In this document: positions 1 to 27,187 of the stretch, piece after piece | How the letters are laid out: the number at the start of each line of letters is the position of its first letter | How positions within the stretch are numbered: position 1 is the first letter of the stretch | Virus record (IMG/VR): IMGVR_UViG_3300030102_003605 | Location: 1 to 27,187 of that record | Origin: a virus | Reading direction: 5' to 3' (one strand) | Length of the DNA stretch: 27,187 nucleotides | The notes under the pieces: generated by a model | Told to the model about the DNA's origin: nothing | What the model saw: the letters and a program-made list of their open reading frames with translations, nothing else | The model's database searches: none | Translations under genes and position numbers: made by a program

Positions 1-2
1 AC

Positions 3-1121
3 GCACATGACTTCTACTTCAGGGATAACGACAACAACACACTACTTCAGATTCAAGACGGTGCGGGTATCAAGTTCAACAACGCATACGAGTTCCCGAC
101 ATCGGATGGTAGTGCTAACCAAGTGTTGCAGACGGATGGTAGCGGCACATTGTCATTCGCAACAGTTAGTGGTGGCGGTGGTGGTAGCAGCGGCACTGAT
201 ATGAAGAAGTTCGTGGCAATCCAGAACACAGGCACAGGAGATGCAACCACTCTCATAAACGTGAACCAAACTACAGCACAGACAATCACTTGGTTGAGTG
301 AGATTCACAAGGACTCAATCTTCACGCATAGCACAAGCAGCAACCCCGGAGAGATAACGGTCACATCGGATGGGACTTATCTGATTGACTACAGCATCAA
401 CACCGAAAACACAGGTGGAAACAGGTTCGTTGGACATTCCCTAGTATACGTCAACGGTAGTGCGTTGAACTACACATTAGGCACTTCCTACTCAAGGGGT
501 TCAGGGTATGATGACGACATGGTTGCCCATTGGTCAGGGGTAGTGGAACTATCAGCGAACGATGTAGTGACAGTGAGGATGAAAAAGAACGATGCAGACC
601 AAACAAGTCAGGTACAGGTACAACAGGATGGGACATACATCTCGTTGCTCAAAGTGGGTGGTCAAGCGACCAACACGTTCGTCATCGTCGGTGAGGAGTC
701 GGATGATTACATCACTTCCGAGGCTGCTGCTGGTAATGCCAACGGCTTCTCCTTTTCATACGGTAATGGAGCGCAGAACACCACTAAGTCCTCTTCAGGA
801 AGCGACTTCGGTGTAGTCATACCAACAGGTTGCACCCTATCGAGAATAGATATCACCTTCGGCAACAAGGGTAGTGAGACCAACAGCAGCAATCAGACTC
901 TGACTGTGTTCAAGAACAGGTCTGCATCCACCACGACGATGACGTACAATGCTAGTGGCACTGGTGGTAATGCCTTCGTGAAATCATTCTCGTCACTGAG
1001 TGGCGACGGATTGTCATACGCAGCAGGTGATACATTCAACTTGAGGGCAACTGGGCTGGCAGGATATACTAACACACAGGTCGGCCCTGCGAGAATGACT
1101 GCTTACTTTACAGTGGATTGA
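3..1121 (+). CDS. Tail fibre / receptor-binding-type structural protein, 5' truncated by the window edge
   Basis: The reading frame is open from the first bases of the window, so the true start lies upstream; 372 residues are visible. Near residues 32-48 it has the segment FPTSDGSANQVLQTDGSG, a pattern common in tail fibres of marine tailed phages, followed by a Gly/Ser-rich linker. The next ~150 residues are rich in Thr, Ser, Asn and Gly with alternating hydrophobic positions (for example SDGTYLIDYSIN and VNGSALNYTLGT), which resembles the C1q/TNF-like jelly-roll found at fibre tips. A second Ser/Gly/Thr-rich beta-type segment forms the C-terminus. No signal peptide or chaperone-cleavage domain is visible. 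It is followed 9 nt later by a tail-assembly-chaperone-like gene. Role inferred: virion adhesion to the host. Structural class is fairly certain; exact fold is not. Confidence 0.75.
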   Translation, partial: AHDFYFRDNDNNTLLQIQDGAGIKFNNAYEFPTSDGSANQVLQTDGSGTLSFATVSGGGGGSSGTDMKKFVAIQNTGTGDATTLINVNQTTAQTITWLSEIHKDSIFTHSTSSNPGEITVTSDGTYLIDYSINTENTGGNRFVGHSLVYVNGSALNYTLGTSYSRGSGYDDDMVAHWSGVVELSANDVVTVRMKKNDADQTSQVQVQQDGTYISLLKVGGQATNTFVIVGEESDDYITSEAAAGNANGFSFSYGNGAQNTTKSSSGSDFGVVIPTGCTLSRIDITFGNKGSETNSSNQTLTVFKNRSASTTTMTYNASGTGGNAFVKSFSSLSGDGLSYAAGDTFNLRATGLAGYTNTQVGPARMTAYFTVD

Positions 1122-1130
1122 GGTGGATAG

Positions 1131-1439
1131 ATGGCAATAGGAGAACACGGAGAGGGGATAACGATAACGATGGATGAGGCCATGGCCAAAGTCAGAAGCA
1201 CTAGGGATTGGATGCTGGAGGTATATGTTGACTTCTTCCAGTCCAAGCCCCTTCTATGGGCAGATTTGAGCGAGGAGCAGAAGACCGAACTGACTGTTTA
1301 CAGACAAGCCCTACTAGATTGGCCCGCTACCCTACAGGGGATATACGGCGACGTGCCTCCTAACTCGTATGCGAAGCACCAGCCCTCGCAACCCAGTTGG
1401 TTCGATGACAAGCACCCTAGGGGTGTCATGTTCCCGTAA
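1131..1439 (+). CDS. Tail-assembly-chaperone-like small protein (Phage_tail_APC type)
   Basis: A 102-aa protein starting at ATG 1131 with an SD-like GAGGTG a few bases upstream. Its core reads RSTRDWML (about residues 23-30), then LSEEQKTELTVYRQALLDWP, ending in a Pro/Trp-rich tail. The pattern of R-x2-R-D-x-L, an LS-x-EQ segment and YRQAL-x-x-x-P is typical of the small phage proteins annotated as tail assembly chaperones (PF16778-like), which often follow tail fibre genes. Here it directly follows the tail fibre, supporting a role in fibre or tail assembly. Its TAA stop directly abuts the stop codon of a convergent - strand ORF with no spacer. The match was made by eye. Confidence 0.65.
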   Translation: MAIGEHGEGITITMDEAMAKVRSTRDWMLEVYVDFFQSKPLLWADLSEEQKTELTVYRQALLDWPATLQGIYGDVPPNSYAKHQPSQPSWFDDKHPRGVMFP

Positions 1440-1583
1440 TCAAGGTCTGAATCTACTCCAAGAAAGCAGGTTTCTCGAAAGATACGCAACGCAGAACAGA
1501 GTCACTATCGCCAGAGGTAGTAAAGGGGCTACGTTTATTTCGACGTTGATTACATCATCTATGATTCTCTGGTCTACTAACAT
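1440..1583 (-). CDS. Possible small single-pass membrane protein
   Basis: A 47-aa ORF read from ATG 1583, preceded by GAGGTGATTGAACTTTG, which contains a possible SD with long spacing. Residues ~16-36 (NVAPLLPLAIVTLFCVAYLS) form one hydrophobic stretch long enough to cross a membrane, flanked by an acidic N-terminal part (DQRIIDDVINVE) and a basic C-terminal tail (SRNLLSWSRFRP), suggesting N-out/C-in topology. It ends exactly where the convergent tail gene ends. It is the last ORF of the leftward gene run. No family is recognised; a lysis or envelope role would be a guess. The length is close to what chance could produce. Confidence 0.4.
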   Translation of the reverse strand: MLVDQRIIDDVINVEINVAPLLPLAIVTLFCVAYLSRNLLSWSRFRP

Positions 1584-1659
1584 CAAAGTTCAATCACCTC
1601 GTACCTAACCACACTGTAAATAATACCATGTAAAACGATAGAATTTCTCCACCCATAAC

Positions 1660-1746
1660 TCATGCCTCGATGTCTACATCCTCGAATATCTCGTTCAAGC
1701 ACCTGATGAACATTGCACAAGTTGACACTGGCCTCTCTCCTTCCAT
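1660..1746 (-). CDS. Very short ORF after the 97-aa gene, doubtful
   Basis: Starts with ATG one base after the TGA of the preceding gene (TGAGATG) and encodes 28 residues with an acidic C-terminus (IFEDVDIEA). The tight junction is like others in this genome, and AAGGAGAGAG lies just inside the ORF rather than before it. It could be a mini-gene, or the tail of the 97-aa gene displaced by a frameshift or sequencing error. A further 20-codon ORF (1594-1656) follows and is not called. Together with 1440-1583 this is all that the stretch 1440-1747 appears to hold; no tRNA or clear terminator was seen. Confidence 0.25.
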   Translation of the reverse strand: MEGERPVSTCAMFIRCLNEIFEDVDIEA

Positions 1747-1747
1747 C

Positions 1748-2041
1748 TCAATACCCCATTTCGAACTTACTAGGCTTCTTCATTTCACGAATCTGCTGTG
1801 CTGCGAACCGTATCTTCTGTGTGCTGTGTAAGCGCCAGAACGCATCCTTCGGCACTTTGAACTCGGCTTCGATGAGACGACACAACTCATACCTAGAGGA
1901 TGTTTGCAAGTCTTCGTCTATCGCTACTCCAAGTACTTCTCTTACCTCATCATCAGTATATTGAACACGTCTGTCCAACCACACATACACATGTCCCATA
2001 ATTGACATTAACTTGCGAGCCAACCATCGGAACAATACCAC
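1748..2041 (-). CDS. Hypothetical protein, up to 97 aa
   Basis: The longest version starts at GTG 2041; a shorter version of 86 aa starts at the internal ATG that begins MSIMGHVYVW. No SD clearly decides between them, and GTG 2041 overlaps the end of a hairpin. The middle (YTDDEVREVLGVAIDEDLQTSSRYELCRLIEAEF) looks alpha-helical, and the C-terminus is basic (STQKIRFAAQQIREMKKP). This could be a small helical or winged-helix type protein, but no family is recognised. It lies at the downstream end of the helicase-exonuclease-thermosome operon. Confidence 0.5.
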   Translation of the reverse strand: MVLFRWLARKLMSIMGHVYVWLDRRVQYTDDEVREVLGVAIDEDLQTSSRYELCRLIEAEFKVPKDAFWRLHSTQKIRFAAQQIREMKKPSKFEMGY

Positions 2042-2059
2042 GGTGTAGAAAGCACACCG
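2041..2059 (-). other. Intergenic stem-loop
   Basis: Arms CGGTGT and ACACCG (6 bp, perfect) enclose a 7-nt loop, in the 27-nt gap between the zinc-ribbon gene (stop at 2069) and the 97-aa gene. On the - strand transcript it would form just before, or overlapping, the GTG candidate start of the downstream gene. It has no following U-run, so an intrinsic terminator is unlikely. It may be a processing or translation-control hairpin. Confidence 0.4.
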
Positions 2060-2068
2060 CTTAGTTAT

Positions 2069-2290
2069 TCAACTTTCTCTTCCGCTGACCATTCTAAGCA
2101 ACAAGTTTCTCTTTTTCTTGAACACCGAGTCCTGCCAAAAGTGACCGCACTTCTTACATTGCCATAGTTGTATTCTGTTCTTTATTTTACTAGCATCGCC
2201 GCTGTGATACCTCGCTGTCAGACGGTCTGGTACGTGTACGTGGTTGCAGTTTCTACACTTCACTTCCAACCGCTTCATCAATCGCCCCAT
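2069..2290 (-). CDS. Small zinc-ribbon protein
   Basis: A 73-aa basic protein with two CxxC pairs (C12/C15 in CRNC and C45/C48 in CKKC) about 30 residues apart, a classic zinc-ribbon layout, with GHFW after the second knuckle. The remaining sequence is rich in Arg and Lys, which suggests nucleic-acid or protein contact. Its ATG shares one base with the thermosome stop (TAATG), so it is translationally coupled to the chaperonin gene. No specific family assigned. Confidence 0.7.
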   Translation of the reverse strand: MGRLMKRLEVKCRNCNHVHVPDRLTARYHSGDASKIKNRIQLWQCKKCGHFWQDSVFKKKRNLLLRMVSGRES

Positions 2291-3783
2291 TATGCTCCTC
2301 TCTTTGCGATTACATCATCAATCTTGAGAATAGCGGTGGTGACTTCAGTGGCACTTAGCACGGCTTGTCTTACGAGAGAGCATGGCTCCACGACACCTAG
2401 TTTGTTCATCGATACTATACCCTCATTCTCCAAGTCTGGACCCATATCGAGCGACCCATCCTGAATAGCGTGTCTTAGACTCAGTATGCAATCCAATGGG
2501 TCTTGGCCGCCGTTCTCTGCTATTGTAGCAGGAATAATCTCCAAGGCCTCAGCAAACGCCTCTATCGCCATTTGTGCCCTTCCCTCTACGGTTGCTGCTT
2601 GTGAGCGTAGATACGAAGCCATTGATGCATAGGTGCTACCACCACCAGCAACGACACCGTCGCCATTCATCACGAGAGAGACGACTCCTAGTGCGTCGTC
2701 AAAGCCGCGCTCTATCTCATCCAAGGTCGTCGTTGTTGCACCACGAAGCACCAGTGTGGATTGGTCAGAGTCGACCATGCCTTCTACGAATATGTAATCA
2801 ACATCGTAATGTCTTTGTTTGTGTATCTTGCCTTTGGCGGCACACTCCACATCAGAAGGCATCTGTGCTATGGATAGTCCCAGCGTCGAAGATAAAGCCT
2901 TCATGGTACTTTCTGGTAGTCTTCTCACAACTGCGATATTGTGCTTCTTGAGATAAGCACAGACATGGTCAGAGGCACCATCCCTGACAAACACCACACC
3001 ACCCTTAGGCAAGTGCTTGGTGAGATTCTTGGCTTGCTCCAACATGTTCTCCCTATCTGAGGATTTGAATGCGTTGTAGCCTTTCATGTCCAATTGAACC
3101 TGTACATTCTGCTCTGTCTTCTCTGGCTCTAGTCCCATGTTGACCAATAGCATGTCACACTCCATGTCTACTTCGTGCTCTATGACGTAGTCCTTGTTAA
3201 CTATGGCACCGTTAAAGAGATACGAGTCTCTGAGTGAGCCACCCGGCAGACTGAGAACTCTCACTTTCTCTGCATCCCCTGCCTTCTTGACTGCTTCCAC
3301 ACAAAGTTGGGATACTGTCTCAGTTGCAGAGTCTAATGTCTTACCCGTAATCGCTGTCTTTGCTACTGACGTCAAGGTTTCATCCGAGGCATCTCTGGAT
3401 AATGAGTCTCTGAGGTAATCCGTTGCCATGTGAGCAGCCTCGTTGTACCCCTTGCAGACTAGATTGGGGTGAAGTCCACGATTCATCAGGTTCTCACTAT
3501 TGGTCAGTAGTTGACCCGCTAGTATCACAGTGGACGTAGTGCCGTCATAGCAGAGACTCTCCTGTGTGTGAGCACACTCTATTATCATCTTAGCAGCCGG
3601 ATGTGCCACGTCCAATTCTCTCAATATCGTCGCACCGTCGTTAGTCACTATGGCGTTGCCACCACCGTCTACCATCATCTTGTCCCTACCGTTAGGACCA
3701 AGGGTGCTCTTCACGGTGTGGACTATTGTCTTCACCGCGTTTATGTTCGTTCTCAATGCGTTTTCGTTTTCGTTCTCTGTCAT
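2290..3783 (-). CDS. ths: Group II chaperonin (thermosome subunit)
   Basis: A 497-aa ATP-dependent protein-folding subunit of the archaeal thermosome / eukaryotic CCT family. It has the signatures STLGPNGRDKMMVD (residues 26-39), TNDGATIL (47-54), HPAAKM (61-66) and DGTTSTVILAGQLL (from residue 80; the usual GDGTT reads YDGTT). Later it has FDDALGVV, with the conserved catalytic-region Asp, then GVVAGGG and a C-terminal ILKIDDVIAKRGA. Equatorial, intermediate and apical parts all appear present. It is somewhat shorter than the usual 530-550 aa, mainly because the N-terminal ~15 residues and the Gly/Met-rich C-terminal tail are absent. It starts at ATG 3783, one base after the exonuclease stop. 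A full-length viral copy could fold virion or replication proteins as a homo-oligomer or mix with host subunits; which one cannot be read from the sequence. Confidence 0.95.
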   Translation of the reverse strand: MTENENENALRTNINAVKTIVHTVKSTLGPNGRDKMMVDGGGNAIVTNDGATILRELDVAHPAAKMIIECAHTQESLCYDGTTSTVILAGQLLTNSENLMNRGLHPNLVCKGYNEAAHMATDYLRDSLSRDASDETLTSVAKTAITGKTLDSATETVSQLCVEAVKKAGDAEKVRVLSLPGGSLRDSYLFNGAIVNKDYVIEHEVDMECDMLLVNMGLEPEKTEQNVQVQLDMKGYNAFKSSDRENMLEQAKNLTKHLPKGGVVFVRDGASDHVCAYLKKHNIAVVRRLPESTMKALSSTLGLSIAQMPSDVECAAKGKIHKQRHYDVDYIFVEGMVDSDQSTLVLRGATTTTLDEIERGFDDALGVVSLVMNGDGVVAGGGSTYASMASYLRSQAATVEGRAQMAIEAFAEALEIIPATIAENGGQDPLDCILSLRHAIQDGSLDMGPDLENEGIVSMNKLGVVEPCSLVRQAVLSATEVTTAILKIDDVIAKRGA

Positions 3784-3784
3784 A

Positions 3785-4393
3785 TTACCACTCTACTTCT
3801 ACTTCTACTATCTCCCCGGTTTCCAAGGAGCGTGATTTGATGATGCCATTGTCTCTACCATGCATGTAGAGGTCGTAGGTCAATTGTGCATCGCTTACGC
3901 AATACTTGATTACGTCTTCGAACCTACCTTGTGCCCAAGCCTCTGGTGCTTCTATGCTTTCCATCAACTTGCTTTGATTGAGATTGTGTTTGGATAGAGT
4001 GTTCAGTGACAACTCCAACAGACCGTATGGTAATGCTGCTTTTTGGAACATGGTCTTTGTATCAAAGACGGTCTCAGTCTTCTGCATGACGTCTCCTACA
4101 GCCCAGCAATCGAGGGATTCTCTCAAGACAGGGAAGTCAAAACCTAGGATATTATGTCCTAGTATCTTACCACCCTTCTCTACGAAATCAGTGATGTGGT
4201 CACCCAGTACCCTAGGATGCAGTGGTAGTACTTCTAGCCCGTCTATCTCTATCTCCTGCTTGGAGAAAACAGTTGCGTTATCACCATCCCATGTTGCTAC
4301 CACTGTAGGGTCAAAGAGAGCCTTGTTCTCCCATCCACCTATCTCCCATGAGTAGTTGCTAGTCTCTATATCCAATGCCATTATCTCAGTCAT
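3785..4393 (-). CDS. DEDDy 3'-5' exonuclease (RNase H fold, DnaQ-like)
   Basis: A 202-aa protein with the exonuclease motifs in order: Exo I ALDIETS (D8, E10), Exo II GHNILGFDFP (N81, D86), and Exo III YCVSDAQLTYDLY (Y164, D168; the Y-x3-D spacing marks the DEDDy subgroup). The stand-alone family degrades DNA or RNA 3'-5' with two metal ions. Proofreading in trans, primer removal or DNA degradation are possible roles. The start ATG overlaps the stop of the small zinc gene upstream (ATGA), and the thermosome follows one base after the stop. The nearby DNA polymerase has its own, partly degenerate exonuclease domain. Confidence 0.85.
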   Translation of the reverse strand: MTEIMALDIETSNYSWEIGGWENKALFDPTVVATWDGDNATVFSKQEIEIDGLEVLPLHPRVLGDHITDFVEKGGKILGHNILGFDFPVLRESLDCWAVGDVMQKTETVFDTKTMFQKAALPYGLLELSLNTLSKHNLNQSKLMESIEAPEAWAQGRFEDVIKYCVSDAQLTYDLYMHGRDNGIIKSRSLETGEIVEVEVEW

Positions 4394-4569
4394 TCTTCCT
4401 CAACTCCCAGTAGTTGCGACGCCATATCCAACATGGACGAGAGGCACCACTCGCAAAAGGCCACCGGCATAATACCCCAATATCCAGCAATACCACCTCT
4501 ACCATCGAAATCAGTATCACTACCACATACGGAGCATGTGTCGAATGTGCCTTCGTTTTCTTCTATCAT
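4390..4569 (-). CDS. Small Cys4 zinc-binding protein
   Basis: A 59-aa ORF read from ATG 4569, overlapping the helicase stop by ATGA and itself overlapping the exonuclease start by ATGA, so both ends are locked into the operon. It carries C12-S-V-C15 and C39-E-W-C42, two CxxC knuckles about 23 residues apart, and ends in an acidic VEEE tail encoded by the sequence GGAGTTGAGGAAGAA that can act as SD for the next gene. The pattern and coupling make it a credible gene. Function unknown. Confidence 0.75.
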   Translation of the reverse strand: MIEENEGTFDTCSVCGSDTDFDGRGGIAGYWGIMPVAFCEWCLSSMLDMASQLLGVEEE

Positions 4570-5957
4570 GCGTCATCCCTTAGCCTGAGGAATACTACCT
4601 TACCATCCTTACCTTGGTCGAACATGTTGTTAGCCCACTTGTTGAAGTGGTTGTATGCAGTGCCTCTTGTGACTTGATTCTGATTCATGTACGCGGCCAT
4701 AACGTCGGAACGCTTTCTCCAGTTGTCACCTCTGCCACCCAAATCAAATGGGTTGGAAGCATCATGAGCAGCGAGCCACCTAGCCTTCTGGTTAGCCTTC
4801 TCTGCTATCTTGGCACCTATCTCAACTTCTCCCTCTAACCATTCTATGAGGTTGTTGAACAAATCATACAGAATCTCCTTGGCCATATCTACATGTTCGT
4901 CATTGACGACCCATGTGTCTTCCATTAGTGCTATGTGTGTTGATAGAATCACAGTGTAATTCTCCATCGCTGGTATGAACGAGGCAACGACATCACCTAT
5001 ACCCGGTCCTAGACCAGTAAGCAAGGCATAGTAGTCCTCTATTGCTGTGTACATGGCAGGATAGAATGACTCATCCGCGCTTAACACATCGGTCATTGAC
5101 TCTTGTAGCAGTTCTTCCTGCTCATCTCTTGACATGTTGTCCCATTCGACGAACTTCGTCTCTGTGACCTCTAGCACCTTGTTCCTCATTTTCCGCTCTA
5201 GTTCCCTGAAATAACCGGTTATGTCCTCATAACTCACCTTCATCTTAGGAGTCTTCTTGAAAGCAGAGTCAGCCCTTCTCATGCTGACGTTCATTCTCCT
5301 ATCCATACCCCAGTTGGACCAATATAGCAATACTCTCTGGAATATACCCTTGGTGAGAACGTACTCCTTGACACCTGATGGTGGGTAAGTGGTAATCCAC
5401 AGTGACACCAGCGATTCAGTCTCTATCCTGCCCGCTTTAGTGTGCTTGACGAGTATGTTGTTATTGCTACCTACAGGGTTGCAGGCTGACTGTAGGTACA
5501 GAACAGTCTCCTGACTGTGCTTGTTCGGATTGAGGATAATTGAACCCTCGTCGAAGTTCAGTGCCTTACGCCCGTTTAGGAATCCCTCTTTCTCGATGGT
5601 CTCTATATTACCATCACCATCTTTCAATTCCTCGAACCCACCTATCAGACCTGCATCGGTGCCTGTCGTATAGAGGTCGGTCGGGATATCGATATCCTTG
5701 AGTATGTCTCCGATAAACTCCCAAGCGATTGACTTACCAGTCCTGCTTGATTGAATCCAGAAGGTATGCACTCTAGGGTCTAAGTGAGAGGCACCCCAAG
5801 GTATCCTGATGTAGGGTACCGCGAGTTGCCCTTGAATAAAGAAAAAGGACAACATACCGGGTATGTCGTTGTCTATCGATGTATTACCGAAGTGTTCTAG
5901 GTATCCTCTGAATATCGGGTTCTTCTTCACTATAGCGTACTGTTCTACTCTCTTCAT
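4566..5957 (-). CDS. P-loop ATPase, probable replicative helicase (DUF3987/MCM-like)
   Basis: A 463-aa protein with a modified Walker A, QSSRTGKS (residues 69-76; the usual first Gly is Gln), and Walker B ALNFDEGSII (D136, E137). A polar sensor-like segment WITTYPPSG lies near 188-195, and a Phe-Gln-Arg (R208) could be an arginine finger. The C-terminal third has a helical lid-like segment (HVDMAKEILYDLFNNLI) and ends in a winged-helix-like stretch (TRGTAYNHFNKWANNMF), an arrangement seen in DUF3987-type and MCM-type ATPases. It is first in its operon. No SD precedes ATG 5957 and a TATA-like sequence lies ~30 nt upstream, so the message is probably leaderless. No other replicative helicase is visible here, which supports that role by elimination; a packaging or partition ATPase is less likely. 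Confidence 0.6.
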   Translation of the reverse strand: MKRVEQYAIVKKNPIFRGYLEHFGNTSIDNDIPGMLSFFFIQGQLAVPYIRIPWGASHLDPRVHTFWIQSSRTGKSIAWEFIGDILKDIDIPTDLYTTGTDAGLIGGFEELKDGDGNIETIEKEGFLNGRKALNFDEGSIILNPNKHSQETVLYLQSACNPVGSNNNILVKHTKAGRIETESLVSLWITTYPPSGVKEYVLTKGIFQRVLLYWSNWGMDRRMNVSMRRADSAFKKTPKMKVSYEDITGYFRELERKMRNKVLEVTETKFVEWDNMSRDEQEELLQESMTDVLSADESFYPAMYTAIEDYYALLTGLGPGIGDVVASFIPAMENYTVILSTHIALMEDTWVVNDEHVDMAKEILYDLFNNLIEWLEGEVEIGAKIAEKANQKARWLAAHDASNPFDLGGRGDNWRKRSDVMAAYMNQNQVTRGTAYNHFNKWANNMFDQGKDGKVVFLRLRDDA

Positions 5958-5961
5958 ATAC

Positions 5962-5979
5962 TGACCTGATTGCTGGTCA
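5962..5979. promoter_or_regulatory. Inverted repeat, possible operator
   Basis: TGACC and GGTCA arms separated by 8 nt lie between the TATA-like box and the start codon at 5957, exactly where a repressor or a structured initiation region would act. The arms are only 5 bp, so chance is possible. No second copy was noticed. Confidence 0.35.
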
Positions 5980-5980
5980 C

Positions 5981-5996
5981 TATATTATAATTCCTA
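5981..5996 (-). promoter_or_regulatory. TATA-type promoter for the helicase-thermosome operon
   Basis: On the - strand this AT-rich stretch contains TTATAATATA, about 25-35 nt before ATG 5957, the distance expected for an archaeal TATA box of a leaderless gene. It is right behind the ERCC4 gene stop at 6009. It differs from the four-copy element elsewhere, so this operon may be timed differently. Confidence 0.55.
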
Positions 5997-6008
5997 TTAT
6001 TCTAATCT

Positions 6009-6710
6009 TTAATCTATACGTTTTAGCCTGTTTGCTTCGATGTGGACCGGGTCCTCGCTTGTCAAAACTTGGATTACTTTCTCTCTCGTCTTTGCACCTA
6101 GTCCCTTCACTGTCTTGAGGGATTCAGGGAAGCACATTTCCTCTATTGAACCACATTCCTTCAATAATTTGTCAGCCATCTGTGCCCCGATACCGGGTAT
6201 GGTGAGTAGCATGTCTTTCCTTACGTCGTTAGTGCTTACTCTCCTGATTGCTCTCGCTCCGTGTGCTGATGCTGGTTTGTGCAACTTGTTGTGTAGTTTG
6301 ACTATGAACAATGCTGCCTCACTTAGATTGGGTGTGAAGAAAACCTGACAATCGAAGTCAGACATTATCCTCGCTATCGTGCCTATGAGTTCATTCTGCA
6401 CTCTTGTGTATGTGAGTGCCTTACCATTCTTCTTGCTCATGGCTATGTACTTGTCAATCCCACCGTGTATTAGTAGGAAGAATCGCTCATAGTTAGCATC
6501 CATATTGTCGAGTTGTCTCCAGAGGTGACCACTGTGACTTGATTGGAACAAGTCGCTGATTGACTTAGCCTCGACACACGCATTGCCTAAGAGGTAGTCA
6601 CCTACGACCAAGACCTTCTTCTCTACACGTAGCCCTTGTCTCTCTGCCTTTCTTATTACAGAGTCATGCAGAGCCCCTCTCTCATTGCTATCTATCACTA
6701 AATCAGCCAT
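6009..6710 (-). CDS. XPF/ERCC4-family structure-specific nuclease
   Basis: A 233-aa protein with an N-terminal ERCC4 nuclease domain and a C-terminal tandem helix-hairpin-helix domain. Nuclease motifs: VIDSNERG (D7), GDYLLG (37-42) and VEAKSISDL (E47, K49, D53), which corresponds to the family ERKxxxD motif with Arg replaced by Ala. The two HhH motifs are IPGIG (171-175) and VKGLG (201-205). Families of this type cut branched or 3'-flap DNA in repair, fork rescue or recombination. It lacks a helicase domain, as in short archaeal XPF and viral forms, and no C-terminal clamp-binding motif is obvious. It is the last gene of the replication operon and overlaps the zinc-protein gene before it by 8 nt. 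GGAG lies 10 nt upstream of ATG 6710. Confidence 0.9.
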   Translation of the reverse strand: MADLVIDSNERGALHDSVIRKAERQGLRVEKKVLVVGDYLLGNACVEAKSISDLFQSSHSGHLWRQLDNMDANYERFFLLIHGGIDKYIAMSKKNGKALTYTRVQNELIGTIARIMSDFDCQVFFTPNLSEAALFIVKLHNKLHKPASAHGARAIRRVSTNDVRKDMLLTIPGIGAQMADKLLKECGSIEEMCFPESLKTVKGLGAKTREKVIQVLTSEDPVHIEANRLKRID

Positions 6711-6927
6711 TGTGTTTTCTCTCCATCTTTATGTGTATGCCGCAGTATTTGTCTGATTTGTGACTCTTTCTCAACTTACATCTGCTTCCGTTTCTCTTAG
6801 TGTACGTGCATCTACTCTGGTGACTTGGATTCTTGTAGCAATTGACACATAGTTTAGTGAAACTCTTTTTGTTCCTATTTCCATTCCTAGACCCTAGTTT
6901 CGTGTTGCACTTGACACATCTGTTCAA
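6703..6927 (-). CDS. Small basic protein with two zinc-binding modules
   Basis: A 74-aa Lys/Arg-rich protein starting at TTG 6927; this unusual start is needed to include the first cysteines and has AGGTGA 5 nt upstream. The first module pairs C4/C7 with C27/C30 (CVKC...CVNC). The second, C40...C50...C62-x2-H65 in the pattern C-x9-C-x11-C-x2-H, resembles short CCCH modules seen in many phage hypothetical proteins. High positive charge suggests nucleic-acid binding. It overlaps the primase stop by 3 nt and the ERCC4 start by 8 nt, so its product is made along with these DNA enzymes. Confidence 0.75.
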   Translation of the reverse strand: MNRCVKCNTKLGSRNGNRNKKSFTKLCVNCYKNPSHQSRCTYTKRNGSRCKLRKSHKSDKYCGIHIKMERKHNG

Positions 6928-8036
6928 GCAATCACCTCTGCGGTTCCATCGTAGAACTCACACTTGCCCACGCATAGTCCCTCTTGCATGAGCGTCAGAC
7001 AATTAGCATGTTTATATCCACTATGGCCGTTGCTCCCCATTACTATGCTGGAGACCTGTGTAGTGGTGATATCTCTGTCCCAATCCACCCAGCCTTGTTC
7101 GCTCAGAATATCCACTATCTGTTTGACGTGCTCTTCCTTCTTCTTGGTGGGAACACTCTCTGGTGGGAAGAACCATCGCAACCTATCAGCCAGATAGGAT
7201 GCTAAATGGAATCTCGCTCGATGTATTGGGTTTCCCTCGCCTAAAGCAGCCTGCGCAAGACAGGGTAGAACCTTGATGTTATTAAGTGATATACTGGGTA
7301 GGTCCTTCATTTCACCTCTTCTCGATTTGAACCTCGATTCTCGCTTCTCAGGAAGCACCAAATGAATATCCTTCCTTCCTATCTCTATGTACCCCTCTCT
7401 GGGTTCTTGTGCTATTTCTATCAACTCCTCATGAGATAGAGAGAGTATCTCATGGCTACTGAGTGGGATGGTCCAACACCCTCTTCTCATGTTGTATGAG
7501 TTGGGTATTCGTATCATACCGGCTAGGTCGAAAGCCACTGTGGGGTCATTGCAGGACAGGTCCAACTTTTTATCCCACTTCCTGAGTAGGTTTCTCCCGC
7601 CTTGTTTTATCCTAGTGACTTCCAAACCATCCGTAGGTGTTAGTGTCTCTGATATAGGTACGTAGATATGGTAGCCGCCGCCACTGAACCAGACGAAGTG
7701 CCTGAAGTCATTATCGAGAAAGTGCTTGTGGAGTCTTCTCACTTGCTCTTGCATGAAACCAAAATCAACCTTCTGTCCACGATTCTTGAAATCCTTGCAA
7801 TCGAAATCCATGACGAAGTGTCTGACAATTGCACTGTTGTATTCGACCCTGTGATGTTTTGGTGGATTGGTCCTTCTATATCCATAGGCGGTGAAGTATG
7901 CATTACCTCTGCCATTCTTCCCCTTCCAGTATCTCTCTAGTTCATCCCAGTTTCTAACCAGATACCTTCCACCATTCCTACCATTGTGGCCGATTTCAAG
8001 AACCTCCCTAGGGAAGTCCAGTTCAATAAAGGGCAT
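6924..8036 (-). CDS. Archaeo-eukaryotic primase with PriS-like catalytic domain fused to a PriL-like Fe-S domain
   Basis: A 370-aa protein that should make primers for PolB. The N-terminal half has AEP motifs: FVMDFDC (D77, D79), FSGGGYHIYVP (S118-H123) and FDLAGMIRIPNS (D170 with a basic R-x-P). The C-terminal third has four spaced cysteines in a PriL-like order: LPC (C259), then a helical segment with an R-x-x-L-A-S motif, then ANC (C346), GLC (C355) and GKC (C359). This matches the layout of the 4Fe-4S domain of the large primase subunit. The sequence therefore appears to combine both archaeal primase functions in one chain about half the combined size of the two host subunits. It starts at ATG 8036, just after the 99-aa gene stop, and no separate large subunit gene is seen. 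AEP assignment is firm; the PriL-like call rests on the cysteine pattern. Confidence 0.85.
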   Translation of the reverse strand: MPFIELDFPREVLEIGHNGRNGGRYLVRNWDELERYWKGKNGRGNAYFTAYGYRRTNPPKHHRVEYNSAIVRHFVMDFDCKDFKNRGQKVDFGFMQEQVRRLHKHFLDNDFRHFVWFSGGGYHIYVPISETLTPTDGLEVTRIKQGGRNLLRKWDKKLDLSCNDPTVAFDLAGMIRIPNSYNMRRGCWTIPLSSHEILSLSHEELIEIAQEPREGYIEIGRKDIHLVLPEKRESRFKSRRGEMKDLPSISLNNIKVLPCLAQAALGEGNPIHRARFHLASYLADRLRWFFPPESVPTKKKEEHVKQIVDILSEQGWVDWDRDITTTQVSSIVMGSNGHSGYKHANCLTLMQEGLCVGKCEFYDGTAEVIA

Positions 8037-8037
8037 C

Positions 8038-8337
8038 CTATCCCTCTTGCTGCATCTGTTTAATGAAGTCCTGACGGATTTCCATTGCCATCTTTCTAGG
8101 TGTCCACTTCATAAAGAAGCGGGGATTGACAAATACCTCGTAGACTAGGAAAGAGGGTATGCTTCTCTCACTCTTCTCCATGTAGTCATCCAAGGTCATC
8201 TGTCTACTTAGAGTGGCTCTGAATGCTTTGCTCACACCTAAGTTGCCGGGTACCACCCTTACGTCTATCGTTTCTTCTGTCGCGCTATCTATGTAATCCT
8301 CTAACAGGATTTTCATTACTTCTAAATTTTCGTTCAT
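8038..8337 (-). CDS. Hypothetical protein with a PIP-box-like motif
   Basis: A 99-aa protein between the Cas4-like nuclease and the primase, with a strong SD (GGAGG, 7 nt before ATG 8337). No family recognised. Residues 46-53 read QMTLDDYM, which fits the clamp-binding (PIP) consensus Q-x-x-h-x-x-aromatic, with the TL pair common in archaeal versions. The rest is mixed helical sequence with an aromatic patch (YEVFVNPRFFMKWTP). Its location among polymerase accessory genes makes a clamp- or primase-associated role plausible but unproven. Confidence 0.7.
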   Translation of the reverse strand: MNENLEVMKILLEDYIDSATEETIDVRVVPGNLGVSKAFRATLSRQMTLDDYMEKSERSIPSFLVYEVFVNPRFFMKWTPRKMAMEIRQDFIKQMQQEG

Positions 8338-8339
8338 TT

Positions 8340-9284
8340 CTATTCCTCCACATTATCATTCCATGCCGGACACATCTCCATGTAGTCACACCACTCGCAT
8401 TTACGCGCATGTGGTTCAGGCGGGAATGAGTTTTCAACATGTGATTTGACGAGTTTCTTCAATTTGTTCTCCACAGTCTTCGGTGCATAACTCGTCTTTC
8501 TAGTACCGATTTCCTCTATCTCCCATTCAGCCTTGACACCACCGTTATCTTGTCCATTGGGAAACTCCCAAGCCCAGTGGGTCACTGGTAGGAACTTTGT
8601 GAATTGACCCTGCTCAAGAGCAAGTCTGTAGAATTGCATCTCCTCTCTCATGCTCTTGGCCTTCTTGAGGTTCCACTTGCCGGTCTTCAACTCCATTAGA
8701 ATGAATCCTCCCTCACCATCTGAGAATATGGTATCGATGAATCCTCTCATGTGTATGGGTATCTCGACACCATTGACATCCACACTCCTACGTGCATGGA
8801 ATGAAACCTCATTACCGACTGGCTTCCAATGCTTACCATCATCTAGTAGTAAAAGCCTCTTGAACTGCCATTCCAGCCACTTCTCTATGACTGCTTCTTC
8901 TCCATACGCATAGGGCTCAGGGGGTTTTGGTATGACACTTCTCAGTGTCTCCTGTGCTGCGTATTCGTTGCCCTTCTGTATGTGTTCCAGAACCTCTGGT
9001 AGAACTTCATCCACATGGTCCCAAAAGTACTCGACTATGGCGTGTACATTAGTACCACGAATCATGGTGTAGTTCTCATCTACGGGCATTTGATGTATAT
9101 ACTGTAATTTGTACTGATACTGACAGAATCCATGAGTCCCCAATGAAGACTTGCTAACTCTGAGAATGCTGTCAGTCATTGAGGGGTCCCAGTCATATCT
9201 GCTGTTCTCGTATGACTTGAGCAACTCATCATCATGATACTCCTTATTCTCAAAGAACGCTGTCTCGTTAGGGTTGAACTTCAT
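8340..9284 (-). CDS. Cas4/RecB-like PD-(D/E)XK nuclease with Fe-S cluster
   Basis: A 314-aa protein starting at ATG 9284, chosen because it overlaps the stop of the 41-aa gene (ATGA); an in-frame ATG 18 nt further upstream also exists. Numbered from that upstream ATG, it has GFCQYQYKLQY (C60), RGTNVHAIVEYF (H87), MRGFIDTIF (D190), LMELKTGKW (E204, K206) and the C-terminal trio CEWCDYMEMC (C302, C305, C311). One early and three late cysteines plus the H/D/E-x-K core define the Cas4/AddB-type iron-sulphur nuclease. Such enzymes trim DNA ends 5'-3' or single-stranded tails. No CRISPR array or other cas gene is present, so a recombination or replication role beside Sak4 is more likely than CRISPR adaptation. 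Confidence 0.9.
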   Translation of the reverse strand: MKFNPNETAFFENKEYHDDELLKSYENSRYDWDPSMTDSILRVSKSSLGTHGFCQYQYKLQYIHQMPVDENYTMIRGTNVHAIVEYFWDHVDEVLPEVLEHIQKGNEYAAQETLRSVIPKPPEPYAYGEEAVIEKWLEWQFKRLLLLDDGKHWKPVGNEVSFHARRSVDVNGVEIPIHMRGFIDTIFSDGEGGFILMELKTGKWNLKKAKSMREEMQFYRLALEQGQFTKFLPVTHWAWEFPNGQDNGGVKAEWEIEEIGTRKTSYAPKTVENKLKKLVKSHVENSFPPEPHARKCEWCDYMEMCPAWNDNVEE

Positions 9285-9406
9285 TCTCCACACCCCTCGC
9301 ATCTGAATTGTGAGAATGGCTTACGACAGTTAGGGCACATCGGTACGCCCTTCACTATCATCGTGTCAGTCAGACCCTGCCAGCCACAGTTGCATTTGGA
9401 TATCAT
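9281..9406 (-). CDS. 41-aa zinc-ribbon protein
   Basis: A mini-gene read from ATG 9406. Its ATG overlaps the MazG-like gene stop and its stop overlaps the nuclease start, both as ATGA. Cysteines: C5-x-C7, C24-P-N-C27 and C36-E-G-C39, enough for a compact zinc ribbon with a third knuckle. Close to the minimum size for a folded zinc protein. Function unknown; its position between nucleotide-pool and DNA-end enzymes suggests a replication accessory. Confidence 0.75.
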   Translation of the reverse strand: MISKCNCGWQGLTDTMIVKGVPMCPNCRKPFSQFRCEGCGE

Positions 9407-9654
9407 TCGCTCTCCAACTCCCTCAACTTCGCTCTAAGATAATCTGCTCTTATGTTCTTTATCTCCTGCCTCTCCTTCTCAGCCTCTATTAGTTTCTGTA
9501 GGTATACCGCTAGGTCCATGGCTTCCTCTTGTGCATGAATCAACCACTCCAATTGTGATAGAGGCGCGGTCTCCATCGTGACACCGTACTTGCTCTTGCC
9601 TACTTCCGCTCTTTCCTGTATTCTCTTGCATACCTCATCCTCTATCCTACTCAT
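9403..9654 (-). CDS. MazG-like nucleotide pyrophosphohydrolase
   Basis: An 83-aa all-helical protein. ATG 9654 was chosen because it follows the PolB stop directly; a longer frame would run back into PolB. Key segment: KSKYGV (20-25), then LSQLEWLIHAQEEAMDLAVYLQKL, with the E-E-x-x-D-x-x-x-Y-L metal-binding pattern (E43, E44, D47) of the all-alpha NTP pyrophosphatase superfamily. KYG followed by a helix ending in an EEAMD-type motif is common in marine phage members. The likely reaction is hydrolysis of (d)NTPs to monophosphates, adjusting the nucleotide pool or removing damaged nucleotides. It is directly downstream of the polymerase. Only one metal motif is strong, so the substrate cannot be predicted. 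Confidence 0.7.
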   Translation of the reverse strand: MSRIEDEVCKRIQERAEVGKSKYGVTMETAPLSQLEWLIHAQEEAMDLAVYLQKLIEAEKERQEIKNIRADYLRAKLRELESE

Positions 9655-9658
9655 AATA

Positions 9659-12022
9659 TCACCAATGACTCTTGGGCATCTTGGCCCCACATGCCTCATC
9701 GAGAGACTTCCAACCCAGAGTGTCGTAGACTCTCTTTATCTTGGCTTTGATGAACTTGTCAACAATCAATCCGTAATCGACTGAGAAGCCCTCTAATTCA
9801 ACTGGATTCCTAAATGCTGCTACTTCTGTATATGGCATGTCCTCTGGTACTTTAGATACATATAACCATCTGATGCTGTCACCTACCCTGACAGGGTCTA
9901 TGGGGTCCATGTGGCTGTTGTAGTATCTCGCTGCCCTGACTGAGAGTGGTGGTGTGTTCTTGTAGTTCTCCTTGCCAATCCTGCCATAGGGAGCCAGTCT
10001 GTCCATGTCCCAATCTCCATTCAACACTGATACTGAGAAGTCCCTGATTGCATCTGTCACTTCCCTCTCCTCAGCCCCTGTGCCGACTTTCCTGAACAGG
10101 ACTTCTGATACTTCTTTAGTTAGCGGAGATACACTCGATGCCTTGTATGCGAAGCCTGTCACCTTCATTGTACCCTTCTTGCTTTCAGGCCAAGTGATGA
10201 TACCGAAGTTCCTGTTCTTGACATTGGCTGTAGTCCAGTAGTCGAAGTAAGCCTCGAACTCTATATTCATACCCGGTAGGTCAAGAGATGATTGTATCTT
10301 GTCGTTTAGTTTGTCTACAAGGTCATCAACCTCATTGAAAGGACACTGCACATATCCAGAGTCTGTGTGTCCAGCAAGTGCTTTGTATCCAAGCACTTCG
10401 CTCTCCGATAGCAGCATGTTGATGCATCTCCTACCGTAATGGGTGATTGTAGCACCGATGTCTGGGTCTATCCACCCACCACCTACGGCCTTCTGCGAGA
10501 CGTATCCGTAGCAAGCATTGCTGTTGACCTTGACAGCGAGTTGCAACATGTTGTACTTGAACTTGGTATCTTCATCATCAGCCTCGTTCATCTTGCGCTT
10601 GTACTTCTTCCTGAGTTCCATCATCTCGCTGATGAGGGAAGGTAGGACTCCTACCTTGTTCTGATTCCAGTGAGTGTTATTCTCTATGGTTCTGATACCT
10701 TCCCCTGCTTTCCTCTCTTTGGTAGTGATGCATAGGTTGGCATCCACGATAATTTGAGGATACATAGCAGCGAAGTCGATGCAAGCGACTCCCGGCCACC
10801 TACCCGGTTTGGGAGAAGGGACATACGCTGCGGTCATCTCCTCTCTCTTTCTGTTGAATAATGATGGGCCTTTCAGGTCAGTTCTCCTGCCTATCAGCCC
10901 TCGAATGTAATTAGATACGTTGTGCGTCGATTGGAATCGCACACCGCAGAACTTCTGCATGGTAGTGAAGAACGGTATCGCACTCACCTTCTCCGTGCAT
11001 CTTCTCAGAAGAGTGGTGTCACGCACACAGTAGTCGACAAACTCATCGAAGTTCTCGACCCACCATGTACGGACATCTGCATCCATCTTCTCCCCCTGTT
11101 CCCCAAACTCATCTGTGAGTTTCAGGTCGGTTGCTATGTCAGCGAGTTTACGACTCTTGAACTGACCATTGCCGCTCTTCTGCCACAGGGACTCAAGTCC
11201 AGTTCCTGTCCCCCATCTCGCAGCAGTATCGAAGCACAACCTACCCAGAATGGGTTGTGCCGTCTCCTTGTAGCCGTCCTTCCTTGGTCGAATGACTTCC
11301 CCTATCGGACTCAGTCTGTCTGCCTTAGAGCCTAGCCTACGACACAACTGTGGTAAATCCGCCCACATGATTGCATGGGCTATGAGCATGTCAGGGTCAC
11401 ACTTCTCCAGATGTTGTAGGAATGCCTCATGCATGTCATCCTCATTCGTGTACATGTAGAGCATATATCCACCTTCCTTGTCGATGAAGTCCATGCTATC
11501 CTCATTCGTATCGAGATTCCAAGCGAACACGACAGGATGCTCCGCGTGTGTGTCATCAATCGCTATCATGGTAGTAGCACCCTCACAAGGGTCATTGGGT
11601 TGCCACTCCATATCGAAGTACCATATCCTCGGCTCAAGCAATGGATAGTCCCTACTGTCTGGGTATCTGTGCTTCAACCACTGGTCGGGATAGGATATGT
11701 CAGCCTCGTATGTCCTCAACTCATCCTTTATCTCCCATAGATGCTGAGGGTTTGTCACTTCCATCTTGAAGAGAGGTATGCCGTCATTACCGAGAGCAGT
11801 CTCATCTCTCTTGAATACGATGCCCGGATACCTACCTGCTATCCTTGCTAACATCCTCTCTGAGACAGACTGAGGAACCCAACAGTGCGGTGAGCAGTAC
11901 TCAGGATGCTCAGGGTCTAATACCTTTATGGTAAGACCATCCACATTGTTGCGGGTTCTTACATAGAGATGGGGTCTGCTGAAACCATCCCAACCGTCTG
12001 GATAAAAGTAATCTACAATCAT
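9659..12022 (-). CDS. polB: Family B DNA polymerase
   Basis: A 787-aa replicative polymerase. ATG 12022 has GGAG 7 nt upstream; a TTG at 12043 in the same frame would add 7 residues overlapping the clamp gene. Numbering from ATG 12022: Exo I WYFDMEW (D137, E139); Exo II AHAIMWADLP, keeping Asp (D222) but lacking the usual Asn and Phe of GYNxxxFD; Exo III YCVRDTT (Y331, D335); motif A IDFAAMYPQ (D416, Y421); motif B KVNSNACYGY (K498, Y505, G506); motif C AGHTDSGYV (H552, D554), where YGDTDS is usual. The thumb-side segment TGFAYKASSVSPLTKEV is conserved. All polymerase and exonuclease carboxylates except the first Asp of the motif C DTD are present, so an active enzyme is expected. It is of the size of archaeal replicative PolB and lies next to clamp, clamp loader and primase. 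Confidence 0.97.
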   Translation of the reverse strand: MIVDYFYPDGWDGFSRPHLYVRTRNNVDGLTIKVLDPEHPEYCSPHCWVPQSVSERMLARIAGRYPGIVFKRDETALGNDGIPLFKMEVTNPQHLWEIKDELRTYEADISYPDQWLKHRYPDSRDYPLLEPRIWYFDMEWQPNDPCEGATTMIAIDDTHAEHPVVFAWNLDTNEDSMDFIDKEGGYMLYMYTNEDDMHEAFLQHLEKCDPDMLIAHAIMWADLPQLCRRLGSKADRLSPIGEVIRPRKDGYKETAQPILGRLCFDTAARWGTGTGLESLWQKSGNGQFKSRKLADIATDLKLTDEFGEQGEKMDADVRTWWVENFDEFVDYCVRDTTLLRRCTEKVSAIPFFTTMQKFCGVRFQSTHNVSNYIRGLIGRRTDLKGPSLFNRKREEMTAAYVPSPKPGRWPGVACIDFAAMYPQIIVDANLCITTKERKAGEGIRTIENNTHWNQNKVGVLPSLISEMMELRKKYKRKMNEADDEDTKFKYNMLQLAVKVNSNACYGYVSQKAVGGGWIDPDIGATITHYGRRCINMLLSESEVLGYKALAGHTDSGYVQCPFNEVDDLVDKLNDKIQSSLDLPGMNIEFEAYFDYWTTANVKNRNFGIITWPESKKGTMKVTGFAYKASSVSPLTKEVSEVLFRKVGTGAEEREVTDAIRDFSVSVLNGDWDMDRLAPYGRIGKENYKNTPPLSVRAARYYNSHMDPIDPVRVGDSIRWLYVSKVPEDMPYTEVAAFRNPVELEGFSVDYGLIVDKFIKAKIKRVYDTLGWKSLDEACGAKMPKSHW

Positions 12023-12026
12023 CAAA

Positions 12027-12794
12027 TCACTCCTGTTGGTCAATGATGATTAGTACTCTCTCCTCGTTTCCCTTGACTTGCTCTACAACAAGTCCGCATG
12101 CCTGTCCGAAGTGGACATTGGCTGTTGAAGGTGAAACGAGACTCAGGCATGGCATCAACCACGGCCCGAAGTTTGAGTACACCGAGTGTGCTGGTCCTTC
12201 GCTGTCATCAAGGCTGGTGCTGGCAAAGATACGCACATCATGCTCCTTACCCACTGCGACTGATATCTCACCAGCCTCAGCGTTCGCAGTGACTTTGAAG
12301 TCCGAGTTGTTTGCTATCAGGCTCTTCAAGGATGATATGTTCCTGAAGTCCTTGAGATTTGCATTACCATGCACTGAGAACTCATCCATACCGAACTTGG
12401 TCCAGTCAGCGCTCTCAGCGTCATTGACAAGTTTCTCGTAGTTGGGAACCATCTGTGTGCTCTTGCAGTCAGTCACTGGTAGGTTCATCTTCAAGTTGCC
12501 AGAGGATACGTAGAGTGTCTTGCCGTTAGCAATCTGCTTCAACTTCACTTGCCCCTTGCACTTCTTCACAAACGTGACCAACTTGGCTAGGTCTGATATG
12601 GTGAGCGAGCCACCCTTCTCAATCCCTGTGGTGAGTGTCTTCTTGACCCTCAGGAAGTGAGTCTGGTATCCTATCGAGTAGGTCATCAGTTGGGTGTCTT
12701 CGCTCAGTGTTATCTTGAGGTCATTCACGCTCTGTGAGAATTGAGAGATGTGAGACAGCAACTCATCCTTGTCAATGTCAAGCGTAGCCATCAT
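12027..12794 (-). CDS. DNA sliding clamp (PCNA/gp45-like)
   Basis: A 255-aa protein of the size of PCNA, immediately before PolB in the same operon as the RFC-type clamp loader. It has alternating beta/helix character with a central segment (about residues 105-135, LPVTDCKSTQMVPNYEKLV) that could be the interdomain connector loop, and a C-terminal strand (ERVLIIIDQ) typical of clamps. Sequence motifs are weak, so the call rests on length, predicted fold pattern and context. ATG 12794 shares its A with the upstream stop (TGATG) and has GGAG 5 nt before it; ATG 12791 is equally possible. The clamp would tether PolB and bind PIP-motif partners. Confidence 0.7.
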   Translation of the reverse strand: MMATLDIDKDELLSHISQFSQSVNDLKITLSEDTQLMTYSIGYQTHFLRVKKTLTTGIEKGGSLTISDLAKLVTFVKKCKGQVKLKQIANGKTLYVSSGNLKMNLPVTDCKSTQMVPNYEKLVNDAESADWTKFGMDEFSVHGNANLKDFRNISSLKSLIANNSDFKVTANAEAGEISVAVGKEHDVRIFASTSLDDSEGPAHSVYSNFGPWLMPCLSLVSPSTANVHFGQACGLVVEQVKGNEERVLIIIDQQE

Positions 12795-13033
12795 CACCAC
12801 TCCAGTGTTTCTTCCACGTCGCCGTTCTTATCGACAACTAAGTCGTAAGTGACATAGCCCAACTCATTACACATGTCGCATCTTATCTCGAAGGATACGT
12901 ATGCGCTCTTCCTGTCTGTGACTATCTCCTCTAAACTAACGATGGTGAATCCCTCAGTGTGGTCACAATCGATGTGTCCATCGAGATAAGCATGGTCGGC
13001 TGCTGTCATTCCCGGTGGGTAGTTGTCCCTCAT
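12794..13033 (-). CDS. Small acidic protein with Cys pairs
   Basis: A 79-aa protein beginning MRDNYPPGMTAADHAYLDG; a YPPGMT-type N-terminus recurs in small hypothetical proteins of marine phages (recollection, not searched). C23, H25, C52 and C55 (in RCDMC) could bind one zinc ion. The C-terminus (NGDVEETLEW) is acidic and encodes the GGAG used as SD by the clamp gene. An AGGTGA precedes its ATG. Function unknown; it sits between the Sak4-like ATPase and the clamp. Confidence 0.7.
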   Translation of the reverse strand: MRDNYPPGMTAADHAYLDGHIDCDHTEGFTIVSLEEIVTDRKSAYVSFEIRCDMCNELGYVTYDLVVDKNGDVEETLEW

Positions 13034-13041
13034 TCTATCAC

Positions 13042-14004
13042 CTAGAGATTCTGTAGTTCAGGCAGCCCATACCAAGTGGGTCTCTTACCCTGCTCTGTTC
13101 TCAGTATGACGTTCTTCTGTCCCTGTAGAGCAGCATCGGTTTTGCTCTTCTCAAAAGTGGCTGTGTACTCAGAGAGAGTCACGTTGCCATCATCATCGTA
13201 GGTGTCTGTTCTATCGCACTTGATGATTTGATAGAGATAGTTGTTGCTTGCCTTCTCCCAAGCAGGTCGCCACTTGGCATTCTGCTCGTTGTTGCTGCTG
13301 TAGTTGGTCATTTTGAGATGAGTCTCCCAGAAGACCCTCACGCCTCTCTTGACCAGACCCCTGCATAGAGCAGTCATCTGATGGAAACGTGTGGTCCTGA
13401 TAGCCCAGTCCCACTGGTACTCGACTCTCCTGCCTGTACCAGCGCCTCTGTTGTCAGCGGCATCTATACCGTCCTTGGCTAGACCAAGGTCAGCGATGCG
13501 CATGCAATTGGTTGCTACGCTGTCCCATAGGTCAACACCAGTGACCAGTACGCCCCAGTATTCGTCGTACTCACTCAGGGTGTATTGTAAGATTGACATG
13601 ACCCTATCGTGTGTCGCTGGGTAGTCATATGCAGTCCTATCACCAGTCTGCATGACCCAAGGGTCCCAGCACCTGATGTGCTTGTTGTCAGGATAGAACG
13701 CTGACTTAGTAGCAGCACCACCACCATCGAAGTCAAGCACCGCAAGATGCTTGGGCTTCTCAGTATCATTGCAATAATTCTGGAAGAAGTCAAGCACTAT
13801 GCCTGACTTACCTGTGTTCTCATGCCCTATGACTCCCATGAAGATGTGAGTCTTGGGGCCACCTTGGTTCTGTAGTTCCTCGAACTCTGCCTTCAGCGCA
13901 GCGAATGCGCCGGAGTCTGTTCTCTGTGTGACGGGAGTCTCAGCAAGAACCTCCTCTTCCTCTGCTGCTTGTTGCAACTTCTTTGCTTGACCGAAACCTG
14001 CCAT
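13042..14004 (-). CDS. RecA-fold ATPase, Sak4/RadA-like recombination protein
   Basis: A 320-aa protein starting at ATG 14004, which shares its A with the upstream stop (TGATG). An N-terminal charged tail of ~50 residues precedes a Walker A GHENTGKS (residues 60-67), then HLAVLDFDGGG, a Walker-B-like hydrophobic strand WGVLVTGVDLWDS, and VFWETHLKM. This is the layout of phage AAA_24/Sak4 proteins, single-domain relatives of RadA/RecA that promote single-strand annealing or exchange. There is no DNA-binding HhH domain like that of host RadA. It lies in the replication operon between a coiled-coil protein and the clamp. A role as recombination mediator with the ssDNA-binding candidate at 14294-15619 is likely; a purely regulatory ATPase is possible. 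Confidence 0.75.
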   Translation of the reverse strand: MAGFGQAKKLQQAAEEEEVLAETPVTQRTDSGAFAALKAEFEELQNQGGPKTHIFMGVIGHENTGKSGIVLDFFQNYCNDTEKPKHLAVLDFDGGGAATKSAFYPDNKHIRCWDPWVMQTGDRTAYDYPATHDRVMSILQYTLSEYDEYWGVLVTGVDLWDSVATNCMRIADLGLAKDGIDAADNRGAGTGRRVEYQWDWAIRTTRFHQMTALCRGLVKRGVRVFWETHLKMTNYSSNNEQNAKWRPAWEKASNNYLYQIIKCDRTDTYDDDGNVTLSEYTATFEKSKTDAALQGQKNVILRTEQGKRPTWYGLPELQNL

Positions 14005-14282
14005 CAATTCTCATCCCCTTCAGCCTGAGCCTGTTCCTCTTGGCTCTGTTGCTGAACGAGACCTAATTCTGTCATGTCATTCCTTAGTTGCTGTCCAGCA
14101 CTTAGCACTGTGTTAGCGAAGGACTCAAGCAGTCTGATTGACATCAGTCTGTCATTGGCTACCTTCTGCACTGCTTGTGCTTGAGACATCAACTCATTGT
14201 ACGCATTGACAATGTCATCCCTCTCAGCGGTCACTTTCGTCAGTTCTTCTTCTACCTGCTTCTTTGTTTTCTTTTCTGTCAT
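14004..14282 (-). CDS. Coiled-coil protein
   Basis: A 92-aa, strongly charged, helical protein (KKQVEEELTKVTAERDDIVNAYNELMSQAQ...) with heptad-like spacing over most of its length, and a Gln/Glu-rich tail (QQQSQEEQAQAEGDEN). A GAGGTG SD precedes ATG 14282. It probably forms an oligomer or an adaptor for the neighbouring ATPase. No family recognised. Confidence 0.75.
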   Translation of the reverse strand: MTEKKTKKQVEEELTKVTAERDDIVNAYNELMSQAQAVQKVANDRLMSIRLLESFANTVLSAGQQLRNDMTELGLVQQQSQEEQAQAEGDEN

Positions 14283-14293
14283 ATTTTTTCACC

Positions 14294-15619
14294 TCACATA
14301 AACTGGTTAGGTCCAGTACTACCACCACGCTCGCCTCTTCTGGCTCGCTTTCTGCTTGTGTACACACCCATTGCCTTGATGTTTGGAAGTTCCTCTCCGT
14401 CTCTGACGGACATCGCTAGTCTACCACAGACAAGCACGGGGGTCTTCTCTGCGTACGGCCACCTCTCTCCATCTTCGTCCTCGAATGAGAACGGATGTGC
14501 GAGATTGTTGCAAGCGCCTGATACCCATATCATCACGTCGCTACCCATGCCTGTGCCGTGTATGTTCTGTAGTTTGGCTGATGTTAGGGATAGTGAGTAG
14601 GACATGCCTGTCTCGTCATACTCGCTCTCTCGACCTTCTGTCGTCATTCTATTGACGATGCCCTTGGTGAAGATGATTGGCCCGACTCTGCCTTGCCTGC
14701 CATCTGCTCCCTCGAATGTCCTCATCCCTGCTGTGTAAGCCTCTGATAGGTTCTCTAGGTCGACGTACATGTCACCTACGAACTCGTCGTTGGTCCAGAA
14801 TAGGAACGGGTTCAGGAACTTCTTGACTCCGTCATCAACGAACTCATCTGTGTACTCAACGGTGTTCCAGAAGTTCATGTTAGTGTTCAGTATGTCCTTG
14901 AACGCATCCAACTCAGTGGTTGGTAGACGGACTTGAATCCTACATGGTATACCGACTTTGACTTCGTGGTCCTTATTGTCATCTGTGCAATCGACTCTCC
15001 ATAGTTGCACAGAGCCATCATTCACGAATGTGCTCTGCTCGTTGCCCAAGAAGTAGTAGTGCCTACCAGTGCTGGTTGCTGGGTACGGTCTACCCGCTCT
15101 GCTTAGTAGGCATAGATAGTCATTACCAGCCTTGAATCCCATGGATGGGACTTGCTCGACTGACTCCTGAGTCTCTATCACGCCATTGGTCGTGTTGATT
15201 ACCCAAGTGTCTCCTTCCTTCATGTAGTGACCCACCATGCCGCTTGACATGGCTTCGTTGGAGTTGTTCTCCCACATCTGTCTTCTACGTCTGACGATAT
15301 TGGCTCTCCTGTCAGCGGACTTAGCATCCACACCTACGAAGCAACCAACGAACGTGGTCGTATCTGCGCCACCGCCGCTTACACTGCTTCTCCTGTCCTG
15401 AATGACGAATGACTCTGCCCAATCTATCAGCAGGTCCTCATCCTCAGCGGCCCAATCATCACATGCGTGAGTGTCCAAGAGATGCTTGATGAAAGCCTCA
15501 GTGACTTTCTCCACGGACTCTCCTGTCCTCTCAGCCTGCATGCTGAGTCTCTCAACTACTTCAGCAGGCCATTCTTCTGTCTTTCTTTCTTTTTTAAACG
15601 GGTTGTTCTCTTCTGTCAT
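14294..15619 (-). CDS. Unrecognised 441-aa protein, possible ssDNA-binding (RPA-like) protein
   Basis: An abundant-looking, full-length gene of the replication operon, joined to the 50-aa gene upstream by ATGA. An acidic, helical N-terminus (~80 residues) is followed by beta-rich sequence. Two segments look OB-fold-like: GPIIFTKGIVNRMTTEGR followed by YSLSLTSAKLQNI, and near the C-terminus PVLVCGRLAMSVRDGEELPNIKAMGVY. These recall RPA beta-barrels, and no other ssDNA-binding candidate is seen in an otherwise complete replisome. The C-terminal tail is basic with Gly (RKRARRGERGGSTGP), unlike the acidic tail of bacterial SSB. No zinc ribbon is visible. The assignment is a hypothesis from context and weak pattern. 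Confidence 0.4.
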   Translation of the reverse strand: MTEENNPFKKERKTEEWPAEVVERLSMQAERTGESVEKVTEAFIKHLLDTHACDDWAAEDEDLLIDWAESFVIQDRRSSVSGGGADTTTFVGCFVGVDAKSADRRANIVRRRRQMWENNSNEAMSSGMVGHYMKEGDTWVINTTNGVIETQESVEQVPSMGFKAGNDYLCLLSRAGRPYPATSTGRHYYFLGNEQSTFVNDGSVQLWRVDCTDDNKDHEVKVGIPCRIQVRLPTTELDAFKDILNTNMNFWNTVEYTDEFVDDGVKKFLNPFLFWTNDEFVGDMYVDLENLSEAYTAGMRTFEGADGRQGRVGPIIFTKGIVNRMTTEGRESEYDETGMSYSLSLTSAKLQNIHGTGMGSDVMIWVSGACNNLAHPFSFEDEDGERWPYAEKTPVLVCGRLAMSVRDGEELPNIKAMGVYTSRKRARRGERGGSTGPNQFM

Positions 15620-15768
15620 ATTGCTTCCTCTTCAAGTATTTTCTTGATGACTGCCGTTAGGTCCTTCATCGTGATATTGAGGTTGGCAATCTGTACCTCA
15701 ATACCTACGAGCCCACGCTGTATAGTGGACGCTGCTTCTTCTATGTCGTTCGCTTTTACTTCACTCAT
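15616..15768 (-). CDS. 50-aa helical protein
   Basis: Read from ATG 15768 with ATGA overlaps at both ends (clamp loader stop upstream, 441-aa gene start downstream). The sequence (VKANDIEEAASTIQRGLVGI ... MKDLTAVIKKILEEEAI) has regular hydrophobic spacing consistent with a two-helix hairpin or short coiled coil. A run of A before the ATG (GTGAAAAAAT) gives a weak SD. Possible small subunit or adaptor for the clamp loader or its downstream neighbour; no family recognised. Confidence 0.65.
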   Translation of the reverse strand: MSEVKANDIEEAASTIQRGLVGIEVQIANLNITMKDLTAVIKKILEEEAI

Positions 15769-16712
15769 ATTTTTTCACTTTCCAATTTCATTTTTGCTAC
15801 TAAGTAATCCAAGTAGGAATAGTCATCTCCGCTCCATGTGTGCTTATGCACCATCACATCCCCATACACAGCCATCATAGGCCATAGAAACGGATGGGCT
15901 TCCTTATCGAAATGCTTTCTCATGTTCCTGTAGAACCCTGACAACACATGGTGCAGGGGAGTCCCAGCGTCAATAAGCGCATGAAGGTTATGCCTCAATT
16001 GCTCCCATTCGTTGTCGAATGCTAATGCTGTGACATCCTCTGAGGTCATTGCTTCCAGCATCTGTAGTTTGCTTTCCAAATCAGCGGGGTCCATACCGTC
16101 AAGGAACATGATGCATGACCGCATATCTCCATTCATCAGAGTCACGAGTTTGGTGAGCATCTCTTCCAAGTCGAACCACCTACCTCTCCATGTGGTGTCA
16201 AGGATGTTAGCAAGTCGGTGTGCTCCATCTTCTGGCTTGACAGGTCCGAATGTGTAGACCTTGCACCTAGACTTGATTGCTGGTCTGAGTTTCTCCAAGT
16301 CATTACACGTAAGGATGAGCATGGCATTCTTGCTGTACTTCTCTATGATTTGCCTCATAGCATCCTGTGCTGCTGGTGTGAGACCATCAGCCTCATCCAA
16401 CAGGACTACCTTTCTCTCAGGCCCAATCGCCTTGGCTCTCATTGCGAACTTGAGTTCGTTCCTGATGAAGTCGATGCCCCTGTCGTCACTTGCATTCGTC
16501 TCAATGAAGTTCATGTGATTGAAGTGCTCACCGAGTATCTCCCTTCCCACTACGTATGATGTGCTTGTCTTTCCTGTACCGGGTGGGCCGTGGAATATCA
16601 ATGCCTGAGGATATGAGCCCTCGGCTCTCCAAGCCTTGAAGTCGTTTGTCAATCTATCAAGACTAACAAGGTCCTCCAATCTCTCCGGTGCCGCTCGTTC
16701 TACTAAACGCAT
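15765..16712 (-). CDS. rfcS: Clamp loader, replication factor C small subunit-like AAA+ ATPase
   Basis: A 315-aa AAA+ protein, the size of archaeal RfcS. Motifs in order: N-terminal APERLEDLVSLDRL (the RFC-box-like start), Walker A GPPGTGKT (42-49), NASDDRGI (73-80), Walker B VVLLDEADGL (D106, E107), sensor 1 LTCND (N137), and the SRC motif KSRC (147-150) with its arginine finger. A C-terminal helical collar region follows. It would load the sliding clamp at primer ends for PolB. No large subunit is visible, so it may work as a homopentamer or with host RfcL. It is the first gene of the main replication operon, 29 nt after a copy of the shared TATA element, with AAGGAT just before ATG 16712. 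Confidence 0.95.
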   Translation of the reverse strand: MRLVERAAPERLEDLVSLDRLTNDFKAWRAEGSYPQALIFHGPPGTGKTSTSYVVGREILGEHFNHMNFIETNASDDRGIDFIRNELKFAMRAKAIGPERKVVLLDEADGLTPAAQDAMRQIIEKYSKNAMLILTCNDLEKLRPAIKSRCKVYTFGPVKPEDGAHRLANILDTTWRGRWFDLEEMLTKLVTLMNGDMRSCIMFLDGMDPADLESKLQMLEAMTSEDVTALAFDNEWEQLRHNLHALIDAGTPLHHVLSGFYRNMRKHFDKEAHPFLWPMMAVYGDVMVHKHTWSGDDYSYLDYLVAKMKLESEKI

Positions 16713-16726
16713 ATCCTTCAGCGCAA

Positions 16727-16745
16727 CTATTCCCTTTTATAGTCA
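16727..16745 (-). promoter_or_regulatory. Shared promoter element, copy A (replication operon)
   Basis: The 19-nt CTATTCCCTTTTATAGTCA (+ strand) reads TGACTATAAAAGGGAATAG on the - strand. TATAAAA begins at 16741, 29 nt before the clamp loader ATG. The TGA at its start is the stop codon of the preceding gene. CTAT and ATAG also form short inverted arms around AAAAGGGA. Confidence 0.75.
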
Positions 16746-17141
16746 GGCGAGTTTTTCGTACATTTCATCATAACTTGGAGCCCATTCTACGAACTTCTCA
16801 AAGTTGCTTGGAGGGGGATTGTCAAACAACCACCTCATCACTACCAGCCCCTTGCTGTCACTAGGCGTCAGTGAATGCACCTGTTGGACTTTCTCGAATA
16901 GTAATAGGAATTGCTTGACGTCATCTACACGGTGATAGGACTTCTGCAACCTGATACCGTAATTACCTAGAAAGGACTCCACACATCTCCTCTGCTCATC
17001 TGTCCCTGTGCTGAATAGGGAGCGCCACCTTATTCTTCTCTGAAGCCTGACGCTCGATGTGCTGTCTCCCCTGTTCTCGAACCATGAACTGAATCGTACC
17101 TCGGTCAAGGCTATTCCCAGTCCTACTGCATCCTTATCCAT
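16743..17141 (-). CDS. Hypothetical protein, 132 aa
   Basis: ATG 17141 lies one base after the stop of the preceding gene and has AGGTGG a few bases upstream; a GTG 9 nt earlier would overlap that gene. The N-terminal half is basic (VRLQRRIRWRSLFS), the C-terminal half is helical and aromatic and ends EKFVEWAPSYDEMYEKLA. No motif recognised. Its stop codon forms the first bases of the shared promoter element. Co-transcribed with the 436-aa gene. Confidence 0.65.
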   Translation of the reverse strand: MDKDAVGLGIALTEVRFSSWFENRGDSTSSVRLQRRIRWRSLFSTGTDEQRRCVESFLGNYGIRLQKSYHRVDDVKQFLLLFEKVQQVHSLTPSDSKGLVVMRWLFDNPPPSNFEKFVEWAPSYDEMYEKLA

Positions 17142-17142
17142 C

Positions 17143-18453
17143 TCAACCACCTAACAAGTCCACATACTGTGTGACATCCTCGATACCCATGCCATCTCTC
17201 AGTCCCATGTAGGATGGTGATGTCAGCATGTTGGTCTCTCTATCTATGAAGGGAGATGACACGGAGATAACCACACACTGCTCTAGTGGTAGGTCAGCCC
17301 ATTTGGTTTCCCTCTTCTTCTGTAAAACTCCATGGTGATTATCCTTACCAATCAACCTCTCAAGATGGAAGGTGATACTCGTCTGCTCACTCGGTTCATA
17401 CACAGGACAGATACAGGCATCGATGTAATCATCAAGACCATCGAGGGCTTGGAGCCTGAGAGTCATCACACCTGACTCTTGCTTGTATGAGTCAAGCCTC
17501 AGGTTGTGTATGTGCTGGCTTCGAATCAACATGTAGCCTGCTTCCTCTGCTGGGTCAAACGGCTTGGTATTGGGGAATCTCACACTGTGACCCTCATCTA
17601 TCTTCATCAATGCATGCCAAGATGGGATTGGGACAGGCCATGCTATCTCCACATCATTCGCATTCTGATACTTGGCCAGCCTGTCTTGTAGATTCAGTTC
17701 AGGCTCGTCAGGATAGATGGCATCGACTATCGTACCACTCTTCGTTCGCTCCACTATGACATCACCGACCATCGATACTTCCGTGACACCGCTGAGTGGT
17801 ATCTCCTGATAGAGAGCATCGTTGTACTCATCGAGTCCTGTGACCCTCTGTTTGTTCCAAGGGTACAACGCTCTCTTCCTCAAGGCCACTCTAGGACTGG
17901 AGTACCACTCTGATGGATTATAGAGTCTGTCAGGCTCCTCGTACATTGACGCAATCAGGTCCTCATCAGAGAGATACGAGCGACTCGCTCTCACTACCTC
18001 TGCTTTGATATCCAACTGTGCTCCAACCAATGAGAGGAAGCCACCTCTCGTTATGATTGACCTCTCCCTGATTAGTGTGGACCAGAAGAGTCTGGCCTCA
18101 GGCTCACTCAACTGCTTCGTCAGTGGTATGAAAGCGAAGTTCTGTAGTGTAGCACTTCTTAACCTCAAGACTTCATCAAGAGAGAAGTTGGATTGGTTTG
18201 TCTCACTACTCTCCGAGGATAGCAATTGGGATACAGAGTCTGTGATTAGTTCCCTAAGTATCTGTATAGGAGTCTCCAACTCCTGTGCAACTTTCAGTAT
18301 GGCATTGGTCTCCGTCATAGTGTCTGACTTGTCTGGAAAGAGTATGGCATATGCTGACAATGCATCCTCCATTCCCATCTTGAGACGGTGCATCGCACGT
18401 TTGTCACCTAGTCTCCTGCTCTCCCATGCCAGAGCGAACTCAGCGTATTGCAT
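17143..18453 (-). CDS. Unrecognised 436-aa protein
   Basis: Starts at ATG 18453 (a GTG directly before it is in frame). The first ~170 residues are helical with many charged residues; the second half is more beta-like and contains two cysteines (DACICPV). The C-terminal segment SPSYMGLRDGMGIEDVTQ faintly resembles the end of ATP-dependent DNA ligases, but no KxDG nucleotidyl-transfer motif could be found, so no function is assigned. It is the first gene after the divergent region at 18457-18535 and pairs with the 132-aa gene that ends at the replication promoter. Confidence 0.65.
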   Translation of the reverse strand: MQYAEFALAWESRRLGDKRAMHRLKMGMEDALSAYAILFPDKSDTMTETNAILKVAQELETPIQILRELITDSVSQLLSSESSETNQSNFSLDEVLRLRSATLQNFAFIPLTKQLSEPEARLFWSTLIRERSIITRGGFLSLVGAQLDIKAEVVRASRSYLSDEDLIASMYEEPDRLYNPSEWYSSPRVALRKRALYPWNKQRVTGLDEYNDALYQEIPLSGVTEVSMVGDVIVERTKSGTIVDAIYPDEPELNLQDRLAKYQNANDVEIAWPVPIPSWHALMKIDEGHSVRFPNTKPFDPAEEAGYMLIRSQHIHNLRLDSYKQESGVMTLRLQALDGLDDYIDACICPVYEPSEQTSITFHLERLIGKDNHHGVLQKKRETKWADLPLEQCVVISVSSPFIDRETNMLTSPSYMGLRDGMGIEDVTQYVDLLGG

Positions 18454-18514
18454 CACTTATGGGGTCAGGTATCTTGCATTAAGGACTTTTGCCCGCGCTA
18501 GAAAGTGCTAAGAG

Positions 18515-18522
18515 ATTTATAG
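18515..18522. promoter_or_regulatory. TATA-like sequence in the divergent intergenic region
   Basis: ATTTATAG on the + strand (CTATAAAT on the - strand) lies in the only divergent intergenic gap (18457-18535). For the leftward gene it would give a leader of ~40 nt. For the rightward gene it is only ~20 nt from ATG 18536, slightly short for archaeal spacing. It may serve one or both directions. Confidence 0.4.
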
Positions 18523-18535
18523 TGCTCCGGCTATC

Positions 18536-19399
18536 ATGAGCGCAGCGTTTGAGCAAGCGTGGGTTTTTCTCAAGTCTGCTTACATGCCACAGAATCTTGA
18601 GGAGATATTAGGACACGGCTCTTGGAGGGCTGCCGTCGAGGAGCCTGAGGGATTCAGAGTAGGTCAACCTCGCGTCACCAAGGTAGGTGGCCCTTTCAAC
18701 GTAGCAAGTCATGTGTTGGCTGGTAAACTAGCCGAGGAGCATCCTGAGTTAGTTGCTCCTGAAACTCTTGAGTCAGCACCGGGACCAGTGAGCGAACTAC
18801 CAGAGGGATGGGAAGTTGGAGCCGATGGTGTACCAATGAGAATGTACAATCCATATCAGACGTTCCCAGTATTTACAACACAGAGAAGAGGTGAACCTAT
18901 ACAAGGAAGGGGGGTGTTTGATAGAGCCAACAAGGATATGCGAAGGGATATACTCTTTGACTTGTATGAGGATTACCCACTTGCACATGCCATGAAGATA
19001 TTTGATGCTAAGGGAGAAAACTGGGCAGCGATGAATGACAAGGAAGGGTATGTTCCCCCTTCGATGCAAAGTGAACTACAAACAAGAGGAATAGATAAAC
19101 CAGTCTCGTTAATTGACCCAATGTTCGCTGGTCCCAATGAAATCCGCGCTAGGTTCATACCACCTAGATTGATTAATCCAGACGCTGCTCAGATACGCAG
19201 GGTAGCGAGCGAGATACCTACCGATAGCGCTGACATACAGGAGTTCATGGAGCCATGGTATGCCAGTGCCGACCAGTATGAGCAACTCAGCCCTGTCTCA
19301 TATACACAGGATGAGATTCGCAATCTCTTGGACCTACACGCTAAGGATGCCGAGCAGCATCTTTCCGGGCTACCCCGTTCAATGAACCGAATGGTTTAG
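18536..19399 (+). CDS. Lone + strand gene, hypothetical protein with MSAAFEQAWVFLKS N-terminus
   Basis: A 287-aa protein, the only rightward gene in a ~26-kb leftward array. The first 14 residues form an amphipathic helix of a kind I recall at the start of small proteins in marine viral metagenomes. A linker rich in Pro and Glu, then motifs such as LPEGWEVGADGVPMRMYNPYQTFPVF and an acidic helical C-terminus follow. No enzyme motif, membrane segment or cysteine cluster is present. Its last 59 nt overlap, tail to tail, the 113-aa gene on the other strand. Virion or late-gene affiliation is a guess based on its strand, which it shares with the tail genes. Confidence 0.7.
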   Translation: MSAAFEQAWVFLKSAYMPQNLEEILGHGSWRAAVEEPEGFRVGQPRVTKVGGPFNVASHVLAGKLAEEHPELVAPETLESAPGPVSELPEGWEVGADGVPMRMYNPYQTFPVFTTQRRGEPIQGRGVFDRANKDMRRDILFDLYEDYPLAHAMKIFDAKGENWAAMNDKEGYVPPSMQSELQTRGIDKPVSLIDPMFAGPNEIRARFIPPRLINPDAAQIRRVASEIPTDSADIQEFMEPWYASADQYEQLSPVSYTQDEIRNLLDLHAKDAEQHLSGLPRSMNRMV

Positions 19400-19682
19400 G
19401 GTCAAGCACTTCCCAAACCACATGTGAGATACCAGCCTTACCCGGTCTCTTTGGAAAGGTCCCTTTCTTGAGACTCACTGACGTATCATGGTCCCTGTTA
19501 GCCTCTGCTACGTCCTTGAAGAATTGACGACAAATCTCCTCGAACCCGTCTTTGTCGAAGTCACCATCGTAGATTCTCAATATCTCATCCATCTGCATCA
19601 GGATGTCCTTCGCCTGTGTCAGGTCCCATCTCTGGTCCCAGTGCTTCTTCATTCCTTGGTATGTTCTCGTTCTATCTGTCAT
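19341..19682 (-). CDS. Hypothetical protein, 113 aa
   Basis: ATG 19682 was chosen because it overlaps the stop of the tandem zinc-ribbon gene (ATGA); a longer frame would run into that gene. Helical and charged in the first two thirds (MDEILRIYDGDFDKDGFEEICRQFFKDV), followed by a basic stretch (KKGTFPKRPGKAGISHVVW). D-G-D-F-D-K-D-G loosely resembles an EF-hand loop, but the spacing is not convincing. Its 3' end overlaps the + strand gene by 59 nt. Confidence 0.65.
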   Translation of the reverse strand: MTDRTRTYQGMKKHWDQRWDLTQAKDILMQMDEILRIYDGDFDKDGFEEICRQFFKDVAEANRDHDTSVSLKKGTFPKRPGKAGISHVVWEVLDPKPFGSLNGVARKDAARHP

Positions 19683-20299
19683 GAGCATCCCTCGCAGTAC
19701 TTCCTTAGTTTGCCTTTGCCGGTCTGAGTGAACGTCTGTCTGCAAGTACCACAAGCATACGTCCTCACCACTGGTTTGTACTTCCTCTTCTCGTACTCCC
19801 TTGACTTCTCGTTCCTCTTCTTCCTGTAGCACTCAGGGCAGTACTTCCTCACACGGCCTCTGCCTTTGAGCACACCGAGGGACTTGTCACACATCAGACA
19901 CTTGCCTTGGTCTCTCTCGACTGTGACCTTGTTCTTCTGCCTGTACTTCTTGTAGGACTTCTTCCTTCGCTCCTCTCTGCACACACCACAGTAGACTCTA
20001 GTGCCACCCTTGCCAGTCTGCACAATCTGATTGCTGCAAGTCTTGCACTTGTGCTTCCTGACAATCTTCTCCTTGGGCTTCTTCTTGAGATTCCTGTTGG
20101 CGACCTTGCACTCATCAGAGCACAACTGTGGCCTGCTGCCTCTCTTGATTAGGAATGTGAACTCCTTCTCACAGTGCATGCAACACGCTGTGGCTGTCTT
20201 CGGCTTCGCTGGCACAGGCTCCTCTACATGCACAGGCTTTGAAACCTTGTCGCCAAGAAAGGCTGCTGCTAGTTCTTCCTCAGAAATCCCCGACGGCAT
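19679..20299 (-). CDS. Tandem zinc-ribbon protein with four Cys4 units
   Basis: A 206-aa, very basic protein. After an acidic/Pro-rich N-terminus (~37 residues) come four repeated Cys4 units: C40/C43 with C60/C64, C85/C88 with C104/C107, C134/C137 with C154/C157, and C183/C186 with C202/C205. Each has 15-16 residues between the two knuckles, often with a GKG or GRG turn followed by YC-x-x-C, and Lys/Arg-rich linkers separate the units. The regularity points to internal duplication. The architecture suits binding to nucleic acid or several protein partners. ATG 20299 has a full GGAGGT SD 6 nt upstream and overlaps the preceding gene by 20 nt. No known family was recognised. Confidence 0.85.
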   Translation of the reverse strand: MPSGISEEELAAAFLGDKVSKPVHVEEPVPAKPKTATACCMHCEKEFTFLIKRGSRPQLCSDECKVANRNLKKKPKEKIVRKHKCKTCSNQIVQTGKGGTRVYCGVCREERRKKSYKKYRQKNKVTVERDQGKCLMCDKSLGVLKGRGRVRKYCPECYRKKRNEKSREYEKRKYKPVVRTYACGTCRQTFTQTGKGKLRKYCEGCS

Positions 20300-20867
20300 G
20301 CTTGACCTCCTCTTCCTGTTGCAACTTGGTGAAGTCCATCTCAGTCGTTCCTGCTGCTTCTATGGCAAAGGATGTGCAAGTGTCACCTGCTCTCACTGAC
20401 CATGTCTCACCGAGGATGTCACCTAGAGCCGCTGTGATAGCAGCAGCGTACTTGTCATCACCTGACTCCCACTTGCTCTCATCAGCCATCTCCTTAGCGA
20501 TGTCCTGTATCGCCTTCTTCACGACGATGCTGTACTCATCGTCTGGTGCATCCTTGGGCACGAAGTTCCTGATTGCTATCTTGAGCAACCTGCTCAGGAC
20601 CTTCTTGGTCGGTAGTTTGGCAGCCACTCTCTGTCTGACCTGCTTGCACCGCCTGTACCCACGTCCGTTCGTCTTTCCTGTTTCCTTGACCTCAGTGCCT
20701 ATTGTCAATGAAGAGCCTGTCTTCATGTCAATCACTAGCAATTGCGGGTCAGCATAGTAGTCCTCATCAGGGTCATGCATGCTCTTCTCTATCTTAGACA
20801 GCATCATGCCTGCTTTCTTCAGTGCTGTTCCGCTTCCGTCGGTCCAATCCATTTCTTCTATGTTCAT
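20280..20867 (-). CDS. Hypothetical protein, 195 aa
   Basis: First gene after a copy of the shared promoter element (TATAAAA begins 29 nt before ATG 20867). The N-terminal ~70 residues are acidic and mixed; the middle is basic and helical (YRRCKQVRQRVAAKLPTKKVLSRLLKIAIRN), and the rest alternates acidic helices. No catalytic motif seen. Its end contains the GGAGGT SD of the zinc-ribbon gene. It could be a DNA-associated structural or regulatory protein; function unknown. Confidence 0.7.
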   Translation of the reverse strand: MNIEEMDWTDGSGTALKKAGMMLSKIEKSMHDPDEDYYADPQLLVIDMKTGSSLTIGTEVKETGKTNGRGYRRCKQVRQRVAAKLPTKKVLSRLLKIAIRNFVPKDAPDDEYSIVVKKAIQDIAKEMADESKWESGDDKYAAAITAALGDILGETWSVRAGDTCTSFAIEAAGTTEMDFTKLQQEEEVKHAVGDF

Positions 20868-20881
20868 TGTTCTCTCTCCTT

Positions 20882-20900
20882 CTATTCCCTTTTATAGTCA
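20882..20900 (-). promoter_or_regulatory. Shared promoter element, copy B
   Basis: The same 19 nt as at 16727-16745. It is part of a longer 37-nt identity (20871-20907) with copy C at 21651-21687, which also covers the SD-like AAGGAGAGAGA. TATAAAA begins at 20896, 29 nt before ATG 20867. Its TGA is the stop codon of the 90-aa gene. Confidence 0.8.
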
Positions 20901-21170
20901 AGATTGCTTGAAGTCAATCAAGTACAATCCTGCCTCCTCTTCTTCACTATCATCATGCGATGCCCTCAACTTCGCTGCCAGTTCATCTGTCTCTTTCACA
21001 CTAACACCATGCTTCTTGATGAGAGGCATCAAAGTGTTCCTTCTGTACTCTTCCTTCCACATCACCTGTATGCAGTCGTGACACAGTCTACCGTTCTTGG
21101 CAGCCTTCGCGCTCGGCTCTGTGTACTCAGCGCCACAGAGGGTCTCGTCTAGTATACGGAAGTGAATCAT
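20898..21170 (-). CDS. Small protein with Cys triad
   Basis: A 90-aa protein. C12 (TLCGAEY) and C30/C33 (LCHDC) with H31 could hold one metal ion; the N-terminal part resembles host-takeover or accessory zinc proteins of phages in general layout only. The C-terminal half is helical and acidic (SHDDSEEEEAG). Its ATG overlaps the 82-aa gene stop (ATGA) and its stop is built into promoter copy B. Function unknown. Confidence 0.65.
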   Translation of the reverse strand: MIHFRILDETLCGAEYTEPSAKAAKNGRLCHDCIQVMWKEEYRRNTLMPLIKKHGVSVKETDELAAKLRASHDDSEEEEAGLYLIDFKQS

Positions 21171-21415
21171 GTTCCCTTCTCCTTGTACTCAACATGTGAC
21201 TTGGGCAACTTGTGCCTGCGTCTCCCCATCATGTTCTCTATCAATCCAAGGACATTCGCACCAGCCTTGGTGAACCTGTCCTTCGACACATTGTCATCAC
21301 ACATCCGAGACTTCAACCTGTTAAGGTCTATCTCGGTGATTATGTGATTGAGTATCTCGTACTCAACGTGTGTCACGCTCGCCGCTCTCTCTTCTTTGTT
21401 TCCGTTCTTCTTCAT
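21167..21415 (-). CDS. Hypothetical protein, 82 aa
   Basis: Starts at ATG 21415 with GAGGAG 7 nt upstream, inside the end of the 94-aa gene (53-nt overlap in another frame, long for this genome). Basic at both ends, with a helical centre (YEILNHIITEIDLNRLKSRM). A short DNA-binding helix-turn-helix protein is conceivable, but no clear motif was found. Confidence 0.6.
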   Translation of the reverse strand: MKKNGNKEERAASVTHVEYEILNHIITEIDLNRLKSRMCDDNVSKDRFTKAGANVLGLIENMMGRRRHKLPKSHVEYKEKGT

Positions 21416-21647
21416 CTTGCATCTCCTCTATCAGTTGTTGTAAGGCTGGGAGCAGTTCCCTCGCTTGCTCTACGGTCAGCCTAAGCCCGTGTTTTGTCCA
21501 TGTCCCCGGTATCTTCTCTTGGTTGAGTATCCTGATGTCAACCCAGTGTCGCTTGTAGTACTCTATCCCTCTCAGGAAGACCATTCCCTTTCCGTCTCTC
21601 CAGTTGTGCTCCAAGCAGGGGGAGCGCCATGCCACTATGTCATCCAT
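21363..21647 (-). CDS. PC4-like (transcription coactivator p15) domain protein, tentative
   Basis: A 94-aa protein. Residues ~30-76 (YYKRHWVDIRILNQ...GTWTKHGLRLTVEQARELLPAL) match the order of features in the PC4/p15 domain: a strand with WVDIR, a turn, a Thr-Lys-x-Gly-Leu/Ile-x-Leu strand, then a long helix with EQ. PC4 proteins are dimers that bind single-stranded DNA and affect transcription or replication. The C-terminus is a charged helix. ATG 21647 is 29 nt after the TATA start of promoter copy C, making this the first gene of a three-gene unit with the 82- and 90-aa genes. The resemblance is moderate. Confidence 0.55.
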   Translation of the reverse strand: MDDIVAWRSPCLEHNWRDGKGMVFLRGIEYYKRHWVDIRILNQEKIPGTWTKHGLRLTVEQARELLPALQQLIEEMQDEEERKQRRESGERDTR

Positions 21648-21661
21648 TACTCTCTCTCCTT

Positions 21662-21680
21662 CTATTCCCTTTTATAGTCA
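21662..21680 (-). promoter_or_regulatory. Shared promoter element, copy C
   Basis: Identical 19-nt core. TATAAAA begins at 21676, 29 nt before ATG 21647, with AAGGAGAGAGA between. It lies directly downstream of the 37-aa zinc gene. This and copy B share 37 identical nucleotides, which suggests recent duplication or strong constraint. Confidence 0.8.
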
Positions 21681-21690
21681 AGATTGCCTA

Positions 21691-21804
21691 TCACAGCCCC
21701 ACTTTCATGATACAATCGTAGCACCGCTCTCTCTTAGGGTCCCAGACCAAGTTCCGTCTCTTCTTGCAAATCTTACATTGTTGTCCTCTGTATGGGTTAG
21801 CCAT
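21691..21804 (-). CDS. 37-aa zinc-knuckle protein
   Basis: Mini-gene read from ATG 21804, which follows the stop of the preceding gene with no gap (TGAATG). C10-K-I-C13 and C28-Y-D-C31 are separated by a basic stretch (KKRRNLVWDPKRER). It ends 11 nt before promoter copy C. One of the smallest genes here; the clean Cys4 pattern supports it. Function unknown. Confidence 0.7.
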   Translation of the reverse strand: MANPYRGQQCKICKKRRNLVWDPKRERCYDCIMKVGL

Positions 21805-22092
21805 TCACAAACCCCCATTCTTCCATTGTGGGAACTTCTTCACTAGTTTGGCGAAGTGTCCTCTCTTGCCCACGTTGGGACAATGAAATGAGTCAGAGAG
21901 ATGCTTCTTCCCATACATGCTTCGCTGGGTCATGACGTTCCTCTTCACATCCATCTTCGCACCACATGCTCTACAGTACGCCTCGTCAACAGTGCCGGGG
22001 TCTACATGCAGGCAACTAATTCCCTTATGGTACGACTTGGGCTCGTAGGGCTTACGCTCCACTTCAAAGTCTCTAGGCCAAACCTTTCCCAT
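21805..22092 (-). CDS. Small Cys-containing protein
   Basis: A 95-aa protein. ATG 22092 follows the TAA of the previous gene directly, with GGGGGAGGAAGAG upstream; a longer frame would overlap that gene. C40/C43 (YCRACGAK) and C71 with H70 (FHCPN) form a likely zinc site, with C27 and H29 (SCLHVD) also available. The pattern CRxCG then KRN and later HCPN recalls phage proteins of unknown function. Basic C-terminus. Confidence 0.65.
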   Translation of the reverse strand: MGKVWPRDFEVERKPYEPKSYHKGISCLHVDPGTVDEAYCRACGAKMDVKRNVMTQRSMYGKKHLSDSFHCPNVGKRGHFAKLVKKFPQWKNGGL

Positions 22093-22094
22093 GA

Positions 22095-22808
22095 TTACTC
22101 TTCCTCCCCCAGCATGGACACTACCTCGCAGTATGTCCCATACATCCAAGGTGGTACCTTCTCTCCTGTCTCAGGGTCAGTCGTGCCAATGAGTCTGGCA
22201 TTACTGCCCTCGTCTATGGCGCGTATCATCTCGCCCCTGTCCATTGCCTTGAGCAACTCCCCTTTGTTGTTCATGTACTGCATGAATCTGTCATCACCCA
22301 TGAGCAGGTGGTAGTCATCAGGGTCGATTGACAGCACTTCCTCTGTGTTCGGATTGAGGAGTGGATACTCCCACACCTCTACAGTTGTAGTGTCGCCGTT
22401 GTCCAAGAGTACCTCGGTATCTTGAGCGAATCTAGGATACACCGCATCCAAGTTCATGTCAATCAGCAGTGTCCCATCCTTGTCTGCCCAGCCTTGAGCA
22501 ATCCTCCGCTTCATGTCCAATTCCTGCATCTGCGCTTCCATTGGATTGTTCGGCTCAGGCACAATCTCTACCTCGCCATCCTCTATGGTGTACCCCAAGT
22601 CCCATGCAACCGTCTTCATCCTGTCATGATTGCTCCTGCAACCCTCAGTGTCTACCATTCGTAGGAGAGACAGTGTCTTGTCTTCCTTCTTCTGATAGGT
22701 GACGCCTGCATTCTCGGGCATCCATATAGCACCTATCGCCATCGTAGCGAAGTGCTCCTTCATCCATCTTCTTAGTCCTTCATCTGGTTTCCATTCTTCT
22801 TCATTCAT
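22095..22808 (-). CDS. Hypothetical acidic protein, 237 aa
   Basis: ATG 22808 has GGAG 9 nt upstream; ATG 22817 is an alternative. Both overlap the upstream gene. A helical N-terminus is followed by an acidic protein with several short beta-like segments (TLLIDMNLDAVYPRFAQDTEVLL, TTTVEVWEYPLL). One early cysteine, no metal motif, no membrane segment. Ends LGEEE, encoding the SD of the next gene. No family recognised. Confidence 0.7.
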   Translation of the reverse strand: MNEEEWKPDEGLRRWMKEHFATMAIGAIWMPENAGVTYQKKEDKTLSLLRMVDTEGCRSNHDRMKTVAWDLGYTIEDGEVEIVPEPNNPMEAQMQELDMKRRIAQGWADKDGTLLIDMNLDAVYPRFAQDTEVLLDNGDTTTVEVWEYPLLNPNTEEVLSIDPDDYHLLMGDDRFMQYMNNKGELLKAMDRGEMIRAIDEGSNARLIGTTDPETGEKVPPWMYGTYCEVVSMLGEEE

Positions 22809-23097
22809 TTTGTTCATCTCCTTGTTCTATCCTTCTTAGGAATGTATTACTGTTCTTGCACATCATTATCTCACCATTGTCTGTCAACAAACAAGCACAA
22901 CCTTGGCATTCTACTGTACTGTCACGGGGGCAGTACCTACCCCTCGCATCGAACGACGCATATAGAATCTTGCACTCAAGATTTCCATCGTTGAAGTGAA
23001 ACTTGATACTAGCACCGACAATGTCCGCTATCTTGTTGTTGCCCATTGGGATGAAACCATTCTCATCCATCTCATTCACAGAGAACTCGTGCTTCAT
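22801..23097 (-). CDS. Cys-rich small protein
   Basis: A 98-aa protein with six cysteines in the second half: C42, C56, C64, C67, C69 and C80 (YCPRDSTVECQGCACLL...MMC), enough for a zinc or possibly an Fe-S site. N-terminus acidic. Overlaps the 664-aa gene stop by ATGA and the 237-aa gene start by 8 nt. Function unknown. Confidence 0.7.
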   Translation of the reverse strand: MKHEFSVNEMDENGFIPMGNNKIADIVGASIKFHFNDGNLECKILYASFDARGRYCPRDSTVECQGCACLLTDNGEIMMCKNSNTFLRRIEQGDEQNE

Positions 23098-25088
23098 GCT
23101 AGAGCCCCCTTCCTGTAGTCACGTTCCCATATCGACACGACGTTGAATCCCATCTCATTGAGTATCCTCTCCTTCTCCATCTGCGACTCGTACAACTCTT
23201 GGGCCGTCACATCACTGTGTGGATGTGGTGTTGCATCAGGTGCAAAGCACTCAGGATTGCCATGCCAGACATCACCGTTGAACTCGTACGCTGTGTTGGT
23301 CTCCTCACAGTACCCATCGAGCAGGTAGTACCTACCACTGCCCAACTCGACTCTCAGTTCACCCCCGTTCTCCGCATGTTGAATGTCGATGTTATCTTCC
23401 TTGGATATCTTGTTCAGCCAGTTGATGGCCATCCTCGAGTAATTGCTCGGCTCCCTGCCTAGGGAGTAGGTCACATCAGGTGGCACCTTGCCAGTCCAGT
23501 GCCCTCTCCTCTCCTTGATGATGCTGTACCTGCTCTTGTCATCAGGACCCACTGGGTCATAGATGGCGTACTTGTCGTAATCCTTGATGTAGAACCTGCA
23601 CAGGTGTGGCCTGACATACCTCGCAGCAGTGTTGCCCTTGCGCTTCTTACCACCGGGGTAGACGTACTGCACCCTGTCAGTGCCCCACACCAACTTCCTC
23701 TCCACTCTCATCTTAGGCACTCTGTTTCTCAATGCCTTCCTCACAGTCTTGGGGTCGATGCCTGTAGATACCTTGACGGTCTTCAACGAGCCTCTCATCT
23801 CAGGTGAGTTGAGAGCGCATATCAGTTTGGTAGCCAACTCCAGTTGACCCGGTAGTTCGTAGTCGTACTTCGTAGTCCCATCAGTCGGGTCAAGGTACAT
23901 GCCTACTGACTCCGCTGTGAGATAGTTCTCGAAGTCACGGGCGGCTCCTTCGAGTCGAGAATGCTCGAGCCCCATGGTCTCAAACACCTCTCTGAACTCA
24001 GCCTTCTTCCTTACCCTCTCTCTCGTCTTGCCGAACTTGAACATCTTCTGTATCTCCTTGGTTGTGATTCTGTCTGGTAGCGCAACCACATCCATGGTCT
24101 TCACGCTAGTGCCCAGTACTCCCCCTTGTGATGCATTGCCGATGGGCTCGTGAGCCATGCACAGCATGTCGTTCTCAACCCATAGGCTCAACGCAATCTC
24201 ATCGTCGTACTTGTCTAGGTGCTTGAATAGGAATCTAGTGCCCTTCTCCAAGTAGGACGACGCAAGGAACAACTCCTTCGGTATGGATAGTTGCGCATTG
24301 CTCACCCTCGATAGTATTGACTTCCTGACCTCTATCGTCTCTAACTTCTCCTTGAAGCGTTTGAATCTCCTACCTAGATGCATCAGGAACAACTGTGATG
24401 TCTGTGGTGAGTACAGTGTGCCGAAGTGATTGTCATACCGCGGCATGTTTGCCTCAGCATGGCTCAGTACTACTCTCCTTTGGGCTTCCGACGTCAGTGT
24501 CATCGCTCCATAGCCTTCGATGAGCCCCTCGGGTGTGACTCTGCAAAGTCCGAACATGCCACTGGATTGCAGTACCAACCATGCGGGAGCCTTGTTGTTC
24601 ATGACGCCGACTGTTTTGAGAGGCTCTCCATTCTCCTCTAGTGCCAAGGACAACGAGTCATCCAACATGTTGGTTTGCATCACGAAGGCACTTTGTGCCA
24701 CATCGACTATGAAGTCATCATGACTCACGATGTCACCATGTGCTGATTCGATTGCTTTGAAGAAGGAGTCTATGTGTATGTACACCGTCGTCGTATCGAA
24801 CTCTCTGTGATACTCATTAATCTCACTAGCGTTAGTACCCCACTGCCTTATGACTTCGCTATCGATAATCATACCAGTCAGGTCAAGCATGGGTGACTCT
24901 CTCAGATGCGAGTAGGCCACATAGTCACAACCAGTCTTGGCTATGAACGACTTCAGGTTCATCCTCGACGTGTGGTTCTCAGCGAACAAAGTATCAGTGG
25001 GATACATGTAGGCATCAATAGCATCGATGTTGCTCTTCAACAGACGCCTGTAGTCCTCTGGGAGTCGTACTTGTCGTGCGATTATCAT
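23094..25088 (-). CDS. Large protein with C-terminal Vsr/PD-(D/E)XK-like nuclease domain
   Basis: A 664-aa protein, the largest of the accessory region. About residues 580-660 form a recognisable restriction-endonuclease-like domain: YYLLDGYCEETNTAYEFNG (D591, E602), DVWHGNPECF (W608-H609-G610), then MEKERILNEMGFNVVSIWE (K639, E655). This layout, with WHG and a terminal IWE, is typical of Vsr-like endonuclease domains in viral and mobile-element proteins. The first ~570 residues are unrecognised: mixed alpha/beta with basic stretches (RKALRNRVPKMRVERK, GGKKRKG) that could bind DNA. It may be a single DNA-processing enzyme with an unknown N-terminal activity. Starts at ATG 25088, joined by ATGA to the 38-aa gene. 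Confidence 0.75.
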   Translation of the reverse strand: MIIARQVRLPEDYRRLLKSNIDAIDAYMYPTDTLFAENHTSRMNLKSFIAKTGCDYVAYSHLRESPMLDLTGMIIDSEVIRQWGTNASEINEYHREFDTTTVYIHIDSFFKAIESAHGDIVSHDDFIVDVAQSAFVMQTNMLDDSLSLALEENGEPLKTVGVMNNKAPAWLVLQSSGMFGLCRVTPEGLIEGYGAMTLTSEAQRRVVLSHAEANMPRYDNHFGTLYSPQTSQLFLMHLGRRFKRFKEKLETIEVRKSILSRVSNAQLSIPKELFLASSYLEKGTRFLFKHLDKYDDEIALSLWVENDMLCMAHEPIGNASQGGVLGTSVKTMDVVALPDRITTKEIQKMFKFGKTRERVRKKAEFREVFETMGLEHSRLEGAARDFENYLTAESVGMYLDPTDGTTKYDYELPGQLELATKLICALNSPEMRGSLKTVKVSTGIDPKTVRKALRNRVPKMRVERKLVWGTDRVQYVYPGGKKRKGNTAARYVRPHLCRFYIKDYDKYAIYDPVGPDDKSRYSIIKERRGHWTGKVPPDVTYSLGREPSNYSRMAINWLNKISKEDNIDIQHAENGGELRVELGSGRYYLLDGYCEETNTAYEFNGDVWHGNPECFAPDATPHPHSDVTAQELYESQMEKERILNEMGFNVVSIWERDYRKGALA

Positions 25089-25201
25089 TCAATCATCTCA
25101 CTAGCAATCATGCCAATCAGCATCTTGTTCTGCATCTCCAGCAGTTCGATTATCCTGTCCAGTTTTCTCTCGACTGCTCTCTCATGCCTCTCGTACGCCA
25201 T
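25085..25201 (-). CDS. 38-aa coiled-coil peptide
   Basis: Read from ATG 25201, which follows the preceding stop directly (TGAATG) with GGAGG just upstream, and ends with ATGA at the start of the 664-aa gene. The sequence (ERAVERKLDRIIELLEMQNK) is one amphipathic helix with heptad leucines/isoleucines and a Met-rich hydrophobic tail. Possibly an oligomerisation partner or a short membrane-associating peptide. No family. Confidence 0.6.
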   Translation of the reverse strand: MAYERHERAVERKLDRIIELLEMQNKMLIGMIASEMIE

Positions 25202-25516
25202 TCACTCTTCCTCCGTGAGTCTGTCCTCTAGTTCCATAAGTTCCTTCTCCTTCGCTGTTATTTGCTTCTCTAGGTCTTCATGGGCACTCCATATACACGC
25301 TCGACCATATGTCTGTAGGTCTAGGCCGAACTCACGAGAGACTTCTTCAACATCGTCTTGATGGAAAGCGGCCTCTTGCAGTTTGTTCTTACATTGACGC
25401 ATATATGTTAGGTATGCATCCATCTCTCTGAAAGGCGCCCATCTCTTCACCTTTCTTTCTTGTGCCTCGTACTCTTTCAGTCTCTCCAATTTCTCTTCTA
25501 TCTCTGCTTCGTTCAT
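25202..25516 (-). CDS. Coiled-coil protein, 104 aa
   Basis: Highly charged and helical at both ends (IEEKLERLKEYEAQERKVKRW; DLEKQITAKEKELMELEDRL) with a middle segment containing two Cys (RQCKNKL, GRACIW). ATG 25516 has GGAGG 7 nt upstream and overlaps the preceding stop (ATGA). Function unknown; probably structural or adaptor. Confidence 0.7.
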   Translation of the reverse strand: MNEAEIEEKLERLKEYEAQERKVKRWAPFREMDAYLTYMRQCKNKLQEAAFHQDDVEEVSREFGLDLQTYGRACIWSAHEDLEKQITAKEKELMELEDRLTEEE

Positions 25517-25908
25517 TCCTCTTCCTCCTCACTGGCGAAGGGCATGCCCTCCTTCTTCTCAATCAAGTTGGATGCCCTCGCCCACTTGAGCAGGGATGAC
25601 ACACCGCTTGACAGCGGGTGCATGTCCAACACCGCACCACCTGAATGGTTGCATGGCGAGCCGGGTATGAACATCTGACAAACTTGGTTGTCGTACTCAT
25701 AGATAGTGAACGGCGTGTACAGTAGTTCCTGACTCGCCGCTGACTTGAGCACTGGTTCCTGCTCCCTCAGCCACATACTCACATTCATGTCTGTGCGTAT
25801 CTTCACACAGTGGCCGTAGCCCCTGTTGTCCTCGACGTCTGAGACGCCTTGGATGTGCATTCTTCCTTCATCATAATCACATTTCACTTGCATTCTTGTT
25901 TCCATCAT
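25513..25908 (-). CDS. Hypothetical protein, 131 aa
   Basis: ATG 25908 overlaps the phosphatase stop (ATGA) with GGAG 8 nt before it; a second ATG follows immediately. Four cysteines and several histidines are dispersed (VKCDYDEG, GHCVKIR, NQVCQMF, SPCNHSGG), not a clean zinc motif. The beta-like middle (LLYTPFTIYEYDNQVCQMF) and acidic tail (SEEEEE, encoding an SD) are notable. No family recognised. Confidence 0.65.
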   Translation of the reverse strand: MMETRMQVKCDYDEGRMHIQGVSDVEDNRGYGHCVKIRTDMNVSMWLREQEPVLKSAASQELLYTPFTIYEYDNQVCQMFIPGSPCNHSGGAVLDMHPLSSGVSSLLKWARASNLIEKKEGMPFASEEEEE

Positions 25909-27047
25909 TCTTCACTCTCCTTCTTTCTATTCCCTTTTATAGTCAAGGTTTCACTCGCAGTACCCTCACGGTACGATTTTACATCTCTCTTCCATATGTC
26001 GCTCCAGAGCATCACTTCCATCTCCCCCTCATCGAACTCAAGGAACGCTGGGTGATACCATCGCCCATTGACCTTGACTCTCAAGTCGTCGTTAATCTCC
26101 AGTTCAGCGAACGTGGCCATCGCCAACTTGGATGTCTGCACATCGTGCATCTCCAATGGATGGAACTTCTCCCCCATCACTGCACAGAACTGGTCGCGGA
26201 AGTCATTGATGTCACCATCAACTCTAGTCCAATCACCCTCGGGATAGGGGTCATGGCCTTCCGGCATCCATACAGTCTGGTCATCCTTCAAGCACAGCAT
26301 GGCCTTCCATCCCTTCTGTATCTCACCGAAGTGCTTCTTAGGAGCAAACTCACTCAGTGTCTGTTGCCCCTTCTTGCCCTTCTTGCCCTTCCTCGGCTGC
26401 CCTCGCCCACTTGAGTTCTTCTTGGGCTTGGGCTTCTCCAATGCCTTGGCAATCTCATCATCGCTGACTTGGAAGTTGTCCCATGCCGAGTCGAAGCCAC
26501 GACTCACGATGACGGACTCACCCTCAGGCAAGTCACACACCTCAGCGATGTACTTCTGCTGGGACTTGGACTCGACGCAGTGCTCGCACATCCTCCTCCT
26601 AACCTCCATGATAAGGTCAGCAGTGTCGGACCAACTCCTCCTGTCCTCAGGTGTCAGGTAGTGCAACAGTATGGCCAACTGTACACCAGTCCTACCATGA
26701 CCGCCCATGCACTGGCATGAGACTGTCTTGATGCCCTTCTCCCTGATGTCATCAACGAGAGCCAGCCAGAACTCCTTGCCCAAGTTGTTGGGTATGCTGA
26801 AGTCAGGCCAGTCAATCTCGATGAGTATGGGTACCTGCTGGGCGATGAACGCATTGGAGCATTTCCAACCATCAGGTATGATGTCGTTGTAGTGCACCGA
26901 GCGCATCACGCCTCTCGGTCCCAGTGCCAAGTCAGGCACTTCGGCCATGGTATGCCAGCCGCCGTCTCTGTTAGTGCCACCGCCGTAGACGGTCACACCT
27001 TGCTCTTCAATCACTGTTATATTTCCTGTATGACAATTTCCTTTCAT
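25905..27047 (-). CDS. Cysteine phosphatase (PTP/DSP-like) with basic linker, PIP-like motif and unknown C-terminal domain
   Basis: A 380-aa protein starting at ATG 27047 (GGAGG 7 nt upstream, ATGA overlap); an upstream in-frame ATG would overlap the previous gene. Phosphatase features: general-acid loop DWPDFSIP (D82) and P-loop SCQCMGGHGRTG, with the C-x5-R signature at C113 and R119 followed by TG. These are hallmarks of protein tyrosine/dual-specificity phosphatases, a superfamily that also includes RNA 5'-triphosphatases. About residues 205-227 form a Lys/Gly-rich linker (RKGKKGKKG), then QQTLSEFA (228-235), which fits a clamp-binding motif. The last ~145 residues are an unrecognised mixed domain ending in the promoter-coded tail. 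Substrate, protein or nucleic acid, cannot be told from sequence. Confidence 0.8.
   Translation of the reverse strand: MKGNCHTGNITVIEEQGVTVYGGGTNRDGGWHTMAEVPDLALGPRGVMRSVHYNDIIPDGWKCSNAFIAQQVPILIEIDWPDFSIPNNLGKEFWLALVDDIREKGIKTVSCQCMGGHGRTGVQLAILLHYLTPEDRRSWSDTADLIMEVRRRMCEHCVESKSQQKYIAEVCDLPEGESVIVSRGFDSAWDNFQVSDDEIAKALEKPKPKKNSSGRGQPRKGKKGKKGQQTLSEFAPKKHFGEIQKGWKAMLCLKDDQTVWMPEGHDPYPEGDWTRVDGDINDFRDQFCAVMGEKFHPLEMHDVQTSKLAMATFAELEINDDLRVKVNGRWYHPAFLEFDEGEMEVMLWSDIWKRDVKSYREGTASETLTIKGNRKKESEE
25927..25945 (-). promoter_or_regulatory. Shared promoter element, copy D, inside a coding region
   Basis: The same 19-nt core, but here it lies within the last codons of the phosphatase gene and is translated as LTIKGNR. 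TATAAAA begins at 25941, 33 nt before ATG 25908. It can drive the 131-aa gene and the genes down to 21691. The retention of the sequence inside a gene suggests selection for the DNA element. Confidence 0.7.
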
Positions 27048-27187
27048 TCCTCTTCCTCCTTTGATATTGCGATAATCGCATCTGTCCAATCCTTGTTGTC
27101 CCCCATCTGGTTCTTCACGAACTTAGTCAGGAGCCCACTCAGCATTGGATACATTGGGTCTTTCATCTTCAATCCATGCCACGCCTC
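27044..27187 (-). CDS. C-terminal fragment of an unidentified gene, cut by the window edge
   Basis: The frame is open from the right end of the window and gives 47 residues, ending in ISKEEEE with a stop that overlaps the phosphatase ATG (ATGA). The Glu run is encoded by GGAGGAAGAGGAA, which contains the SD for the phosphatase gene. The visible part is helical (MLSGLLTKFVKNQM). Too little to identify. Confidence 0.65.
   Translation of the reverse strand, partial: EAWHGLKMKDPMYPMLSGLLTKFVKNQMGDNKDWTDAIIAISKEEEE

Follow-up and report, generated by a model that had tools for sequence, protein, structure and literature searches.

A putative core promoter element with lineage-specific letters is repeated at replication and accessory genes of magroviruses

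The stretch of DNA analysed here (the window) is the 27.2-kb record of a magrovirus-like fragment, the host group of which are the Poseidoniales (Marine Group II) archaea. Poseidoniales, the hosts of magroviruses, rank among the most abundant archaea in surface ocean waters; to our knowledge, no magrovirus is available in culture, and little is therefore known of the timing of magrovirus gene expression. Nearly all genes of the window are carried by the minus strand. They include those for a family-B DNA polymerase (PolB), an RFC-type clamp loader AAA+ protein and a group II chaperonin, whereas the names PCNA, RadA, primase and helicase were read from the sequences and from the gene order, with a PHROG match for the primase only; the order of the genes in these four positions is kept in the relatives. 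The relatives are magrovirus-like contigs, and PolB proteins 42–98% identical to that of the window were found in 25 IMG/VR loci. A chaperonin 60% identical to that of the window is also present on NZMJ01000138.1 (L210), a contig that was binned as Maricaulis sp. and is probably a mis-binned magrovirus contig. The 394-aa protein encoded at 25905–27089 of the window contains the motif CMGGHGRTG, by eye a phosphatase-like P-loop, and its PHROGs match is labelled thymidylate synthase. The lone plus-strand gene (18536–19399) is preceded by the short divergent intergenic stretch AGCACTATAAATCTCTTAGCAC (18456–18536), a candidate two-way promoter.

Four exact copies of the 19-nt sequence TGACTATAAAAGGGAATAG are located on the minus strand of the window, as stated in the original prediction (Table 1), compared with a mean of 0.02 copies, and never four, in dinucleotide shuffles; no further match with up to three mismatches was found in the window. 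The genes that follow are those of the clamp loader and of a 195-, a 94- and a 131-aa protein, in agreement with the clamp loader operon and the three accessory units that the element had been said to head. The predicted distances between TATA and ATG were reproduced as well when measured from the first T of TATA on the coding (minus) strand, but the idea of a fixed spacing did not hold, because the distances range from 26 to 46 nt in G002, a relative that shares the element. An AAGGAG (SD) had been noted between the element and the ATG. It is present at copies 2, 3 and 4, where it adjoins the element directly or nearly so, but not at the clamp-loader copy, which possesses only an AAGGAT directly against the ATG and thus no usable SD. 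The TGA within the element doubles as the stop codon of the upstream gene at copies 1 and 2; at copy 4 it has no such role, and termination alone therefore does not account for its retention.

Table 1. Copies of the repeated element in the window, the genes that they precede and the different promoter of the helicase-position gene
Feature	Position in the window	Strand	Remarks
Element copy 1	16727..16745	-	before the clamp loader gene; TATA-to-ATG 29 nt; no usable SD
Clamp loader, RFC small-subunit type, 315 aa	15765..16712	-	driven gene; Pfam AAA and DNA_pol3_delta2
Element copy 2	20882..20900	-	before the gene of the 195-aa WTDG protein; TATA-to-ATG 29 nt
AAGGAG (SD)	20876..20881	-	begins 15 nt after the TATA start of copy 2
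195-aa WTDG-family protein	20280..20867	-	driven gene
Element copy 3	21662..21680	-	before the gene of the 94-aa protein; TATA-to-ATG 29 nt
AAGGAG (SD)	21656..21661	-	begins 15 nt after the TATA start of copy 3
94-aa protein	21363..21647	-	driven gene
Element copy 4	25927..25945	-	before the gene of the 131-aa protein; TATA-to-ATG 33 nt
AAGGAG (SD)	25917..25922	-	downstream of copy 4
131-aa protein	25513..25908	-	driven gene
Different promoter of the helicase-position gene (at 5957)	5958..5989	-	TATAATATA, then palindrome TGACC-N8-GGTCA (5962–5979)

When 2.9 million viral contigs were scanned, only two other records, both close relatives of the window, contained the 19-mer in its exact form. 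Counting sites with one mismatch, G001 (81 kb) has three copies, one of them with a mismatch, and G002 (92 kb) has seven, two of them with a mismatch; in each record, the copies share a single orientation and lie within about 12 kb. At the clamp-loader promoter, the element is letter-identical between the window and G001, whereas the spacers, ttgcgctgaaggat and ccgttcagtgcgt, respectively, are unrelated in sequence and nearly keep their length (14 and 13 nt). As a family-wide motif, the exact 19-mer was discarded: it had no match with up to three mismatches in 23 PolB relatives, and the search was therefore turned to lineage-specific variants. Most relatives with a covered clamp-loader region turned out to possess a repeated sequence of their own, with the same build and in the same kind of place, namely several same-strand copies at gene starts of one 15–25 nt sequence that consists of an upstream box, a TATA-like box and 8–12 nt downstream of it. 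Such variants are TTGACTATATAAACCGAGATTGAAT in G010 (11 copies), TTGACTACTTAAACAAAGAATGAAA in G014 (12 copies, the highest number per virus, with TACTTAAA as the TATA box in all of them), TTTGGTATTTAAACGAAGATAGTA in G016 and TTGACTATATAAACTGGAAT in G015 (nine copies each) and TTTCCGATATAAAGGAACAAGAGAGGA in G026 (four copies).

In total, 86 sites belonging to 13 variants were identified in 15 magrovirus contigs, with the same architecture at orthologous genes. The search of related genomes that had been suggested as a check of the original prediction thus found conservation, and the private letters of each lineage, seen across the 13 variants, support its proposal of a virus-specific signal beyond the TATA box. 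The element does not have one fixed sequence in these viruses; its letters form a code that is specific to each lineage and is altered at all copies in concert. Among the relatives, the three largest (102–116 kb) have every copy on one strand and within ~40 kb on the replication side, and no copies were found in the rest of these records that was searched; this arrangement would fit the timing class suggested earlier. In G004, a close relative of G003, the covered part of the record contains no copy, which counts against the explanation favored below.

The distance from the TATA box to the ATG of the clamp loader gene is 28–30 nt in 14 of 14 viruses, exactly 28 nt in 12 of them, and an SD accompanies this promoter in three of the 14. 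When all sites were considered, 39 had distances of 26–30 nt (17 with an SD) and 38 had distances of 33–47 nt (33 with an SD), with no site at 31–32 nt; seven further sites, mostly of the helicase gene and all with an SD, were more than 100 nt away. These classes are expected if transcription starts ~28 nt after the TATA start, leaderless at the ATG in the first class and with SD-containing leaders at larger distances. The constant position of a TATA-like box at the clamp loader gene supports the archaeal-type promoter that had been proposed, and the spacing points to a predicted start at or near the ATG, as also proposed. The 33–37 nt class counts against this model, since its SD begins 19–26 nt after the TATA start and hence no later than the RNA is expected to start. 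In window copies 2 and 3, the SD lies upstream of an RNA started at the ATG and could consequently serve only read-through RNA, which would fit the suggested coexistence of leaderless and read-through transcripts.

At the helicase operon, the claim of a different TATA sequence is correct for the window (Table 1) and fails for most other lineages, in which the helicase-position gene has the virus's own element ~120–126 nt upstream of its ATG. The palindrome of the window sits between the TATA and the ATG of this gene; similar palindromes are present at the helicase-position gene in L029, L030, L032, L035, G026 and G027, and other lineages have the repeated element instead. The helicase leader of ~95 nt (L037:16290–16424 and orthologs) contains the conserved inverted repeats TCTATAC...GTATAGA and TTCC...GGAA. 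A conserved hairpin in this leader was rejected, because only one of the 13 consensus pairs showed a compensatory change. Helicase-centred loci, with a 10-kb flank that stops short of the clamp loader, added no further elements.

We then compared promoters within and between viruses. Non-homologous genes of one virus have identities of 0.75–1.00 at positions −5 to +18 relative to TATA, falling to 0.3–0.5 outside this segment; orthologous genes of different lineages agree far less within it. At positions +8 to +15, identity is 0.91 within a virus, a value inflated because the sites were found by similarity, versus 0.46 for the orthologous promoters of other lineages. As the sites had partly been chosen by similarity, the comparison was redone on promoters taken gene by gene: the longest string common to two different genes was on average 19–23 nt within a virus versus 8–11 nt between viruses, and the within-virus sharing was reached in 2/5040, 1/720, 2/720 and 1/720 permutations of these gene-chosen promoters. 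The window and G001 have TATAAAAGGGAATAG (with one mismatch in one G001 copy) where G003, the PolB of which is 89% identical to that of the window, has TATTTAAACGAATAG, at both the clamp-loader and the WTDG-gene promoters. Between G026 and G027, the two letters just before ATATAAAG change from CG to TC at every one of the four orthologous sites, the surroundings of which are 93–97% identical, and the clamp loaders of the two viruses are 100% identical. Private, exact letters that change at all copies together suggest that one factor reads all copies.

We therefore favor, with a probability of about 0.78, a regulon of the replication phase, the core promoter of which is extended and virus-specific and is read by one co-evolving trans-factor. 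The element would be the core of the promoter class that turns on the magrovirus replication and accessory genes. Its TATA region would be bound by host TBP and TFB, and host RNA polymerase would start ~28 nt downstream, resulting in a leaderless mRNA for the clamp loader and in short-leader mRNAs at sites with distances of at least 33 nt. The private letters downstream of TATA (GGGAATAG, CCGAGATTGAAT and others) and upstream of it (TTGAC, TTTGG, TTTCCG or TTCCTC) would be read by one sequence-specific and probably virus-encoded trans-factor that makes the set a timed regulon, and a change in this factor would force all copies to change. A point against the model is that the letters directly upstream of TATA do not resemble a purine-rich BRE. 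The SDs located upstream of the expected start would serve read-through RNA from the upstream genes.

Alternatively, the private letters might be read by basal factors of the host, for example a TFB variant, so that the element would follow the host species and the concerted change would reflect a host switch. Two TFBs are encoded in each Poseidoniales genome, and the G026/G027 change adjoins the TATA box on its upstream side, which is the position read by TFB. The promoters of the host group nevertheless make this explanation unlikely. They were studied in an MG-II chromosome (800 kb, L292–L331) and three other Poseidoniales genomes, which replaced an earlier set of 77 chaperonin-centred loci with too few distinct genes. 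In the MG-II chromosome, the box at this distance is mostly TT[CG]AA[AG], 5.6-fold enriched at −32 to −27, a lead rather than a host promoter study because the host start codons are longest-frame guesses; TATA boxes are rare but present, and the three other genomes show the same tendency more weakly (2.5–3.7 fold). The host box thus has other letters at the same distance, so that the viral promoters take the host spacing but not the usual host box, and no exact match to the magroviral core TTGACTATATAAAC was found in six host genomes (the MG-II chromosome and five others). Furthermore, we know of no TFB–BRE contacts in known archaea with letters 8–18 nt downstream of TATA.

The copies could also be kept alike by gene conversion or by the spreading of promoter-plus-SD cassettes, with the TATA box read by the host and no special factor involved. 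Window copies 2 and 3 have 36 nt in common, the SD included, as would be the case for a copied cassette, and the gene content around the element is partly accessory. However, the shared stretch ends alike at most copies, stopping at about −5 and +18, the driven genes of a virus are not homologous to each other, and the element is found at the same genes in many lineages; to alter two letters at four sites whose flanks have diverged, conversion tracts would, in addition, have to be shorter than those of usual recombination, and we regard this scenario as quite improbable. That the element acts in the RNA, or as a replication or packaging site, could be suggested by its frequent position next to an SD and, for two copies of the window, next to the upstream stop codon. 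This reading is very hard to sustain, however, since the element retains a TATA-like A/T core in all 13 variants despite their different letters, keeps its constant distance at the clamp loader gene without an SD, and is spread over ~40 kb at gene starts instead of being clustered.

With regard to the trans-factor of the favored replication-phase regulon, neither a TBP or TFB above the cut-off nor an RHH_1 domain (PF01402), a common repressor fold of archaeal viruses, was found in nine virus records; a search of nine records for PF00940 (single-subunit RNA polymerase) gave no match, but no control matched either. Starting from a weak TFIIB-repeat signal in G026, we identified a family of 94–125 aa proteins that is present in most magroviruses outside the clade of the window (among them L036:2547–2831, L042:3169–3453, L041:2629–2919, L049:3205–3525, L032:3698–3994, L035:3336–3686 and, on the minus strand, L195:771–1148). 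In most of these viruses, the gene follows element-headed genes and is itself directly followed by that of the ortholog of the 437-aa protein of the window. The protein stays below the cut-off of the Pfam TFIIB repeat (18.7 versus 23.6 bits), three of the 11 members matching the repeat at all, and is therefore not called a TFB. When the profile of the family was compared with the PDB, TFIIB, TFB, TFIIIB and cyclin-type chains and one designed protein were matched, with a best E of only 0.035, and alignment to host TFB gave a P of 6e-4 and a probability of 28.6%, compared with 0.1–1.6% for three unrelated control families. In the window, G001, G002, G003 and G004, the protein was not found by profile, so it is not a general answer unless that clade replaced it. 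This TFB-like viral protein may thus be taken as a lead for the trans-factor in most lineages, not in the clade of the window.

A bolder version, which we consider doubtful at present, is that each lineage combines its private promoter code with its own variant initiation factor, in most lineages the small single-repeat TFIIB-like viral protein, whose gene lies in the early region immediately before the clamp-loader cluster. If true, factor and promoters would co-evolve and redirect a TTSAAR-using host to the viral replication genes, and co-infecting viruses would be insulated from each other. Near the TFB-like gene of G026, there are also genes for a PC4-like protein (L195:3033–3317, PF02229, E 5e-5, just under the cut-off) and an RPAB4-like zinc ribbon (L195:1145–1492, minus strand, E 0.005).

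The 206-aa protein encoded at 19679–20299 of the window contains four CxxC hairpin modules and is conserved across magroviruses; its predicted model has a pLDDT of 84 and no PDB match, and it is possibly a nucleic-acid-binding protein. As the reading factor it is not supported: its divergence does not track the element (63% for the window versus G001, which have the same element, and 66% versus G003, which has a different one), and no homolog was found in G026/G027. The predicted model of the 195-aa WTDG protein, another candidate, was too poor to use (pLDDT 42). The proteins most divergent between G026 and G027 are pyrimidine-dimer glycosylase-like and tyrosine-phosphatase-like and were dismissed as not being regulators.

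This organization resembles the class I intergenic repeats of the halovirus HF2 (Haloferacalesvirus), which are proven promoters with TATA at −26, one of them driving the PolB transcript, and for which sequence-specific viral factors have been proposed (PMC8707807). The PolB proteins of HF2 and magroviruses are related, as is the architecture of the repeats: in both cases, virus-specific TATA repeats occur in multiple copies in the early-middle or replication part of the genome of an archaeal tailed virus, and the several same-strand copies at gene starts in the replication region, typical of HF2, were found in magroviruses too. In contrast, the HF2 repeats are 58 bp long, have other motifs and are of proven activity; the HF2 sequence is reported to be conserved across the genus, whereas the magrovirus letters, including those of the TATA box, are rewritten between relatives; and the magrovirus spacing is mostly leaderless. 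On reading the sequences, the HF2 beta core TCTTTAAGTC (PMC8707807) is absent from all 13 magrovirus variants.

In SIRV2 and other Sulfolobales viruses, the regulatory sequences of early genes have a common core with flanks that are private to each virus and conserved within a genome, and different regulators were inferred for different viruses (PMC11065993). One regulatory sequence per genome with flanks differing between viruses is likewise found in magroviruses; the differences are that the Sulfolobales sequences belong to anti-defence genes and have a purine-rich BRE and, in some cases, an Aca8 regulator, whereas those of magroviruses belong to replication genes and lack the purine-rich BRE. 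A GTC motif downstream of TATA in SIRV1 and SIRV2 (Kessler 2004, as cited in PMC5569661) is, according to that source, similarly a virus-specific element common to most viral promoters, but comprises three letters only, compared with 8–12 private letters in magroviruses. Given the comparable HF2 repeats and SIRV2 early promoters, the magrovirus element belongs with these systems, in a different viral order. New here are the replication genes as targets, the rewriting per lineage that includes the TATA letters, and the near-identical pairs that catch the change. The open papers searched do not mention magrovirus promoters; Philosof 2017 and Prabhu 2025 lay outside this search, and a prior mention is possible.

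Because the promoter code is the same throughout a virus but is rewritten from one close relative to another, it allows a replication regulon to be defined from sequence alone. The code predicts transcript starts that are testable in existing marine metatranscriptomes and points to a co-evolving regulator, and the clean two-letter switch at four sites in the G026/G027 pair represents a natural experiment on the co-evolution of archaeal promoters and factors. Outside the replication half, another conserved upstream sequence, around GCATAATTAAA(A)G and GCGTAATTCAAATAG in G016, precedes a gene for a 114–126 aa protein in G001 (L024), G002 (L021), G010 (L176), G014 (L184) and G016 (L191) and is a possible late promoter.
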